Of a DNA stretch of 64,000 nt, positions 1 to 64,000 are shown in pieces. Positions within the stretch are counted from its first letter, which is position 1; each line of letters opens with the position of its first letter. The position numbers and the translations under genes were made by a program. Where the stretch lies: the NCBI RefSeq assembly GCF_017963645.1, contig NZ_JAGMWN010000003.1, forward strand, positions 186,001-250,000, read 5' to 3'. The stretch comes from Marivibrio halodurans. GTDB lineage: Bacteria > Pseudomonadota > Alphaproteobacteria > UBA8366 > Aestuariispiraceae. Below the pieces are notes generated by a model. It did not search any database and had not been told where the DNA came from. It saw nothing but the letters and a program-made list of their open reading frames with translations.

Positions 1-818
1 TAGTCCTTCACCGTCGTCCCGCACCCGGACGCGTTGATGATGACGGCATCCAGGGGCGCGCGCTCATGCTCCGCGATCCAGGCTTCGATATTCGCACGGG
101 CCCAGCGGTGGCTGTCCTTCGTATCCCCCATGTGATGGGTCAGGGCGCCGCAGCACCCGGCGCCCCCCGCCACGACGACGTCATAGCCGCCGCGCGTCAA
201 CAGACGCACCGTCGCCTCGTTGATCTGCGGGGCCAGGACCTGCTGCGCGCAACCGGAAAGCATCGCGACACGTCCCTTCCTCGCCCCCTCCGCCGGGAAG
301 GTTTGGGGGACGTCGACCGCGCTGACCTTCGGAATGCGGCGCGGCGCCATCCCCAGCATCGCCTTCATCCGTCCGGGGGCCAACGCCGCGAAAGGCTTCG
401 CGAACCAAGCCCCCACCAGCGCCAGACGGAACAGTCCCGGACGCGGCAGCACGACCGACAACAGGCGGCGCAGCATCCGTTCCGGCAGCGGGCGGACATA
501 GGTCTTCTCGATCCGCTCGCGCGCCTGATCGACGAGATGCATGTAATGGACGCCGGACGGGCAGGTCGTCATGCAGGAGAGGCAGGAAAGACAGCGGTCG
601 ATATGCTTCACCACCTTTTCCGAGGCCGGCTTGTCGTTCTCCAGCATATCCTTGATGAGGTAAATGCGGCCGCGCGGGCTGTCGAGCTCATCCCCCAGCA
701 GCACATAGGTCGGACAGGTCGCCGTGCAGAAGCCGCAATGCACGCAGTTGCGGAGGATCTTGTTCGCCTCCTCGATATCCGGATCGGCGAGTTGGGCGAG
801 CGTGAAATTGGTTTGCAT
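1..818 (-). CDS. glcF: Glycolate oxidase iron-sulfur subunit GlcF (3' end cut by window edge)
   Basis: This is the Fe-S electron-transfer subunit of membrane-associated glycolate oxidase, which passes electrons from the GlcD/GlcE flavin subunits to the quinone pool. About 272 codons are visible of the roughly 410-430 usual in the family. Reading from the ATG at 818, two ferredoxin-type clusters appear: a CxxCxxCxxxCP near residue 26 and CLSCLSCMTTCP near residue 75. A CCG motif (GAGCCGALTHH) typical of heterodisulfide-reductase-like domains follows further in. The start lies 7 bases after the glcE stop, so the three genes form one transcription unit. The C-terminus, including the second CCG domain, lies beyond base 1. 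The assignment is secure from motifs and gene order. Confidence 0.93.
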   Translation of the reverse strand, partial: MQTNFTLAQLADPDIEEANKILRNCVHCGFCTATCPTYVLLGDELDSPRGRIYLIKDMLENDKPASEKVVKHIDRCLSCLSCMTTCPSGVHYMHLVDQARERIEKTYVRPLPERMLRRLLSVVLPRPGLFRLALVGAWFAKPFAALAPGRMKAMLGMAPRRIPKVSAVDVPQTFPAEGARKGRVAMLSGCAQQVLAPQINEATVRLLTRGGYDVVVAGGAGCCGALTHHMGDTKDSHRWARANIEAWIAEHERAPLDAVIINASGCGTTVKD

Positions 819-825
819 CCCGCGC

Positions 826-2052
826 CTATACCCCTTCGTTCATCCGGCCGGGATTGAGCACCCGGTTGGGATCGAAACCATCCTTTATGCGCCGCGTGAG
901 CGCCGCGACAGGCGCGGGCTCGGGCTGGAAGACGGGAATGGCGGCGCGCAACGCGTCTCCGCCCCGAAAAAGCTGGGCCCAACCGCTTCCCGTGGTCGCG
1001 ACGGCATCGCGCACCAGCCCGTCCGCGCCGGTCCGGGGCGCGTCCACCGCGAGCCAGATGAGCCCACCGCCCCAGTCGCAATAAGCCTCCGCGCCCTTGA
1101 TCCCGGCCGTCGCCGCGATGACCCGCGCGGCTTCCGTCGGCGGTACGGAAATCCGCCAGACGATCCGGTCATCATCGGCGCCGGCGAAGGGGGCGACGTC
1201 CCGCACCTCCCGCCAGAAGGCGTGGCTGCGGTGGCTGTGCAACTCCTCCGTCGCGCCGCGATCCTTCAACAAGGCGCGCAGCATCCCGCAGCGTGCCTCG
1301 ACCGAGGGGCCGAAGCCCTCGACCCGCAGGGCCGCGACCGGCGCGCCTTCCCGCGCGACCATGTCGACGCCGCTGCGCGCGGCGACGGAAGCCGGAAGCC
1401 AGGCCGCGCCGGAGACCTCGCACGGGCTGTTGAGACCATCGGTCAGGGCCGCGATACCCGCCGCCGCATCCACGTCGAACAGCAGGACGGTGCGCGTTTT
1501 CGCCCCGCGCGGCAGAACCTTCACGGTGACGCCGTGCATGGCGCCAAGCGTGCCCCAACTACCCGCCATCAACTTGCAAAGGTCGTAGCCGGTCACGTTC
1601 TTGACGACGCGCCCACCGGATTTGAAGGCCTGCCCCCGTCCGGAAACCGCCTCGAACCCCAGGAAATGGTCGCGCGCGGCCCCCTGCTTGATTCGCCGGG
1701 GGCCGGAGAGATTAGCGGCCAGCACGCCGCCCAGCGTGCCCATTCCCGGCACGCGGAGAAGTGCGGAGAAGTCCGGCGGCTCGAACGCCAGTTCCTGGCC
1801 CGCTGCCTCCAGCGCCGCCTCGACCTCCGCCATCGGGGTCGCGGCGCCGGCGCTCAGGACGAGTTCCGCCGGCTCATGGAGCGATATCCCGGTAAAAGCC
1901 GAAAGGTCGAGCGTAAAGGCCGTCTGCATGGGACGGCCAAGGCCGCGTTTCGTGCCCGTGCCGACGAGTTCCAGAGGTTTGCGGTCGGAATTCGCCCAGG
2001 CGATGGCGTCGAGAAGCTGGGCCGGTGTTTCGGGCTTGAGGGCCTGGGTCAT
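826..2052 (-). CDS. glcE: Glycolate oxidase FAD-binding subunit GlcE
   Basis: This is the second flavoprotein subunit of glycolate oxidase, 408 residues, within family range. The N-terminal half carries a PCMH-type FAD fold, with a GTGTKRGLGRP stretch near residue 30 and the conserved GTLGGVLAANLSGPRR segment near residue 105. The C-terminus ends in the FDPNRVLNPGRM signature shared with GlcD. It needs GlcD and GlcF to make an active enzyme. It sits between glcD (100 bases upstream) and glcF (7 bases downstream), all on the minus strand. The ATG at 2052 gives the expected N-terminus. Nothing unusual is seen. Confidence 0.94.
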   Translation of the reverse strand: MTQALKPETPAQLLDAIAWANSDRKPLELVGTGTKRGLGRPMQTAFTLDLSAFTGISLHEPAELVLSAGAATPMAEVEAALEAAGQELAFEPPDFSALLRVPGMGTLGGVLAANLSGPRRIKQGAARDHFLGFEAVSGRGQAFKSGGRVVKNVTGYDLCKLMAGSWGTLGAMHGVTVKVLPRGAKTRTVLLFDVDAAAGIAALTDGLNSPCEVSGAAWLPASVAARSGVDMVAREGAPVAALRVEGFGPSVEARCGMLRALLKDRGATEELHSHRSHAFWREVRDVAPFAGADDDRIVWRISVPPTEAARVIAATAGIKGAEAYCDWGGGLIWLAVDAPRTGADGLVRDAVATTGSGWAQLFRGGDALRAAIPVFQPEPAPVAALTRRIKDGFDPNRVLNPGRMNEGV

Positions 2053-2152
2053 CGGAATGCCCCCTCGCGCTCATGGGGGCACGTCATAATGCTCCTTCCC
2101 CCTTCATTGGGAAGGATCGAACCGGGATAGCACGCCGGACATCCCCCATCCC

Positions 2153-3640
2153 TCAAAACCTCGGCAGGTCGGGGAAAGGCAATTGCCCCCGATGGATATG
2201 CATGCGCCCCAGTTCCGCGCAGCGGTGCAGGATCGGGAACACCTTGCCCGGATTCAGCAGCCCGTCCGGATCGAAGGCGCATTTGACGCGCTGCTGCTGG
2301 GCCAGGTCGTCCGCGTTGAACATCGTGCCCATCAGGTCACGCTTCTCCACGCCCACGCCGTGCTCGCCCGTCAGCACGCCGCCGACCTCGACGCAGAGCT
2401 TTAGGATATCACCGCCGAATTCCTCGGCGCGTTCCAACTCCCCGGGCTTGTTCGCGTCGTACATGATAAGGGGGTGCAGATTGCCGTCGCCCGCATGGAA
2501 GACGTTCGCCACGCCAAGGCCGTGATGCTCCGACAATTCCCGCATGCGCCGCAGCACCAGGGGAAGCTGGCCGCGCGGGATCGTGCCGTCCATGCAGTAA
2601 TAATCGGGGGAAATACGGCCGATCGCGGGGAAGGCCGCCTTGCGACCGGCCCAGAAGCGGGCCCGCTCCTCCTCCGACTCGGAGACACGGACGGAGACCG
2701 CGCCCTTTTCCTCCGCGATCGCGCGCACCCGCTCGATCAGGTGATCGACCTCCGCCTCGGGCCCGTCCAGCTCGACGATCAGCAGCGCCTCCACGTCGAG
2801 CGGATAACCGGCCTGGACGAACGCCTCCGCCGCCTTGATGGCGGGCCGGTCCATCATCTCCATGCCGCCCGGAATGATTCCGTCGGCGATGATGCCCGCG
2901 ACGCAATCGCCCGCCGCCTCGCTGGTCGGAAAGCCGACGAGCAGGGCCCGCGCGCTCGACGGTTTCGGCAGGAGGCGGACCGTCACCTCCGTCACCACGC
3001 CCAACAGCCCCTCCGACCCCGTCAGCAGGCCGAGCAGGTCGTAACCGGCGCTGTCCAGATGCTTGCCGCCGATACGCAGGATCTCGCCATCCATCGTCAC
3101 CAGTTCGATGCCGAGCAGGTTGTTGGTGGTGAGGCCATATTTCAGGCAATGCACACCGCCGGAGTTCTCCGCCACATTGCCGCCGATGGAACACGCGATC
3201 TGGCTCGACGGATCGGGCGCGTAATAGAAGCCGTCGGCCTGAACCGCCGTGGTGATGGCCAGATTCGTGACCCCCGGCTGCACCCGGGCGCAACGGTTGT
3301 CGTAATCAACCTCCAGGATACGGTTGAACTTCCCCAGGCCCAGAATGATCCCGTCGGCGAGCGGAAGCGACCCACCGGAGAGCGAGGTGCCCGCCCCGCG
3401 GGGCACGATCTTGATACCATGCGCCTTGCAATAGCGCATCACGGCAGCGACCTGCTCCACCGTCTCGGGCAAACAGACGATCAACGGCAGGGTGCGATAG
3501 GCGGTAAGACCATCGGATTCATAGGGACGCAGCTCGTCCTCGTCGACGATCACGCCCTCCCCCGGCACGATCGCCCGCAGTTCCTCGGCGATCGCCGCGC
3601 GCCGCGCGATGACGCCCTTATCGGGGGCCGGCATCTCCAT
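2153..3640 (-). CDS. glcD: Glycolate oxidase catalytic FAD subunit GlcD
   Basis: This FAD-linked subunit oxidises glycolate to glyoxylate. It has 495 residues, matching the family (about 499). The FAD-binding PCMH domain shows PRGAGTSLSGG near residue 80. The C-terminal FAD-oxidase domain carries HAGDGNLHP and GEHGVGVEKRD (near residue 425), both metal or substrate site signatures of the GlcD/D-lactate dehydrogenase family, and ends in FDPDGLLNPGK. It is the first gene of glcD-glcE-glcF. No glcC-type regulator or glcB is visible in the window. The neighbouring glcE and glcF favour glycolate over D-lactate as substrate. Confidence 0.95.
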   Translation of the reverse strand: MEMPAPDKGVIARRAAIAEELRAIVPGEGVIVDEDELRPYESDGLTAYRTLPLIVCLPETVEQVAAVMRYCKAHGIKIVPRGAGTSLSGGSLPLADGIILGLGKFNRILEVDYDNRCARVQPGVTNLAITTAVQADGFYYAPDPSSQIACSIGGNVAENSGGVHCLKYGLTTNNLLGIELVTMDGEILRIGGKHLDSAGYDLLGLLTGSEGLLGVVTEVTVRLLPKPSSARALLVGFPTSEAAGDCVAGIIADGIIPGGMEMMDRPAIKAAEAFVQAGYPLDVEALLIVELDGPEAEVDHLIERVRAIAEEKGAVSVRVSESEEERARFWAGRKAAFPAIGRISPDYYCMDGTIPRGQLPLVLRRMRELSEHHGLGVANVFHAGDGNLHPLIMYDANKPGELERAEEFGGDILKLCVEVGGVLTGEHGVGVEKRDLMGTMFNADDLAQQQRVKCAFDPDGLLNPGKVFPILHRCAELGRMHIHRGQLPFPDLPRF

Positions 3641-3982
3641 GGCGGTTATTCCTCCCTCGCGCGATGGACGCCATTCTTGCTTATGCGCCTTGCTTGTGCC
3701 GTTGGCCCTATCGCGGGATCAGTATGACAAGCCCATGACGCGTGCTCAATGGGCACACGCCAAGTGGTATTACCAATTCACGAAGAAGAGCTCAAGCATC
3801 TCGCGGGGCCGTGTCTGACAATGTCGGACAATCGGGAATGGCGAGAAAGCGGCGCATGGAAGGGACCCAACAAACACGAAGCCGGCCGCGGCCTCCATGA
3901 CCGCGACCGGCTTCGTGTTTCCGAACCCTCGCCCCATCCCGCGCGGCGCCGTGCAAGGGCGCGCGGGTGCGGGCATGACGGA
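3641..3982. other. Intergenic region between glcD and rpmJ
   Basis: This 342-base stretch carries the glcD 5' region (reading leftward from about 3720) and the rpmJ 3' region. The only clear structure is the hairpin at 3872-3920. Short open frames cross it, but none has a ribosome-binding site or recognisable product. I see no gene here. Confidence 0.6.
3872..3920 (-). terminator. Strong hairpin terminator downstream of rpmJ
   Basis: Perfect 14-bp arms lie at 3872-3885 (AAACACGAAGCCGG) and 3907-3920. An inner 5-bp extension pairs 3887-3891 with 3901-3905 after one mismatch, leaving a 9-nt loop. On the minus strand the hairpin follows the rpmJ stop by about 60 bases and ends in a TTTGTT run, fitting an intrinsic terminator. 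The arms are A/T-tipped on both sides, so it may also work weakly in the other direction. Confidence 0.75.
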
Positions 3983-4108
3983 TCAGCCCTGGCGGGCCTT
4001 CATCCGCTTGTTCTTGGAATTAATGACATAGACGCGCCCGCGACGGCGGATCACGCGGCAATTCTTATCCCGCTTCTTGAGCGTCTTCAGCGAAGAGGCG
4101 ACACGCAT
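3983..4108 (-). CDS. rpmJ: 50S ribosomal protein L36 (bL36)
   Basis: This is a 41-residue, very basic protein with [24 protein letters not shown]-like ending, the longer alphaproteobacterial form of bL36. Only one cysteine is visible (near residue 18) and the CxxC...CxxxxH zinc ligands are absent, so this is the zinc-independent (C-minus) type. It binds 23S rRNA late in large-subunit assembly. The start is the ATG at 4108; longer in-frame extensions have no family support. It appears monocistronic, with a strong hairpin terminator 60 bases downstream. Confidence 0.95.
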
Positions 4109-4285
4109 CGCACCAACTCCCGATCCTGGTATCCCAACCATTGAACAAGGGCCGAAGCGCGCGCCAGACGAAACCGTCGCGCGTCCCCGGCCCGGAACCG
4201 CGCGGAAAATAGGCAGGGCGCCTCGGCTTGTCAAATGCTTCCGCGCCAATTTCCGGCAAGCGGAGAGAGACGGCGACGGCACGCC

Positions 4286-5284
4286 CTATAGCGTCTCTCC
4301 TCCCCGGATAGCATGCGCGCGCACATAGCGGAGCGCACCGGAATCAAGGGCATTGCCAAGCAGCAGCCAATACTCCGCCTCGCTTAGCATCATCCTTCCG
4401 AAGGTCTTGGTCATCTCCGACTTGTCCAAGCCATCGGCGAAACGGGCCCATCCCGCGCGCAGCATGCTGGAATATTTCTCGCTCTCATCCTCATAGATAC
4501 GCAAATCCAAGCGTTTGGAGAGCAATTCCCTTTTCAGGTCCGCCATCGTCCAGAGGGTGGATTCCAGTCCGCCGGGGGCGCGCTGGGCATCGAATTTCAG
4601 CCAGCGCGTAACCAATGGATCGGCCAGCGCCGCCTCATCGCGCAACACGAAATCGGTGATGATCAGATGCCCGCGTGGCCGCAAGGCGTTGAAGGCGGTA
4701 TCGAGCAGCTTCGGCTTGTTGCGAATGCGGTTGAAACGTTCGCGCATCAGGATACCGTCGACCGACTTCTCCGGCAGGTCGAAAGTCTCCTCGTCCAGCG
4801 CATGGATCGGCGCGCGGCGCTCCTGGCCGTGCCTGCGCGAAAGTTCCATCGCGTGCCCGGCCAGTTCCGCGTCCGATTCATAGCCGACGATCCAAAGGTC
4901 CAGCGCCGACGCCAGACGCCGCGTTCCACCGCCCAGCCCCGCGGCGAGATCGATCGCGCTCTTGGTGGAATCGAGGCCCATCGGCTTGGCGAGTTCGAGG
5001 CTGTACTGGCTGCCCCCCGGACGCACGACTTCGTCGTTCTCATCCTCCCCCCAAAGCCGTTGGCAGAAACTGCGCCGGCTCGCCGTCCAGCGTCCGGTCT
5101 CCTCCGGCTCCCGCGGGGGCGGTCCCACGACGTCCGCACGCTCTCCCATGCCGCGGCCGACGCCCATGAGATGGCGCGGATTGACACCTTCCCACCACGC
5201 CTTGACCCGGACCGCGAAGGGAATCGACCCATCGGGCACGTTATCGGCCCTTCGCCCACCCTTGTTTCTCTCGCCGATCGCCAT
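4286..5284 (-). CDS. Class I SAM-dependent methyltransferase, substrate unknown
   Basis: This 332-residue protein has a Rossmann-type methyltransferase core. Motif I is the glycine-rich AIDLAAGLGGGTRR near residue 110, followed by a GYESD acidic loop (motif II) and RPRGHLIITDFVLRD (post-I/motif III region) near residue 205. About 90 N-terminal residues precede the core, and a roughly 100-residue helical C-terminal extension follows; neither matches anything I recognise. GAGG sits 9 bases before the ATG at 5284. A CtrA-like TTAA-N7-TTAA site lies 100 bases upstream. The overall layout resembles small-molecule (phosphoethanolamine or sterol type) methyltransferases, but the substrate cannot be read from sequence. 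Confidence 0.7.
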   Translation of the reverse strand: MAIGERNKGGRRADNVPDGSIPFAVRVKAWWEGVNPRHLMGVGRGMGERADVVGPPPREPEETGRWTASRRSFCQRLWGEDENDEVVRPGGSQYSLELAKPMGLDSTKSAIDLAAGLGGGTRRLASALDLWIVGYESDAELAGHAMELSRRHGQERRAPIHALDEETFDLPEKSVDGILMRERFNRIRNKPKLLDTAFNALRPRGHLIITDFVLRDEAALADPLVTRWLKFDAQRAPGGLESTLWTMADLKRELLSKRLDLRIYEDESEKYSSMLRAGWARFADGLDKSEMTKTFGRMMLSEAEYWLLLGNALDSGALRYVRAHAIRGGETL

Positions 5285-5383
5285 GCCCGTTATCCTCGCG
5301 AAGCCGCGCCGTCCCGTCCAGCATTCTTGCCCATCCCCCAGTCATATCGGGGTAAAATCCATGCAAAAGAACACCATGCCAGT

Positions 5384-5398
5384 TAAAGTCGCGTTAAA
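5384..5398. promoter_or_regulatory. CtrA-like full binding site TTAA-N7-TTAA
   Basis: The sequence is TTAA, seven bases, TTAA, followed by A rather than the preferred C. This is the spacing of the alphaproteobacterial CtrA consensus TTAA-N7-TTAAC. It lies between divergent genes, 100 bases upstream of the methyltransferase start (5284) and 165 bases upstream of the acetyltransferase start (5563). Such AT-rich words are rare by chance in this GC-rich DNA. The presence of pleD and divK in the window makes a CtrA network likely, but binding here is inference. Confidence 0.4.
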
Positions 5399-5562
5399 CG
5401 GAAGAAGTCCGGCCTATCCTGCAGCGGCCGTTCGGCCGACGAACCTTCCATCCATCGCGCTTTCAACTAGGCGGCGGGGCGCCTCGGCGATATTGTCGCG
5501 CCCGCGCGGACGCACGCTGCCCTCTTCTCAGCCGCCCTCTTTCTCAACCGGGAGAATCGCCC

Positions 5563-6102
5563 ATGTCCCCCCCGCAGCCATGCCAAATCCGCGATTCCCG
5601 CGCCGAGGATATTTCCGCCATCGCCTTGATCTATGCCCGCGAAGTGGAAACGGGCGTGGCGAGCTTCGAACTCGTCGCACCGGACGTTTCGGAAATGGCC
5701 CGCCGCAGAGAGGGGCTGCTGGCCGATGGGCTACCGCATCTCGTGGCGGAAATCGACGGCCATGTCGCGGGCTACGCCTATGCCGGCTTCTATCGGCCGC
5801 GGCGGGCCTATCGCTTCACGGTCGAGAATTCGGTTTATGTCGCTGAATGGGCTCGGCGCCGAGGTGTCGCGAAGATGCTGATGGCCGAGTTGATCGCGCG
5901 CTGCGAAGCGCTCGGCAAGCGTCAGATGATGGCCGTGATTAGTGCCGGCGACGCCTCGGTCGCGCTGCATGCGGCGCTCGGCTTCGCCGAGGTCGGCCGC
6001 GCGCGGGCCATCGGCTGGAAACATGAGCGCTGGATCGACGTGGTGACCATGCAACTCACTCTCGGCGCGGGGGGAGAGTGTCCACCGGACGCGTCGTCAT
6101 AG
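5563..6102 (+). CDS. GNAT N-acetyltransferase, phosphinothricin/L-amino-acid type
   Basis: This 179-residue GNAT-fold enzyme resembles the PAT/Bar and YncA/MddA families, which acetylate phosphinothricin, methionine sulfone or methionine sulfoximine with acetyl-CoA. It opens with IRDSRAEDISAIALIYAREVETGVASFE, where the family has ..IYNxxVxxxxASFE. It carries AGYAYAGFYRPRRAYRFTVENSVYV near residues 68-93 and the CoA-binding turn RRRGVAKML near residue 98. The family's usual HPDxRGxG is replaced by AEWARRRGV. GGAG precedes the ATG by 9 bases. Its last 47 bases overlap the convergent PAS gene. The family is clear; the substrate is inferred. Confidence 0.8.
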   Translation: MSPPQPCQIRDSRAEDISAIALIYAREVETGVASFELVAPDVSEMARRREGLLADGLPHLVAEIDGHVAGYAYAGFYRPRRAYRFTVENSVYVAEWARRRGVAKMLMAELIARCEALGKRQMMAVISAGDASVALHAALGFAEVGRARAIGWKHERWIDVVTMQLTLGAGGECPPDASS

Positions 6103-6619
6103 TGGAAATGGCGGGACGGCCGATGTTCGACGCGGCTTCCGAATAATGCACGCCCAGCAGCATCTCCACCGACCGGCCACCGCGTCTGAGCGGCATGAAT
6201 AACGAACTGTAGCGCATATGCCCGCGATCCTGCCAATCGAGCGTCTCGATCCGGATCCAAAGCCGCCCGGCGACGGCATCCTCGTATTGCGCCCATGCAT
6301 TCGGGAACTGGGACCGGGGCATCATGTCGCTCAGGCGACGTCCGGTGCATTCGCCCTCGAAATCGACGATTCGGGTGCCGACCAGGCGGAAGAAATAATC
6401 ATGGGGGCGACCATCCTCCCCCTTCTCGATATCCAACAGGGTCAGATAGGGCGCCGCCTGTGGAATATCGAGCAACGGATCGATCGCCGCGCGATCCGGC
6501 GGGACCAGCATGGAATCGCGGCCAGGCACGCATTCGCGCCAATATTCGAAGACTTCACGCGCAATCGCGAAGGCGGGCTCCGCGAGGGTCCCTTCGAGGT
6601 CGTCCACCCGTTCCGACAT
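6056..6619 (-). CDS. PAS domain protein of the PAS_5 family
   Basis: This 187-residue soluble protein matches the layout of PAS_5 proteins common in alphaproteobacteria: a short N-terminal helix with a YW pair (FEYWREC), then DRAAIDPLLDIPQAAPYLTLLDIE, YFFRLVGTRIVDFEGECTGRRLSDM and a C-terminal strand with LLGVHY. These are standalone PAS folds without an output domain, and no ligand is established. A second, more divergent member lies at 20462-21106. It is convergent with the acetyltransferase, overlapping it by 47 bases at the 3' end. Function is unknown; a sensory or adaptor role is a guess from the fold. Confidence 0.75.
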   Translation of the reverse strand: MSERVDDLEGTLAEPAFAIAREVFEYWRECVPGRDSMLVPPDRAAIDPLLDIPQAAPYLTLLDIEKGEDGRPHDYFFRLVGTRIVDFEGECTGRRLSDMMPRSQFPNAWAQYEDAVAGRLWIRIETLDWQDRGHMRYSSLFMPLRRGGRSVEMLLGVHYSEAASNIGRPAISTMTTRPVDTLPPRRE

Positions 6620-7042
6620 GATATGGCCGTTTTCCCAAATCCCGTTCCCCCATCCGAGGACGAGGATAACCCGCTTTCGGCCCTGGCCGAAAGCACCGGA
6701 CTGGCGATGGAGAGGAATCCACCTGACGAAGAACGTCCCACGCGCGCGCCGACGGCCGAGACCGTGGCGCGTTCATTTTGAACCGCCCGGGATCGATTAT
6801 CCGGGTTTCCGGCCCACGGCCCCATGGGAAAGGGCGCGCGGGCGATGTGGTTCATCGTCAAGCGGCCTCGACGCGGTTCGGGGTCCCGGAAAATCGACCG
6901 AAGGCGTCGCTTTCGGCTCCCCAAGGGCATGGGGGGCGACGTCGCCCCGTGCTTCCGATGCCCCGCATCGCCGCGCGCGGCGCTCCTAGCCCAAGAAACC
7001 GAAAGCGGCGTCCCGGATAGGTTCACATCATATCATCATGCT
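6620..7042. other. 423-base intergenic region with nested inverted repeats
   Basis: No convincing gene is seen between the PAS protein and chaC, both transcribed leftward. The region holds a perfect 16-bp palindrome at 6933-6948 (GGGGCGACGTCGCCCC), a GC-only palindrome near 6970-6981, and 9-bp inverted arms CGCTTTCGG at 6908-6916 and 6999-7007 enclosing both. Open frames on either strand have no start context or family features. It presumably contains the chaC 3' end and the PAS-gene promoter. Confidence 0.5.
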
Positions 7043-7654
7043 CTAGATCCCGCCGCCGGCCTCGATCGCGCCGGTCAGCGCGCGTACCCGCACCAAGAGA
7101 TCCTTCAGCGTGGGCTCGCGATAGCCGTTGGCTTCCAGCGCCTCGACCGTATTGATCAGGTAATCGCGGTTCAGACCGGACCGGCCCCGGGCCTCCAGGA
7201 TAATCCGCGCCGCGCGGTCGGGGTCAAGGTCGCCCGCGAAATGCGGATGCTCCGGGTCGGCGACGAAGCAATGGGCCGCGACCCGGCGCCCCCCATCCAG
7301 ATCGACCGGCAGATAGGCCGGCCGATAGGCATAGCCGCGCAGTTCGCGTTCCTCCAGATAGGCGGCGATATCGCGCCAATCGGCGCGGTCGACACGAAAG
7401 GCGCGCCCCGCGCAGGCGCCCCCGGCGACCGGGGCGAGACCGAGGACAAGCCCCCGCCGGTCCCGCGTGCCCCGGTGATGTTCCGACCAGATGCAGAAGC
7501 TGCGGCGATAGCCGGGCAACGACGCGCCCGCCGCCTCCAGGTGCCGGAACCCCGGCCGCCACATCAACGAGCCATAGCCGAAAACCCAGATCGCCCGATC
7601 GGCGTCCGCCTCGTTCGCCGTGACCTCGGCCCACTCGCGCTGGTTCCGTTCCAT
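7043..7654 (-). CDS. chaC: ChaC-type gamma-glutamylcyclotransferase
   Basis: This is a glutathione-specific gamma-glutamylcyclotransferase, degrading glutathione to 5-oxoproline and Cys-Gly in the cytosol. The substrate-binding motif VFGYGSLMWRPGF is near residue 21. It is followed by GYRRSFCIWSEHHRGT and, further on, GYAYRPAYLPVDLDG, the ChaC layout, for about 203 residues. The ATG at 7654 is preferred because an upstream in-frame start at 7768 would overlap the divergent alaX start. The gene is divergent from alaX. The catalytic glutamate is probably in the EERELRGYAY segment. Confidence 0.85.
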   Translation of the reverse strand: MERNQREWAEVTANEADADRAIWVFGYGSLMWRPGFRHLEAAGASLPGYRRSFCIWSEHHRGTRDRRGLVLGLAPVAGGACAGRAFRVDRADWRDIAAYLEERELRGYAYRPAYLPVDLDGGRRVAAHCFVADPEHPHFAGDLDPDRAARIILEARGRSGLNRDYLINTVEALEANGYREPTLKDLLVRVRALTGAIEAGGGI

Positions 7655-7766
7655 GGCCCCATGCAAGGACGGCGGCGCGCCCCGGTCAAGCACCCGGCCT
7701 TTAACCCCGGGACCCGCGCCGGTAAACTGTTCCCGTTCGCGCCGTTCAGCCGCATGAGGAAATTCC

Positions 7767-8486
7767 ATGACCGACCGTACCGAGGAGCTTTTCCGCGCCG
7801 ATTCCTATCTGACCCAGTGCGAGGCGACGGTCCTCGCGGTGAACGAACGCGGCGGCATCATCCTCGACCGGACCGTCTTCTATCCGACCGGCGGCGGACA
7901 GCCGGGGGATAGCGGCACGCTGACCCGCGCGGACGGCACGGTGATCCGGATCGCCACGACGCTCCATGGCGACGGGGACATCATCCATGTGCCGGAGGCG
8001 GACCAGCCCCCGCCGACGGCCGGGGAGACCCTTGCCTGCGCGATCGATTGGGAACCGCGCCACAAGCTGATGCGCATGCACACGACGATGCATCTGATGC
8101 TGGCCTTGATCCCACGGCCGATCAACGGCTGCCAGGTCGGCGCGGACAAGAGCCGGATCGATTTCGATCTCGGCGATTTCGCGCTCGACAAGGAGAAGCT
8201 GGAAACGGACCTCAACGCCCTGGCGGCGGCGGACCATCCGGTGGTCGCGACCTGGATCACCGATGCGGAATTGGAGGCGCGCCCCGACTTGATCCGCACC
8301 ATGTCGGTCGCGCCGCCGCGCGGCCACGGCACCGTGCGATTGATCAAGATCGGCGAGGATGTCGATCTCCAGCCCTGCGGCGGCACCCATGTCGCGCGCA
8401 CCGGGGAAATCGGCCGACTGCGCATCGGCAAGGTCGAGAACAAGGGCGCCCACAACAAGCGCATCGCGGTTCACTTGGAGGGCTGA
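7767..8486 (+). CDS. alaX: Alanyl-tRNA editing protein AlaX
   Basis: This is a free-standing homologue of the AlaRS editing domain that hydrolyses mischarged Ser- or Gly-tRNA(Ala). It has 239 residues. DRTVFYPTGGGQPGDSG near residue 34 is the AlaX N-terminal signature. The zinc site is formed by the HTTMH pair near residue 107 and CGGTHV near residue 207, so all four ligands are present. The N-terminal beta-barrel makes it a long AlaX form. GAGGA precedes the ATG by 6 bases. The 3' end overlaps the convergent EamA gene by 16 bases. Confidence 0.93.
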   Translation: MTDRTEELFRADSYLTQCEATVLAVNERGGIILDRTVFYPTGGGQPGDSGTLTRADGTVIRIATTLHGDGDIIHVPEADQPPPTAGETLACAIDWEPRHKLMRMHTTMHLMLALIPRPINGCQVGADKSRIDFDLGDFALDKEKLETDLNALAAADHPVVATWITDAELEARPDLIRTMSVAPPRGHGTVRLIKIGEDVDLQPCGGTHVARTGEIGRLRIGKVENKGAHNKRIAVHLEG

Positions 8487-9403
8487 GCGGGTCCCTCGCG
8501 GCGGCGCCGGCCCCAGCGGCGCAGCAAACGCCCGTCGATCGCGATCAACCCCGCCCCTATCAGCAACAGGCCGAACCCCTGATGCGGCGCCAGCCTTTCA
8601 TCCAGGAACAGCGCCCCGAGGAGGATCGCGCTCGGCGGGATCAGCAGCGTGACGAGCGCGACATTGACCGCGCCCGCCGTCGCCAGAAGCCGGAAATAGA
8701 GGATATAGGCCACGGCGGTGGACAGGATCGCGAGCCCGGCGAGCGCCGCCAGCGTCTCGACACCCGGCATGGGCAGGCTCCAGGGGCGGTCGGCGAAGGC
8801 CACCAGCGGCGCCATCATGGCCGTCGTCGCCGTCAGTTGCCCCAGCGCGACCTGCGGCGGCGTCAGGCCCAGCCCCCGGAACCGCCGTCCGAAAACGCTG
8901 GCGATGCCGTAGGACAGCGCCGCCCCCAGGCAGGCGATCATGCCAAGGCTGCCGATATCCGCCCCGGACAGGAGATCCGCGCCCAGAAGCACCGCCACGC
9001 CCGCGACGCCGGCGAGGATACCGGCCAGCTTATGCGGCGCCATGCGCTCGTCCGCCAGGGTCCAATGCGCGACCAGCATGGCGAAGATCGGGGTCGTCGC
9101 GTTCAGGATGGAGGCAAGGCCGCTCGGAATCGCCGTCTGCGCCCAGAACAACAGGCTGAACGGCACCAGATTGTTGAGGAAGCCCATCACGAGGAAGGCG
9201 CCGATCGCCGGGCGCATCGCCCCGAACCGCGCGCCCGTCAGCATGAGATAGAGCCACAGCGCGAGCGCCGCGAACCCGGTCCGCGCGAGCACGATCGTCA
9301 GCGGCGGCAGATCGCGCACCGCGACGCCGACGAAGAAGAAGGCCCCGCCCCAAAGCAAGGAAAGCAGAAGCAACAGCCCCCAGTCGCGCGGGCTCATGAT
9401 CAT
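8471..9403 (-). CDS. EamA/DMT-family exporter
   Basis: This inner-membrane permease of the drug/metabolite transporter superfamily has about 310 residues and ten predicted hydrophobic segments arranged as two EamA repeats. The first repeat begins LLLLSLLWGGAFFFVGVAV. The first repeat ends in NATTPIFAMLVAHWTLADER and the second in LLIPPSAILLGALFLDERL, the paired family signatures. The start at 9403 (Met-Ile-Met-Ser) is chosen because the first helix starts right after it; 9397 is equally possible. Likely substrates are small metabolites such as amino acids, but none can be assigned. Confidence 0.85.
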   Translation of the reverse strand: MIMSPRDWGLLLLLSLLWGGAFFFVGVAVRDLPPLTIVLARTGFAALALWLYLMLTGARFGAMRPAIGAFLVMGFLNNLVPFSLLFWAQTAIPSGLASILNATTPIFAMLVAHWTLADERMAPHKLAGILAGVAGVAVLLGADLLSGADIGSLGMIACLGAALSYGIASVFGRRFRGLGLTPPQVALGQLTATTAMMAPLVAFADRPWSLPMPGVETLAALAGLAILSTAVAYILYFRLLATAGAVNVALVTLLIPPSAILLGALFLDERLAPHQGFGLLLIGAGLIAIDGRLLRRWGRRRREGPAQPSK

Positions 9404-9531
9404 GCGACGCACCCCATCGGTGATGAACGACCTGGCTATAGCAAGCACGCGAGCCGGGCGGCTGGCCATTTTCGGACCCGATCATCCGCTATCCCCTCGC
9501 CCGCGCGGGCCGGGGCCGGTATGATCCCCTC

Positions 9532-10107
9532 ATGCACGATTTCGACCTCTGCTTCGACCTCTGCGATGCCGCGCGGATGCGGCGGGATCCGGCCTATGAC
9601 GGGCGGTTCTTCACCGCGGTCAAGACGACCGGAATCTATTGCCGGCCGGTCTGCCCGGTGAAGCAGCCGAAGCGTCAGAATGTCGTCTTCTATCCCAGCG
9701 CGGCGGCGGCCGAACGGGCGGGGTTCCGCCCCTGCCTGCGCTGCCGGCCGGAGACGGCGCCCTTCTCCGCCGCCTGGAATGGCACGCAAGCGACGGTCAG
9801 CCGCGCGCTGAAACTGATCGAGGAAGGCGCGCTCGACCGCGCGGGGGTCGAGGCGCTGGCCGACCGCCTCGGCATCGGGGCGCGGCATCTGGCGCGGCTC
9901 TTCGACCGGCATCTCGGCGCCTCGCCCGGCGCGGTCGCCCGCACATACCGGCTGCACCGGGCGAAACGCCTCCTGCGGGAGAGCGAATTGCGGATCACCG
10001 ACATCGCCTTCCAGTCCGGCTTCGGCTCGATCCGGCGCTTCAACGCGGCCTTCGCCGCGCTCTATGGCCGCCCGCCCTCCAGCTTCCGCGCGCCGCGAGC
10101 GCGATGA
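9532..10107 (+). CDS. adaA: AdaA-like methylphosphotriester acceptor and AraC-type activator
   Basis: This 191-residue protein has an N-terminal Ada metal-binding domain and a C-terminal AraC HTH. The four zinc cysteines are visible: GIYCRPVCPVK (Cys37 and Cys41) and PCLRCRPE near residue 68; the first would be the methyl-accepting residue. The HTH lies at about residues 95-185, with LRITDIAFQSGFGSIRRFNAAF as the second helix-turn-helix. It senses methylated DNA phosphates and activates alkylation repair. It overlaps the next gene by 4 bases (ATGA). Together the pair reproduces the E. coli Ada domain order, split into two proteins as in the Bacillus adaAB operon. Confidence 0.85.
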   Translation: MHDFDLCFDLCDAARMRRDPAYDGRFFTAVKTTGIYCRPVCPVKQPKRQNVVFYPSAAAAERAGFRPCLRCRPETAPFSAAWNGTQATVSRALKLIEEGALDRAGVEALADRLGIGARHLARLFDRHLGASPGAVARTYRLHRAKRLLRESELRITDIAFQSGFGSIRRFNAAFAALYGRPPSSFRAPRAR

Positions 10108-10622
10108 CGGAAGCACACCCCCTCCTCTATTGCGTGACGGAGAGCCCGGTGGGACCGATCCTGCTGGCGGGCGACGGGGAGAGGCTGCACCGCATCGCCT
10201 TTTCCACCGGCCGCCGCCCCTTCGGGCCGGAGGCCGGCTGGGCCCGCGACGATACCGCCTTCGCGGAGGCGCGGAGGCAGTTGGCGACCTATTTCGCGGG
10301 CGGGCTTACGCGCTTCGATCTGCCCTACGCGCTCTCCGGCACCGACTTCCGCCAGCGCGTCTGGCGCGCGCTGGCCACCATTCCCCATGGCGAGACGCGA
10401 AGCTATGGCTGGCTCGCCCGCGCGATCGGGGACCCGAAGGCCGTCCGCGCCGTGGGAGCCGCCAACGGCGCCAATCCGCTGCCGATCCTGCTGCCCTGCC
10501 ATAGGGTAATCGGGGCCGACGGCTCGCTGACCGGGTTCGGCGGCGGGATCGAGACCAAGCGCGCGCTCCTCGACCTCGAAGGCGCGCGATCGCACCGGCC
10601 GGAGCAGCCGTCGCTTCTTTAG
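10104..10622 (+). CDS. ogt: Methylated-DNA--protein-cysteine methyltransferase (Ogt/AdaB)
   Basis: This is a suicidal O6-methylguanine/O4-methylthymine repair protein of 172 residues. The active-site PCHRV is present near residue 133, with the arginine-finger helix region DFRQRVWRALATIPHGETRSYGWLA and AVGAANGANPLPILLPCHRVIG around it. The start ATG overlaps the adaA stop (ATGA), so the two are translationally coupled. Autoregulation by AdaA is likely by analogy. Domain order adaA-ogt matches full-length Ada. Confidence 0.93.
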   Translation: MTEAHPLLYCVTESPVGPILLAGDGERLHRIAFSTGRRPFGPEAGWARDDTAFAEARRQLATYFAGGLTRFDLPYALSGTDFRQRVWRALATIPHGETRSYGWLARAIGDPKAVRAVGAANGANPLPILLPCHRVIGADGSLTGFGGGIETKRALLDLEGARSHRPEQPSLL

Positions 10623-10652
10623 CCCCTCCATCGCCTTCCCCGATTTTTTCGC

Positions 10653-10680
10653 TTGACCCCTATTGTGTTACTGATAATCA
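10653..10680 (+). promoter_or_regulatory. Probable sigma70-type promoter of bfd
   Basis: TTGACC at 10653-10658 and TAATCA at 10675-10680 are separated by 16 bases, directly in front of bfd. The -10 overlaps the Fur-like element, which would fit repression under iron-replete conditions. Confidence 0.45.
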
Positions 10681-10690
10681 TTCGCACATA
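10670..10690. promoter_or_regulatory. Fur/Irr-like iron box upstream of bfd
   Basis: The AT-rich core TGATAATCATTCGCAC lies inside the predicted bfd promoter. Its right half, TCATTCGCAC, is identical to the centre of the stronger palindrome at 13257-13279. The left half resembles the classical GATAATCATT Fur motif. The match is partial, and binding is inferred from the motif and from the iron-storage gene downstream. Confidence 0.5.
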
Positions 10691-10717
10691 TCGGGCGAAA
10701 GGAGGCGATTGGGCCCA

Positions 10718-10975
10718 ATGTATGTTTGCCTGTGCAATGCGATCAGCGATTCGATGGTCGAGGACGCGATCGAGGGCGGTGCCCGCGCCGAGGAGGCCGT
10801 CTATGGCCACCATGGCTGCGAGGAAGTCTGCGGTCGCTGCAAGCCCATGATGCGCGCCATGATCGCCGAGCGTTGCGGCGAACATCTGTTGATTCCCGTC
10901 GAGCACGGGCCGGAGCGGCCGGAACCGCCGCTCTCCCTCGACGCGCCTCGATGGTACCCGGCGGCCGCCGAATAG
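10718..10975 (+). CDS. bfd: Bacterioferritin-associated ferredoxin
   Basis: This is a [2Fe-2S] ferredoxin that donates electrons to bacterioferritin to mobilise stored Fe(III). It has 85 residues. The BFD-type fold shows CLCNAIS at residues 4-10 and CGRCKP near residue 38, giving the four cluster cysteines in the typical CxC...CxxC spacing. A roughly 25-residue proline-rich tail after ERCGEHLLIP is longer than usual. GGAGG lies 12 bases before the ATG; an in-frame TTG at 10709 is an alternative start. It is followed 216 bases later by bfr. Confidence 0.92.
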   Translation: MYVCLCNAISDSMVEDAIEGGARAEEAVYGHHGCEEVCGRCKPMMRAMIAERCGEHLLIPVEHGPERPEPPLSLDAPRWYPAAAE

Positions 10976-11191
10976 CCGCGCGACGGCGATGCTTGCCGTC
11001 CACAATCTGAGCCTCTGGCTCCGTCTCGCCGAAGATCGGCGTCGCAGGCGAGACAGATCGGTCGAGACCGGCCCGGATGACGACAGTCATTTTCCGGAAC
11101 GGGAGGGGCTGTCCCAATCCACCCATTCCTGGTACGGTAGGATGTTGAAGGGCCGAGCACGGCCCCACCCGACCGATCAGGACGAGGGCTC

Positions 11192-11677
11192 ATGAAAGGC
11201 GACAGTAAGGTCATCCAGCACCTCAACAAGGTGCTCTACAACGAACTCACCGCGATCAATCAGTATTTCCTTCACGCCCGGATGCTGAAGGACTGGGGGT
11301 TCCGCGAACTCGGCAAGGTCGAGTACGAGGAATCGATCGACGAGATGAAGCACGCGGACTGGCTGATCGAGCGTATCCTGTTCCTTGAAGGCCTTCCGAA
11401 CCTGCAGGATCTCGGCAAGCTGATGATCGGTCAGTCGGTACGCGAGATTCTGGAATGCGATCTGAAGATGGAGCAGATCGCGCATCCCGATCTGCGCGCC
11501 GCCATCGACTATTGCGAATCGGCCGGGGACTATGTCAGCCGTTCCCTCTTCACCGACATCCTGAAATCGGAGGAGGATCATATCGACTGGCTGGAAACTC
11601 AACTCGGCCTGATCGAGAAGCTCGGCGAGGCGAACTACCTCCAATCCGCCATGGGCGGGATAGAGGAAGCGGACTGA
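11192..11677 (+). CDS. bfr: Bacterioferritin
   Basis: This 24-mer haem-containing iron-storage protein oxidises Fe(II) and stores it as a ferric mineral. It has 161 residues. The di-iron site ligands fall at the standard positions (Glu18, Glu51, His54, plus the EEDH pair near residues 127-130). Met52, the haem axial ligand, is present in DEMKHAD. The gene follows bfd at 216 bases; no clear terminator or second Fur-type box is seen between them. Confidence 0.97.
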
Positions 11678-11875
11678 CGCGGGATTCTCGCGTCTCCGAC
11701 CTCCCAATCCGAAATGGCGAGGGGCTGGGCCATGCCGCCCGCCCCTCCACGTTCGGCCCTGCCCGGTTGGCCTTACCCGGTTGCCGCCGCAGGGCTTGCC
11801 CACCTATCCCGTTGCACGTATCGGCCGGATATTGCATGAGGCATTCATGGGAACGGGCCGCGCGGACGGCCGCCA

Positions 11876-12556
11876 ATGAATGCCGGGGACCCTACCGTGT
11901 ACACGCTCTACTACTATCCGGATAATGCCAGCCTCGCCCCGCATATGTGCCTGCTGCACGCGGGCGCGCCCTATCAACTCGCGCTCGTCGACCGGGCCAA
12001 GGGGGCGCTCGACGCCGATTGGTTCCGCGCCGTCAGTCCGAACGGCAAGATCCCGGCCATGGCCGTCGGCGACCCGGCGGCCGGCGGTTTCGTGATGACG
12101 GAAGCGGCGGCGCTCTGCCTCAGGATCGCGGAGGATTTTCCGGCGGCCGGCCTGATGCCGCCGCCCGGCACCGCCGCGCGCGGCCATGCCATGAGCTGGC
12201 TTTTCCATCTGACCAATACGCTTCAGGCGGACAGCAATGTCCATAACTACGCGCGCCGCTATGCCGCCACCGACGAGGCGATCGCCCAGGTGCGCGCGGA
12301 GACGGCCGCGCGGTTAGGCGCGCATCTGGGCTATATCGACCGGGAATTGGCGCGCCACGGCGCACCATGGCTCGCCGGCGATCAGGTCACGGCGGCCGAC
12401 TATTACCTATTGATGGTCGCCGGGTGGTTGGAGCAGTTCGCGATCCCCGATCCGCCCTCGGTCCGTCCGGCCCTGCGCGCGCACCTCGAACGCGCCCAGG
12501 CCCTGCCGGCGGCGGTGGAGGCATACCGGATCGAAGGACACGGCCCCTATTTCTGA
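11876..12556 (+). CDS. Glutathione S-transferase family protein
   Basis: This 226-residue two-domain GST has a thioredoxin-like N-domain, with YTLYYYPDNASLAPHMCLLHAG, the cis-proline segment NGKIPAMAV and MTEAAALCLRIAE (the Glu-Ser/Ala glutathione site). The all-helical C-domain contains WLAGDQVTAADYYLLMVAGWL. The first-helix serine context (NASLAPH) suggests a beta-class-like bacterial GST. The substrate is unknown. The start is the ATG at 11876. The 198 bases before it show nothing definite. Confidence 0.85.
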   Translation: MNAGDPTVYTLYYYPDNASLAPHMCLLHAGAPYQLALVDRAKGALDADWFRAVSPNGKIPAMAVGDPAAGGFVMTEAAALCLRIAEDFPAAGLMPPPGTAARGHAMSWLFHLTNTLQADSNVHNYARRYAATDEAIAQVRAETAARLGAHLGYIDRELARHGAPWLAGDQVTAADYYLLMVAGWLEQFAIPDPPSVRPALRAHLERAQALPAAVEAYRIEGHGPYF

Positions 12557-12573
12557 TCCGAAGGCTGGTATCG

Positions 12574-13167
12574 TCAGTTGAGCCAGGTCGGTGCGCGGTC
12601 GGTATCCTTCCCCCGCTCAGGCACCATGCCGAAGGCACGCTCCCGCCCGCTCGGTTCTTCCAGCCCCAGCGACGGCCGGTCCGTCGGGCAGGCCCCATGG
12701 GGGGCGAGTGCGGCGGCGAGTCGCTGCGCGGCCTCGGCCAGATCGAGTCCCGCGGTCAAAGCCTGCGCGCCGTCCGAATAGGGATCGAGGCCGATAAGAT
12801 CCGCCGCCAGGCCCCGCGCCCTGTCGATCCGGCCCGTCCCGGCCACCGCCACGAGGTTGAGCAACCGCAACTCGTCCGCCGATAGACACGGGCAACAGGC
12901 GGCGTGATGCTGAATGGTCCGCCGGGTGCTGTCCCGAAGTCGTTCCACGAGCAGGATCAACGCCGCCATGATCGGCCGGCCCGGGCGCCCCCCGAACCGC
13001 GTGGCGATCTGGTTCCAGGCCGCGTCGCAAGCCGGCCCACCCTCGACCCAGCGACGGAAGGCGCGGATCAGGACGCGCTCCTCCTCCGCCAACCCATCCA
13101 GGCGAACCGGTTCATCCAAGCCGTCCCCGAATCCACCGCCGGACGGGCGAAAGCGCATATGCGTCAT
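12574..13167 (-). CDS. Unknown cysteine-motif protein behind a Fur/Irr-type box
   Basis: This 197-residue protein has no signal peptide or membrane segment. The visible hallmark is AACCPCLSADELRLL near residues 88-102, a CCxC cluster that recalls the CCCxxxTPAE stretch of the DUF6628 family, to which I tentatively liken it. Upstream of this is a helical segment with an aspartate/arginine-rich face, and the last 35 residues are polar and probably disordered. GGAGG precedes the ATG by 13 bases. A near-perfect iron-box palindrome lies 90 bases upstream, so the gene is probably repressed by Fur or controlled by Irr. Its function is unknown; a role in iron or haem handling is inferred only from that site and from the bfd-bfr neighbours. 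Confidence 0.6.
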   Translation of the reverse strand: MTHMRFRPSGGGFGDGLDEPVRLDGLAEEERVLIRAFRRWVEGGPACDAAWNQIATRFGGRPGRPIMAALILLVERLRDSTRRTIQHHAACCPCLSADELRLLNLVAVAGTGRIDRARGLAADLIGLDPYSDGAQALTAGLDLAEAAQRLAAALAPHGACPTDRPSLGLEEPSGRERAFGMVPERGKDTDRAPTWLN

Positions 13168-13256
13168 GATCTGAAAAGGCCTCCATGCCTCGACGTCGTT
13201 GCCGTCCCCTCATGGTCGGCGGTCACCTTTCCGGTGCCGCCGCCCCACAAATGTAA

Positions 13257-13279
13257 TTGCAAGTCATTCGCACTTGCAA
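13257..13279. promoter_or_regulatory. Fur/Irr-type palindrome
   Basis: The arms TTGCAAGT (13257-13264) and ACTTGCAA (13272-13279) are perfectly complementary around CATTCGC. This fits alphaproteobacterial iron boxes of the TGCAAnT-ATTnGC-AnTTGCA kind. It sits 90 bases before the unknown gene at 12574-13167 and 55 bases before the metY promoter, so it most likely controls the former. Confidence 0.7.
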
Positions 13280-13333
13280 GAATAAATCGGCCCGGGTCGC
13301 ATCGGCAATCCACAGTCGGGCGCCGTATTTTCG

Positions 13334-13366
13334 TTGACGCCTCACGACACCGCTGCTAGCCATAAT
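13334..13366 (+). promoter_or_regulatory. Candidate promoter of the SAM-II/metY transcript
   Basis: TTGACG at 13334-13339 is followed after 17 bases by TAGCCATAAT. This would place the transcript start at about 13370, right at the first aptamer helix. The -10 is imperfect; the fit to the aptamer position is the main support. Confidence 0.45.
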
Positions 13367-13370
13367 CGCG

Positions 13371-13425
13371 TAGCGCCGATTTGAGGCTCAGCTTGCGGGC
13401 GCTTTAAAAATGCAGCTAAAGCGGG
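13371..13425 (+). ncRNA. SAM-II riboswitch (metA motif)
   Basis: Helix P1 is AGCGCC (13372-13377) with GGCGCT (13398-13403). The conserved L1 GATTTGA follows P1 at 13378-13384. The 3' conserved strand is AAAAATGCAGCTAAA then GCGGG, with the same spacing as the known SAM-II aptamer ending GCUAAA-N2-GGG. The pseudoknot can form between GCTTGC (13391-13396) and GCAGC (13412-13416), and between CTC (13387-13389) and GGG (13423-13425). SAM-II binds S-adenosylmethionine and represses methionine genes in alphaproteobacteria. It lies 174 bases upstream of metY, with an intrinsic terminator between. Confidence 0.9.
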
Positions 13426-13434
13426 TTGGTGCGG

Positions 13435-13471
13435 AAACCGCCCAGCCCCGTCGATGGCTGCGGCGGTTTTT
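13435..13471 (+). terminator. Intrinsic terminator acting as riboswitch expression platform
   Basis: Arms 13435-13442 (AAACCGCC) and 13462-13469 (GGCGGTTT) pair, with an inner CAGCC/GGCTG extension and one bulged C. The stem runs into five T (13467-13471). It starts 10 bases after the SAM-II aptamer. A competing hairpin pairs 13423-13434 with 13438-13448 and would sequester the terminator's left arm, so the pair looks like a terminator/antiterminator switch. Confidence 0.8.
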
Positions 13472-13598
13472 CTGTGCCCCGTGACGGGTTCCGCGCCGGG
13501 TCTTCCCGGCGCCGTTCGCCACGCCTCCGCAAGCGATCCTCGCACCGGTCCGGCCGGTATCGGCGCCAATAGTCGAAACCCAAGGAGGGAGCGTTCCC

Positions 13599-14903
13599 AT
13601 GCCGATCGACAGCAAGAATCCCCAAACCCTCGCGCTTCATGCCGGTTATCGCGCCGATTCGGCGACCGGCGCCGTGGCCGTGCCGATCTATCAGACCACC
13701 AGCTACCAGTTCGACAATGCCGAGCATGCGCGCAAGCTGTTCGCGCTAGAGGAGCTCGGCAATATCTACAGCCGCATCATGAACCCGACCTGCGACGTGC
13801 TGGAGCAGCGGGTGGCGGCGCTGGAAGGCGGCGTCGCGGCGCTCGCCGTCTCCTCCGGTCAGGCGGCCAGCGCCTTCGCGGTCCAGAACATCGCGCATGC
13901 CGGCGACAATATCGTCAGTTCCACCGACCTCTATGGCGGCACCTGGAATCTTTTCGCCAACACCCTGAAGGATCAGGGGATCGAGGTGCGCTTCGTCGAT
14001 CCCGCCGACCCGGAGGCCTTCCGCGCCGCGGTCGATGAGCGGACCCGCGCCTTCTATGCCGAGACCCTGCCGAACCCGAAGCTGCAGGTCTTCCCGATCG
14101 CGGAGGTCGCCGCGATCGGTCGCGAACTCGGCATCCCCCTGATCGTCGACAACACGGCCGCGCCGGTCCTCTGCAAGCCGTTGGAGCACGGCGCGGCGAT
14201 CGTCGTTTATTCGACGACCAAGTATCTCGGCGGGCACGGCACGACGATCGGCGGCATGATCGTCGATGGCGGCGACTTCCCCTGGGAAGACTTCAAGCAG
14301 CGCCAGCCCTATCTGAACGAGCCCGACCCCTCCTATCACGGCGCGGTCTGGACGGAGGCGGTGAAACCACTCGGCCCGATCGCCTATATCATCAAGGCGC
14401 GGGTCACGCTGCTGCGCGACCTCGGCAGCGCGCAGAGCCCCTTCGACGCCTTCCAGACGATCCAGGGGATCGAGACCGTGGCGCTGCGCATGCGCGAGCA
14501 CAGCCGCAACGCCGCCGCCGTCGCGGAATTCCTTGAGAAGCACCCGCAGGTCGACAAGGTGATCTATCCCGGCCTGCAGGAGGGCGAGAGCTACAAGCGC
14601 GCCAATCGCTATCTGAAGGACGGGTTCGGCGGCCTCGTCGGCTTCCACGTCAAGGGCGGCCGGGCGGCCGGCGCGGCCTTCATCGACGCGCTGGAGTTGT
14701 TCTACCATGTCGCCAATATCGGCGATGCGCGCTCGCTCGCGATCCACCCGGCGACGACGACGCACTCCCAGCTCTCGGCGGAGGAGCAGGCGGCCTCGGG
14801 CGTCACCGACGCCTATGTGCGCCTGTCGATCGGGATCGAGCATATCGACGATATCCTGGCCGACCTCGACCAGGCGCTGAAGGCGGCCGCCTCCGCCGGC
14901 TGA
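13599..14903 (+). CDS. metY: O-acetylhomoserine aminocarboxypropyltransferase (sulfhydrylase)
   Basis: This PLP enzyme makes homocysteine (or methionine) from O-acetylhomoserine and sulfide. It has 434 residues, the length of the MetY branch (MetZ/MetB enzymes are nearer 390-400). The PLP lysine is in VVYSTTKYLGGHGT near residue 209. YSRIMNPTCDVLE near residue 58 binds the phosphate of the neighbouring subunit, and SSGQAA and DNTAAPVLCKP are further family marks. AGGAGGG precedes the ATG by about 9 bases. Expression is probably set by the upstream SAM-II element and terminator. The choice of O-acetyl rather than O-succinyl substrate is inferred from family length. Confidence 0.92.
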   Translation: MPIDSKNPQTLALHAGYRADSATGAVAVPIYQTTSYQFDNAEHARKLFALEELGNIYSRIMNPTCDVLEQRVAALEGGVAALAVSSGQAASAFAVQNIAHAGDNIVSSTDLYGGTWNLFANTLKDQGIEVRFVDPADPEAFRAAVDERTRAFYAETLPNPKLQVFPIAEVAAIGRELGIPLIVDNTAAPVLCKPLEHGAAIVVYSTTKYLGGHGTTIGGMIVDGGDFPWEDFKQRQPYLNEPDPSYHGAVWTEAVKPLGPIAYIIKARVTLLRDLGSAQSPFDAFQTIQGIETVALRMREHSRNAAAVAEFLEKHPQVDKVIYPGLQEGESYKRANRYLKDGFGGLVGFHVKGGRAAGAAFIDALELFYHVANIGDARSLAIHPATTTHSQLSAEEQAASGVTDAYVRLSIGIEHIDDILADLDQALKAAASAG

Positions 14904-14995
14904 TGGGAATCGCCCGCCGCCCCTGCCGCCCGGCGATCGTCCGGCGGAAGAAGGGGCGGCGGGCGGAACCGACGATGAAGCAAAGGGCGCACGCC

Positions 14996-15457
14996 ATGGT
15001 CTCCCTCTATGTCGATGCGGATGCCTGTCCGGTGAAGGAGGAGACCGTGCGCGTGGCCGAACGGCACGGGCTGCGCGTCGTGATGGTAAGCGACGGCGGG
15101 CTGCGCCCCCACCCGCATCCGCTGGTCGAGACGGTCGCCGTCGCCCAGGGCGCGGACGCCGCCGACGACTGGATCGCGGACCGGATCGGCCCTGGCGATA
15201 TCTGCGTCACCAACGACATCCCCCTCGCCGCGCGGTGCTTGAAATTCAATGCCCACGCGCTGAAACCGAACGGAGAACCCTTCACCCCCGACGGCATCGG
15301 CATGGCGCTCGCCGGCCGCGAGATCGCCCGCCACCGCCGCGAGACGGGCGCGGGGGGTGGCGGGCCGCCCCCCTTCTCGAAGGCCGACCGCTCCCGCTTC
15401 CTCGACCGGCTGGAAACGATGGTGCGGGCGGCGAGCCGCGCCGCGTCCGATGGCTGA
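14996..15457 (+). CDS. yaiI: YaiI/YqxD family protein (DUF188)
   Basis: This is a protein of about 153 residues with the DUF188 signature at its very start (YVDADACPVKEE), then VTNDIPLAARCL and GEPFTPDGIGMALAGREI. The fold is PIN-like with an acidic cluster (DADACP, DDWIA, TNDIPLA), suggesting a metal-dependent nuclease, but no activity is established for the family. The ATG at 14996 is chosen because it puts the signature at residue 3; ATG 14975 and an upstream start overlapping metY are possible. It follows metY closely and may be co-transcribed. Confidence 0.85.
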   Translation: MVSLYVDADACPVKEETVRVAERHGLRVVMVSDGGLRPHPHPLVETVAVAQGADAADDWIADRIGPGDICVTNDIPLAARCLKFNAHALKPNGEPFTPDGIGMALAGREIARHRRETGAGGGGPPPFSKADRSRFLDRLETMVRAASRAASDG

Positions 15458-15507
15458 CGCATCACCCGTAGGGGGTAGTCCCTCGTCCAAGCACGCGGGC
15501 GTACGTC

Positions 15508-16509
15508 CTACATCCACCCCCGCCGCTTGAAATAGGCCCAGACACCGAGGCCGAGGCCCGCCAGCAACGCGCAGACGATCCAGAAGGCGTCGCCATTCTC
15601 GACACCCGGCATGCCGCCGACATTGATGCCCAGCAGGCCGGTGATGAAACCGAGTGGCAGGAACACTCCCGCCACGATGGCGAGCGTGTACATGGTGCGG
15701 TTCATCCGCTCGCCCTGAAGCGCGACCGCCTCGTCGAACCCGACGGACGCGCGCTCGCGCACGCCGTCGAGGTCGTCGAGCACACGGCCCGTGCGCTCCC
15801 GCACGTCACGCAGCCGCCGGCGCATGCCTTCCTTCAACCAATCGAGGTCGCTTTCCGCGGCAAGCGCCAGGGCTTCGCGCTGCGGCGCGATGAAGCGGCG
15901 GAGTTGCGCGGCGCGGCGGCGCACGTCGGAGAGCTGATGCCGCCGCACCGCCAGATGGGTGGGGCTGTCCTCCTCCAGATCAACCTCGAGGCCGTCGACC
16001 TCCTCCTCCAGATTCATGACGACACCATGCATGCGTTCCGCCAATCGGTCGGCGACGGCATGAAGAATCTCGATCGTGGTGCGCGGCCCCCGCCCGGCCT
16101 CCAGGCGCGTGCGGACATCCTGCACGGCGCGCAAGGTCTTGAGACGCAGCGTCACCAACCGTCTCGGCCCGCAACAAAGTCTGAGGGAGACCATGTCCTC
16201 CGGCTCCGCGCCCGGGTTCAGATTGACGCCGCGCAGATTGGCGGAGAGCCAGTCCTCCACCGGCTCCGCGCCCGGTCGCGTCTCCTCCGCCAGAAGCCGG
16301 TCGCACAGCAATTCATCGAAGCCGGATTCATCACGCAGCCAAGCTTGCGCCTCCGGCATGTCGCGGCGCAGATGGACCCAAAGCGGACGGTCGTCCGGTT
16401 CCCGCCACAGGCGGCGCAGCGCGGCCTCGTCCAAAACCTCCGCCCCGCCCGCGCCGTCGAGCGCGAGCGCGAAAAGCAACCACCCTTCTTCAACGACCTG
16501 TTCGCGCAT
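15508..16509 (-). CDS. zntB: CorA/ZntB-family divalent metal transporter
   Basis: This inner-membrane metal ion channel/transporter has 333 residues from the ATG at 16509. A large N-terminal cytoplasmic domain ends in a long helix, followed by two C-terminal TM segments (TMYTLAIVAGVFLPLGFITGLLGIN and AFWIVCALLAGLGLGVWAYF). The signature loop is GIN (GLLGINVGGMPG), as in ZntB, rather than the GMN of CorA magnesium channels. The C-terminus is basic (KRRGW), as usual. Zinc transport is the likely function; direction is not deducible. A longer in-frame start at 16554 exists. Confidence 0.88.
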   Translation of the reverse strand: MREQVVEEGWLLFALALDGAGGAEVLDEAALRRLWREPDDRPLWVHLRRDMPEAQAWLRDESGFDELLCDRLLAEETRPGAEPVEDWLSANLRGVNLNPGAEPEDMVSLRLCCGPRRLVTLRLKTLRAVQDVRTRLEAGRGPRTTIEILHAVADRLAERMHGVVMNLEEEVDGLEVDLEEDSPTHLAVRRHQLSDVRRRAAQLRRFIAPQREALALAAESDLDWLKEGMRRRLRDVRERTGRVLDDLDGVRERASVGFDEAVALQGERMNRTMYTLAIVAGVFLPLGFITGLLGINVGGMPGVENGDAFWIVCALLAGLGLGVWAYFKRRGWM

Positions 16510-16667
16510 CCGATCCGTCCCGCTTACCCGTCCTGGCGTGCCTCTCCCCGACAATCTGATGGCTTCACGGCCGATCCTTCAAGGCTCTTGGCCCGCGGCC
16601 CGGTCGAAGGACGGCTCCCGCCGGCCGGGCTTGCCAAACCGCCCCCGGGCGGTCGATTCTCGCCCGC

Positions 16668-17609
16668 ATGATTGAGATTCTCCTCGCCCTCGCTCCGGTC
16701 TTCCTGCTCATCGCCGGGGGCAATCTGATCCGCCGCAACGGGCTGCTTCCCGCCGATTTCTGGGCGGGCGCGGAGAAGCTCGTCTATTGGGGGCTGTTCC
16801 CCTGCCTGCTGTTTCGGAAGGCGGCGCTCGCCCCTCTCGACGCGTTGGAACCGGGACCGCTCGTCATCACCCTGGTGGGCGGGATCGCGGTGGCCGGGAT
16901 CGTTGTGCTCGCGCTCAAACCCTGGCTGCGCCTGTCCGACCCATCGCTCGGCAGCGTATTCCAGGCGGCGATCCGAATGAATGTCTATATCGGGTTCGCG
17001 GCCGCCTCGGCGCTCGGCGGGCCGCACGGGCAAGCATTGGCAGCCTTGTGCGCGGCGATCATGGTGCCGGCGGTCAATGCCTTCTCGATCGTGGTCCTGC
17101 TCGGCCTGCATGGCGGCGCGAAGGGCAAGGAGGCACGCCCGCGCGGGCCGAAGCTCTGGCTCGATGTCCTGCGCGGCGTGGTCACGCATCAACTAATCCT
17201 GGCGATCGTGCTCGGCCTCGGGGTCAATATCGCCGGTATCGGCATTCCGCCGGTCGTGGACGGCTTGACGGAAATCCTCTCCAGCGGCGCGCTGCCGCTC
17301 GCCTTGCTGACGGTCGGCGCGGGCTTGCAGTTACGCGCCCTGCGATCGATCGGCCGGGCGATGGTGACGGGCATCATCGCGAAGCTCGTCGTCCAACCGC
17401 TCGCGGCATACGGCATCGCCGCGAGCCTCGGTCTCTCCGGCGATGCATTGCTGGTGGCGCTGATCTTCGCCGCCCTGCCCTGCAGCCCGAGCGGCTATCA
17501 CATGGCCCGACAGATGGGCGGCGACGGACCGTTGATCGCGGGCCTGATCACCGCGCAGACGTTTCTGGCGGCGATCCTGCTCCCCGTCGTGATCCTGCTG
17601 GTGCGCTAG
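16668..17609 (+). CDS. AEC (auxin efflux carrier) family permease
   Basis: This 313-residue integral membrane protein has ten hydrophobic segments in two five-helix halves separated by a polar loop around residues 150-165 (GAKGKEARPRGPK). The start FLLIAGGNLIRRNGLLP, the middle RMNVYIGFAAASALGG and the end ALPCSPSGYHMARQMGGD are typical of bacterial AEC transporters. Members export malonate, malate or amino-acid-like substrates; nothing nearby identifies the substrate. It is divergent from the zntB-like gene with 158 bases between. Confidence 0.85.
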   Translation: MIEILLALAPVFLLIAGGNLIRRNGLLPADFWAGAEKLVYWGLFPCLLFRKAALAPLDALEPGPLVITLVGGIAVAGIVVLALKPWLRLSDPSLGSVFQAAIRMNVYIGFAAASALGGPHGQALAALCAAIMVPAVNAFSIVVLLGLHGGAKGKEARPRGPKLWLDVLRGVVTHQLILAIVLGLGVNIAGIGIPPVVDGLTEILSSGALPLALLTVGAGLQLRALRSIGRAMVTGIIAKLVVQPLAAYGIAASLGLSGDALLVALIFAALPCSPSGYHMARQMGGDGPLIAGLITAQTFLAAILLPVVILLVR

Positions 17610-17668
17610 CGCGCGCCGTTGCCCGTTCCCCCACGGAATCGGCGTCGCCGGTTAAGGGATGGACTCGA

Positions 17669-17971
17669 TCATTCCGAGCGGTCGCGCCCGGTCAGAAACG
17701 GCCACCCCGCGAGACCGCCCACCAGGACGATAGCCAGCGGCCAGATCAACCCGTCCAGGTCGATCGTATAGAGCGACAATTGCGCGAATACATAGTTAAC
17801 GGCGCCGCCAATCTCGACCGCCCAGAGTTGGGCCGTATCCCACCAATCCGTACAGGCGAGGGCCGCGAAGCCCAAGATCCATGCCCTGCGCACGCGGCGC
17901 CGCCGTCGGCGTAGCCGATCGCGGATGAATATCCGCTCGGAGTCCCGTCTCATCATGCCCTGCCCACACAT
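17669..17971 (-). CDS. Small predicted membrane protein, unknown
   Basis: This open frame of up to 100 residues has an arginine-rich N-terminus (RDRLRRRRRRVRR) and two hydrophobic stretches: RAWILGFAALACTDWW near residue 28 and LIWPLAIVLVGGLAGWPFL near the C-terminus. The pattern suggests a small two-helix inner-membrane protein with a positive cytoplasmic tail. Starts at 17971, 17956 or 17953 are possible; the AT-rich divergent region upstream could hold its promoter. I do not recognise a family. Codon usage matches the neighbours. Confidence 0.45.
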   Translation of the reverse strand: MCGQGMMRRDSERIFIRDRLRRRRRRVRRAWILGFAALACTDWWDTAQLWAVEIGGAVNYVFAQLSLYTIDLDGLIWPLAIVLVGGLAGWPFLTGRDRSE

Positions 17972-18167
17972 AATGATTGATTAACGTCGAATCAGGCTAA
18001 TTTTACGAATCTTTCCGTTTCGTTAACATTACGGTCTAGGATCGGGTCTTTGGCCTCGGTACTTGCACCGATCGGTAGTTACACGGAAGCTTCCCGACGG
18101 AACGTGAGTAGCCCGATGCCGGTGAAATCTATTGCCGCGCGCGCGGCCATCGGTATAGTGCCGCGCG

Positions 18168-19142
18168 ATGTCGATCGCACCGGGCATAGCCTTTCCCCAC
18201 CGCCATCTTCTTGGCATTGACGGCCTTTCGCCCCCGGAAATCATCCATATCCTGGATTTGGCCGATTCCTATGTCGAGCAGTCGCGCCGCGTCGATAAGA
18301 AATCGACGCTGCTGAAGGGGCTGACCGTCATCAATCTGTTCTTCGAGAACTCGACACGCACGCGTACCTCCTTCGAGGCGGCGGCGAAGCGCCTCGACGC
18401 CGACGTCATCAACATGGCGATCTCGACCAGCTCGATTAAAAAGGGCGAGACGCTGATCGACACCGCGATGACCCTGAACGCGATGCACCCGGACGCGCTG
18501 GTCGTACGGCACAGCGATTCCGGCGCGGTGCAACTGCTGGCGGAGAAGGTGGCGGGCGCCGTCATCAATGCCGGCGACGGCCGGCACGAGCATCCGACGC
18601 AAGCCTTGCTCGACGCGTTGACGATCCGCCGCCGGATCGGCCATCTCGATAATCTGACCGTGGCGATCTGCGGCGACATCGCGCACAGCCGCGTCGCGCG
18701 TTCCAACATCCATCTGTTGCAGATCATGGGCGCGCGGGTGCGCGTGATCGCGCCGCCCACCCTGCTGCCCAGCGCGATCGACCGCATGGGGGTGGAGGTC
18801 TTCACCGACATGCGCGCGGGCCTGCGCGACGTGGATATCGTGATGATGCTGCGCCTCCAGTTGGAGCGGATGCAGGGCTCCTTCGTCCCTTCCGTCCGGG
18901 AGTATTTCCGCTTCTTCGGCCTCGACCGCGAGAAGCTCGCCTGCGCCAAGCCGGATGCCCTCATCATGCATCCGGGTCCGATGAACCGGGGCGTGGAGAT
19001 CGACAGCGAACTGGCCGACGACATCGACCGATCGCTGATCCGCGATCAGGTGGAGATGGGGGTCGCGGTGCGCATGGCGGTGCTCGACGTGCTGACGCGC
19101 CCGCTGCGCGAGGCCGGCGCGACCGAGGGGGGCGGGGAATGA
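18168..19142 (+). CDS. pyrB: Aspartate carbamoyltransferase catalytic subunit
   Basis: This enzyme condenses carbamoyl phosphate and aspartate in pyrimidine synthesis. It has 324 residues. The carbamoyl-phosphate site [13 protein letters not shown] is near residue 59, the active-site lysine loop [10 protein letters not shown] near residue 86, HPTQALLD near residue 143 and the aspartate-binding MHPGPMNRG near residue 265. No pyrI gene is seen. It overlaps the following pyrC-like gene by 4 bases (ATGA), as for ATCase-DHOase pairs that form a dodecamer. Confidence 0.95.
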
Positions 19143-20449
19143 ACCAGGAAGGCCGCACCGCCTATCTGAATGCGCGCCTTCTCGACCCGGCGAGCGGGCT
19201 GGACGAGACCGGCGCGCTGCTGGTCGAGGACGGCCGGATCGCCGATTTCGGCGCCCATCTGTTCCGCACCGGCGCCCCCTCGGTGAACGAGGTGATCGAC
19301 TGCAAAGGCCTGTGCCTCGCCCCCGGGTTGATCGATATCCGCGTGCAGCTTCGCGAGCCGGGCGAGGAGCATAAGGAGACGATCGAGACCGGCACGAACG
19401 CGGCCGCAGCCGGCGGCGTCAGTTCCATGGTCTGCCTGCCGAACACCACCCCGCCCGTGGACGATGTCTCGGTTCTGGAGTTCATCGCCCGGCGCTCGCG
19501 CGAATTGAAGCGCAGCAAGATTTTCAGCTACGGCGCCCTTACCAAGGGGCTGGCGGGCGAGGAGATCACCGAGATCGGCCTGCTTCGGGAGGCCGGTGCC
19601 CTCGCCTTCACCGACGGGGAGCGCGCGCTGGCGGACGCCAAGATCATGAAGCGCGCGCTGTCCTATGCGCGCACCTTCGACGCCTTGATCGTCCAACACC
19701 CGCTGGAGCCGAGCCTGAGTCGCGGCGGCGTGATGAATCAGGGGGAACTGGCCACGCGCCTCGGCCTCTCCGGCGTGCCGACGGTGGCGGAGACGATCCA
19801 GGTGGAGCGCGATCTGCGCCTGCTGGAATCCAACGGCGGTGGACGGCTGCATTTCGCCCATGTCACCGCCCCGGCGGCGCTGGAGGCGATCCGCCGGGCC
19901 AAGGCCCAGGGCCTGGACGTCACTTGCGATACGGCGCCGCATTATTTCGCCCTCAACGAGAACGCGGTTGGCGACTATCGCAGCTTCGCCAAGGTGATGC
20001 CGCCGCTCCGATCGGAAGCGGACCGGCAGGCGCTGGTCGAGGCGATCGCCGACGGCACGGTCGACATCATCGCCAGCGACCACAGCCCGCACGATCAGGA
20101 TTCGAAGCGCCTACCCTATGAGCAGGCGGCCTTCGGAGTGATCGGGTTGCAAACATTGTTGCCGATGACGCTGGAACTCTATCACAACGGTCATGTGTCG
20201 TTGCTGGAGGCACTGTCGCGCCTGACCGATAGACCGGCCGCGCGCTTCGGCATTCCCGGCGGGCGTCTGCGGCGCGGCGCGGCGGCCGATCTCGTGCTGT
20301 TCGATCCGGACAAGCCCTGGACGATCAGCGAGGAGGCCATGGTGTCGAAATCGAAGAATACCGCCTTCGGCGACCGGCCGGTTCAGGGGCGCGTCGTGCG
20401 CACCGTGGTCGACGGGCGCCCACTCTACGTGGCGCCTGCACGGCGCTAG
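19139..20449 (+). CDS. pyrC: Dihydroorotase-like protein lacking key metal ligands
   Basis: This 436-residue amidohydrolase-fold protein is in the ATCase operon. The usual HxH metal motif (HVHLREPG) reads RVQLREPG near residue 67, so both histidines are lost. The usual DDG after AF(S/T) is DGE. The later ligands survive: QHPLEP, HVTAP and ASDHSPH. This pattern resembles the non-catalytic PyrC' that only scaffolds ATCase in Pseudomonas, so a structural role is likely and a true dihydroorotase should exist elsewhere in the genome. It is translationally coupled to pyrB by a 4-base overlap. The reading is clean, with no frameshift. Confidence 0.85.
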
Positions 20450-20461
20450 AGCATGGCGGTC

Positions 20462-21106
20462 TCAGGCATGTTCCCTGCATCGTGCGAGAAACATATCCGT
20501 CAGATCGTCGAAGCGGTCGATCACGGAACGACCCGGGGTCTCGATCTCCCAGATCCCGAATAACAGATCCGTCGCCGGGCCACCGTCGCCGGACGTCCCC
20601 AAGGGCAACATCATCGAGAAGCACCGAACCTGAATCGATTCGACCGTTCGGTAGTAAATTCGATAGACGCGTGGCTTTCCCGCGCGCCCCACGGCACACA
20701 ACAGATTGTGCGCCATATCGAAATCCGTCCGTCGGATTTTCAGCACATCGCTCGACAAGGAGCCCGGAACCAGACGCGGCGCCAAACGGTGCAGGACGGG
20801 CCCAATCACATCATAGCGAAGGTCCGCGCACTCCCCGAGATACTTTCCGATACCGACATGCGTCCGGATTTCCGCGTCGAGCGCATTCAGATCGACAGCG
20901 GACCGGGGCCGGTCATCCGGCAGACCGCGCCAAAAATCGTATAACCGCCGCATCCGCTCTAGAGGCGGCATCGGCTGCGTGTCGGATAGGATCGTATTCA
21001 CCGCCCAAGTCCCTGGATCGCCGGGGCATCGCCAGTCCAGCCCCGCATCGATGTGAACAGCATCGAAACGATACCCGCCGATATCTTGAGAATTGGTTAA
21101 TTTCAA
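20462..21106 (-). CDS. Divergent PAS_5-like protein
   Basis: This 214-residue soluble protein is likely a PAS_5 relative of the one at 6056-6619. It shares RRLYDFWRGLPDDRP with the N-terminal YW/FW helix, then SAVDLNALD, LRYDVIGPVLHRLAPRLVPGSLSS and a C-terminal LLFGIWEIETP strand. The FRLVGT core is degraded to YDVIGPVL. It is convergent with the pyrC-like gene (12-base gap) and points the same way as the TRAP genes upstream on the minus strand, after a 49-base gap from dctM. Function is unknown; a sensory role linked to the TRAP cassette is only a guess. Confidence 0.6.
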   Translation of the reverse strand: MKLTNSQDIGGYRFDAVHIDAGLDWRCPGDPGTWAVNTILSDTQPMPPLERMRRLYDFWRGLPDDRPRSAVDLNALDAEIRTHVGIGKYLGECADLRYDVIGPVLHRLAPRLVPGSLSSDVLKIRRTDFDMAHNLLCAVGRAGKPRVYRIYYRTVESIQVRCFSMMLPLGTSGDGGPATDLLFGIWEIETPGRSVIDRFDDLTDMFLARCREHA

Positions 21107-21155
21107 GGTTCATGCACACCGGCCAGGGGGAAACCCGAACCGCGCCGCCGCGCCT

Positions 21156-22466
21156 TCACGGCATGAGCCGGAACAGACGTGGCAGCCACAGCGACAGCCC
21201 CGGAATCAGGACCAGAAGCGCGATACGCATCCCGTCGGCCAGGATGAAAGGCAGGATGCCGCGCGCCAGCGTTCCCAAGCTCAGATCGCGGCTCACCCCC
21301 TGGATGACGAAGAGATTCATGCCGATCGGCGGGGTAATCAGCCCGATTTCCGCCACCGAGACGACCAGGATGCCGAACCAGATCGGATCGAAGCCGAATC
21401 CGGTGGCGATCCCGAAGGCGGGTGTCACCGTCAGCAGGATCATCGACAGGCTGTCCATGAAGCAGCCGAGCACGAGATAGAACAGCAACACCGCGATCAG
21501 CACGGCCCAGGCCGGCAGGTCAGCCGCGCTGATCGCGTCGACCAGCGACCGGGTCAGGCCGGATGCCTCGATGAAGAAGTTAAAGAGCGCCGCGCCGATC
21601 AGGATCAGGAAGATCATGCCGGTCAGTTCCGCCGTCTCCTCCACCCCGGCCTTTAGCGCGGCGAGCGTGAGCCGTCCGCGCAACGCGGTGAAAAGGATCG
21701 CGCCCCCCGCGCCGATCGCCGCCGCCTCGGTCGGGGAGAACAGCCCGGCATAGATCCCGCCGATCACCAGCAGGATCAGCAGGAAGGCATCCCACATCCG
21801 CTTGAAGGCGCGCCAGCGCTCGCGCCCGCCCGCCCGTTCCGCGGCCGGCCCCGCCTCCGGCCGGCGGCGCACCTGGACCGCGATCGCCGCGATATAGAGC
21901 AGCATGGCGAGCGCGCCCGGTATCATCGCCGCGGCGAAGAGGGCGCCGATCGATTGCTCCGTCAGCAGCGCGAAGACCACCAACAGGATGGAAGGCGGGA
22001 TCAACACGCCCAGCGTCCCGCCCGCCGCGACGGACGCTCCGGCCAACGAGGGCGCATAGCGCCGCGCCCGCATCTCCGGCAACGCGACCCGCCCCATCGT
22101 GGCGCAGGTGGCCAGCGAGGACCCGCAGATCGCGCCGAACACGCCACAGGCCCCGACGGTCGCCATGGCCAGCCCGCCGCGCAAATGACCGAGAAAGGCA
22201 TGCACCCCGCTATAGAGATTGGCCGACAAGCCCGAATGCGCCGCGAACACCCCCATGAAGATGAACAGCGGCACGACCGACAGGCCGTAGGGGAAAACCG
22301 CCTCGAACGGCAGGCTGGCCATGACATAGGAGGCCGACGGCCAGCCCATCAGCCAGACCGCCCCAACCGCGCCCACCGCCCCCATCGCCACCGCGATGGG
22401 CACGCGCAGCGCGGCCAGCATCAGGACCGCCGCGAATCCGAGGGCGCCGAGCACCGGATCGCTCAT
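21156..22466 (-). CDS. dctM: TRAP transporter large permease DctM
   Basis: This is the large membrane subunit of a tripartite ATP-independent periplasmic transporter. It has 436 residues and about twelve hydrophobic segments. VPLFIFMGVFAAHSGLS, CGSSLATCATMGRVALPEM, GVLIPPSILLVVFALLTEQSIGALF and ITPPIGMNLFVIQGVS are standard DctM sequences. The ATG at 22466 overlaps the dctQ stop by 4 bases, so coupling is expected. Substrate class (dicarboxylate, keto acid or sugar acid) cannot be read from this subunit. Confidence 0.93.
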   Translation of the reverse strand: MSDPVLGALGFAAVLMLAALRVPIAVAMGAVGAVGAVWLMGWPSASYVMASLPFEAVFPYGLSVVPLFIFMGVFAAHSGLSANLYSGVHAFLGHLRGGLAMATVGACGVFGAICGSSLATCATMGRVALPEMRARRYAPSLAGASVAAGGTLGVLIPPSILLVVFALLTEQSIGALFAAAMIPGALAMLLYIAAIAVQVRRRPEAGPAAERAGGRERWRAFKRMWDAFLLILLVIGGIYAGLFSPTEAAAIGAGGAILFTALRGRLTLAALKAGVEETAELTGMIFLILIGAALFNFFIEASGLTRSLVDAISAADLPAWAVLIAVLLFYLVLGCFMDSLSMILLTVTPAFGIATGFGFDPIWFGILVVSVAEIGLITPPIGMNLFVIQGVSRDLSLGTLARGILPFILADGMRIALLVLIPGLSLWLPRLFRLMP

Positions 22467-23032
22467 GCCGCGCCCTCCCTCACGGGTGGGTCGTCCGCCC
22501 CCACCAACCGTCGCAGGAAGAAGGCGAAAGCCGCCAACACGGAAAGCCCCGCCCCGGTAAGCAGGAAGCCCCAATACCAGATCATCGGAATGGCAAGATC
22601 CTGGGACACGTCGCCATAGCGCAATTGCTCCATCGCCCGGCCCCAGCCGAGATAGAGGATAAGGCCGAGCAACGCCGTCGACAGCACCGCGCCCAGCAGG
22701 TCGAGCAGCCGCCGCCCGTCGGCGGAGAGCCGCCCCGCCAACAGATCAACCACCACATGGCTGCGCCGGACGAACGCATAGGGAATCGACAGGAACGCCG
22801 CCGCCATGACGCAGAGCTGCGTCAGATCGACCGCGCCGATCAATGCCTGACCGCCGATCCGCCGCCAGACCACATCGACCACGACGATCAGGATGGCGAC
22901 GGCGAGCGCCCCGATCCCGACATAGGCGCCAAGCCGCGTCAGCGCCTCGACCGCCGAGGCGAGGCGCCGCGCGAACCGGACCGCCCCGGCATCGCGTCGA
23001 TCTCCGGGATCATGATCGGGTGAACAAGGCAC
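22463..23032 (-). CDS. dctQ: TRAP transporter small permease DctQ
   Basis: This is the four-helix small membrane subunit of the TRAP system. It is 189 residues from a GTG at 23032. TM1 (GIGALAVAILIVVVDVVWRRIGG) is followed by LTQLCVMAAAFLSIPYAFVRRSHVVVDLL, the conserved DctQ middle region, and two further helices. It lies 6 bases after the dctP stop and overlaps dctM by 4 bases. The exact start is uncertain because the first 25 residues are not conserved. Confidence 0.88.
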   Translation of the reverse strand: MPCSPDHDPGDRRDAGAVRFARRLASAVEALTRLGAYVGIGALAVAILIVVVDVVWRRIGGQALIGAVDLTQLCVMAAAFLSIPYAFVRRSHVVVDLLAGRLSADGRRLLDLLGAVLSTALLGLILYLGWGRAMEQLRYGDVSQDLAIPMIWYWGFLLTGAGLSVLAAFAFFLRRLVGADDPPVREGAA

Positions 23033-23038
23033 GGAGGA

Positions 23039-24082
23039 TCAGGCGCTGAATTTTTCGACCAGTTCTCGCGCGCGGTCATGGATGGCGACGGGATTTTCCA
23101 CGCCCTCGCCCTTCAGACCGTCGAGATAGGTGTCGATCATCGGCGCCAACTGCTTCTTCCAGTCCGCGCGCTCGGCATCGTCGATCTCGATGATCTCGTT
23201 GCCGCGATCGATCGCGTCCTGACGGCCGCGCGCCTCCCACTTGTCCCACCAGGGGCCGAACTTCGCGACCAGATTATCGCCCGACAGCTCGTCCACCGCC
23301 GCGCGGACATCCGCGGGCAGACCGTCATACCGCGCCTTGTTCATCAGCACATGGAAGCCCGCGACATAGGCGCGCGCATCGGTGTGATAGGACAGCAACT
23401 CGTTCAGCTTGATCGCGCCCACGAGGTCCCAGGTCGTGACGACGCCGTTGATGACGCCCTTCTGCAGATTCTCGTAGATCTGGGCCGGCGGCATGCCGAC
23501 CGGCGAGGCCCCGACCGATTCCAGCATCGCCGAGACCGCCGGCCCCGGCGTGCGCAGGCGCAGCCCCTCAAGGTCCGTCAAGGCACGGACCGGCTTGTCG
23601 GCGGTATGGATCAACCCACCATGATGGGTGAAGAGCGCCAGGACGTGAAAATCGTCATATTCCCCGCCCAGCATGCCTTCCTTGTAGAGGGTGTAGAGCG
23701 TCTTGGAGCCGGGCCCGGCCTTCTCCACCATGAAGGGCAGTTCGATGATCGAACTCGCGGGGAAGCGTCCGCGCGGAATCCCGTTCAGGCCGAGCGCGAT
23801 ATCGATCACCCCGGCGCGCACCTGATCGGCTTGGCGCATGATATTGCCGAAGCCGGAGGTCGCATCATGGATCTCGACCTTCACCTTGCCGTCGGTCCGG
23901 GCCGTCAGTTCCTCGCCCCAGGGCATGAGGAAATCCGTCTGGAACCCGTGACGCGGCGGCAGGTAGTGGCTGATCTTGAGCGTGATCGGTTCCTGGGCGC
24001 GCAACGGCCGCGCGGTCGAGGCGAAGGCAAGCGCGGCGGTGGTGCCGGCCAGCATGCCGCGCCGGGTGATCTTGGAAGCCAT
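23039..24082 (-). CDS. dctP: TRAP transporter substrate-binding protein DctP
   Basis: This periplasmic solute receptor has 347 residues from the ATG at 24082, which follows GGAGG at good spacing; a longer frame to 24199 has no family support. The signal peptide is Tat-like (KITRRGMLAG, then a hydrophobic stretch and ARPLRAQ). The mature part has TLKISHYLPP, the DctP motif GLRLRTPGPAVSAMLESVGASPVGMP with the conserved arginine near residue 170, and WEARGRQDAI near the end. It is first in dctP-dctQ-dctM, which interrupts the usual pyrC-plsY neighbourhood. Confidence 0.93.
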   Translation of the reverse strand: MASKITRRGMLAGTTAALAFASTARPLRAQEPITLKISHYLPPRHGFQTDFLMPWGEELTARTDGKVKVEIHDATSGFGNIMRQADQVRAGVIDIALGLNGIPRGRFPASSIIELPFMVEKAGPGSKTLYTLYKEGMLGGEYDDFHVLALFTHHGGLIHTADKPVRALTDLEGLRLRTPGPAVSAMLESVGASPVGMPPAQIYENLQKGVINGVVTTWDLVGAIKLNELLSYHTDARAYVAGFHVLMNKARYDGLPADVRAAVDELSGDNLVAKFGPWWDKWEARGRQDAIDRGNEIIEIDDAERADWKKQLAPMIDTYLDGLKGEGVENPVAIHDRARELVEKFSA

Positions 24083-24267
24083 CGGAGATTCCTCCCGTCT
24101 TGGGGTATTCTTGACTATCGGAGGACGGAGCCATCCCCGCCCTCGCGGTTCTTGGCGCGCAGTATCACAGAGCCGGGCCGCCGGGTGAAGAGGTTTCAAT
24201 CGAAACGATCTCGCCCCCTCGCCCCCGTCTCAGAGCATCCGATATCCGCACCCAATTCCTGGCCGGA

Positions 24268-24316
24268 AATTTTACCTCCCAATTTTTACCCCCGATTTTT
24301 ACCCCCGATTTTTACG
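24268..24316. repeat. 13-bp tandem repeats in the dctP-plsY intergenic region
   Basis: Units of ATTTTTACCCCCG occur at 24282-24294 and 24295-24307, with a partial unit at 24308-24316 and a degenerate 14-base copy at 24268-24281. The 337-base divergent gap (24083-24419) otherwise shows no gene. Each T5 tract recurs every 13 bases, which is close to but not equal to a helical turn. Possible roles are stacked protein-binding sites or a slippage-prone array that alters promoter spacing for plsY or dctP. Confidence 0.85.
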
Positions 24317-24419
24317 TGGACGGCACCGGCCAAATCCGGTGACCTATGGTGCCGGGCCGTTGCGAGGGCCCGCGCCAATACCGCGAGCGATGCCGCGAGA
24401 AGAAGGCACTTAATCTGAA

Positions 24420-25049
24420 ATGGACACCCCCGCGCTCTCATATGACACGACCGCCGTGCTCACCATCGCGCTCGTCTGGGGATATCTGCTGGGCTCGATT
24501 CCGTTCGGGCTGGTGCTCACCCGCATCGCGGGGCTTGGCGATATCCGCGCGATCGGCTCCGGCAATATCGGCGCGACCAATGTCCTGCGCACCGGACGCA
24601 AGGGCTTGGCGGCGGCGGTCCTGATTCTCGACGCCGGAAAGGGCGCTGTCGCGGTGCTGTCGGTGGGCGCGCTGCTCATACCCGCGCACGACGCGGCGGT
24701 CCTGGCCGGCGTCGCCGCGGTTCTGGGCCATAACTTCCCGGTCTGGCTGGGCTACAAGGGGGGCAAGGGCGTGGCCACGACCCTGGGCACGCTTACCGCG
24801 ATCGCTTGGCCGGTCGGGTTGGGGGCCTGCGCCACATGGCTCGTGGTGGCCGCGCTCTTTCGCTATTCCTCGCTGGCGGCGCTGGTCTCGCTCGCCGCCG
24901 CGCCGGTCTATGCGCTCCTGCTCGATCAGCAGGTGGTCGCCGCCGCGGCCGGGTTGCTGGCCGTCCTCGCCTGGGCGCGCCATCACCAGAACATCGCCCG
25001 GCTCCTGAAGGGCGAGGAAAGCCGGATCGGCGGGAAGAAGAGCGGCTGA
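24420..25049 (+). CDS. plsY: Acyl-phosphate:glycerol-3-phosphate acyltransferase PlsY
   Basis: This inner-membrane enzyme makes lysophosphatidate from acyl-phosphate and sn-glycerol-3-phosphate, the first step of phospholipid synthesis. It has 209 residues and hydrophobic segments throughout. The three active-site loops are present: GSGNIGATNVLRTG near residue 40, GHNFPVWLGYKGGKGVAT near residue 101, and HHQNIARLLKGEE near residue 190. It precedes dprA by 70 bases, as in many alphaproteobacteria. Confidence 0.95.
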   Translation: MDTPALSYDTTAVLTIALVWGYLLGSIPFGLVLTRIAGLGDIRAIGSGNIGATNVLRTGRKGLAAAVLILDAGKGAVAVLSVGALLIPAHDAAVLAGVAAVLGHNFPVWLGYKGGKGVATTLGTLTAIAWPVGLGACATWLVVAALFRYSSLAALVSLAAAPVYALLLDQQVVAAAAGLLAVLAWARHHQNIARLLKGEESRIGGKKSG

Positions 25050-25119
25050 CCCGCGAGCGAACACCCGAGGCCACCCTTTTCGGTTGACCTTTTCCACAAC
25101 GCGCGATGACCTATCGTGC

Positions 25120-26253
25120 ATGGATACTACCCCAGAGCACCTTTCGGAGAGCGAGCGTGTCGCGCGCCTGCGTCTCTATCGCAGCGAGAATGTCGGCCCC
25201 GTCGCCTTTCGCCAATTGCTTGCCCGATTCCGGACCGGGACCGTGGCGTTGGAGGCGCTGCCGGCGCTCGCCAAGCGCGGTGGCCGGCGGCGCAAGCTGA
25301 CGGTCTGCCCGGCGGCCGAGGCGGAACGTGAGTTGGAGGCGCTGGACGCCGCCGGCGGCTGGATGGTTCATCGCGGGGAGGCCGGATTCCCACCGCTGCT
25401 CTCGATGGTGGAGGATGCGCCGCCGCTGCTCTCCGGTCTCGGCCATCCGCATCTGCTGACCCGGCCCGCCATCGGCATCGTCGGGGCGCGCGAATGCTCC
25501 CTCAATGGACGGCGGCTGGCGGAGCGGTTCGGCCGCGACCTCGCGGCCGCCGGATATGCCGTGGTCTCCGGCATGGCGAAAGGTATCGACGCCGCCGCCC
25601 ATGCGGGCGCGCTGGAAGGGGGGACGGTCGCCGTCCTCGCGGGCGGTGTCGATATCATCTATCCGCGCGAGAATACCGGCCTTTACCACGATATCCGCGA
25701 GCGTGGCGCGCTGGTGAGCGAGATGCCGATGGGCTTGATCGGCCAAGCCCGTCATTTTCCCCGGCGCAACCGGATCATTTCCGGCCTCTCCCTCGGTATT
25801 CTGGTGGTGGAGGCGCGGCAACGCTCGGGTTCGCTGATCACGGCCCGCCTCGCGGGAGAGCATGGGCGGGAGGTCTTCGCCCTGCCCGGCTCGCCGCTCG
25901 ATCCCCGCGCGCGCGGTCCGAACGACCTGATCCGCAAGGGCGCGGCGCTGGTCGAAAGCCCGGAGGAGATCATCACCCTCTTGCGCGATCTGCCCGGGAC
26001 ATATGCCGTGGAGGAGCCGGGCGATCCCTTCTCGGACGGTATCGTGGCCGCGCCGGAGGAAAGCGACCTCGCCCCCGCGCGCGCCGCCATCACCCAGGCG
26101 CTTAGCCCGACACCGATTGGGGTCGACGATCTGGTCCGGCATCTTGGGCTGCCGGTGCCGATCGTTGTCACGGTGTTGCTGGAGATGGATCTGGCCGGAA
26201 CGGTGGAGCGGCTTCCCGGAAACCGCGTCGCGGCCTTGATGGAGGGGGAATGA
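25120..26253 (+). CDS. dprA: DNA-processing protein DprA
   Basis: This protein loads RecA onto incoming single-stranded DNA during transformation. It has about 377 residues. A short N-terminal SAM-like domain precedes the Rossmann core, with GIVGARECSLNGRRLAERFGRDLAAAGYAVVSGMAKGIDAAAH at about residues 110-155, HFPRRNRIISGLSLGILVVEA near 210 and GREVFALPGSPLDPRARGPNDLIRKGA. A C-terminal winged-helix-like domain (PIGVDDLVRHLGLPVPIVVTVLLEMDLAG) is present. The ATG at 25120 gives the usual N-terminus; an upstream TTG at 25084 is possible. Confidence 0.95.
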   Translation: MDTTPEHLSESERVARLRLYRSENVGPVAFRQLLARFRTGTVALEALPALAKRGGRRRKLTVCPAAEAERELEALDAAGGWMVHRGEAGFPPLLSMVEDAPPLLSGLGHPHLLTRPAIGIVGARECSLNGRRLAERFGRDLAAAGYAVVSGMAKGIDAAAHAGALEGGTVAVLAGGVDIIYPRENTGLYHDIRERGALVSEMPMGLIGQARHFPRRNRIISGLSLGILVVEARQRSGSLITARLAGEHGREVFALPGSPLDPRARGPNDLIRKGAALVESPEEIITLLRDLPGTYAVEEPGDPFSDGIVAAPEESDLAPARAAITQALSPTPIGVDDLVRHLGLPVPIVVTVLLEMDLAGTVERLPGNRVAALMEGE

Positions 26254-26304
26254 CACTGTCCCGCCCATCGCTTCGGCCACCGCCCTTTTAGCCTCTCCCC
26301 CCTT

Positions 26305-27039
26305 TTAGCCGCCCCCCAGGGTCATCTGTCCGACGAGCCCCGCCAGGAACCCCGCGACGGCGCCGAAAGGTGGCGCCCACGCCCGGTCGAGCCGCGCCTG
26401 CGGGGCGATGTCCTGAAAGGTCAGATAAAGGATGCCACCCGACGCGACCAGCATGATGGTGGCGACCACCCCCTCCCGGTCCCCCAGGACGATGAAGCCG
26501 AAGGCCGCCGCCAACGGTCCCAGGAAGGCGCAGCCGGTCAGGATCGCGAAGGCGCGCGCGCCGCTCGGCGTGCGCCTGGAGGCCGAGAGTTCGCGATAGG
26601 CGTTGAATCCTTCCGGCAGGTTCTGCAGGCCGATGATGACCGCCAGCAACAGGACCGTCGGCGCCCCCGTCGCCAGCAAGGCGCCCAGCGCGATCGCCTC
26701 CGGCACGAAATCGAGCAGCATGGCAAGCGTTTGCGCGACCGAGGCACCGCTGCGCTGCAAGGCCCGGTCGATCACCATGAAGAGCAGACCACCCGCCGCG
26801 ATCGACAGCGCCACCATCCACATCGACAGGACCGCCTGACCATGAGGCACCAGCACGAAGGCAACCGCCGCCAACAGAATCCCGCCGCCGAAGGCGATTA
26901 CGGCGTGCCTAGTTTCCATCTCCAGCCAACCGGGCAGGAATCGTTCGATCAGCGCCAAGCCCGCGCCGGCCGGAATGGCACCCCCCGCCATCGCCGCCAG
27001 GAGCATCGCATGACCGAATTCCTCGCCGAACGTTTCCAT
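26305..27039 (-). CDS. ZIP-family-like metal transporter with altered metal residues
   Basis: This 244-residue inner-membrane protein has about eight hydrophobic segments. The order resembles ZIP transporters: TM4 carries MLLDFVPEAIALGALL and TM5 carries LQNLPEGFNAYREL, where canonical proteins have HxxPEG in both. The histidines are therefore replaced by Asp and Gln, though both PE(G/A) turns remain. GGAGAAG lies just before the ATG at 27039; a longer frame to 27132 has no support. It may transport a different cation or have lost zinc transport. It stands convergent with dprA. Confidence 0.75.
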   Translation of the reverse strand: METFGEEFGHAMLLAAMAGGAIPAGAGLALIERFLPGWLEMETRHAVIAFGGGILLAAVAFVLVPHGQAVLSMWMVALSIAAGGLLFMVIDRALQRSGASVAQTLAMLLDFVPEAIALGALLATGAPTVLLLAVIIGLQNLPEGFNAYRELSASRRTPSGARAFAILTGCAFLGPLAAAFGFIVLGDREGVVATIMLVASGGILYLTFQDIAPQARLDRAWAPPFGAVAGFLAGLVGQMTLGGG

Positions 27040-27338
27040 TACTTCTCCGTTTCGGCCCGTCCCCGCCGCGCGCCGCCCCGACACGCCGCATATCCAGCTC
27101 CCACACGAGCAGATTTCGAGGATTTCCGGCAAGCGGAATAAAGGCGGCGAACAGAAAACTCAAAAATCCTAGGACTTTGTGACGAAGGTCACAGCGCGGA
27201 AACACAGGAGCGGTTAGAAATGCGGGCATGGAGGATGTGTGTTTCCCGGCGCCCCGGTCGAACCACGATCCCCCCACCTCATCCCAGGATATGCCGAACC
27301 CCCTTGGATGCGATAACGAACGAGACGAGTTGAAGCCG

Positions 27339-28478
27339 ATGGGACGTCAGGTTTCCTATGAAAAATTGCTGCGGCTGGCGCATCAGCGGGTCATTGACGG
27401 CAAGGGCGGTCTCGCCGCGTCGATCGCGAAGATGTGCCTGGACCAACAGGCCGACCTGACGGACAAGGAACTCGATCTTACCTATCAGATTCTGCGCCAG
27501 CTCATCGACCGGGTGGAGGTCCAGATTCGCCGCCACGTCGCGGATATCCTGGCGGAACGCGACGATGTTCCGCGCGACCTCCTGGCCTTCCTGATCAATG
27601 ACGCGGTCCATGTCGCCTATCCCATCATCGTGCGCAGCCGCCAATTGACCGACGACGATCTGGTCGCTCTGGTCGGGCGCCAGACCCAGGGTCACGCGAT
27701 CGCGATCGCCGGCCGGCCGAATATCGGCGAGCCTGTCAGCACAAGTCTCGTCGCGCTGGACGAGGCGGAGGTCGACCGCACCCTGCTGCGCAACGAAACC
27801 GCGCGGATCGATCATGAGAGCATGGCGATCCTGGTGGAACGATCCATCGAGCAGGAGGATTACCGGGACCTGATCGTCCGGCGCCCCGACCTGCCGGAGG
27901 ATCTCGCCCGTCGGATGTATCGCTGGGTCGGCGAGGCGCTGCGCCATCACATCTCGCGCCATTTCGAGATCGACAGCGCCACCCTCCAGGAGGTCATGGA
28001 CCAAGCGGTCTGGCACGCCCTGGACAACGAGAGCGACAAACGCGTCCATGAAGCGCCCTGGACCGAGGACGAGGCCAAGGGCGATGGCGCACGGCTTCAG
28101 CGACGCGCCGGACATCTCCTGCACCTTCTACAGCAGGAGGGAGCCGAGGCATTCCTGGCCGCGACCGCGCGCCGCGCCCATCTGCCGCTCGGCACGACGG
28201 CCCAGGCCTTCAGACCGGACAGCCCCGAGACCACGGCGATCGCCTGCAGGGCTCTCGGCATGGATATCGAGGGATTCGTCCTGGTGTTGAAGCACTTCCG
28301 GGCCGAGCCGGATTGGACGGATTTCGCGACCGGCGGCGGTCTGCGGCGGGCCTGCGACTATTTCGAACGCATCGATCCGGTCGGCGCGGCCACCGTGCTG
28401 CGACAATGGCGGCAGGCCCCGCCGGACGCCCCCCATGGCCGAACCGCCGCCGACCTTCGGTCAGCCAAGTCGATCTGA
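27339..28478 (+). CDS. DUF2336 family protein
   Basis: This is a largely helical soluble protein of about 379 residues, matching the alphaproteobacterial DUF2336 layout. SYEKLLRLAHQR lies at the start, then repeated helical units (LTDKELDLTYQILRQLIDRVEVQIRRHVADILA) with ...RDLLAFLINDAVHVAYPIIVRSRQLTDDDLVALV and several HEAT-like repeats. The C-terminal part includes GMDIEGFVLVLKHFRAEPDW. Function is unestablished. The start is uncertain: the ATG at 27339 puts the conserved SYEK at residue 5, while an in-frame ATG at 27228 adds 37 weakly coded residues. The roughly 300 bases before it show no gene. Confidence 0.8.
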   Translation: MGRQVSYEKLLRLAHQRVIDGKGGLAASIAKMCLDQQADLTDKELDLTYQILRQLIDRVEVQIRRHVADILAERDDVPRDLLAFLINDAVHVAYPIIVRSRQLTDDDLVALVGRQTQGHAIAIAGRPNIGEPVSTSLVALDEAEVDRTLLRNETARIDHESMAILVERSIEQEDYRDLIVRRPDLPEDLARRMYRWVGEALRHHISRHFEIDSATLQEVMDQAVWHALDNESDKRVHEAPWTEDEAKGDGARLQRRAGHLLHLLQQEGAEAFLAATARRAHLPLGTTAQAFRPDSPETTAIACRALGMDIEGFVLVLKHFRAEPDWTDFATGGGLRRACDYFERIDPVGAATVLRQWRQAPPDAPHGRTAADLRSAKSI

Positions 28479-28592
28479 TCCGATTCCTGCAAATAGAATC
28501 AATGTTTTATCCGGCGTCAGTTGACGCGGGTCCGATGCGGTGCCAATTCTCCCACTCCTTGTATCTTTCGTGAACGCTAATCGGATCAGCGT

Positions 28593-31277
28593 ATGAGCGC
28601 CCAGAACCTCGTCGTCGTCGAATCGCCCGCGAAGGCGAAAACCATCAACAAGTATCTCGGCGACAGCTTCGACGTGGTCGCATCCTACGGCCATGTCCGC
28701 GACCTGCCGCCGAAGGACGGGTCGGTGCAGCCGGACGACGATTTCGCCATGCGCTGGGACGTCGATCAGGTATCGAAGAAGCGCATCGACGACGTGGCGA
28801 AGCGCCTCAAGGGGGCGAAGCGCCTCTATCTCGCCACCGACCCGGATCGCGAGGGCGAGGCGATTTCCTGGCACATGCGCGAGGAACTGGAGCGCCGCAA
28901 CGCCCTGAAGGGCGTGGAGGTCAGCCGCGTCGTCTTCAACGAGATCACCAAGGGCGCGGTACTCGACGCGATGGAGAGGCCGCGCGCCCTCAATGACGAG
29001 TTGATCGAGGCCTATCTGGCGCGCCGCGCGCTTGATTATCTCGTGGGTTTCACGCTTTCGCCGGTGCTCTGGCGGAAGCTGCCGGGCGCGAAGTCGGCGG
29101 GCCGCGTGCAGTCGGTGGCCCTTCGCCTCGTCTGCGAGCGCGAAGCGGAGATCGAGGCCTTCCGCGCCCAGGAATATTGGTCGATCGACGCCCAGATGCA
29201 AAATGGCGAGGGTCAGGGATTCCCGGCCAAGCTGACCCATCTGGACGGCAAGAAACTGGACAAGTTCGGCCTGCCGAACGAGGCAAGCGCGACCCGCGCG
29301 GTGGAGGCCGTGCGCGCCGCCGCCTTCTCCGTCGCCAAGGTCGAGCGGAAACAGACCCGCCGCAACCCCGCCCCGCCCTTCACCACCTCCACCCTGCAGC
29401 AGGAAGCGAGCCGGAAGCTCTATTTCGGGGCGACCAAGACCATGACGCTCGCCCAGAAGCTCTATGAGGGGGTGGATATCGGCGGCGAGACCGTCGGGCT
29501 CATCACCTATATGAGAACGGACAGCACGATTCTGTCCAACGACGCGCTGACGGCCGCGCGCAACCTTATCAGCGACGATTACGGACCCGACTATCTTCCC
29601 AACGGTCCGCGCCAGTACAAGACCAAGGCGAAGAACGCGCAGGAAGCGCACGAGGCCGTGCGTCCGACCGATCTGTTCCGCCGGCCGAGCCAAGTGCGCC
29701 GCTATCTCGACGGCGATATGCTGAAGCTCTACGAGTTGATCTGGAAGCGCACGCTGGCGAGCCAGATGGAAAGCGCGGTCCTCGACAATGTCGCGGTCGA
29801 CCTCGCCGACCCATCGGGCGATACGATTCTGCGCGCGACCGGCTCGGTCATCCGTTTCGACGGGTTCCTCACCCTTTACCGCGAGGATGTGGACGACCCC
29901 GGCGAAGAGAGCGACGAGGGCCGCATGCTGCCCCCGCTTTCCGAGGGCGACGCGGCCAAATTGCTGGAAGCGACCCCCAACCAGCATTTCACCCAGCCGC
30001 CACCGCGCTATACGGAAGCGAGCCTGGTTAAGAAGATGGAGGAACTCGGCATCGGCCGCCCCTCCACCTATGCCTCGATCCTCAAGGTGCTGCAGGACCG
30101 GGAATATGTCCGCCTGGATAAGCGGCGCTTCACGCCGGAGGATCGCGGACGCCTCGTCACAGCCTTCCTGACCAGCTTCTTCGAGCGGTATTTCTCCTAC
30201 GATTTCACCGCCGCGCTGGAGGAACAACTCGACGAGGTATCCGACGGCAAGACCGACTGGAAGCAGGTACTGCGCGATTTCTGGCAGGCCTTCTCCGCCA
30301 TCTGCACGGAGACCATGGACCTATCCCCCATGGATGTGCGGGAAACCATCGACCGCGAACTCGGCCCGCATTTCTTCGAGGCTGACGAGAATGGTAGCAC
30401 CGAGGCCGCGCGCCGGTGCCCCGCCTGCACGGACGGCCGCCTCGGCCTCAATTTCGGGAAGTTCGGCGCCTTCATTGCTTGTTCCAACTATCCGGACTGC
30501 AAATTCACCCGCAACATCGGCACGGCCGCGAACGACGGAAACGGCGCCGGCCCGGTGGAGGGAGAATTCCCGCGCGAACTCGGCCTCGACCCGGAGACGG
30601 GCGAGGCGATCATGCTGAAGAACGGGCCCTATGGCCTCTATGTCCAGCGCGGCGAGGCGGAAAAGGGCAAGAAGCCGAAGCGTTCCTCGCTCCTGAAAGG
30701 CATGGAGCCGGATTCGGTCGACCTCCAGACCGCGCTGCGCCTGCTTTCCCTGCCCCGCGAACTGGGCGACCATCCGGAGAGTGGGCAGAAGATTCAGGCG
30801 GGGCTCGGCCGCTACGGCCCCTATATCAAGCATGGCGACCGCTTCATCTCCCTGCCCGAGGATGACGATGTGCTGACCATCGGCATCAACCGGGCCGTCG
30901 CCGTGATCGCGGAGGCCGGGGAGAAAGGCAAGCCGCGCGCCGGCAAGGAGCTCGGCAACCACCCGCGCGACGGCAAGCCGATCCAACTCGGCTCCGGGCG
31001 CTTCGGCCCCTATGTGAAGCACGGCAAGATCTACGCTTCCATCCCGCGCGGGACGGAGCCGGACGACGTGACGCTGGAACAGGCGATCGAACTGATCGAC
31101 GCGAAGGCCGCGAAGAAATCCGCCGCAAAGAAAGGCGAGGCGAAAAAGGCGTCCTCCAAGAAGGGGACAGCCAAGAAAACGGCGGCGAAAAAGGGAAGCG
31201 GCAAGAAATCCGCCGCCAAGAAGGCATCGGCGAAAAAGGCGGGCGCGAAAAAGACCGCCGCCCGCACGGCGGGTTAG
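28593..31277 (+). CDS. topA: DNA topoisomerase I
   Basis: This type IA topoisomerase relaxes negative supercoils. It has 894 residues. The Toprim domain (VVESPAKAKTINKYLG at residues 7-22; TDPDREGEAISWH near 88) is followed by the gate domain with the catalytic tyrosine in ITYMRTDS near residue 306. One C4 zinc finger (CPACTDGRLGL...CSNYPDC) lies near residue 608, followed by three Topo_C repeats beginning ELG.DPETG/ELG.HPESG. The last 55 residues are a Lys/Ala/Ser-rich tail (AAKKSAAKKGEAKK...), typical of alphaproteobacterial TopA and likely DNA-binding. rnr begins 10 bases downstream. Confidence 0.97.
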   Translation: MSAQNLVVVESPAKAKTINKYLGDSFDVVASYGHVRDLPPKDGSVQPDDDFAMRWDVDQVSKKRIDDVAKRLKGAKRLYLATDPDREGEAISWHMREELERRNALKGVEVSRVVFNEITKGAVLDAMERPRALNDELIEAYLARRALDYLVGFTLSPVLWRKLPGAKSAGRVQSVALRLVCEREAEIEAFRAQEYWSIDAQMQNGEGQGFPAKLTHLDGKKLDKFGLPNEASATRAVEAVRAAAFSVAKVERKQTRRNPAPPFTTSTLQQEASRKLYFGATKTMTLAQKLYEGVDIGGETVGLITYMRTDSTILSNDALTAARNLISDDYGPDYLPNGPRQYKTKAKNAQEAHEAVRPTDLFRRPSQVRRYLDGDMLKLYELIWKRTLASQMESAVLDNVAVDLADPSGDTILRATGSVIRFDGFLTLYREDVDDPGEESDEGRMLPPLSEGDAAKLLEATPNQHFTQPPPRYTEASLVKKMEELGIGRPSTYASILKVLQDREYVRLDKRRFTPEDRGRLVTAFLTSFFERYFSYDFTAALEEQLDEVSDGKTDWKQVLRDFWQAFSAICTETMDLSPMDVRETIDRELGPHFFEADENGSTEAARRCPACTDGRLGLNFGKFGAFIACSNYPDCKFTRNIGTAANDGNGAGPVEGEFPRELGLDPETGEAIMLKNGPYGLYVQRGEAEKGKKPKRSSLLKGMEPDSVDLQTALRLLSLPRELGDHPESGQKIQAGLGRYGPYIKHGDRFISLPEDDDVLTIGINRAVAVIAEAGEKGKPRAGKELGNHPRDGKPIQLGSGRFGPYVKHGKIYASIPRGTEPDDVTLEQAIELIDAKAAKKSAAKKGEAKKASSKKGTAKKTAAKKGSGKKSAAKKASAKKAGAKKTAARTAG

Positions 31278-31286
31278 GCGGGCAGA

Positions 31287-33611
31287 TTGGCTTCCGGCAC
31301 GAACCAGGACGACGAAACACCGCTACCCTCGAAGCAACAGATCATCCGCTTCATCGAGGAGAGCGAGACACCCGTCGGCAAGCGCGAGATCGCGCGGGCC
31401 TTCAATATCAAGGGTGCCAGGCGCGCGGATTTGCGCGAGCTTCTGAAGGAAATCGAATCCGAGGGCCGCATCGATCGTGGCCGGGGTCGCCGGATGGCTC
31501 CGGCGGGCGCGTTACCGGAAGTCGCGGTGCTGACGGTCGACCGGATCGACCGCGACGGCGAAGGACATGCCGTTCCGACGAGTTGGCCGGAGGATGCCGG
31601 CGCCCCGCCCCATGTGCTGATCGTCGCCGGCCCGCGCAGCGGCCCCGCCCCGCGCGAGGGCGACCGTATCCTGGCGAAGCTGAAACGCATCGATAAGACG
31701 CGCTATGAAGCCGCCGTCATCCGTACCCTGAAGCCGGGCCCCCAGAAAATTCTGGGCCTGCTTGAATCGGCGAAGGGCGGCGCGCACCTGCAACCGACCG
31801 ACAAACGCAACGACAAGACCTGGTTCATCGAGAAGGCGGACATGGGCGATGCCCGGCCGGGCGATCTCGTCCTGGCGGAAACGCTGCCGGGCGGCCGGGG
31901 CCTAGACCGCATGGCGCGGGTCACGGACCGGATCGGCAATTTCAGCGACCCCAAGGCGTTCAGCCTGATCGCGATCCATTCCCAGGCCATCCCCGTCGAC
32001 TTTCCCGAAGCCGCGGTCAAGGAAGCGAACACGGCGACGGTACCGCCCCTCGGGAAGCGAACCGATCTGCGCGACCTCCCCCTTGTCACCATCGACGGGG
32101 CGGATGCGCGTGACTTCGACGACGCCGTCCATGCGAGGCCCGATCCCGACCCCAGTAACGAGGGCGGCTTCGAGATCACGGTCGCGATCGCGGACGTCTC
32201 CCATTATGTCCGGCCGGAAAGCGCGCTCGACAAATCCGCGCGCGAGCGGGGCAATTCCGTCTATTTTCCCGACCGGGTCGTGCCCATGCTGCCGGAGGGG
32301 CTGTCGAACGACCTCTGCTCCCTGCGGCCGGACGAGGATCGTGCCTGCCTTGCCATGATCATGCGCATCGACGCGGACGGACGGCTGCTGAAGCACAAGG
32401 TCGTGCGCGGGCTGATGCGCAGCCACGCGCGCCTTACCTATACCCAGGTTCAGAACGCCGCCGACGGCCAGCCGGACGAGACGACGGCCCCGTTGCTGGC
32501 ACCGGTGATCGAGCCGCTCTATGCCGCCTATGCGGCGCTGAAGCGCCACCGAATGGAACGCGGAACGCTGGAGCTCGATTTGCCGGAATTGCAGGTCGTC
32601 ATCGGCGGGAACGGACAGGTCGAGCGGATCGAGCGACGCCAGCGCTTCGACAGCCACCGGCTGATCGAGGAGTTCATGATCTGCGCCAATGTCGCCGCCG
32701 CCCAGGCGCTGGAGGCGAAACGGGCGCCGGCCATATACCGGGTGCATGAGCCGCCGCCGCTCGACAAGCTGGAGTTGCTGCGGGAATCGCTCGACGCGCT
32801 CGGCTACAAGCTCGCCAAGGGGCAGACGCCGAAGCCGACCCACTTCACCGGCATCCTCGACAAGGCGGCCGGGACGGAACGCGCGCAGATCGTCTCCGAT
32901 CTGGTCCTGCGCTCCCAGGCCCAGGCGGTCTACAGCCCCGAGAACCAGGGGCATTTCGGCCTCGCGCTCGAACGCTACTGCCACTTCACCTCGCCGATCC
33001 GGCGTTATGCCGATCTGCTGGTGCATCGCTCGCTCGTTTCCGCCTACGGCCTCGGCGAAGGCGGGCTGCCCGGCGATCAGGCGGAGCGGTTCGATGAGAT
33101 GGGCGAGCATATCTCCTCCACCGAACGGCGCGCCATCGTGGCGGAGCGCGAGGCGACCGACCGTTATCTCTCCGCCTATATGTCGGAGCGCATCGGGAAC
33201 GAATTCGCCGGCCGCATCACCGGCGTGCAGCGTTTCGGCCTGTTCGTGCGGCTGGAGGAGACGGGGGCGGACGGGCTGGTTCCCGTGCGCTCGCTGCCGC
33301 GCGATCGCTATCAGCATGACGAGGTCCATCAACGGCTCGTCGGCGCCTATGACGGGCTTTCCTTCCGTCTCGGCGATCCCGTGACCTGTCGCCTCGTGGA
33401 GGCAAGCCCCGTTTCCGGCGGGCTGATCCTGGAAATTATCGACGGCGGCACCGTTCTGCCGAAATCCGAGCGTACCGTGAATTCACCGCGACGCGGCGGC
33501 CCCGGCGGCGGACGGCGTGGCGGTCCCCCGCGCGGCAAGTCCGGCCCACGAAAGGGCGGCCCGAAGTCACGCAAGCCGGGCACCGGAAAGACCGGCGGAC
33601 GACACCGCTAG
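31287..33611 (+). CDS. rnr: Ribonuclease R
   Basis: This 3'-5' exoribonuclease degrades structured RNA. It is 774 residues from a TTG start 10 bases after the topA stop, preceded by AGGCGGG; no in-frame ATG lies near. N-terminal winged helix (IIRFIEESETPVGKREIARAF), two cold-shock domains, then the RNB domain with the metal-binding acidic cluster DARDFDDAVHA near residue 273 and the HCEPP-like segment VHEPPPLDKL. The S1 domain (FAGRITGVQRFGLFVRLEETGADGLV) is near residue 640, and the tail is Gly/Arg/Lys-rich. The unusual start codon may lower translation relative to topA. Confidence 0.95.
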   Translation: MASGTNQDDETPLPSKQQIIRFIEESETPVGKREIARAFNIKGARRADLRELLKEIESEGRIDRGRGRRMAPAGALPEVAVLTVDRIDRDGEGHAVPTSWPEDAGAPPHVLIVAGPRSGPAPREGDRILAKLKRIDKTRYEAAVIRTLKPGPQKILGLLESAKGGAHLQPTDKRNDKTWFIEKADMGDARPGDLVLAETLPGGRGLDRMARVTDRIGNFSDPKAFSLIAIHSQAIPVDFPEAAVKEANTATVPPLGKRTDLRDLPLVTIDGADARDFDDAVHARPDPDPSNEGGFEITVAIADVSHYVRPESALDKSARERGNSVYFPDRVVPMLPEGLSNDLCSLRPDEDRACLAMIMRIDADGRLLKHKVVRGLMRSHARLTYTQVQNAADGQPDETTAPLLAPVIEPLYAAYAALKRHRMERGTLELDLPELQVVIGGNGQVERIERRQRFDSHRLIEEFMICANVAAAQALEAKRAPAIYRVHEPPPLDKLELLRESLDALGYKLAKGQTPKPTHFTGILDKAAGTERAQIVSDLVLRSQAQAVYSPENQGHFGLALERYCHFTSPIRRYADLLVHRSLVSAYGLGEGGLPGDQAERFDEMGEHISSTERRAIVAEREATDRYLSAYMSERIGNEFAGRITGVQRFGLFVRLEETGADGLVPVRSLPRDRYQHDEVHQRLVGAYDGLSFRLGDPVTCRLVEASPVSGGLILEIIDGGTVLPKSERTVNSPRRGGPGGGRRGGPPRGKSGPRKGGPKSRKPGTGKTGGRHR

Positions 33612-33701
33612 GTCGCGCGCCTCTGGCCAGTGCCGGGGCCTCTCGTTAGAGTGCGATTGCGTCACGCAAACCGCCGCCCCGAAATCAAGGCCCTTTAGCC
33701 G

Positions 33702-35312
33702 ATGCCAGCGTCGATGTCCGCGCGCCCCGATACATCTCGCCCCCTGATCGCGCATGCCATGGCGTCGTTGCTGGCCGTCGTCCTGCTGGGGGCCTGCGCC
33801 AGCGCCTTCGATACCCAAGACGCGGCATTCGCGGAGCGGTTCAAAGCCATGACGGAAACCGTCCTCGACGAGGTCGCGCTGATCCACATCGATCCGGCGC
33901 CGCCGGATGTCCTCGTCATGGCCGGGTTCCAGGGACTCCAGGACATAAGCACATCCATCACGGTGAACCGCGAGGGGGATCGCGCGATTATCCGGCGGCT
34001 CGACGGGCGGGAACTGGCGCATGCCGACTTGCCCGCCGGGAAGGATATCCCCACCGCCATCTGGGCCGAGGATGCGACCGAATTGGTCATGGCGCTGCGC
34101 ACGGCCGACCCGGTCTTCGCCGTCGCGGAGGAGGAAACGCTCTATGATGCCTTCGTCGGCGGCATGATCTCCCCGCTCGACCGATTCTCCCGCTATAATG
34201 GGCGGGAGGACGCGCGCGAGGCACGGGCCGAGCGCGAGGGCTTCGGCGGCATCGGCATCGGCCTGGCCCCACACCCCGACGGCGCGCGGATCGAGGATAT
34301 CACGCCGGGAAACCCGGCCGCCGCCGCCGGTCTGCAGGTCGGCGATATCCTGGTCGCGATCGACGGGATCGCCGTCGGCGGCGAGGCCGTCCACGCGATC
34401 ACGGAGCGCCTACGTGGCCCGATCGACCGCCCCGTCCTGGTCACCATCCGGCGCGAACGCCTGACGGAGCCGGTAACCGTCACCGTCGGCCGGACGCGGA
34501 TCGTGCCCGACACGATCACCCAGGAACGCCTGGGGGCGCAGGAGTTGATCCAAATCTCCAGCTTCAATCAACGTACCGCCAAGCGCCTCGCCGAGGCGTT
34601 GAGCCGTGCCCGCGCCCGGCCGGAAGGCGCGCCGAAAGGCATCATCCTCGATCTGCGCGGCAATCCCGGCGGCCTCCTCGATCAAGCGGTCGACAGCGCG
34701 GACCTATTCCTAGATCACGGGTTGATCAGCCGGGCCGACGGCCGTCACCCCAACAGCCACCAACGCTTCGAGGCGGAGCCGGGCGACCTGGCCGCGGGCC
34801 TGCCTCTCGTGGTGTTGGTCAATGGCGCCTCGGCCAGCGCATCGGAGATCCTGGCTTCCGCGTTGCAGGACCAGGGCCGCGCCGTCGTCATCGGTATGAC
34901 GAGCTTCGGCAAGGGAACGATCCAGACCGTCGTCCAACTGCCGAACGAAGGGGAGCTATATCTTACCTGGGCGCATTTCGTGGCGCCGAGCGGCTATCCC
35001 CTGCAACGCCTCGGCGTCGGCCCCACCATCTGCACCGCCGGGGAAAACGACGCGGTGCGCGCGCTCGACGCCGCCTTCGCCACGGCCGGAGCGGGTGCCG
35101 ACTCGTCGGAATCCAGGGCCCGCGCGGTAACGCTGCGCCGGGCCCTCGGCGAGACGGACCGGGAGAAGGCGATCCAGGAAATTCTCGCTCTTTGTCCCTG
35201 GTTGCCACACGAAGGGGCGGATATCGACGTGGCGGTGGCGAAGCTGCTGCTCGGGTCTCCGACGCTCTATGCCCGCGCCCTCGCGCTAGGCCGGCAGGAT
35301 GCGCAAGGATGA
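33702..35312 (+). CDS. S41-family C-terminal processing protease, lipoprotein
   Basis: This periplasmic or membrane-anchored serine protease has 536 residues. An N-terminal signal (AMASLLAVVLLGAC) ends in a lipobox with Cys32. A PDZ domain at about residues 180-265 (GIGIGLAPHPDGARIEDITPGNPAAAAGLQVGDILVAIDG) precedes the S41 peptidase domain. The catalytic serine lies in NGASASASEIL near residue 377 and the general-base lysine in GMTSFGKGTIQT near residue 405. It follows rnr by 90 bases and probably shares its transcript; a NUDIX gene follows. Confidence 0.9.
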   Translation: MPASMSARPDTSRPLIAHAMASLLAVVLLGACASAFDTQDAAFAERFKAMTETVLDEVALIHIDPAPPDVLVMAGFQGLQDISTSITVNREGDRAIIRRLDGRELAHADLPAGKDIPTAIWAEDATELVMALRTADPVFAVAEEETLYDAFVGGMISPLDRFSRYNGREDAREARAEREGFGGIGIGLAPHPDGARIEDITPGNPAAAAGLQVGDILVAIDGIAVGGEAVHAITERLRGPIDRPVLVTIRRERLTEPVTVTVGRTRIVPDTITQERLGAQELIQISSFNQRTAKRLAEALSRARARPEGAPKGIILDLRGNPGGLLDQAVDSADLFLDHGLISRADGRHPNSHQRFEAEPGDLAAGLPLVVLVNGASASASEILASALQDQGRAVVIGMTSFGKGTIQTVVQLPNEGELYLTWAHFVAPSGYPLQRLGVGPTICTAGENDAVRALDAAFATAGAGADSSESRARAVTLRRALGETDREKAIQEILALCPWLPHEGADIDVAVAKLLLGSPTLYARALALGRQDAQG

Positions 35313-35340
35313 GCGGAAGTGGCGATGGAGACATGAACGC

Positions 35341-36099
35341 ATGAAGGCGCCGCCGGTTCCTGGCACGCCCCCGGCCGAGAAGGCGGTCATCCCACGGCCC
35401 TCCGCCAGCCTCGTCCTGCTGCGCGCGAACCCGGCCCAGGACGGCACGGGGGATGCCGGCGCCCCCGATGCGGCACTGCATGTTCTGATGGGCCGCCGAC
35501 CGGAAGGCGCGCGGTTCATGCCCGGCGTCCATGTCTTTCCCGGCGGCGGGCTGGAGTCCCAGGATACCGCCGACGCGGCCGCCATGTTGGGTACGGCCCC
35601 GGCGCCGCCGCAACTGACCCGGACGCTCGCGCGACCGGAGGAGGCATCCCCCCTGCTCTGGGCCGCATTGCGCGAGACATGGGAAGAGACGGGCGTTCTG
35701 ATCGGCCAAGGCCCGCTCAAGGCACCGGTATCGGAGGACCCCGCCAGCGTGTCCGCGCGCATCGCCTATGAGCGTGCCGGCCTCAGCCCGGCGGGCACCG
35801 CGCACTATATCGCGCGCGCGATCACCCCGGCGGCCAGTCCGATCCGGTTCGACACGCGCTTCTTCCTGGCCTTCGCCGAGGCCGTGCACGGCACCCCACG
35901 GGCGAGCGGTGAATTGCCCACCGTCGAATGGATGACGGTCGAGGCGGCGCTTGCCTCCGAAACGGTGCGCGGCGTCAGCAAATTCGTGCTGCACGAGGCC
36001 CTGGCGCTCGCCGCCGAGCCCACGCGGCTGGCCGATCCCGACCGGCCGGTGCGATGCTTCACCTATGTGGATGGCGAACTCGTCATCACGGCCGAATAA
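35341..36099 (+). CDS. NUDIX hydrolase, NUDT7/19-like
   Basis: This protein of about 252 residues has a Nudix fold. The box is split by an insertion: FPGGGLESQD near residue 65 is followed about 35 residues later by LRETWEETGVL. The GGG(L)E...REXXEEXG pattern with a long insert is typical of the acyl-CoA/ADP-ribose type (NUDT19-like). Both catalytic glutamates of REXXEE are present. The ATG at 35341 follows GGAG; an alternative start at 35299 would overlap the S41 gene by 14 bases. The substrate is unknown; coenzyme A derivatives are a family-based guess. Confidence 0.82.
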   Translation: MKAPPVPGTPPAEKAVIPRPSASLVLLRANPAQDGTGDAGAPDAALHVLMGRRPEGARFMPGVHVFPGGGLESQDTADAAAMLGTAPAPPQLTRTLARPEEASPLLWAALRETWEETGVLIGQGPLKAPVSEDPASVSARIAYERAGLSPAGTAHYIARAITPAASPIRFDTRFFLAFAEAVHGTPRASGELPTVEWMTVEAALASETVRGVSKFVLHEALALAAEPTRLADPDRPVRCFTYVDGELVITAE

Positions 36100-36144
36100 T
36101 ATCAAGTCTCGATGACCGGAACCTAGTCTAACAAGCGCAGCCTA

Positions 36145-36172
36145 TTGACACGACCGCCGCCGGCTGTATTTT
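36145..36172 (+). promoter_or_regulatory. Sigma70-type promoter of rpmG
   Basis: A perfect TTGACA at 36145-36150, a 16-base spacer and TATTTT at 36167-36172 lie 102 bases before rpmG. This is the best promoter match I see in the window. Confidence 0.7.
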
Positions 36173-36189
36173 CCGGGGCGGATCGAGCG

Positions 36190-36212
36190 GGGCGCCCGAC
36201 TGCTGGGCGCCC
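36190..36212 (+). other. Hairpin in the rpmG leader
   Basis: GGGCGCCC at 36190-36197 and again at 36205-36212 enclose a 7-nt loop and form an 8-bp GC stem, followed by TTCTCC. Each arm is itself palindromic, so each can also self-pair between molecules. It lies in the 5' UTR about 60 bases before rpmG. A regulatory role (for example L33 autoregulation or attenuation) is conceivable but unproven. Confidence 0.4.
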
Positions 36213-36273
36213 TTCTCCGTGTTTCGGGGCCGGATCGTCCGTGCCGCCGCTATCGAGATCGAGGACTGATATC

Positions 36274-36441
36274 ATGGCGAAGCCCGCTACCCTGCAGGTC
36301 AAGCTGGTGAGCACGGCCGGCACCGGCTTTTTCTACGTGGCCAAGAAGAACCCGCGCACGCAGACCGAGAAGCTGGAACTGCGCAAGTACGATCCGAAGG
36401 TGCGCAAGCACGTCACCTTCAAGGAATCGAAGATGAAGTAA
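36274..36441 (+). CDS. rpmG: 50S ribosomal protein L33 (bL33)
   Basis: This is a 55-residue basic ribosomal protein. [18 protein letters not shown] and [25 protein letters not shown] are characteristic of alpha/gammaproteobacterial bL33. The zinc-binding CxxC pairs of the other paralogue type are absent (zinc-independent form, like the rpmJ here). It has its own promoter at 36145-36172 and an intrinsic terminator at 36470-36496, so it is monocistronic. Confidence 0.97.
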
Positions 36442-36469
36442 GGCGGCCCAAATCGTCGTACTTCAAAGG

Positions 36470-36496
36470 AAAGCCGCCCGATTGGGCGGCTTTTTT
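36470..36496 (+). terminator. Intrinsic terminator of rpmG
   Basis: Perfect 10-bp arms AAAGCCGCCC (36470-36479) and GGGCGGCTTT (36484-36493) enclose a GATT loop and run into six T (36491-36496). It begins 28 bases after the rpmG stop. It also faces the end of pleD and may work bidirectionally. Confidence 0.93.
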
Positions 36497-36556
36497 ATTG
36501 CCGGATACATCACACACCACATCGCGGGCGGGGTCGCCCGGTCGGGACAGGACAGG

Positions 36557-37975
36557 TCAGGTCCGGGCGTCCCCGGCGCCAAGCGTGGTAAAGCCTTCGG
36601 GCTGCCAGCCGACGGCCTTGTTGCGGCCGGAGCGCTTGGCCTCGTAGAGGGCGTCGTCGGCCTTCTTGATGATGCTCTCGACCGAATCCGTCGCGCCATC
36701 GAACATCGCGACGCCGACGGAAATGGTAATCTCCAACGCCTGTGCATCGGCGTCACGGCCTTGAAACGGTTCGCGCGCCACGCTGACACGCAGGCGTTCG
36801 GCCACCGTACTGGCCAATGCCTCCTCCGTATCCGGCATCAGCACCAGGAACTCCTCCCCACCGAACCGCGCCACCGTGTCGACGGAGCGGACATTGTGCA
36901 CGACGCGCCGGCTAAGCTCGACCAACACATCGTCACCGACTCCGTGACCATGGGTGTCGTTGATCTGCTTGAAGTAGTCGATATCGAACATCAGGACGGC
37001 GAGCGGCTTGCCGCTATCGCGCATTCGGCCGATCAGGGAATTCATGTGCGCGGTCAGATAGCGGCGGTTATAAAGCCCTGTCAGGCTATCCGTCAGAGCC
37101 ATCGCCAGGCTGCGTTCGTAATTGTCGCGCAGCCGTTCCTGGTACCGCTGCCGACGGATCTGGGTGCGCGTCCGGGCCAGCAATTCCTGCCGGTCTATCG
37201 GTTTGATCAGATAATCATTGATGCCGAGGTCGAGCCCCTTGGCCAGGCGCTCGGTATCGTCCTCCTCCGCGACAACGAGGATCGGCGTGTAGCGAGTGGC
37301 GTCATTGGCCCGCATCTGGCCGCAGAACCGCAGGGCATCCTGCCGGTCGAGACGCAGGTTGACGATGACCAGATCGAAACGCGCCGCGCGCAGATGCGCG
37401 GTCGCGTCCTCGACACTCGAAACCTCCGTCACCGCGTCCTCGTCCTGTTCGAGCGTCGCCGCGACCTTCGCGCTATCGATCTCGTTATCGTCGAGCACAA
37501 GCACGTCGGCGCGGCGCGCATTCACCTCGTAGAGCGGCTGCTCATCGCGCAGGACGCCGAACTGGCCCGATGTTTCCTCGCGCAGGCGCCATTCGTCGGT
37601 CAGCATCTTCAGCCGAACGAGCGAACGGACCCGCGCGAACATCGCGACGTCGTTCACCGGCTTCGTCAGGAAATCATCCGCCCCGGCCTCCAGCCCCCGA
37701 ACCCGATCCGCGGCATCCGACAGGGCGGTGATCATCACGACCGGAATATGCATCATGGAGGAATCGGATTTGATCCGCCGGCAGACCTCGAACCCATCCA
37801 TGCCCGGCATCATCACGTCCAGAAGCACGATGTCGGGCTGGCTATCGCGAATCCGCTCCAACGCTTCGGCACCGTCGCTGGCGGTGATGACGTCGAAATA
37901 CTCGCTGGTGAGCTTCGCCTCCAGCAACTTCACGTTCGGGCGCAGATCGTCGACGACGAGAACGCGTGCGGTCAT
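36557..37975 (-). CDS. pleD: Response regulator/diguanylate cyclase PleD
   Basis: This cell-cycle signalling protein makes c-di-GMP when phosphorylated. It has 472 residues. The first receiver has Asp9/Asp10 and phospho-acceptor Asp53. A second, degenerate receiver (adaptor) spans about residues 155-275. The GGDEF domain shows FGGEEFLVLMPD near residue 370, and the product-inhibition I-site RxxD (RSVD) lies five residues before it. The order REC-REC-GGDEF is diagnostic. It lies downstream of divK on the same strand with a hairpin between them. Confidence 0.95.
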   Translation of the reverse strand: MTARVLVVDDLRPNVKLLEAKLTSEYFDVITASDGAEALERIRDSQPDIVLLDVMMPGMDGFEVCRRIKSDSSMMHIPVVMITALSDAADRVRGLEAGADDFLTKPVNDVAMFARVRSLVRLKMLTDEWRLREETSGQFGVLRDEQPLYEVNARRADVLVLDDNEIDSAKVAATLEQDEDAVTEVSSVEDATAHLRAARFDLVIVNLRLDRQDALRFCGQMRANDATRYTPILVVAEEDDTERLAKGLDLGINDYLIKPIDRQELLARTRTQIRRQRYQERLRDNYERSLAMALTDSLTGLYNRRYLTAHMNSLIGRMRDSGKPLAVLMFDIDYFKQINDTHGHGVGDDVLVELSRRVVHNVRSVDTVARFGGEEFLVLMPDTEEALASTVAERLRVSVAREPFQGRDADAQALEITISVGVAMFDGATDSVESIIKKADDALYEAKRSGRNKAVGWQPEGFTTLGAGDART

Positions 37976-38044
37976 CCGTACCCCTTACCCCTCTACGTCC
38001 CCCTGGCGACGGCACGCGCATGCATCACGCCCGATCACGAAAAG

Positions 38045-38066
38045 ACCCCCGGAAGAATACCGGGGT
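38045..38066 (-). terminator. Hairpin between divK and pleD
   Basis: CCCCGG (38047-38052) pairs with CCGGGG (38060-38065) around a 7-nt loop, closed by A38045-T38066 past a bulged C. Read on the minus strand, CTTTTC follows. It would partly terminate divK transcripts and reduce read-through into pleD. Confidence 0.5.
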
Positions 38067-38112
38067 GCATGCGATCTTGAAACCGGCAACGCGCCCGGCG
38101 CGGTCTCCTCGG

Positions 38113-38478
38113 TTAGTTAAGGAACTTTTCCACCGTGGCAAGGAAGCTGGAAACCGAGATCGGCTTGGCGATATAAGCCTCGCACCCCCCCTCGCGAATC
38201 TTCTCCTCGTCCCCCTTCATGGCGAAGGCGGTCACGGCAATGACCGGTATCGATTTCAGATCGTCGTCTTCCTTGATCCATTTGGTGACTTCAAGCCCCG
38301 AAACCTCGGGAAGCTGAATGTCCATCAGGATGAGGTCCGGCTTTTCCGAACGCGCGATCTTCAGCGCCTCCATACCGTCCTTGGTTTGCAGGATATTGTA
38401 GCTCCGCGCCTCGAGAAGGTCGTGAAATAGCTTCATATTCAATTCATTATCTTCAACGATCAGGACAGTCTTGGCCAT
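38113..38478 (-). CDS. divK: Single-domain response regulator DivK
   Basis: This essential polarity and cell-cycle receiver protein acts through the DivJ/PleC kinases to limit CtrA activity. It has 121 residues consisting only of a receiver: acidic pair Glu9-Asp10, phospho-acceptor Asp53 in [10 protein letters not shown], and the switch region [18 protein letters not shown] with Lys in YIAKPIS. The ATG at 38478 is preceded by GAGAGGA. It is the first gene of divK-pleD, as in Caulobacter. Confidence 0.95.
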
Positions 38479-38678
38479 TTGAAACAATCCTCTCTCGTCG
38501 CGCTACGCGACACCCCGCTCGACCACTCGGAACCGCCGCACGCCCTTCTGGAAGCGCCGCTTTTGCGTGAGTCACCCTCTCGCTTCTTATAACATTATCC
38601 GCAAAGTTACTAAAAAATTCCTACATCGTGCGGAACATCGGCGCGGTATTCCGGGAAATCAGTCCCATCGGGAGCGGC

Positions 38679-39653
38679 ATGAGCTACAGGATCGGAATCG
38701 ATCTGGGAGGGACGAAGATCGAGGCGGCGTTGCTGACCCCCTCGGGAGCCTTCGTGACGCGTGAGCGCGTGGCCACGCCACGGGGCGACTACGCGGCGAG
38801 CCTCGCGGCGATCCGGCACCTCGTGGATCGTCTGGAACGCGCGTTGCCCACGGGCACCGCCCGCCCGACGATCGGTGTTGGAATTCCGGGAACGATGTCG
38901 CGGCGGACGGGATTGGTGAAGAATGCCAATTCAACCTGGTTGATCGGCAAGCCGCTGGATCGTGATCTGGCGGAAACCCTGGCGCGGCCGGTTCGTGTCG
39001 CGAACGATGCGGACTGCTTCGCTCTGGCTGAGGCGGTGGACGGCGCGGCGATCGGCGCCTCGCCCGTCTTCGGCGTGATCCTCGGCACCGGCGTCGGCGG
39101 CGGGCTGGTCGTCGGCGGCAAGCCCCTGACGGGCCCGAACGGCATCGCGGGCGAATGGGGGCACAACCCCCTGCCCTGGCGTGATCCGGTGGCGGACCCG
39201 GAATTCCCCTGCTATTGCGGGAAGCGGGGCTGTATCGAAACCTTCCTATCCGGCCCCGGACTTGCCGCCCATCACCGACACGATACCGGCCAGGAGCTGG
39301 ACTCGCCCACGATCGTCTCCCGGGCCGAGGCCGGGGATGCCGCGGCACGCGCCAGCCTCGACCGATATGCCGACCGGCTGGCGCGCGGGCTCGCCCATGT
39401 GATCAACGTGATCGATCCCGAGGTCGTGGTCCTGGGGGGCGGCCTGTCGGACATCGCCATGCTTTATGACGCGGTACCGGCGCGTTGGGGGGGGCATGTC
39501 TTCTCCGACCGGGTCGATACCGACTTGCGCGCGCCGATCCATGGCGGATCGGCCGGCGTGCGCGGCGCCGCATGGCTCTGGCGCGCGGACGATATCGCCG
39601 CCGGGCTGCATTGGGTAACGCCGGATGAAGGGCCGGCACGGGAACGCTCATGA
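38679..39653 (+). CDS. ROK-family sugar kinase
   Basis: This is a cytosolic ATP-dependent kinase of a hexose or amino sugar, about 324 residues. The ATP-binding start IGIDLGGTKIEAALL is at residues 4-18. GVGIPG, ANDADCFALAEA (catalytic Asp of the NDAN/NDAD motif), GTGVGGG and the zinc-binding GHNPLP...CYCGKRGCIETFLSG motif place it in the ROK family. VINVIDPEVVVLGGGL closes the second domain. GGGAG precedes the ATG at 38679. The usual substrate in this subgroup is fructose, glucose or N-acetylglucosamine. The stop overlaps the dinB start by 4 bases. Confidence 0.88.
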   Translation: MSYRIGIDLGGTKIEAALLTPSGAFVTRERVATPRGDYAASLAAIRHLVDRLERALPTGTARPTIGVGIPGTMSRRTGLVKNANSTWLIGKPLDRDLAETLARPVRVANDADCFALAEAVDGAAIGASPVFGVILGTGVGGGLVVGGKPLTGPNGIAGEWGHNPLPWRDPVADPEFPCYCGKRGCIETFLSGPGLAAHHRHDTGQELDSPTIVSRAEAGDAAARASLDRYADRLARGLAHVINVIDPEVVVLGGGLSDIAMLYDAVPARWGGHVFSDRVDTDLRAPIHGGSAGVRGAAWLWRADDIAAGLHWVTPDEGPARERS

Positions 39654-40999
39654 CGCGGGAAGGTCCTGGCCCCGAAGACCCTGGCCCCGAAGCGCTCGTC
39701 CCCTCCGACCGGCCGGAGATGGAGGGGACGCGCCCCCATCTCTGTCGCGATTGCCTCGCCGATTGGCGGGCACCGCCGGCGCGGACCTGCCCGGACTGCG
39801 GTTCGACCCGGATCGTCGGTCACGAAGAGCTGGACCGCCTCGCCATCGCGCATATCGATTGCGACGCCTTCTATGCCTCGATCGAGAAACGCGACGACCC
39901 CGGCCTCGTCGACCGGCCGGTGCTGATCGGCGGCGGGCGGCGGGGCGTGGTCTCGGCCGCCTGCTATGTCGCGCGGATGTATGGTTGCCGCTCCGCCATG
40001 CCGATGTTCAAGGCGCTGGCCGCCTGCCCCGAGGCGGTGGTGATCAAGCCCAACATGGCGAAATATTCCGCCGTCGGGCGGGAAATCCGACAACTCATGC
40101 TCGACATCACCCCGGCGGTCGAACCCCTGTCGATCGACGAGGCGTTCCTCGACCTCGCCGGCACGACGCGCATCCATGGCGGCTTTCCGGCAAAGACCCT
40201 GGCCCGGTTGGTGCGCCGGATCGAGACGGAGATCGGCGTCACCGCCTCGATCGGCCTGGCCCCCAACAAGTTCCTGGCGAAGCTCGCCTCCGATCTAGAC
40301 AAGCCGCGCGGCTTCGCGGTGATCGGCGCGGCGGAGGCGGAGGAATTCCTGGCGCCGCGTCCCGTCACCGCCATTTTCGGGGTGGGCAAGACGCTCGGCG
40401 CGAAACTCGCCCGCGACGGCATCACCCGGATCGGCGATCTGAGGCGGTTCGAGCGGGAGATGCTGATGGCGCGCTATGGCGCCATGGGCGCGCGCCTGCA
40501 TGCCTTCGCGCGGGGTCTGGACGACCGGCCGGTGGACGCCTCAAGCGGCGCCAAGAGCGTTTCCAACGAGACCACCTTCGACCAGGACATCAGCGACGTG
40601 GAGGCGTTGAAACGCATCCTCTGGCCGTTGTGCGAGAAGGTTTCCGCCCGCCTGAAGAAAGCCGACATCGCCGGGCGCACCGTGACCCTGAAACTCAAGA
40701 ACCGGGACTTCAAATCAATCACCCGTTCGCATAGCCTGCCCGCGCCGACGCAACTGGCCGAGACGCTTTACCGGACCGTCGTGCCGATGCTGGAGAAGGA
40801 AGCGGTGGGCACGCGGTTCCGTCTGATCGGGGTCGGCGCGTCAGAATTGACGGACAGCGCCGATGCGGACCCCTTCGACCTCGCCGATCCGGATTCGGGC
40901 AAGCGGGCGAAGATCGAGCGTGCCATCGACACGGTGCGCGCGAAGCTTGGTGACGGCGCCTTGTCCAAAGGGCGCGGATGGGGCGGGACCAAACGATAA
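39650..40999 (+). CDS. dinB: DNA polymerase IV with N-terminal zinc-ribbon
   Basis: This is a Y-family translesion polymerase of 449 residues. A leading segment of about 65 residues contains CRDC-x12-CPDC, a zinc-ribbon not found in E. coli Pol IV (351 residues). The polymerase core begins IAHIDCDAFYASIE (first catalytic Asp), with LSIDEAFLDL (the catalytic Asp/Glu pair) near residue 165, and ends with the little-finger domain. No C-terminal beta-clamp motif is obvious. It overlaps the ROK kinase by 4 bases (ATGA), so it is co-translated with a sugar kinase. I recall similar zinc-ribbon DinB proteins in alphaproteobacteria, but their role is not established. Confidence 0.92.
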   Translation: MTREGPGPEDPGPEALVPSDRPEMEGTRPHLCRDCLADWRAPPARTCPDCGSTRIVGHEELDRLAIAHIDCDAFYASIEKRDDPGLVDRPVLIGGGRRGVVSAACYVARMYGCRSAMPMFKALAACPEAVVIKPNMAKYSAVGREIRQLMLDITPAVEPLSIDEAFLDLAGTTRIHGGFPAKTLARLVRRIETEIGVTASIGLAPNKFLAKLASDLDKPRGFAVIGAAEAEEFLAPRPVTAIFGVGKTLGAKLARDGITRIGDLRRFEREMLMARYGAMGARLHAFARGLDDRPVDASSGAKSVSNETTFDQDISDVEALKRILWPLCEKVSARLKKADIAGRTVTLKLKNRDFKSITRSHSLPAPTQLAETLYRTVVPMLEKEAVGTRFRLIGVGASELTDSADADPFDLADPDSGKRAKIERAIDTVRAKLGDGALSKGRGWGGTKR

Positions 41000-41032
41000 C
41001 GACCACAGTCAATTAGAGGGAGAGTCCGAGGA

Positions 41033-42007
41033 ATGAGCGACAGCACGAAAAGCTTCACCGTGATGGCCACGCGCCTGATGCCCGAGGCGGTCGAGACGCG
41101 CTTCCGCGCCGAATTCGACGCCCGGCCGAATGACGACGACACGACGCTGGACCGGGAAGCCTTGATCGCGCGGGCGGAAGGCTGCCGCGGCATTATCGGC
41201 TGCTCGACCGAGAAATTCGACGCCGAGACGATCGCGGGCCTGCCGTCGAGTGTCGAGATCCTCTCCACCTTCTCCGTCGGCTGCGACCATATCGATCTGG
41301 AGGCGGCGAAGGCGCGCGGCCTCGTGGTCACCAACACGCCCGACGTCCTGACCGACGCGACGGCGGACACGACGATCCTGTGCCTGCTGGGCGCGGCGCG
41401 CATGGCCCAGAACGCGGAGGCCGTGCTGCGCCGGGGGGAATGGGGGCGCTGGTCGCCGCGCGGCATGCTGGGCACGGACATGACGGGCAAGCGCCTCGGC
41501 ATCGTCGGCATGGGGCGCATCGGCCAGGGCGTGGCGCGCCGCGCGCGCGGCTTCGGCATGGAGGTGATGTATCACAACCGCCGCGAACTGCCGGCCGACC
41601 GGACGGAAGGCGCGACCTTCATGGCCGACTCGATGGCGATGCTGCCGCGCTGCGATTTCCTGGCGCTGACCTGTCCGCTGACGCCGGAGACTCATCATTG
41701 GTTGAACGCGGAACGCATCGCCCGCCTGCCAGACGGCGCCGTCGTCGCCAACACCGCGCGCGGCCCGGTGGTGGAGGACGACGCGCTGATCGCCGCCCTG
41801 GAAAGCGGAAAGCTGGCGGCCGCCGGCCTGGACGTCTTCACCGGGGAGCCGAAGCTCGACCCGCGCTATCTCGACCTGCCGAACGCCTTCCTGCTGCCGC
41901 ATATCGGATCGGCCACGGTGGAGACGCGCAACGCCATGGGATTCCGTTGCCTCGACAACATGGCCGCCCATGCCGCCGGCGCCGATTACCCGAGCCGGGT
42001 CGTCTGA
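41033..42007 (+). CDS. D-2-hydroxyacid dehydrogenase, glyoxylate/hydroxypyruvate reductase type
   Basis: This NAD(P)-dependent enzyme reduces glyoxylate or hydroxypyruvate. It has 324 residues. The dinucleotide fold GIVGMGRIGQG is near residue 155 and is followed by a YHNRRE region (the Arg-Arg suggests NADPH preference). Catalytic residues are seen in NTARGPVV (Arg), GLDVFTGEP (Glu) and LLPHIGSAT (His). It starts 33 bases after dinB. It could dispose of the glyoxylate produced by the glcDEF enzyme 37 kb away; this link is inference. Confidence 0.88.
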   Translation: MSDSTKSFTVMATRLMPEAVETRFRAEFDARPNDDDTTLDREALIARAEGCRGIIGCSTEKFDAETIAGLPSSVEILSTFSVGCDHIDLEAAKARGLVVTNTPDVLTDATADTTILCLLGAARMAQNAEAVLRRGEWGRWSPRGMLGTDMTGKRLGIVGMGRIGQGVARRARGFGMEVMYHNRRELPADRTEGATFMADSMAMLPRCDFLALTCPLTPETHHWLNAERIARLPDGAVVANTARGPVVEDDALIAALESGKLAAAGLDVFTGEPKLDPRYLDLPNAFLLPHIGSATVETRNAMGFRCLDNMAAHAAGADYPSRVV

Positions 42008-42064
42008 CGGAACCGTCGAGAGGGGGCGGCGCGGACGAAGCCTCGGGCCAATGATGGCCATCGC

Positions 42065-42421
42065 CTATTCGTTCGCGCCGTCCGCCAGCTCGATGGTGAA
42101 ATCGTCCTCGGAAACCCCCTCCAGGCAACCGAGATTGAGGCCATAGCTGTCCGGATCGATCCGCCGTTGGTGGAAGGTATAAATACCGCAGGTCCTGCAG
42201 AAATAGTGCTTCGCGACCTTTGTATGCCATTGATAGACGGTCAGGTTCTCCCATCCCCGGTGGACCGTCAGCCCCGCCCGCGTCACCGGCACGATCAAGG
42301 CGCCCTTGCGCCGGCACAGCGAGCAGTTGCAGCGATAGGCCGGCGCGTCGAGATCGACCGTCGCCTCGTACCGGACCGCGCCGCAATGACACGATCCCGC
42401 CACCGTGCGCGTCCGGTCCAT
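42065..42421 (-). CDS. GFA-family (CENP-V/GFA) zinc protein
   Basis: This 118-residue protein has the GFA fold with three cysteine pairs: GSCHCGAVRYEA near residue 9, RCNCSLCRRKG near residue 31 and CRTCGIYTF near residue 76. The family includes glutathione-dependent formaldehyde-activating enzyme homologues, but most members lack a proven function. The ATG at 42421 lies 4 bases after the nlpD-like stop, so it appears to be the last gene of the tat-serS-surE-pcm-nlpD transcript. Confidence 0.87.
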   Translation of the reverse strand: MDRTRTVAGSCHCGAVRYEATVDLDAPAYRCNCSLCRRKGALIVPVTRAGLTVHRGWENLTVYQWHTKVAKHYFCRTCGIYTFHQRRIDPDSYGLNLGCLEGVSEDDFTIELADGANE

Positions 42422-42425
42422 GACG

Positions 42426-43577
42426 CTATCCTCCGAGATATTTTTCGGGGTCGAGGGCCTGGCGCCCCTTACGCACCTGGAAATGAAGTTGCGGCGTATC
42501 GACATTACCTGTCGAGCCGAGCCGCGCGATCGTCTGTCCCCGCGCGACCCGCTGACCACGCGAGACCAGGACCGCGTCATTGTGGGCGTAGAAGGTCATA
42601 TAGCCGTCGGCATGCTTGATCAGCACCCCCTGGCCGAAGCCCTTCAACTCGGTCCCAGCATAGGCGACGACGCCGTTCTCCGCCGCGCGCACGGCCGTTC
42701 CACGCGGCGCGGCGATGTTCATCCCATCATTATGCAGCCCCTTGCCCTTCGGCCCGAAGCGGGAGACGACACGCCCCTCCACCGGCCGCAGGAAGGTCGA
42801 GGCCGCGCGCGGCGGCGGCTGCGCGACGGAGGCGAGCGTCCGGCGCGGCGCCTCCGGCTTCAGGCGGGGACGCGGCTGGCCGTCCTCCGCCATGCGGAAG
42901 GGACGATCCGGCGCGACCCGGGGGGGCGGCGTCGCGGGGGCGGCATTCTCCTCGTCCAGCGCCTCGGCGGCGCGCCGGGCGATCTCGGCCGCCGTGGGGT
43001 CGCCGCCGGGGGACGTTCCCTCGCGGGGGCTTGGGCTATCAGCGGTAGTGGGGGAGGTCGCCGCGCTCGCCTGCCGGCTGACCTGTCCGGGAATCAGGAG
43101 GCGTTGGCCGACCTTGATCGTATAAGGCGGCTCGATCCCGTTAACGCGCACCAACTCGTTCATCGACACGCCGAAATCGCGGCTGACGCCATAGACCGTA
43201 TCGCCCGCGCGCACCTGATAGGTCTTGGCCTGGGGCACGCGCAGACGCTGGCCGACCTCCAGCCGATAGGGCGGCTCCAGGCCGTTCTCGACGATCATCG
43301 CGCGCAGCGGCGCGTTGTAGGCGCGCGAGATGGAATAGAGCGTCTGTCCGCGCGTCACGCTATGGACCCCGTCGGGGGATATCTCGACGGGCACCGACCC
43401 CGGCACGACCCGGCCGGTGTCCTCCGATGTCGCTGTCCCCGCCGCCCCGCTTTCGGCCTGTCCTTCCTGATAGATCCGCACGCGGGGCCCGGAATCGTCG
43501 CGCGCGCAGGCCACCGCCGACACGATAAGGAGGGCGAGAAGCGAAAGCGCGCGCATATGGGCCGACAATCGTGACAT
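42426..43577 (-). CDS. nlpD: NlpD-like LysM/LytM (M23) envelope protein, catalytically degenerate
   Basis: This protein of about 383 residues has an N-terminal lipoprotein-like signal (LLALLIVSAVAC), two LysM modules at about 70-115 and 118-162 (HSVTRGQTLYSIS..., YQVRAGDTVYGVS...), a Pro/Ala-rich linker and a C-terminal LytM domain (SRFGPKGKGLHNDGMNIAAPRGTAVRAAE...). The metalloprotease ligands are altered: HxxxD reads HNDGM and HxH reads QLH. It is therefore probably an activator of peptidoglycan amidases, like NlpD/EnvC, not an enzyme. It lies at the end of the surE-pcm-nlpD set, as in many proteobacteria. The start at 43577 is uncertain; 43556 is possible. Confidence 0.87.
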   Translation of the reverse strand: MSRLSAHMRALSLLALLIVSAVACARDDSGPRVRIYQEGQAESGAAGTATSEDTGRVVPGSVPVEISPDGVHSVTRGQTLYSISRAYNAPLRAMIVENGLEPPYRLEVGQRLRVPQAKTYQVRAGDTVYGVSRDFGVSMNELVRVNGIEPPYTIKVGQRLLIPGQVSRQASAATSPTTADSPSPREGTSPGGDPTAAEIARRAAEALDEENAAPATPPPRVAPDRPFRMAEDGQPRPRLKPEAPRRTLASVAQPPPRAASTFLRPVEGRVVSRFGPKGKGLHNDGMNIAAPRGTAVRAAENGVVAYAGTELKGFGQGVLIKHADGYMTFYAHNDAVLVSRGQRVARGQTIARLGSTGNVDTPQLHFQVRKGRQALDPEKYLGG

Positions 43578-43670
43578 GATCAGCGGAGAGTGCCCCAGAT
43601 TCGACCCGCGCGCCACGCCGCGCGGACGGGCGTGGCCGGATCGGGGGAACCCGAGGCGCCTCATCCTTCC

Positions 43671-44357
43671 TCAGCTTTCCGTGCCCGCGCGCAGCGGCAC
43701 GAACCGCACCCCGCCCATATCCTCCGACGTGATATCGTCGGCCGCGTGCTTCACATAGCGGCACAGCACCTGCGCGCCCAGCGGATCATCGTCGAGAGGC
43801 CGGCCGATCGGCGCGATCAGGATGCCGCCATCGGCCAATTGATCGAACAGCGCCGAGGGCACGGATTCAGCGGCGGCGGTCAGCATGATGCGGTCGAAGG
43901 GCGCCTGTTCCGGCCACCCCTCCCCACCATCGCCGAAGCGGGTATGGATGTTCGGGCGGTCGAGGTCGCGGAAGATCGCCTCCGCCTCCCGCATCAGCGG
44001 CTTCCAGCGCTCCACCGTATAGACCCGGCGGCAGAGGTAGGAGAGGATCACCGCCTGATAACCGGAGCCCGTCCCGATCTCCAGCACCTTGCAGCGCCGG
44101 TCGAGAGCGAGCGCCTGGGTCATCATGCCGACGACCTGCGGCTGGCTGATGGTCTGGCCGAGCGCGATCGGCAGGGCCAGATTCTCATAGGCGTGGCGGC
44201 GGAAAGTCTCCGGCACGAAAATCTCGCGCGGGGTCTTCTCCATCGCCTCCAACACGGCGTCGTCCGTCACGGCGCCCCCCCGGCGCAATTCCAGGATCAA
44301 CTGCGCCTTTTGTTGACGGTATCCGTCCGACTGCGCGGCCGACGCGGCCATGATCAT
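43671..44357 (-). CDS. pcm: Protein-L-isoaspartate O-methyltransferase
   Basis: This SAM-dependent repair enzyme methylates isoaspartyl residues in damaged proteins. It has 228 residues. The N-terminal REIFVPETFRRHAYENLALPIALGQTISQPQVVGMM is the PCMT signature, and motif I is LEIGTGSGYQAVILS near residue 92. A dinucleotide of ATG codons at 44357/44351 leaves the start slightly open. It lies 42 bases after surE and 94 bases before the nlpD-like start, in the classic surE-pcm-nlpD order. Confidence 0.95.
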   Translation of the reverse strand: MIMAASAAQSDGYRQQKAQLILELRRGGAVTDDAVLEAMEKTPREIFVPETFRRHAYENLALPIALGQTISQPQVVGMMTQALALDRRCKVLEIGTGSGYQAVILSYLCRRVYTVERWKPLMREAEAIFRDLDRPNIHTRFGDGGEGWPEQAPFDRIMLTAAAESVPSALFDQLADGGILIAPIGRPLDDDPLGAQVLCRYVKHAADDITSEDMGGVRFVPLRAGTES

Positions 44358-44399
44358 GCCCCCCCTCTTCGCTCTCCCTTGAAGCCGATCGTCCTTTCC

Positions 44400-45209
44400 C
44401 TAGACCGTCTCGCCCAGCCGCCGCAAGACCCGGTGGTCGGTTCGGTCCACGGTCACCGGCGTGACGGCGATCCGCCCCCGGCGCACCGCATCGTAATCGC
44501 AAACGCCGACATCGACGCCCCGGTCCCCGTGATGGCGCACGCGCAGACGATCCGGACCCGATGCCTCCAGGCTGAAACCGCGCCCCTGCCGCCCGGCGGG
44601 CCGGATCAGGGCCGGCGCGTCCGGATCGTCCGGCGCGTCGGGAAAATTGACGGCGAAAAGCCCGCCCGGCGCGAAACCGGCGGCGCACAGCCGATGGATC
44701 AGGTCGAGGCCGCGCGCCTCCACCTGACGGAAATCATGGCCGCCCGCATGGCCCTCCGCCCCATGGCCGACGGAAAGCGCGATCGCCGGCACGCCGTCCA
44801 CGGCCGCGGCCGCCGCCGCCCCGACCGTACCGGAGAAATTGAGGTCGTCCCCCAGATTGGCGCCATGATTGACGCCGGAGAGGACGAGGTCCGGCGGCGC
44901 CTCCACCATCAGATGCTGAAGCGCGATCAGAACGCAATCGGCCGGGGAGCCCGATATGGCGAAGCGTCGCTCTCCCCGCCCTTCGATCGCGACATCGCGA
45001 CGCAGCGACATCATCATGGAATTGGCACTGCGCCCAGCATCGGGGGCGATGACCCAAAGCTCCCCCACCGCCGGGGCGACGAGACGCTCCAGCACGCGCA
45101 GCCCTTCCGCGTCGATACCGTCGTCATTGGTGATCAGCACCCGCGCGCGCCCGAATTCGACGGCGCGTGGCGCCGGATCGTCCGCGGGGCCGATACGCGT
45201 CGGGCTCAC
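44400..45209 (-). CDS. surE: 5'/3'-nucleotidase SurE
   Basis: This stationary-phase survival nucleotidase removes phosphate from nucleoside 5'/3'-monophosphates and polyphosphate. It has 269 residues. The metal site is formed by [13 protein letters not shown] near residue 25 (NDD), the serine in GRSANS..., and [23 protein letters not shown] near residue 108. The ATG at 45209 overlaps the serS stop by 4 bases. The first 20 residues before the NDDG motif are longer than in E. coli (which begins almost at the motif), but the coupling supports this start. Confidence 0.95.
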
Positions 45210-46483
45210 CGGGCGGGCTCGATACGCGCGATCCCGCCCATGTAGGACCGCAGCACCTCCGGCACGGCGACCGTGCCGTCAGCCTGCTGATAGGTTTCCA
45301 GGATGGCGATCAGCGTGCGCCCAACGGCAAGGCCGGAGCCGTTCAGCGTATGCACGAAGCGCGTGCCCTTCTCCCCCGGGGTCTTGAAACGGGCCTTCAT
45401 GCGCCGCGCCTGGAAATCCCAGCAGTTGGAACAGCTCGAAATCTCGCGATAGCGATCCTGACCGGGTAGCCAGACCTCGATATCGTAGGTCTTGCGCGCG
45501 CCGAAGCCCATATCGCCGGTCGACAGCATCACGGTCCGGAACGCCAGCCCCAGCCGCTTCAACAGATCCTCCGCGCAGCCGGTCATGCGCTCCAACTCCT
45601 CCTCCGAGCGATCGGGGTGGACGATCGAGACCATCTCGACCTTGGAGAACTGATGCTGGCGGATCATGCCGCGCGTATCGCGGCCCGCCGCACCCGCTTC
45701 CGAGCGGAAACAGGGCGTCCAGGCGGTATAGCGCATGGGCAGGTCGTCGGCCTCCCACACGGTTTCCGCGCCGATATTGGTAAGCGGCACCTCCGCCGTC
45801 GGGATCAGCCAATGGTCGGAGGTGGTACGAAACAGATCCTCCGAGAATTTCGGAAGCTGGCCCGTGCCGAACAGCGCGTTGTCGCGCACCAGGAAGGGGG
45901 GCAAGGTCTCGGTATAGCCGTTCTCGCCCGTATGGGTGTCGAGCATGAAGGCGGCGAGCGCGCGCTCCATCCGCGCCAGCGCGCCCTTCAGCAGCACGAA
46001 CCGCGCGCCCGACATGCGGGCCGCCGTCTCGAAATCCATCAGCCCCAGCGCCTCGCCGATCTCGAAATGCTGCTTGGCCTCGAAATCGTGACGCAGCGGC
46101 TCGCCGACCCGGCGAATCTCGACATTCGCAGCCTCGTCCGCGCCGACCGGCACATCGTCCATCGGCAGGTTCGGCAAACCGACGAGATAGGAGTCGAGCG
46201 CCTCCCCCGTCGCGGCTTCCTCGCCCTCCAACGCGCCAAGGCGATCCTTGATGCGCGCGACCTCGGCCATCAGGGGCTCGGCATCCTCGCCCGCCTTCTT
46301 CTTCTGGCCGATTTCCTTGGAGGCCGCGTTACGACGGCTCTGAAGGTCCTGCATCTCGGTCTGGGCCGCGCGGCGGCGCTGGTCGAGATCGAGGATCTCG
46401 CGCGCCACCGGCTCCAGCCCGCGCGCGGTCATGCCGCGATCGAAGGCGTCGGGATCGTCACGAATGAGTTTCAGGTCATGCAT
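45206..46483 (-). CDS. serS: Seryl-tRNA synthetase
   Basis: This class II aminoacyl-tRNA synthetase has 425 residues. The N-terminal tRNA-binding coiled coil covers about residues 30-105. The catalytic core shows motif 2 [26 protein letters not shown] near residue 258 and motif 3 [19 protein letters not shown] near residue 380. It lies in the alphaproteobacterial order tatC-serS-surE-pcm and overlaps surE by 4 bases. Confidence 0.96.
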
Positions 46484-46538
46484 GGCTCTTACTCACGATG
46501 AGGAAAGGGAATCGGGTCGGGTCGGCGGCGGTCGCGCA

Positions 46539-47417
46539 TCAAGATCGCTTGCCGCCGTCACCCTCCGACTTCTTCTCATCGGGATCGCCGTCGTCCTCGT
46601 CATCCGCGTCGTCCGGATCGACCAGACCAAGCGCTTCGTCACGCTGGCGACGCCCACGCTCGATCATGTCGGCGCAGAGGATCGACACCTCGTAGAGCAG
46701 GATGATCGGAATGGCGAGGCCGAGCTGGCTCAACGGATCGGGCGGGGTCAACACGGCCGCCGCGATGAAGGCGATGACGATCGCGTAGCGCCGCTTCTGA
46801 CGCAGCCCCGCGGCCGAGACGAGGCCGACCCGCGACATCAGCGTCAATGCGACCGGCAGTTCGAAACTGATGCCGAAAGCGAAGATCAGCCGCATGACCA
46901 GCGACAGATATTCATTGACCTTCGGTTCGAGTTCGATGGCGAGCACGCCCTCGCCGGCCGCCTGCTCGAATCCGGCGAAGAACTGCCAGGCAACGGGCAG
47001 GACGAGATAATAGACGAAGCTCGCCCCCACCAGGAACAGAACCGGCGTGGCGACCAGGAAGGGCAAGAAGGCCTTCTTCTCGTGCCGATAGAGCCCGGGC
47101 GCGATGAACAGCCATAGCTGCGCCGAGATGATCGGGAAGGAAATGCAGAGGCCGGCGAAGAAGGCGACCTTGATGTCGGTGAAGAATTTCTCGTGCAGCG
47201 CCGTGAAAATCAGCCGGCGCCCCGTCTGGTCGTGCCAAAGATCCTGAAGCGGCGCCACGAGGAAGTTGAAGATCGGATCGGCCAGCGGAAAACAGACCAC
47301 GAAACTACCGATCAGCGCGATACCCGACCACATCAAACGGCGGCGCAACTCGACCATATGCTCAAGCAGGGGCGCCTTCGAGTTTTCCATATCGGGATCG
47401 TAGTCGTCGCTCACCAT
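46539..47417 (-). CDS. tatC: Sec-independent translocase subunit TatC
   Basis: This multispanning twin-arginine signal receptor has 292 residues and six hydrophobic segments. The diagnostic PLLEHMVELRRRLMWS appears near residue 16, and FGISFELPVALTLMSRVGLVS and LTPPDPLSQLGLAIPIILLYE near residues 185-250. The C-terminal tail is acidic (DPDDADDEDDGDPDEK). Its start overlaps the tatB stop by one base (TGATG). Tat substrates in the window may include the TRAP receptor at 23039-24082. Confidence 0.96.
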   Translation of the reverse strand: MVSDDYDPDMENSKAPLLEHMVELRRRLMWSGIALIGSFVVCFPLADPIFNFLVAPLQDLWHDQTGRRLIFTALHEKFFTDIKVAFFAGLCISFPIISAQLWLFIAPGLYRHEKKAFLPFLVATPVLFLVGASFVYYLVLPVAWQFFAGFEQAAGEGVLAIELEPKVNEYLSLVMRLIFAFGISFELPVALTLMSRVGLVSAAGLRQKRRYAIVIAFIAAAVLTPPDPLSQLGLAIPIILLYEVSILCADMIERGRRQRDEALGLVDPDDADDEDDGDPDEKKSEGDGGKRS

Positions 47418-48073
47418 CAGCCGGCGTCACTCTTCTTCGCGGGCGCCTTCTTGGCGGCCGTGGTCTTCGCGGCGGTTTTCTTGGCGGTCGCCTTCTTCGC
47501 CGCCGCTTTCTTCGTGCCGGTGCCCTTGCCGGCCGCCTTCTTGGCGGAAGCTTTCGGGGCGGAAGCTTTCGGGGCGGAAGCTTTCGGGGCGGCGGCTTTG
47601 GATGTGGCGGTCTTGGGGGCCGACGCCTTCTGGGTGGAATCCGACGAAGCGGACGCAGCGCCGGATTTCTCCGCCGTCTGCTGGCCGGCCTTCTGATCGG
47701 TTTTCCGCTCGGTCTTTTCGGCGGGCGGGGTCACGCTATTTCCGGGGGCGCGGTTCTTATCGTCCCCGTAGCGCTTGTTCACGCTGTCCTTAACCTCGCG
47801 CATCGAGCGGCTGACATCGCCCGTCGGGTCGACGCTCTTCTCGAAGTCGCCGGTGAATTCGTCCCCCGTCTCCTTCATCTTCTTCTTCAGATCCTCGAGA
47901 TCGGCCTCGCGGGCCATGTCCTCGATGGAACTGTGGAATTCGGAGGCGAGCGAGCGCGCCTTGCGCACATACCCGTTCACCGTGCGCAGAACACGCGGAA
48001 TCTCCCGCGGCCCCACGACCACGATCGTGATCGCCGCGATCACCATCAATTCAGGCCAGCCGATGTCCAGCAT
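47417..48073 (-). CDS. tatB: Sec-independent translocase subunit TatB
   Basis: This single-span Tat component has 218 residues. The N-terminus MLDIGWPELMVIAAITIVVVGPREIP includes the conserved Glu8 and Gly-Pro hinge, followed by an amphipathic helix (LRTVNGYVRKARSLASEFHSSIEDM). The C-terminal 100 residues are an Ala/Lys/Pro-rich tail of low complexity, including three near-identical KASAP units (DNA repeat at 47543-47595). E. coli TatB is 171 residues. The start at 48073 matches the family N-terminus. Confidence 0.93.
   Translation of the reverse strand: MLDIGWPELMVIAAITIVVVGPREIPRVLRTVNGYVRKARSLASEFHSSIEDMAREADLEDLKKKMKETGDEFTGDFEKSVDPTGDVSRSMREVKDSVNKRYGDDKNRAPGNSVTPPAEKTERKTDQKAGQQTAEKSGAASASSDSTQKASAPKTATSKAAAPKASAPKASAPKASAKKAAGKGTGTKKAAAKKATAKKTAAKTTAAKKAPAKKSDAG
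47543..47595. repeat. 15-bp in-frame tandem repeats in the tatB tail
   Basis: The unit GCGGAAGCTTTCGGG recurs with exact 15-bp period three times (GAAG at 47547, 47562 and 47577), with a diverged fourth copy. It encodes repeated KASAP pentapeptides on the minus strand. Slippage would change tail length in steps of five residues without breaking the frame. Confidence 0.85.
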
Positions 48074-48304
48074 GGAACGCCGCCTCAACGCATCGAAGAA
48101 AGGGAACCGCCCCGCCCATCCGGATCATCAGTCGTATCGACCCGTCGGAGCGTCCGGTGGCCCAGGAACCGAGCCACCGGCAGGGGGGATCGCGCCCACC
48201 CGCGGGGCGCGCCTAGCTCACACGCCGACCGCCGCCTGGGGTGCCGGGACCGTGTCCGGCCCGGCCATCCCTTGAGCGGGATCGGCGGAACGCGAGCCGC
48301 GCGC

Positions 48305-48556
48305 TCAACCGTTGGCGGCCTTGTCCTGCTTGGTCTCGGACTGGGTCGAGCCTGACGTCTCGTCCTCGGCGATCCGCTTGGTCGACTGTTCCTCGTCCTT
48401 ATTCTCGTCCGAGGCGTCGTCCTTCACGTTCGACTTGAAGGATTTCAAGCCCTTGCCGAAATCGCCCATGATCTGGGAAATCTTGCCGCGCCCACCGAAG
48501 AGCAGCAGCACGACGGCAAGCACGATAAGCCAGTGCCAGATGCTGAATGTACCCAT
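48305..48556 (-). CDS. tatA: Sec-independent translocase subunit TatA
   Basis: This pore-forming Tat subunit has 83 residues. N-terminal [26 protein letters not shown] contains the TM helix and FG hinge, and the amphipathic helix [18 protein letters not shown] follows. The tail is acidic ([11 protein letters not shown]...). It is separated from tatB by 231 bases without a gene, so tatA may have extra transcripts of its own, consistent with its higher copy need. Confidence 0.95.
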
Positions 48557-48683
48557 TATCGAGGTTCCCTGTGCCTCGCGCCCACGCTGTCTGGAGGCGG
48601 CGCTTAAACTGAACGGTACGGACCTCCCGGCCCGCCTTCGCGAGGGATCATGACAGATGCCCCATGACCAAGCAACGCGCCCG

Positions 48684-49769
48684 CTATTTAGCGCCTTCAG
48701 CCGGAAAAACAAAGGCCTGACTTCGATCCAGTTCGATCGACTGAACCGAATTTTCCCCGGGCAGGTACCGCCCCGGCACGCGCGCGTGGAGATGCAGCTC
48801 CTCGCCCGTCGTCTTGCAGGTGCATAGATGGACGAGGCTGGTCCGCCCCAGCATGCGCGAAGCCAGCACCTTCGCGTAGCCGGGGCCGTATGTCGCCTGC
48901 TCCCCGGCCGGGTGAAGACGTATCGCCTCCGGCCGCACGACGACATCCACGGCCTCCCCGTCGCGGAAACCATCGGCGCGGATATCGCCGATCGGCGTTT
49001 CGACCGCGCCGTCGGTCACGGCGGAATAGATATGGTTCACCTCGCCGAAGAAGGCCGCGACGAAGGCGTCCGCCGGATTACCGTAGAGTTCGTCCGGCGT
49101 GCCGAGCTGAATCAGCCGGCCGTCGCGCATCACCGCGATGCGGTCGGCCATGTACATCGCCTCCTCCGCGTCATGAGTGACCATCAGGCAGGCCGCCCCC
49201 GACTGCTTCAGCACATGCAGCGTGCGGTCGCGCACCCGGTCGCGCAGCCGCGCATCCAGGCCGGAAAAGGGTTCGTCCATGAGCACGATCGCGGGATCCG
49301 GCGCCAAGGCCCGGGCAAGCGCGATACGCTGCTGTTGCCCACCCGACAGTTCGTGCGGATAGGCCGCCCGATGCGCGGTCATCCCGACGCGTTTCAGCAC
49401 CGTCTCCACGCGCCCGGCGCGCTCCGCATCCGGCAGGCGCTCCAGGCCGAATGCCACGTTCTCCGCGATCGTCAGATGGGGGAAAAGGGCATAATCCTGG
49501 AAGACAAGGCCGACATTGCGTTTCTCGGGCGGCACATGGCCGCCGGGCGAGGAAACGACGCGCCCGTCGAGCAACACCTCCCCGTCCACCAGCGGCTCCA
49601 ACCCGGCGGCGACGCGCAACGCCGTCGTCTTGCCGCATCCGGACGGCCCCAGCAGGCATACGACCTCCCCCGCCCCGACCGTCAGGTCCAGGCGCTCGAT
49701 CGCGACGGTCTCGTCATAGGCGTGGCGAATGCCGCGCAGTTCGAGCTTCGGAGGCGTCTGGTCGCTCAT
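48684..49769 (-). CDS. ABC transporter ATP-binding protein, Fe3+/spermidine-type (FbpC/PotA-like)
   Basis: This 361-residue importer ATPase has Walker [10 protein letters not shown] near residue 42, Q-loop FQDYALFPH, signature [16 protein letters not shown], Walker [13 protein letters not shown] and the switch His in VTHDAEEA. The C-terminal TOBE-like domain ([10 protein letters not shown]) is present. These traits place it with the iron(III), putrescine or sulfate import ATPases. No permease or binding protein gene is adjacent, so it is an orphan component here. The ATG at 49769 is preferred over a TTG at 49817. Confidence 0.88.
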
Positions 49770-49857
49770 GAGGTCAAGATATTGAGACGCGTTCGCAAGG
49801 ACAAGAGACTGCGACAAAGGGGCTGCGACAAAGGGGCTGCGCGCGCCCGCCCGACCT

Positions 49858-50358
49858 TCACTCGGGCGGGCGCGCCAGGTCGCGCAGGTGCAACTCGACG
49901 CTATCCGCCTTCAGCATCAGATCGGCCGCCGAGGCCGACCCACCGTCCAGAAGGGTGATCAGGTCCCGCAATTCCTCCCGCGCCACCGTGACATAACGCG
50001 CGAACCAGGGGTTGGGGATATCGTCTACTTCCTCCCGGTCGCCGGGGGTGGCGCTTTCCTCGACCTCCCCCTGTCCGGGCCGCAGGCTCGCTTCCGGCGG
50101 CGCGGAAACCTTGTCGTCGGCGCGTTCCTCGGTCTCGGCGATGGTGAAGCGCTTCAGCCGGTCGGCGAGCGTCACGGCGGTCGCGCGCATCAATTGCCGG
50201 CTTTCGTCGTCCGTGGGCTCGATCGTCGCCAGCGCGCGGGCCTGGCGCAGCAACGTCTCGTAATCCGCGTCGCGGAAGGACTGGGCCGTCGCGGGTATCG
50301 CCGCCCCCACCGCCAGCATCAGCGTCAGCATGAACGCGAGCCCGCATGCCCGCATCAT
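49858..50358 (-). CDS. Small secreted protein, unknown
   Basis: This is a protein of about 166 residues with a clear Sec signal peptide: MMRACGLAFMLTLMLAVGAAIPATAQS, cleavage probably after ATAQ or ATA. The mature part is acidic and helical (EREDDK..., EEVDDIPNPWFARYV). I recognise no family. The first ATG overlaps the preceding hydrolase stop by 4 bases (ATGA), so it is translated from the same transcript, suggesting a common function with the hydrolase. Nothing else can be said. Confidence 0.65.
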   Translation of the reverse strand: MMRACGLAFMLTLMLAVGAAIPATAQSFRDADYETLLRQARALATIEPTDDESRQLMRATAVTLADRLKRFTIAETEERADDKVSAPPEASLRPGQGEVEESATPGDREEVDDIPNPWFARYVTVAREELRDLITLLDGGSASAADLMLKADSVELHLRDLARPPE

Positions 50359-51239
50359 GCCGCGGCCCCCGGCGCCGGCTTCTCCCCCAGCCAGCCGCGC
50401 ACCAGCGCTATTTGATCCGGAACCATCAATGTCGGCGCGTGCCCGCATCCCTCGATCTCCATAGGACGGGCGCCAGGACCGCGCCGCGTCATCCCCTCGA
50501 TATCCTCCGCCAGCAATAGATCGGACCGCGCGCCGCGCAGGACCATCGGCGGCTCGGTCAAGCGCAGGCCGTCCCACAGATCCCAAAGCTCCAGATCCTC
50601 GTCCGCGATCGCCTCGAACGGCGCGGCGATGCGCAGATCGTAATTGTTGGTGAGGGTGCCGTCCTCCTCCCGGCGCAGGCTGATGCGGGCAAGCTCCCGC
50701 CAATCCGCCTCCTCCGTCAGGCCGAACGGCTCATAGGCTTTCCTCAGATGCGCGAGCGCATCCTCGAAATCCTCGAACCGCCAAGGCACGCCGACATAGT
50801 CGGCGATGCGGCGCAACGCGGCCTTCGGCACGCGCGGGCCGACATCGTTGAGCAGCATGCGCCGCACCGGATGGCCCGGCAACACCGCAAGCCCCATGCC
50901 GATCAATCCGCCCATGGAGGTCCCGATCCAATCCACCGTTTCCACCCGCGCATGCGCCAGCATGGTCACGATGTCGCGGACATATTGCGGCACGCCATAA
51001 GCCTGGGGATCGGCCAGCCGCTCGCTCCGCCCGCGGCCGGCGATGTCCGGCGCCAGGACACGCCAGCCATCCGCCGCCAACGCCCGGGCCAGTCGCTCGA
51101 AATCGCCGGCATTGCGGGTCAGGCCATGGACGCAGACCACCGCATGCGGCGACTCCAGCGGGCCGTAGTCGTCATAGACCATGCGGTGACAATCGGCATC
51201 GGCGACGCAGCGCACCGACCGGAGTCGCGGCTCGCTCAT
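50355..51239 (-). CDS. Alpha/beta hydrolase
   Basis: This is a 294-residue alpha/beta-hydrolase. The oxyanion-hole motif VCVHGLTRNAGDF is near residue 35, the nucleophile elbow IGTSMGGLIG near residue 105, the acid in GARSDLLL near residue 238 and the catalytic histidine in GCGHAPTLM near residue 271. The sequence resembles small-molecule esterases or lactonases, but no substrate can be assigned. It starts 4 bases after the PLP decarboxylase gene stop and overlaps the secreted protein gene, giving a three-gene unit with the decarboxylase. Confidence 0.85.
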   Translation of the reverse strand: MSEPRLRSVRCVADADCHRMVYDDYGPLESPHAVVCVHGLTRNAGDFERLARALAADGWRVLAPDIAGRGRSERLADPQAYGVPQYVRDIVTMLAHARVETVDWIGTSMGGLIGMGLAVLPGHPVRRMLLNDVGPRVPKAALRRIADYVGVPWRFEDFEDALAHLRKAYEPFGLTEEADWRELARISLRREEDGTLTNNYDLRIAAPFEAIADEDLELWDLWDGLRLTEPPMVLRGARSDLLLAEDIEGMTRRGPGARPMEIEGCGHAPTLMVPDQIALVRGWLGEKPAPGAAA

Positions 51240-51243
51240 CGGC

Positions 51244-52431
51244 TCACGCGGCACCTTCCGCCGCCGCGACGCGAACCGTCTCGGGCAGCAGCGGCGGATC
51301 GTCGACGCTGACATAGGTTTCCGGGAAGAAGCCGTTGAACTGCGTCGTCATGCTGTTGGAATAGGCGCCGGCTTGGCCGACCTCGATCCAGTCGCCCTCC
51401 CGGATATCGGCCGGCAGATCGACCTTGTAGGGCAGCACGTCGGTGCAGTCGCAGGTCGGCCCATAGACGGAGAACGGCTGGGTTTCCCTGGCGATCGCGC
51501 GGTTCGGACGGATCAGCCGCATCGGCAGCTTGACCCCGGCCGTCAGTGTCTCCGACAGGCTGTGATAGACGCCGTCATTGATATAGACGGCCCCCTCCTT
51601 GCGCAATTGCACCTGGACGACCAGCGACATGCCGCTCGCCACCATGCCGCGCCCCGGCTCGCACATCAGCACGCAGTCGCCGCGCAGCTTGATGGCTTGA
51701 ACACCCTCGCGGATCGCGGCGATATAGGCGTCCAGCGGCTCCGGCTCGTCATCCACATAGGGCACCGGGAACCCGCCGCCGACGTCGAGATAATGGATCG
51801 GAACCCCCGATTCCACCAGGACCTCGCCGACCAGGGCGATCGCGTCGCGGAAGGCCTGGGGGCTGCGGCACTGGGAGCCGACATGGAAGGCGAGGCCCGG
51901 TTGGAAGCCCGCCTTCTCCACCTTGCGCAGAAGATCGACCGCGCCGGCGGCGTCGGTCCCGAACTTCTCCGAAAGCTTGAACAAGGCGTCATATTGCGGC
52001 GTGACAAGACGCACGAGGCAGACCTGACCGTCGCCGCCGCCGGTGACGTCGACCAGCTTTTCCAACTCCGCCTCGTGGTCGATGACATAGTGATCGACGC
52101 TGAAGACCTCATGCGCGGAGAGAATGGCGCTGCGCGCCTTCACCGGATGCATGAAATAGCAATCGGCATGCGGGAAATTCTCCCGAATCAGCGCTATCTC
52201 CGCGAGTGACGCGGTGTCGAAATGCCGGATACCCGCGCGATAGAAGGCCTTCAGCACCTCGATATGCGGGTTGCATTTCACGGCATAAAGGACCCGGCCC
52301 GGAAACTGGTCGAGATAGGCCCTGGCCGTCCGCTCCAGCTCGTGCGGGCGCAGGCAATAGACCGGATAGCCCGGCTGCAGACGCGCCACCATCTCATCGA
52401 CACTGGCGAAATGACTGTGCTTCGGCGCCAT
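51244..52431 (-). CDS. Type III PLP-dependent ornithine/lysine decarboxylase
   Basis: This enzyme converts ornithine to putrescine (or lysine to cadaverine). It has 395 residues and an alanine-racemase-like fold. The PLP lysine is in YAVKCNPH near residue 52, FDTASLAEI follows, and HVGSQC is near residue 178. The glycine-rich phosphate loop is DVGGGFPVPY, and the catalytic cysteine of ODC is in GPTCDCTDVL near residue 323. The ATG at 52431 gives the usual N-terminus. The substrate (ornithine, lysine or both) is not decided by sequence alone. It heads the operon with the alpha/beta hydrolase. Confidence 0.9.
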   Translation of the reverse strand: MAPKHSHFASVDEMVARLQPGYPVYCLRPHELERTARAYLDQFPGRVLYAVKCNPHIEVLKAFYRAGIRHFDTASLAEIALIRENFPHADCYFMHPVKARSAILSAHEVFSVDHYVIDHEAELEKLVDVTGGGDGQVCLVRLVTPQYDALFKLSEKFGTDAAGAVDLLRKVEKAGFQPGLAFHVGSQCRSPQAFRDAIALVGEVLVESGVPIHYLDVGGGFPVPYVDDEPEPLDAYIAAIREGVQAIKLRGDCVLMCEPGRGMVASGMSLVVQVQLRKEGAVYINDGVYHSLSETLTAGVKLPMRLIRPNRAIARETQPFSVYGPTCDCTDVLPYKVDLPADIREGDWIEVGQAGAYSNSMTTQFNGFFPETYVSVDDPPLLPETVRVAAAEGAA

Positions 52432-52612
52432 CGGACTTCGGCATCCCTCTCGATTGCTGATCGCCGCGCCTGGAACAGGCATCTTTCGACCATGCCAGAA
52501 AGGGCCGAACGGTCAAGCGCGGGTGCCCCGTACCGGAAAACCGGCCAGCTATTCGCGAATCCTCCGCCTCCCGCTCTTGCCAGACGGGTCGGGAGACACA
52601 ATCCTCCCGATC

Positions 52613-54970
52613 ATGCTGACGCGCGCGATCAAGATTCTGCTCGGCCTCGCGACGGTGACGCTCCTGCTCGTCGGCGGTGCGTTGCTGTGGCTGACCCGCT
52701 CCTTGCCGGAAACGGAAGGGACGCTCGCCCTGCCCGCGTTGGAGGCCGAGGTGACGGTGCTGCGCGACGATCACGGCGTGCCGACGATCCGGGCGGCGGG
52801 CATGGCGGATGCCTATCGCGCGCTCGGCTTCCTGCATGCGCAGGACCGGCTTTGGCAGATGGAGATGGCGCGGCGCTTCGGGCGCGGCACGCTCTCGCGG
52901 GTGGCGGGCTCCGCCACCTTGCGGCTCGACCGCTTCGCCCGCGCGCTCGACCTCGCGGGATTGAGCGAACGGCAGGCCGCCGCCCTCGACGCGCCCACGC
53001 GTGCCGCCCTCGATGCCTATGCGCAAGGGGTGAACGGCTTCCTCGATACGCGGCCGAGCGACCTGCCGCCGGAATTCCTGCTGACCGGCGTGGAGCCCGC
53101 GCCCTGGACGCCGACGGACTCGCTGCTCTGGGGCAAGCTCATGGCCCTGCAGCTTTCCGGCGACTGGCGGGACGAGTTGGAACGCAGCCGTCTGCTCCAA
53201 CAGCTCCCGCCGAAACGGGTCGATCAACTCCTGCCCGACTATTCCGACAGCCCGGCCAGCCTGAGCGGCGCGGAACTGGCCGCCGCCGGCGCCGCGCCCA
53301 GGATCGTGGCGGGGCTGGAAACCCCGCCCGCGGCGCTCAGCGCCTGGAGCGCCTCCAACGCCTGGGTCCTCGCCGGCGACCGCACGGCAAGCGGCGCGCC
53401 GATCCTGGCGAACGACCCGCATCTCGGCCTCGACCTGCCGGCCACATGGTACATGGCGCGGATCGAGACGCCGGAATTGACGGTGACCGGCGCGACGGCG
53501 CCGGGCGTCCCCTTCCATATCATCGGCCATAACGGCGCGGCGGCCTGGGGCCTGACCACGACGCACGCGGATTCGATGGATCTGGTCGCGCTCGCCCCCG
53601 ATCCGGAGGAACCGGAGGACCGCTATCTGACACCGGACGGCCCCTTGTCCTATGAAACGGAAACGGTCGAAATCCCGCTGCGCGGCGGCGACAGCGAATT
53701 GTTCGAGCGCCATATGACCGTCTTCGGCCCCGTCCTGCCGAACCAGGATGGCCGGGTCGCCCTGCAATGGACCGCGCTGCGCGCGCACGACCGCACGCCG
53801 GAAGCGCTCTTCCGCCTGAACCGGGCGCGAACGGGCGCGGAATTCGAGGCCGCCGCGCGCCTAATCGACGCGCCGGTCCAGAACCTGTTCTGGGCGGGCG
53901 CCAACGGACAGATCGCCATGGCCGTGGTCGGCCGCCTGCCGGTACGCGCCGTCGGGCGCGACGGCACCCTGCCCCGGATGAGCGACGCGCCGGATGCCGT
54001 CTGGACCGGCGTCACCGACCCCGCCGCGATGCCGATCGCGATCGATCCCGCCGACGGGCTGATCGCCAACGCCAACAACAAGGTGATCGAGGCGGTCGAC
54101 AGCGCCTATCCGATCGCGCGTCATTGGCCCGCGCCCTATCGCTACCGGCGGGTGCGCGACGGGCTGGCGGCGGGCGGCGACGCCCACGACCCGGAGGTCA
54201 GCGCCACCGTCCAACGCGACATCCATTCCGACTTCGCGAAGGCGCTGACGCCGCTATTGCTGCGGGCGGAGCCCACGACGGATCTGGGCCAGGCGGCGCA
54301 TGCGCGTCTCGCCCAATGGGATTTCGCGATGGACCGGGATTTGGCGGCGCCCGCGATCTTCTCCGCGGCGGCGGACGAGCTTGCCCGCGCGCTGGCGGAG
54401 GACGATCTCGGGCCCGCCTTCGCCGACTGGTGGACGGCGGAGCCGGGCTTCCTGATCGAGGCGATGACGACGCATACCGGCTGGTGCGACGACCTGCGCA
54501 CGGGCGCGACGGAGGATTGCCGCCACGCGGCGACGCAAGCGCTGGAGCGCGCGGTGGCGCGCCTTTCCGAACGGCTGGGCCCCGACATCGCCGCATGGCG
54601 CTGGGGGGTCCTTCACACCGCGCCGATGGGACACCGGACGCTGACCTATATCCCCGTCGTCAACTGGCTGACCGACCGCCCGATCGAGACATCGGGCGGC
54701 GACCACACGCCCAACCGGGGGCAGAGCCGGGGGCCGGGCGCCGCCGACCCCTTCGCCCATGTGCATGGCGCGGGGATGCGCGTGATCTACGATCTGGCCG
54801 ACCTCGACGCCACGCGCTTCGCGCTGGCGGGCGGACAATCGGGCCATCCGCTCTCCCCCCATTACGACGACCGGCTGGCGGATTGGCGGGACGGTCGCTA
54901 TTTCCGGATTCCCGGACGCCCTCGCGATATCGAGGAAGAGGGGCTGTCGCGCCTAATCCTGCGACCCTAA
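52613..54970 (+). CDS. Penicillin acylase family protein
   Basis: This is an N-terminal nucleophile hydrolase precursor of 785 residues. An N-terminal TM/signal segment (KILLGLATVTLLLVGGALLWL) is followed by the A-subunit region with DDHGVPTIRA and GFLHAQDRLWQMEM. The autocleavage serine lies in AWSASNAWVLAG near residue 245, with NDPHL just after. Relatives include penicillin G acylase, cephalosporin acylase and AHL acylases (PvdQ/QuiP); the substrate is unknown, and AHL quorum quenching is only one option. It is divergent from the decarboxylase gene; the start at 52613 is chosen because the signal peptide follows directly. Confidence 0.87.
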   Translation: MLTRAIKILLGLATVTLLLVGGALLWLTRSLPETEGTLALPALEAEVTVLRDDHGVPTIRAAGMADAYRALGFLHAQDRLWQMEMARRFGRGTLSRVAGSATLRLDRFARALDLAGLSERQAAALDAPTRAALDAYAQGVNGFLDTRPSDLPPEFLLTGVEPAPWTPTDSLLWGKLMALQLSGDWRDELERSRLLQQLPPKRVDQLLPDYSDSPASLSGAELAAAGAAPRIVAGLETPPAALSAWSASNAWVLAGDRTASGAPILANDPHLGLDLPATWYMARIETPELTVTGATAPGVPFHIIGHNGAAAWGLTTTHADSMDLVALAPDPEEPEDRYLTPDGPLSYETETVEIPLRGGDSELFERHMTVFGPVLPNQDGRVALQWTALRAHDRTPEALFRLNRARTGAEFEAAARLIDAPVQNLFWAGANGQIAMAVVGRLPVRAVGRDGTLPRMSDAPDAVWTGVTDPAAMPIAIDPADGLIANANNKVIEAVDSAYPIARHWPAPYRYRRVRDGLAAGGDAHDPEVSATVQRDIHSDFAKALTPLLLRAEPTTDLGQAAHARLAQWDFAMDRDLAAPAIFSAAADELARALAEDDLGPAFADWWTAEPGFLIEAMTTHTGWCDDLRTGATEDCRHAATQALERAVARLSERLGPDIAAWRWGVLHTAPMGHRTLTYIPVVNWLTDRPIETSGGDHTPNRGQSRGPGAADPFAHVHGAGMRVIYDLADLDATRFALAGGQSGHPLSPHYDDRLADWRDGRYFRIPGRPRDIEEEGLSRLILRP

Positions 54971-55009
54971 CGAGGGCCCGCGAACGGCCCGGCGAGCGAG
55001 CGCGAGCGC

Positions 55010-56434
55010 ATGTTCCTCAGCACCTTCGACCTTTTCAAGATCGGTATCGGCCCGTCCAGTTCCCATACCGTGGGGCCGATGATGGCGGGCCTGCGCTTCC
55101 TGCGCGCGCTCGACGAGGGGGCCGGCGGCGCGGACGGCTTCGCGCGCACGGGCCGCGTCGTCGTGCGCCTGCACGGATCGCTCGCCTTCACGGGCAAGGG
55201 CCATGCCTCGGACAGCGCGGCGATGCTGGGCCTGATGGGGCTGCACCCGGCGGAGACCGACCCGGACGACGCCGCCCGGCGGCTGGAACGCGTGGCGGAA
55301 ACCGGCCGCCTGATGCTGGGCGAGCGGCGGGACATCCCCTTCGACCGCGAAACGGATATCGAGTTCGATTATGAAGTCGCGTTGCCGGGCCATGCCAACG
55401 GCATGGTGATCCGCGCGCTGGACGAGGACGGCACGGAATTGCTGGCGGAGACCTTCTATTCCGTCGGCGGCGGCTTCGTCTCCACGGCGGCGGAGCTGGA
55501 GGCGGGGGAGCAGCCGGGGACCGACGCCTCCGACGTCCCCTACCCCTTCGCCAGCGCGCGGCAGATGCTGGAAATGGGCGAAGCCTCCGGCAAGACCATC
55601 GCGCGCATGAAGTGGGAGAACGAAATCTCCATGCGGCCCGAGGCGGAGGTGCTGGAGCGCCTCGACCGCGTCGCCGCGGTGATGAGCGAATGCATCGACC
55701 GCGGCCTTTCCCAGGACGGCGTGCTGCCCGGCGGCCTGCGGGTGAAGCGCCGGGCGAAGGGCATCCTGCATCAGCTACAGGGGCCGACCAACCGGCGCTT
55801 CCAGCATGACGTGATGGATTGGCTCAGCCTCTACGCCATGGCGGTGAACGAGGAGAACGCCGCCGGCGGCCGCGTCGTCACCGCGCCCACCAACGGGGCG
55901 GCCGGCATCATCCCCGCCACCATCCGCTATTTCGAGCAGTTCTGCAGCCTGGACGACGACGGGCGCCGGAAGGGCGTACGGGATTTCCTGCTGGTCGCCG
56001 CCGCGATCGGCGGGATCATCAAGACCAATGCCTCGATCTCCGGCGCGGAGGTGGGCTGCCAGGGGGAGGTCGGCTCGGCCAGCGCGATGGCCGCCGCCGG
56101 CCTCGCCGCCGCGCTGGGCGCCACCAACATGCAGATCGAGAACGCGGCCGAAATCGCGCTGGAACATCATCTGGGCATGACCTGCGACCCGGTCGGCGGC
56201 CTCGTCCAGGTGCCCTGCATCGAGCGTAACGCCATGGGCTCGGTCAAGGCGGTGAATGCCTGCTCGCTCGCCATGAAGGGGGACGGCACGCATTTCGTCC
56301 CCCTCGACACCGCCATCCGCACCATGCGCGAGACCGGGATCGACATGCTCTCCAAATACAAGGAGACAAGCCTAGGCGGCCTCGCCGCCCGCGACGAGCT
56401 GAGCCCCCCGACCATCAATGTGGTGGAGTGCTGA
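55010..56434 (+). CDS. sdaA: L-serine ammonia-lyase (Fe-S serine dehydratase)
   Basis: This converts L-serine to pyruvate and ammonia. It has 474 residues, the single-polypeptide SdaA/SdaB form. The N-terminal [24 protein letters not shown] is diagnostic. The [4Fe-4S] ligands are the cysteines in SLDDD (FEQFCSLD), [13 protein letters not shown] and the [18 protein letters not shown] pair. It starts 40 bases after the penicillin-acylase gene. With hydroxypyruvate reductase at 41 kb it may form part of serine/glyoxylate metabolism. Confidence 0.95.
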
Positions 56435-56465
56435 TATGCTTCCCTAATGACAAAAGGAGGTGAAA

Positions 56466-57200
56466 ATGGCCCTTACATATTTATTCTCTGCCATTTCAAT
56501 AGTTGGGCTATTGATCTCAATTATATCGCTTCTGAGAGCATCATCCGGAGCCGTTCCAAGTATCCACCTTCTCCCACCAAATGTAAAAACAGATGAAAAT
56601 ACAAATTTCCGTATTTTAATTCACAATCCATCACCGAGAATGGTTTTTCTTTCAAAAATAGAAATTTCTTATCCTGACGAATTTGAGGCATATCCGATTG
56701 GGGTTGACGTAGACGGCGTGTTATCTCGTTCCATGCTAACTCTCTCTAGACTTCAATCCGATCGAGAAAGCGTTCTCGAAACTGAAAGCACATTTGAGGC
56801 GCATCGGTGCCAGAACCGTCGATGCCCTATGGCATGGAATTGGTGGCCTCGTGAGCACGTTCTCACCAAACGAATGTCAAAAATACTTCAGTGCATGCGG
56901 ATACGATACCGACTGATCGGATTCCGCTCTAAGGAAAGTCTCTCTGAGGAAGAGGTAAACGCCTCCAAGAAAAACAAAAAATTAATAGACATACTACTAT
57001 ATATCCCACCGCATCAGAAAAGAGAAATACAGCTTAATTTAAAAACAATAGATTCTGGAATTAAGTTTAGGACTCACTGGCTTAAAAGCGGAATATTTTT
57101 CGACCGCCTACTTTTTCCGTTCTTCTCAATAAAATTCACTGCGAAAGAACTGGAAGCGATCCAAATTGCTTACGGACACGAGGAAGACGGCAAAACTTAA
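56466..57200 (+). CDS. AT-rich orphan membrane-anchored protein, unknown, likely acquired
   Basis: This 244-residue protein has one N-terminal hydrophobic helix (ALTYLFSAISIVGLLISIISLL, residues 2-23), followed by a soluble domain with NVKTDENTNFRILIHNPSPRMVFLSKIEIS and a Lys-rich middle (KKNKKLIDILL). AGGAGG sits 5 bases before the ATG, an ideal ribosome-binding site. Base composition is about 40% GC by eye, with AAA/TTT/ATA codons, in sharp contrast to the flanks. No family is recognised. It is inserted between sdaA (31-base gap) and the suf operon and ends at a hairpin. No integrase, transposase or flanking repeat is seen. A lysogenic-conversion-type or defence gene is possible but unsupported. 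Confidence 0.75.
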   Translation: MALTYLFSAISIVGLLISIISLLRASSGAVPSIHLLPPNVKTDENTNFRILIHNPSPRMVFLSKIEISYPDEFEAYPIGVDVDGVLSRSMLTLSRLQSDRESVLETESTFEAHRCQNRRCPMAWNWWPREHVLTKRMSKILQCMRIRYRLIGFRSKESLSEEEVNASKKNKKLIDILLYIPPHQKREIQLNLKTIDSGIKFRTHWLKSGIFFDRLLFPFFSIKFTAKELEAIQIAYGHEEDGKT

Positions 57201-57214
57201 TTAAAAGCAAGCTC

Positions 57215-57256
57215 ATGCCCCAAGAAAGAGTCTTCAGACTCTTTGCTTGAGGGCAT
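57215..57256. terminator. Long hairpin between the orphan gene and sufA-like gene
   Basis: ATGCCC-CAAG-AAAGAGTC pairs with GACTCTTT-G-CTTG-A-GGGCAT around the 4-nt loop TTCA, giving about 18 bp with two single-base bulges (57215-57232 with 57237-57256). It separates the convergent orphan and sufA-like genes, 14 bases after the orphan stop, and probably terminates both sides. There is no long T run. Confidence 0.65.
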
Positions 57257-57262
57257 CCAGCC

Positions 57263-57610
57263 TTACCCGACCGAGAAGCTTTCGCCGCAGCCGCAGCGGG
57301 CGGTTTCGTTCGGGTTGGTGAAGGAGAAGCCGGATTTCAGCTTGTCCTCGGTATAGTCGATCTCCGCGCCGACGAGGAACATGGTGGCGGCCGGGTCGAT
57401 GAAAATCCGGGCGCCGTTGCAATCCACCTCTTCCTCGAACTGCTTCTTCTCGGAGGCGTATTCGACCACATAGGACAGGCCCGAGCAGCCCTTGCTGGAC
57501 ACGCCCACCCGCAGGCCGACGACGTCCGCGCCGCCCTTCTCGACCAACCGACGCACCCGGTCCGCCGCCCGGTCCGTCAGGCTTACCAAGGGTTTGTTGG
57601 GATCGAACAT
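57263..57610 (-). CDS. sufA: A-type Fe-S carrier protein (SufA/ErpA-like)
   Basis: This 115-residue A-type carrier transfers Fe-S clusters to apo-proteins. The three cluster cysteines are present: SKGCSGLSY (Cys42) and TARCGCGESF (Cys106 and Cys108). The IscA/HesB fold is evident from LRVGVSSKGCSG and FIDPAATMFLVGAEIDY. It is the last gene of the suf operon, 59 bases after the SufT-like gene. SufA and ErpA cannot be told apart with certainty from sequence alone. Confidence 0.93.
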   Translation of the reverse strand: MFDPNKPLVSLTDRAADRVRRLVEKGGADVVGLRVGVSSKGCSGLSYVVEYASEKKQFEEEVDCNGARIFIDPAATMFLVGAEIDYTEDKLKSGFSFTNPNETARCGCGESFSVG

Positions 57611-57668
57611 GGCTCTCTACCTTTCTCTCGGAGACGCTAATCCGACGTTATACTATATCGGAACGACC

Positions 57669-58208
57669 TCAGAATAAATCCAGGGCGAGCTTGGCATCCT
57701 CGCTCATCATGTCGGGGCGCCAGGGCGGCGACCAGGTCAGCGTCACCGTCACGAGGCCGATCCCCTCCACGCCCGCGACGGCGTCGGCCACCTGCTGGGG
57801 CATCTCGCCCGCCACGGGGCAGGCGGGCGCCGTCAGGGTCATGTCGATATCCGCGTCGCCGTTGTCATCCACCTCGCACCGGTAGATCAGGCCGAGATCG
57901 TAGATATTCACCGGAATCTCCGGATCATAGACGCCGCGCAGCGCGGCCTCCACCGCCTCCGGCTCGGCGACCGTGGCGCCTTCCGCCAGCCGGTCGCCGG
58001 AGATCGCCTGCGTTCCTTCCTCGGCCGAGGCGCCGGCACCCATCATGCCGAGATAGGGATGCACCATCTCCGCCGCCGATCCGGGCAGGCCGGGATCGGG
58101 CGCCGCCCCTGCCTGCGTACCGGCCGGCGTGTCGGCCGGGGCGTCGGAGGGCGGCGCGCCGGTATCGATCACGTCGCGGGTCTTCTCGTCGCTCTTGTCC
58201 ATCGGCAT
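57669..58208 (-). CDS. sufT: SufT-like MIP18 (DUF59) Fe-S assembly protein
   Basis: This is a protein of about 179 residues. The C-terminal half is the DUF59/MIP18 domain: VEAALRGVYDPEIPVNIYDLGLIY near residue 85 and MTLTAPACPVAGEMPQQV, with the conserved cysteine at APACP. The first 75 residues are a Pro/Ala/Gly-rich, probably unfolded, extension (DAPADTPAGTQAG...) longer than usual. GGAG lies 8 bases before the ATG at 58208. It helps Fe-S maturation in the suf operon, between sufS and sufA. Confidence 0.87.
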   Translation of the reverse strand: MPMDKSDEKTRDVIDTGAPPSDAPADTPAGTQAGAAPDPGLPGSAAEMVHPYLGMMGAGASAEEGTQAISGDRLAEGATVAEPEAVEAALRGVYDPEIPVNIYDLGLIYRCEVDDNGDADIDMTLTAPACPVAGEMPQQVADAVAGVEGIGLVTVTLTWSPPWRPDMMSEDAKLALDLF

Positions 58209-58238
58209 CGCCTTCACTCCATCCTCGGGCGGGGGGCC

Positions 58239-59504
58239 TCACCCGCCGAAAATCTTGTTCACCTTGTCCAGTGCCTCGCCCAGCCGATCGATCTCGCCGC
58301 GCGTGTTGTAGAGACCCATCGACGCGCGGGTCGTCCCGGTCACGCCCATGCGGTGCATCAGCGGTTCGGCGCAATGATGACCGGCGCGCAGCGCCACCCC
58401 CTGCTGATCGACGATGGTCGCGACATCGTGCGGATGCGCGCCCTTCATCGTGAAGGAGATGACGGCCGTCTTGTCCGGCGCGGTGCCGATCACCTCCAGC
58501 CCCTCGACCGCCGCCAGCCGCTGCATGGCATAGCCGAGCAGATCGCGCTCATGCGCGCCGATGGCGGACAGGCCCACGCCGACCACATAGTCGATCGCGG
58601 CGGCGAGGCCGATGGCCTCCGTGATGGGGGGCGTGCCGGCCTCGAACTTGGCGGGCAGTTCGGCCCATTCCGACTTCTCGAAGGTGACGGAGGAGATCAT
58701 GTCCCCGCCCCCCAGGAAGGGCGGCATGCGGTCCAGCAGATCCTCGCGCCCGTAAAGCACGCCGATCCCGTTGGGCCCGTAGAGCTTATGGCCCGTGAAG
58801 ACATAGAAATCGCAGCCGATATCCCGCACGTCCACCGGCATGTGCATCACCGCCTGGCTGCCGTCCAGCAGGACCCAGGCGCCCGCGTCGTGCGCCGCCT
58901 CCACGATCCGCCTCGCCGGCGTCACCGTGCCCATGACGTTGGAGACATGGGTGACGGCGACCAGCTTCACCCCACCCTCGGCCAGCTTGGCGCGGTAGGC
59001 GTCCATCAGGAATTCGCCCTCGTCGGAAACCGGCGCGGCGACAAGCTCGATCCCCATCGCGTCGCGCAGCATCTGCCAGGGCACGATGTTGGAGTGATGC
59101 TCCATCTCCGAGATCAGTACCTTGTCGCCCGGCTTCAGCAGCCCGCGTCCCAGGCTGTGCGCGACAAGGTTGATCGCCTCCGTCGTGTTCTTGGCGAAGA
59201 CGATCTCCCGTTCGCTCGCGGCGTTCAGGAAGGCGCGCACGGTCTCCCGCGCGCCCTCGTACGCCGCCGTCGTGCGTTCGGAGAAGTCATAGGCCCCACG
59301 ATGGACATTGGCGTAGCAATGCTCGAAAGACGCCCGCATGGCGTCGATCACGCAAGCCGGCTTCTGGGCGGAGGCGCCGTTGTCCAGGAAGACGAGCGGC
59401 TTGCCATGCACCGTCTCCCGCAGGATCGGGAAATCGGCGCGTAGCGCCTCCACGTCATAGGCCGTGCCCTCGCCGGGCCGGACCGCTTCGGCCGTGTCGC
59501 TCAT
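58239..59504 (-). CDS. sufS: SufS-type cysteine desulfurase
   Basis: This PLP enzyme mobilises sulfur from cysteine for SufB. It has 421 residues, group II. The PLP lysine is in FTGHKLYGPNGIGVLYG near residue 232, and the catalytic cysteine in RAGHHCAEPLMHRMG near residue 379 is followed by the short group II loop. The start overlaps the sufD stop by 4 bases. No sufE or sufU appears in the visible operon; the sulfur acceptor may lie elsewhere. Confidence 0.95.
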   Translation of the reverse strand: MSDTAEAVRPGEGTAYDVEALRADFPILRETVHGKPLVFLDNGASAQKPACVIDAMRASFEHCYANVHRGAYDFSERTTAAYEGARETVRAFLNAASEREIVFAKNTTEAINLVAHSLGRGLLKPGDKVLISEMEHHSNIVPWQMLRDAMGIELVAAPVSDEGEFLMDAYRAKLAEGGVKLVAVTHVSNVMGTVTPARRIVEAAHDAGAWVLLDGSQAVMHMPVDVRDIGCDFYVFTGHKLYGPNGIGVLYGREDLLDRMPPFLGGGDMISSVTFEKSEWAELPAKFEAGTPPITEAIGLAAAIDYVVGVGLSAIGAHERDLLGYAMQRLAAVEGLEVIGTAPDKTAVISFTMKGAHPHDVATIVDQQGVALRAGHHCAEPLMHRMGVTGTTRASMGLYNTRGEIDRLGEALDKVNKIFGG

Positions 59505-60874
59505 CCGACGATCCCCTCCATGCGGTTGAGCCGCGCGGCCAGCGCCTCGCGGAAGGCCTCCCGCGCGCCTTCGTGGCCGATCGCGTTCAGGCTGTCGATC
59601 ATGAAGGCCTCGATCAACATGGCGCGGGCCCGTTTTTCCGGGATGCCGCGCGCGCGCAGATAGAAAAGCTGGTCGCGGTCCAGGTCACCGGATGTCGCGC
59701 CGTGGCTGCAGGCGACGTCGTCGGCATAGATCTCCAACTCCGGTTTCGCGTCCACCTCCGCGCCGTCGGCCAGAAGCAGGGCCTTGTGAAGCTGCTGGCC
59801 GTCGGTCTTCTGGGCGATCGGGCGAACCAGCGTCTTCGCCTGGAAAACCCCGCGCGACGTGCCGTCGAGCACGCCCTTGAAGGTCTCGCGGCTGACGGTC
59901 TCGGGCGCCGCATGATCGACGAAGAGGGTGTTATCCACGACCCGCGCGCCATCGCCCAGATAGGCGCCGTTCACATGTGCTTCCGCCTTGGGGCCGGTCA
60001 GTTCCGCGCGCACCTCGCGGCGCGCCAATGCCGCGCCCAGTTGCAGCACGAAGCCGTCATAGCGCGCGCCCTCCGCGATGGTCAGCGCGGTGGAATGGAC
60101 GTGATAGGCGCCCGCCTCCTCGTTCTGCATCACGGGATGGCGCAGAACCGCGCCACGTTCCAGCGCGATCTCGCTGACCCCGTCGGCGAAGGTCGGGCCG
60201 CCGCCCTGGCCGACATGGCTTTCCACGATCGTGACATGCGCGTCGCGCCCGACATGGAGCGACAGGCGCGGATAGCTGGCGACCGCCGACCCGGCCGCAT
60301 CGTTGCCCGCGTCGTTGCCCGTGTCGTTGCCCGTGTCGTTGGCGGACAGGAAGACGAGATGAAGCGGCGCATCGACCATCGCCCCATCGGCGATATCGAT
60401 CAGCCAGCCATCCTCAACGAAGGCGGTGTTGAGGGCGGCCATCGGCGCATCGGTGAAGCCGGCATCGACGCTGAGCCGCGCCGACGCGCCCTCGCCCGCC
60501 TCATCGGACGACCCATCGCGCGCTTCCAGGACATCAGCCAGCCTGCGCACCGTGACGCCCTTCGGCAGGCGGTCGAGGTCGGAAAGCCCCGGCGCGACCC
60601 GCCCGTTGACGAGCGTCAGGCGCACCGCCTCAACATCCGCGACCGTTTCCGGCAGGGCGTCGGGTGCCGGCGTTTCCGCCGCCGGCGCGAAGCCGAGCTT
60701 GGCCAGCCCCTTCAGATCCGTGAACTTCCACCGCTCCACCCTGCGCGTCGGCAGGCCGGCGTCGCGATAGGCCTCGGCCGCGCGTTCACGCAGCGGCGCG
60801 ATCGCGTCGGCCCGGGTCGCGCGCGCGTCGAGCGCATCCTGGAAAGGGTCCTGTCTCGTCCGTGCGTCACTCAT
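59501..60874 (-). CDS. sufD: Fe-S assembly scaffold protein SufD
   Basis: This partner of SufB in the SufBC2D scaffold has 457 residues. Its C-terminal half is the SufB/D core, with ALRHPVMQNEEAGAYHVHS, LTGPKAEAHVNGAYLGDGARVVDNTLFVDHAAPETVSRETFKGVLDG and HGATSGDLDRDQLFYLRARGI (the conserved histidine). The N-terminal region (RRVERWKFTDLKGL) is typical. A four-fold NDTG/NDAG repeat near residue 185 is an unusual insertion. It ends overlapping sufS and follows sufC by 37 bases. Confidence 0.95.
   Translation of the reverse strand: MSDARTRQDPFQDALDARATRADAIAPLRERAAEAYRDAGLPTRRVERWKFTDLKGLAKLGFAPAAETPAPDALPETVADVEAVRLTLVNGRVAPGLSDLDRLPKGVTVRRLADVLEARDGSSDEAGEGASARLSVDAGFTDAPMAALNTAFVEDGWLIDIADGAMVDAPLHLVFLSANDTGNDTGNDAGNDAAGSAVASYPRLSLHVGRDAHVTIVESHVGQGGGPTFADGVSEIALERGAVLRHPVMQNEEAGAYHVHSTALTIAEGARYDGFVLQLGAALARREVRAELTGPKAEAHVNGAYLGDGARVVDNTLFVDHAAPETVSRETFKGVLDGTSRGVFQAKTLVRPIAQKTDGQQLHKALLLADGAEVDAKPELEIYADDVACSHGATSGDLDRDQLFYLRARGIPEKRARAMLIEAFMIDSLNAIGHEGAREAFREALAARLNRMEGIVG
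60299..60341. repeat. 12-bp in-frame tandem repeats in sufD
   Basis: The unit GTTGCCCGTGTC recurs with a 12-bp period, encoding a (N-D-T/A-G) tetrapeptide four times on the minus strand. Copies are near-identical, which suggests recent expansion by slippage. It sits in a loop of the N-terminal region of SufD. Confidence 0.8.
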
Positions 60875-60911
60875 CGTATCAACCGTCCCGCATCAACCGT
60901 CCCAACGTGCC

Positions 60912-61664
60912 TCACGCCGCGTCGACATAGTCGGCGTAACCGTTCGCCTCCAATTCCTTGGCCAACTCCTTCGTGCCCGACTTCACGATCCGTCCCCGGG
61001 AAAGGACGTGAACATGATCCGGCACGATGTAATCGAGCAGACGCTGATAGTGGGTGATGACGACGAAGGCCCGGTTCGGATCGCGCAGCTTGTTGACGCC
61101 CTCCGACACGATCTTCAGCGCGTCGATATCGAGGCCCGAATCGGTCTCGTCCAGGATCGCCAGCCGGGGTTCGAGGACGGCCATCTGCAACGTCTCGTTG
61201 CGCTTCTTCTCGCCGCCGGAGAAGCCGACATTGACCGGGCGTTTCAGCATCTCGTCCGGCATGCCGAGGGCCTTCGCCTTCTCGCGCAGCGTCTTGACGA
61301 AGGCCATGGCGTCCAACTCCTCCTCGCCATGATAGCGGCGTTTGGCGTTGAGCGCGGTCTTGAGGAAGGTCGTCCCGCCGACACCCGGCAATTCGACCGG
61401 ATATTGGAAGGCGAGGAACAGCCCCTCGCAGGCGCGCTCGTCCGGCGCCATGTCGAGCAGGTCCTTGCCGTCATAGCTCACGCTGCCCTTGGTCGCCTCA
61501 TAGCCGTCGCGCCCCGCGAGCGTATAGCTCAACGTCGACTTGCCAGAGCCGTTCGGGCCCATGATCGCATGCACCTCGCCCGCATTCACGGTCAGGTCGA
61601 TCCCCTTCAGGATCTCCGTTCCGTCGACCTCGGCGTGCAGGTCCTTGATCTCCAACAATGCCAT
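60912..61664 (-). CDS. sufC: SufC ATPase
   Basis: This ABC-type ATPase drives the SufBCD scaffold. It has 250 residues. Walker A GPNGSGKSTLSYTLAG is near residue 36, the SufC-specific signature FSGGEKKRNE near residue 149 and Walker B LAILDETDSGLDID near residue 169. It lies 83 bases after sufB. No membrane partner is expected, since SufC is a soluble ABC protein. Confidence 0.97.
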   Translation of the reverse strand: MALLEIKDLHAEVDGTEILKGIDLTVNAGEVHAIMGPNGSGKSTLSYTLAGRDGYEATKGSVSYDGKDLLDMAPDERACEGLFLAFQYPVELPGVGGTTFLKTALNAKRRYHGEEELDAMAFVKTLREKAKALGMPDEMLKRPVNVGFSGGEKKRNETLQMAVLEPRLAILDETDSGLDIDALKIVSEGVNKLRDPNRAFVVITHYQRLLDYIVPDHVHVLSRGRIVKSGTKELAKELEANGYADYVDAA

Positions 61665-61747
61665 GTCCCTCGTACTTCCTTGCCTAAGCTATCGGGGCGC
61701 CCATCCTCGCCCCCGTCCTGAAGGGGCGGGAATGGGCACGGGCGCCG

Positions 61748-63217
61748 TTACCCGACGCTGCCTTCCAGCGAAATGCCGATCAGCTTCTGCGCCTCGACCG
61801 CGAATTCCATCGGCAGGGTCTGCATCACCTCCCGGCAAAATCCGTTGACGATGAGCGCGACCGCGTCCTCCTCGCCGATCCCCCGGGAGAGGCAGTAGAA
61901 GAGCTGATCCTCGCTGATGCGGCTCGTCGTGGCCTCGTGCTCCAACTGGGCGGTCGGGTTGCGGCTCTCGATATAGGGGACGGTGTGCGCCCCGCAGGTC
62001 GCGCCGATGAGCAACGAGTCGCACTGGGTGAAGTTCCGCGCGCCCTGCGCCTTCGGCAACACGCGCACCAACCCGCGATAGGTCTGGTCCGCGCGCCCGG
62101 CCGAAATGCCCTTGGAGATGATCCGCGAGCGGGTGTTCTTCCCGATATGGATCATCTTGGTGCCGGTATCGGCCTGCTGGCGGTTGTTGGTGATGGCGAC
62201 CGAATAGAACTCGCCCACCGAATTGTCGCCCTGCAGGATGCAGCTCGGATATTTCCAAGTGATGGCGGAGCCGGTCTCGACCTGGGTCCAGCTGATCTTG
62301 GAATTACGGCCGCGGCAGGCGCCGCGCTTGGTCACGAAATTGTAGATGCCGCCCTTGCCGTTCTCGTCGCCCGGATACCAGTTCTGGACGGTGGAGTACT
62401 TGATCTCCGCGTCGTCGAGGGCGATGAGTTCGACCACCGCCGCGTGAAGCTGGCTCTCGTCGCGCTGCGGGGCGGTGCAGCCCTCCAGATAGCTGACATA
62501 GGAGCCCTTGTCGGCGATGATCAGCGTGCGCTCGAACTGACCAGTCTCCTCCGCGTTGATGCGGAAATAGGTGGAAAGCTCCATCGGGCAGGTCACGCCC
62601 GGCGGGATATAGACGAAGCTGCCGTCGGTGAAGACCGCCGAATTGAGGCAGGCGTGCTTATTGTCCGAATAGGGCACGACGGAGCCGAGATACTTCTTCA
62701 CCAGTTCCGGGTGCGTCCGCACCGCCTCGGAGATGGAACAGAAGACGATTCCCTTCTCCTCCAACGTCTTCTTGTAGGTCGTCGCGACCGAGACACTGTC
62801 GAAGACGGCGTCGACGGCCACCTTCGGCGCGCCTTCGACACCGGCCAGAACCTCCTGCTCCTTCAGCGGAATGCCGAGCTTCTCATAGGTCTCCAAGATC
62901 TTCGGATCGACCTCGTCCAGGCTCTTCGGCCCTTCCTGCTTGGGCGCGGCATAGTAATAGATGTCCTGATAGTCGATCGGCGGCACGGCGACCTTCTGCC
63001 AATCGGGCTCCGGCATCTCCTTCCACATGGCGAAGGCCTTCAGCCGCCAGTCGGTCAGCCATTCCGGCTCCCCCTTCTTGGCGGAGATCATGCGCACGAT
63101 CTCCTCGTCCACCCCCTTGGGCAGGCGGTCCATCTCGATATCGGTCGAGAATCCGGCCTCGTACTTCTGCCGGCCGAGTTCCTCGACCTGCTTGATGGTT
63201 TCCGTCGTGGCTACCAT
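61748..63217 (-). CDS. sufB: Fe-S assembly scaffold protein SufB
   Basis: This is the cluster-building subunit of the SufBCD complex. It has 489 residues. The core shows [47 protein letters not shown], then the catalytic cysteine in [10 protein letters not shown] near residue 409 and the conserved glutamate/histidine in [24 protein letters not shown]. It lies 27 bases after the Rrf2 regulator gene and heads the structural operon. Confidence 0.97.
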
Positions 63218-63244
63218 GGCCTTCCCTCGTCGAACATTCCCAAC

Positions 63245-63709
63245 TCACGCATCGGACGCCACCGCGACATCGCGCGGTCGGCCGAAATTGATCGCCGCCT
63301 CCTCCTGCGAGGCGGTAAGATCGGCGAGCGTCACGCTGTCCAGCGCGTCCTTCACCGCCTCGTTCACCCGCTCCCAGTGGCCGCGGATGGGGCACAGACT
63401 TTCCACCGCGCAATTCTCGTCCGAGCCATCGACGCATGCGGTCAGCGCCACCGGCCCTTCCAGCGCCGCGATGATCTCGGAGACAGTGACTTCCGTCGGC
63501 GCGCGGTCGAGCGAATAGCCGCCCTGCGTGCCCCTGTGACTTTCCAGCAACCCGCCCCGGGTCAGCAATTTCAAGGTTTTGGCGACGGTGGGCTGAGGCA
63601 GGCCGGTGCGCTCCGACAATTCATAGGCGGTCACGACCCGTCCCTGGTCCCGCGCCATGCGGCTCAGTACCACGACACCATAATCGGCCATGCGGCTCAG
63701 CTTGAACAT
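63245..63709 (-). CDS. Rrf2-family suf operon regulator
   Basis: This 154-residue transcription factor probably senses Fe-S status and controls the suf operon it leads. N-terminal winged helix: MFKLSRMADYGVVVLSRMA and LPQPTVAKTLKLLTRGGLLESHRGTQGGY. The three cysteines that bind a [2Fe-2S] cluster in IscR-type proteins are in the ACVDGSDENCAVESLCPIRGHW stretch near residue 93. The ATG at 63709 matches the family; an upstream extension to 63778 is not supported. It is 27 bases before sufB. It resembles the SufR-type Rrf2 proteins found with suf in proteobacteria. Confidence 0.9.
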   Translation of the reverse strand: MFKLSRMADYGVVVLSRMARDQGRVVTAYELSERTGLPQPTVAKTLKLLTRGGLLESHRGTQGGYSLDRAPTEVTVSEIIAALEGPVALTACVDGSDENCAVESLCPIRGHWERVNEAVKDALDSVTLADLTASQEEAAINFGRPRDVAVASDA

Positions 63710-63796
63710 GCGCCCTCGCGCTGTCGCGCCCCGATCCGGATCGGCCGTACCATGGGCGCCGCCCGGAAAGGGGACCATTTTCGTCCTCTTTCGCCT

Positions 63797-63824
63797 TATG
63801 TAGCAATCATGAGCGGAAAGGCAA
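63797..63824 (-). promoter_or_regulatory. Candidate promoter of the suf operon
   Basis: On the minus strand TTGCCT (63824-63819), a 16-base spacer and TACATA (63802-63797) lie about 90 bases before the Rrf2 gene. The match is moderate. No clear Rrf2 or Irr palindrome is seen, but the short AT-rich region is the obvious place for one. Confidence 0.35.
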
Positions 63825-63850
63825 GCATGGAGTCGGGGCGACCGCGCGTC

Positions 63851-64000
63851 CTACCCCTCGCGCATCCACCGGCGGAGGACCCGGGCGAGGCTTTCGGGAT
63901 CACGTTCCATCGTGCGCGCGACGGTGTCCAGCGCATGGGTCATCCGCCGGCTTCGCGCCGCGCCACGCGCGACCGCCCGCTCGATCTCCCCCGCGTCGAT
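63851..64000 (-). CDS. 3' end of a minus-strand gene, possibly fliF
   Basis: From the right window edge an open frame of 49 codons runs to a TAG at 63853-63851. It reads IDAGEIERAVARGAARSRRM... and ends VARTMERDPESLARVLRRWMREG. The spacing recalls the FliG-binding C-terminus of the flagellar MS-ring protein FliF (IDxAxIEGxVxASSxKKIxELVEKHPEExVxILRxW), but the match is distant. The upstream part lies outside the window, so this is only a guess. Confidence 0.4.
   Translation of the reverse strand: MDAGEIERAVARGAARSRRMTHALDTVARTMERDPESLARVLRRWMREG

Follow-up and report, generated by a model that had tools for sequence, protein, structure and literature searches.

The locus analysed here raises the question of whether a SAM-II aptamer in front of metY can control this gene by terminating transcription. 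The original prediction had placed such an aptamer ahead of an intrinsic terminator, had recognised a hairpin that competes with both of them, and had considered a transcriptional platform of such clarity worth study, SAM-II being often described as acting at the ribosome-binding site. We have followed these claims with Rfam searches, folding calculations and a comparison of the leader with its relatives.

The SAM-II aptamer and its gene

The window, by which we mean the whole 64-kb stretch of DNA that was analysed, belongs to a genome of 4.18 Mb in 22 contigs that is 99.6% complete. SAM_alpha (SAM-II, RF00521) is the sole RNA above the Rfam gathering scores in the whole window. Its match at 13363-13440 scores 43 bits, above the gathering threshold of 36 bits (whole-window E 2.4e-6), which bears out the proposed aptamer, and it is the only RF00521 match in the genome at E 0.001. 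The aptamer is composed of the following elements.

13372-13427, plus strand: SAM-II aptamer core, from the RF00521 match and from P2 pairing in 13 relatives
13372-13377/13398-13403, plus strand: P1 stem, read from the sequence
13378-13397, plus strand: L1, starting with GATTTGA at 13378
13415-13420, plus strand: core GCUAAA (GCTAAA in DNA), followed by N2 and then by GGG 13423-13425
13385-13389/13423-13427, plus strand: P2 pseudoknot (H-type), CUC 13387-13389 with GGG 13423-13425, plus two G-U

On the one hand, all of these elements lie where they had been predicted. On the other hand, to call the aptamer textbook was generous, as the P2 of the Rfam consensus is longer and GC-rich, whereas that of the window is short and the score is moderately above the cut-off. 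Considering this score, P1 and the core, P2, and a methionine gene downstream, we assign the locus to SAM-II. No second SAM-II or SAM-V aptamer was found in 12900-15100 at E 5, and the leader is thus not of the tandem SAM-II type.

13599-14903, plus strand: metY, O-acetylhomoserine sulfhydrylase, 434 aa (TIGR01326, PF01053)
13582-13588, plus strand: Shine-Dalgarno AAGGAGG of metY in the sequence, 10 bases before ATG 13599

The gene had been correctly named, since its product is of the MetY type (626.7 bits with TIGR01326, whose cut-off is 495.1; E 1.5e-188) and also matches PF01053. Other members of the MetY enzyme superfamily in the genome had no SAM-II match (E 0.001, genome-wide). On the minus strand, a divergent open reading frame of 197 aa at 12574-13167 had no Pfam match at E 0.001, and a terminator-like hairpin lies at 13279-13257.

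Terminator and two-part antiterminator

13435-13471, plus strand: intrinsic terminator, stem 13435-13447/13456-13469, U-tract (TTTTT) 13467-13471
13423-13448, plus strand: inner antiterminator hairpin, GGGTTGG-T-GCGG 13423-13434 with CCGCCCAGCCC 13438-13448
13411-13462, plus strand: outer antiterminator helix, UGCAGCU 13411-13417 with GGCUGCG 13456-13462

The predicted terminator with five T is present and far from chance, with an energy of -21.6 kcal/mol (z -4.44, 0/200 dinucleotide-preserving shuffles as good). AAA 13435-13437 is able to base-pair with three of these T, and a terminator scan reported a part of the terminator, 13448-13466. The alternative hairpin between 13423-13434 and 13438-13448 was also found at its predicted place (z -4.51, 1/200 such shuffles as good), but it is only the inner part of a larger antiterminator. 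The outer helix that we add, 13411-13417 with 13456-13462, encloses the inner hairpin and takes up part of the GCUAAA core together with the upper 3' arm of the terminator; for the span 13411-13462, z was -4.82 and none of the 200 dinucleotide-preserving shuffles was as good.

Folding of the free and the blocked leader

The evaluated energies were -22.3 kcal/mol for the terminator, -19.4 kcal/mol for the inner hairpin, -32.1 kcal/mol for P1 with the terminator, and -36.5 kcal/mol for P1 with the inner and outer antiterminator. In the free ensemble of 13369-13472, the terminator had a probability of 0.14, the inner hairpin of 0.62 and the outer helix of 0.86. When GGG 13423-13425 was blocked, the inner hairpin was excluded and the terminator rose from 0.14 to 1.00; it reached 0.985 when 13412-13420 alone was blocked, and 1.00 in a proxy of the bound state. 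The proposed logic of the switch, in which GGG held in the pseudoknot leads to termination, accordingly holds in silico, although with a larger antiterminator than had been described. In transcripts growing to 13448-13456, the minimum-energy fold contains the inner hairpin, either as such or slightly extended; it is there by 13448, ahead of the 3' arm of the terminator. The best single fold is finely balanced, being antiterminated for 13369-13471 (-43.9) and 13369-13475 (-45.3), whereas that of 13369-13472 (-44.1) carries the terminator instead.

Equilibrium energetics were also considered as a proof of switching and were rejected. In a test of switch-like behaviour at equilibrium, 21/108 native leaders passed, compared with 80/432 constructs carrying a swapped platform. 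Because native and swapped leaders pass alike, we do not use the energetics as proof. That the antiterminator and the bound aptamer are mutually exclusive is indicated by the ensemble of the window and by the conservation of pairs, whereas the switching energetics are not above the swapped controls.

Conservation among relatives

A search with RF00521 gave matches in 27 of the 43 genomes of the order, from which 30 loci were fetched; more matches were listed, some of them in the family of the window. A pattern scan with the L1 of the window gave at least 118 loci, neither a complete nor a random sample, which, by record title and among the matches listed, come mainly from beta-, gamma- and alpha-proteobacteria. 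The 118 listed loci yielded 120 pattern hits, of which four were dropped for having no GCTAAA in range. Together with the 30 order-level loci and after removal of duplicates, 145 leaders were obtained, 142 of them long enough for downstream tests. Among the matches listed, 108/142 leaders have a hairpin with a T-run no more than 110 nt from the core, compared with 49/142 when shuffled, and a run of five T occurs in 105/142, compared with 52.7 expected.

Thirteen of the 145 leaders, chosen by a motif in the 3' arm of the terminator, have the terminator type of the window and were aligned. P1 pairs in 98.7% of cells and the four-pair P2 helix in 93.0%, with two pairs changed on both sides; a fifth P2 pair is formed in 50.0%. 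The terminator is paired in 88.8% of cells, and four of its pairs show both-side changes. In the inner hairpin, the main helix is paired in 78.7% and the upper helix in 61.2% of cells. The outer helix is better kept: its first six pairs hold in 77/78 cells, with a double change from A-U to G-C in two of the 13, and the seventh pair is found in 3/13. Its invariance is partly built in, because the picking motif lies within this helix; the matching of A/G with T/C is not built in by the choice of motif. For P1 with P2 and the terminator, both the covariation score and the number of both-side changes exceeded all 500 shuffles. For P1 with both antiterminator helices, the covariation score again exceeded all 500 shuffles, and the two other measures were not outstanding, with both-side changes reached by 54/500 and further pair types by 144/500.

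A general rule by which the core pairs with the 3' arm of the terminator was rejected. The pairing of a leader's own core with its own terminator arm was in the best 10% for 18/108 leaders, just slightly better than when swapped. Between 8 and 90 nt from the start of the core, complements of the core or of L1 are more frequent than expected (TTTAGC in 14/142 leaders compared with 3.6 expected, AGCTGA in 18/142 compared with 1.5 expected), and no single rule behind this enrichment was found in the 142 leaders.

The -35 of a probable promoter is also conserved.

13334-13339, plus strand: probable -35 box TTGACG, its TTGAC conserved upstream of the leaders of relatives
13357-13362, plus strand: weak -10 TAGCCA, with a 17-nt spacer from the -35

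In 27/30 order-level loci, TTGAC is found in the 50 nt that precede the Rfam match. It occurs no more than 70 nt upstream of GATTTG in 113/144 leaders, compared with 27/391 control windows, and in 81 of these 113 leaders it stands at 41-45 nt. A strict sigma-70 scan detected no promoter. The position of TTGACG would put the transcription start at about 13369, a few nucleotides upstream of P1.

Proposed mechanism and alternative explanations

We consider that a putative SAM-II riboswitch very probably represses metY by transcription termination. The aptamer, the terminator, both antiterminator helices, the gene and the conserved -35 are supported by the sequence and by comparison; SAM binding, the start site, and the direction and size of the effect are what we infer. 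Transcription would begin a few bases before P1. When SAM is bound, CUC/GGG and the GCUAAA core would be kept in the pseudoknot. The strands of the antiterminator would then be unavailable, and the terminator at 13435-13471 would form, with release of a ~100-nt RNA. When SAM is lacking, the inner hairpin at 13423-13448 would form before the 3' arm of the terminator is made, and the outer helix would then capture this arm and part of the core, allowing read-through into metY.

The terminator may instead be constitutive and produce a stable leader RNA, with SAM acting mainly on RNA stability or on translation. Sinorhizobium meliloti metA, where a terminator follows a SAM-II element working at the level of translation, is described as such a case in the part of PMC9373788 that treats it, and its authors were unable to predict a SAM-II-driven antiterminator there; in addition, the leader L022, from the same genus as the window, keeps its terminator without ligand at equilibrium (0.99). 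In the window, however, two strands of the antiterminator overlap with the terminator arms and are at the same time parts of the aptamer; when the aptamer strands are blocked, the ensemble is flipped. As for translation, the Shine-Dalgarno sequence lies 155 bases beyond the P2 strand. We therefore regard a constitutive terminator as unlikely.

Still less probable is a decayed or ligand-changed variant of SAM-II, whose short P2 would give no useful SAM binding or which would sense a related compound. The score of 43 bits is below that of L002-L015, which are 14 order-level loci with 54-74 bits and, judged by their L1 and post-core strands, a longer P2; in the window, P2 is reduced to CUC/GGG with two G-U. 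Yet GATTTG and GCTAAA are intact in the window, relatives retain P2 with both-side changes, and the ten relatives checked all precede genes related to methionine or SAM (metZ, metX, metN-like, hom, metK, cysG). We give hardly any weight to the idea that the hairpins are chance and the site merely a promoter-proximal terminator of an unrelated transcript: the folding energy of the whole 103-nt leader is unremarkable (z -1.29, 26/200 dinucleotide-preserving shuffles as good), but the Rfam match above the cut-off, the shuffles, and the comparative pairing with compensatory changes speak against it.

Relation to known SAM-II systems

Repression by termination, as we propose it for metY, would not be a novelty for SAM-II. 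Terminators after many SAM-II elements are reported in PMC1273637 (Corbino 2005), and terminators downstream of SAM-II were in print in 2005 and 2007 (PMC1273637, PMC2258182). For S. meliloti metZ, termination has been predicted, and a ~100-nt RNA has been detected whose abundance is higher in high-SAM medium (PMC9373788). A novel transcriptional platform is ruled out by what these three sources report, and such an arrangement is not unusual. The description of SAM-II as acting at the ribosome-binding site is in keeping with the metX element employed in structural work (PMC10907184), but terminating SAM-II elements have been known as well (PMC1273637). The window is thus a new but ordinary example of an arrangement of SAM-II and terminator that has been described in related bacteria.

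As in RF00521 according to PMC1273637, the window has the core, P1, P2, a promoter just before P1, a methionine gene and a terminator after P2. It likewise resembles the S. meliloti metZ leader and its RZ sRNA, in which SAM-II is joined to a terminator and the terminated RNA measures about 100 nt, compared with a predicted 103 nt (13369-13471) in the window; RZ was measured in cells, as PMC9373788 reports, whereas the RNA of the window is predicted from its sequence. Of the 44 tandem SAM-II arrays counted in PMC9481103, some have a terminator first and control at the ribosome-binding site second. In this tandem bi-mechanism type, the first element precedes a terminator, as in the window; unlike it, the window has one aptamer, and leaders of the sister genus have two. 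A spermidine-type variant was also considered and set aside, as PMC10853860, in the part available, concerns SAM-I. The effects of SAM-II on gene expression were previously unstudied, as stated in the available part of PMC9373788, and the window, a clean case with a calculable two-part antiterminator, would be a convenient test object for transcriptional control by SAM-II.

Leaders with a short P2, the metXZ element and RF02424

The side results on leaders with the L1 type of the window matter more than the ordinary switch. Among the matches listed, these leaders are widespread in beta-, gamma- and alpha-proteobacteria: at least 118 loci (L031-L148) carry GATTTGANNNTCAGCTTGCGGGCGC and are SAM-II-type leaders with a short P2. 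The presence of SAM-II in beta- and gamma-proteobacteria had been published before (PMC2704228, in the part available). Nine loci of the pattern scan scored 25.8 to 38.3 bits with RF00521, 2/9 above and 7/9 below the cut-off. Ten downstream proteins were checked; eight of these belong to pattern loci and the other two to order-level loci. The ten were MetZ, MetX in three cases (one just under the model cut-off), a MetN-like ATPase, a homoserine dehydrogenase, an aspartate kinase/homoserine dehydrogenase fusion, MetK, and CysG/uroporphyrinogen methyltransferase in two cases.

A 'metXZ RNA element' has been described in beta-proteobacteria as a pseudoknotted leader with a terminator and a proposed antiterminator before metX, and it precedes metZ in Nitrosospira and Thiobacillus, among others (PMC4239095). 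The leaders before metX (L031, L105) and metZ (L037) fit this element as described. In the part of PMC4239095 available, it is reported as a new element and not as SAM-II; among the matches listed, this is the only paper that combines metXZ, riboswitch and SAM-II. Judging from the description in that part rather than from an alignment, the short-P2 leaders before metX and metZ are probably the metXZ RNA element.

RF02424 is Bp2_287, an RT-PCR-supported 'sRNA' of Burkholderia upstream of methionine genes, according to PMC3521395 as far as available. This family matches the antisense strand of the window (13377-13459, minus strand) at 30.4 bits, below the cut-off of 70. A search of seven genomes yielded five sub-threshold matches, which came from three of them (L149-L152 are among the loci concerned), and 4/5 of these lie on the opposite strand of a GATTTG...GCTAAA leader. 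RF02424 may accordingly be a reversed annotation of the SAM-II leader, and leaders of the window's L1 type probably explain both the metXZ element and RF02424. A link between RF02424 and SAM-II was not found in the available portions of the literature naming that family.

A possible anti-aptamer and tandem leaders

Past the terminator, the read-through leader holds a partial inverted copy of the aptamer.

13527-13541, plus strand: anti-aptamer strand CCGCAAGC, the reverse complement of aptamer 13391-13398 GCTTGCGG, then GATCCTC

Its CCGCAAG (13527-13533) is the complement of the CTTGCGG of the aptamer. At +79 to +119 after the core, CCGCAAG occurs in 8/29 order-level leaders (L028 was too short and was left out), namely in seven of the ten same-family loci fetched and in L026. 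Among the 142 leaders, it was found nine times at 8-90 nt, compared with 1.4 expected, and eight times at 90-250 nt, compared with 2.5 expected and a highest shuffle of 7. In the minimum-energy fold of 13369-13640, 13373-13399 is paired with 13526-13566. When the downstream part was shuffled 200 times, the number of shuffles pairing as well was 0 for L016 and L017, 1 for L021, 3 for the window, 13 for L023, 36 for L018 and 47 for L022. Leaders without CCGCAAG also gave low counts (L024 5, L012 6, L011 7, L014 8); therefore the window alone is not significant, and the alignment test gave p 0.07 for its anti-aptamer. In a 7x7 energy matrix, a small sample of related species, all five anti-regions of the sister genus pair best with their own aptamer opposite the variable L3, whereas in the genus of the window L022 ties and the anti-region of the window prefers the aptamer of L022. 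When the full region is considered, another aptamer gives slightly better pairing for L023 and for the window, and there is a tie for L022.

We suggest, tentatively and with more doubt than belief, that the read-through mRNA carries a later-made anti-aptamer which would pair with L1 and P1 of the SAM-free aptamer after escape from the terminator. It might lock the leader in its read-through form, preventing its refolding by a late rise in SAM, or stop the first aptamer from misfolding with the second. In the sister genus the predicted pairing also reaches L3, and in L016 and L017 it would extend up to the core. The terms 'SAM-II' and 'anti-aptamer' were not found together in the literature searched, a result of little weight for the idea if it goes by other names.

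Two wider roles were rejected. As a general feature of SAM-II, pairing at p <=0.01 was found in 11/142 leaders, compared with about 1.4 expected; in some of these leaders the complement lies within the terminator. As for control of the Shine-Dalgarno sequence, its mean accessibility in the fold of 13369-13640 was 0.48, the same in the free and bound-like states; the bound-like fold gains pairing of CCUCC 13524-13528 with the Shine-Dalgarno sequence at about 0.4.

Tandem leaders were observed in relatives. In the sister genus (L016-L018, L021, L023), a second SAM-II-like aptamer (CGCGGTGATTTGAGGATCAGCTTGCACCGCG...GCTAAAGCG) follows the terminator, and among these five it has an Rfam match at E 0.01 in L017 and L018 only. 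In L024, L029 and L030, tandem SAM-II elements precede cysG or the gene of uroporphyrinogen-III methyltransferase, a SAM-using siroheme enzyme, the protein of L030 being judged by its resemblance to that of L029. Finally, three leaders of Hyphomonadaceae (L070, L081, L146) hold an inverted copy of part of the 5' half of the aptamer, CCCGCAAGC, about 40 bases after the core; in L146, which precedes a metX-like gene, the inverted copy also includes CAAATC.
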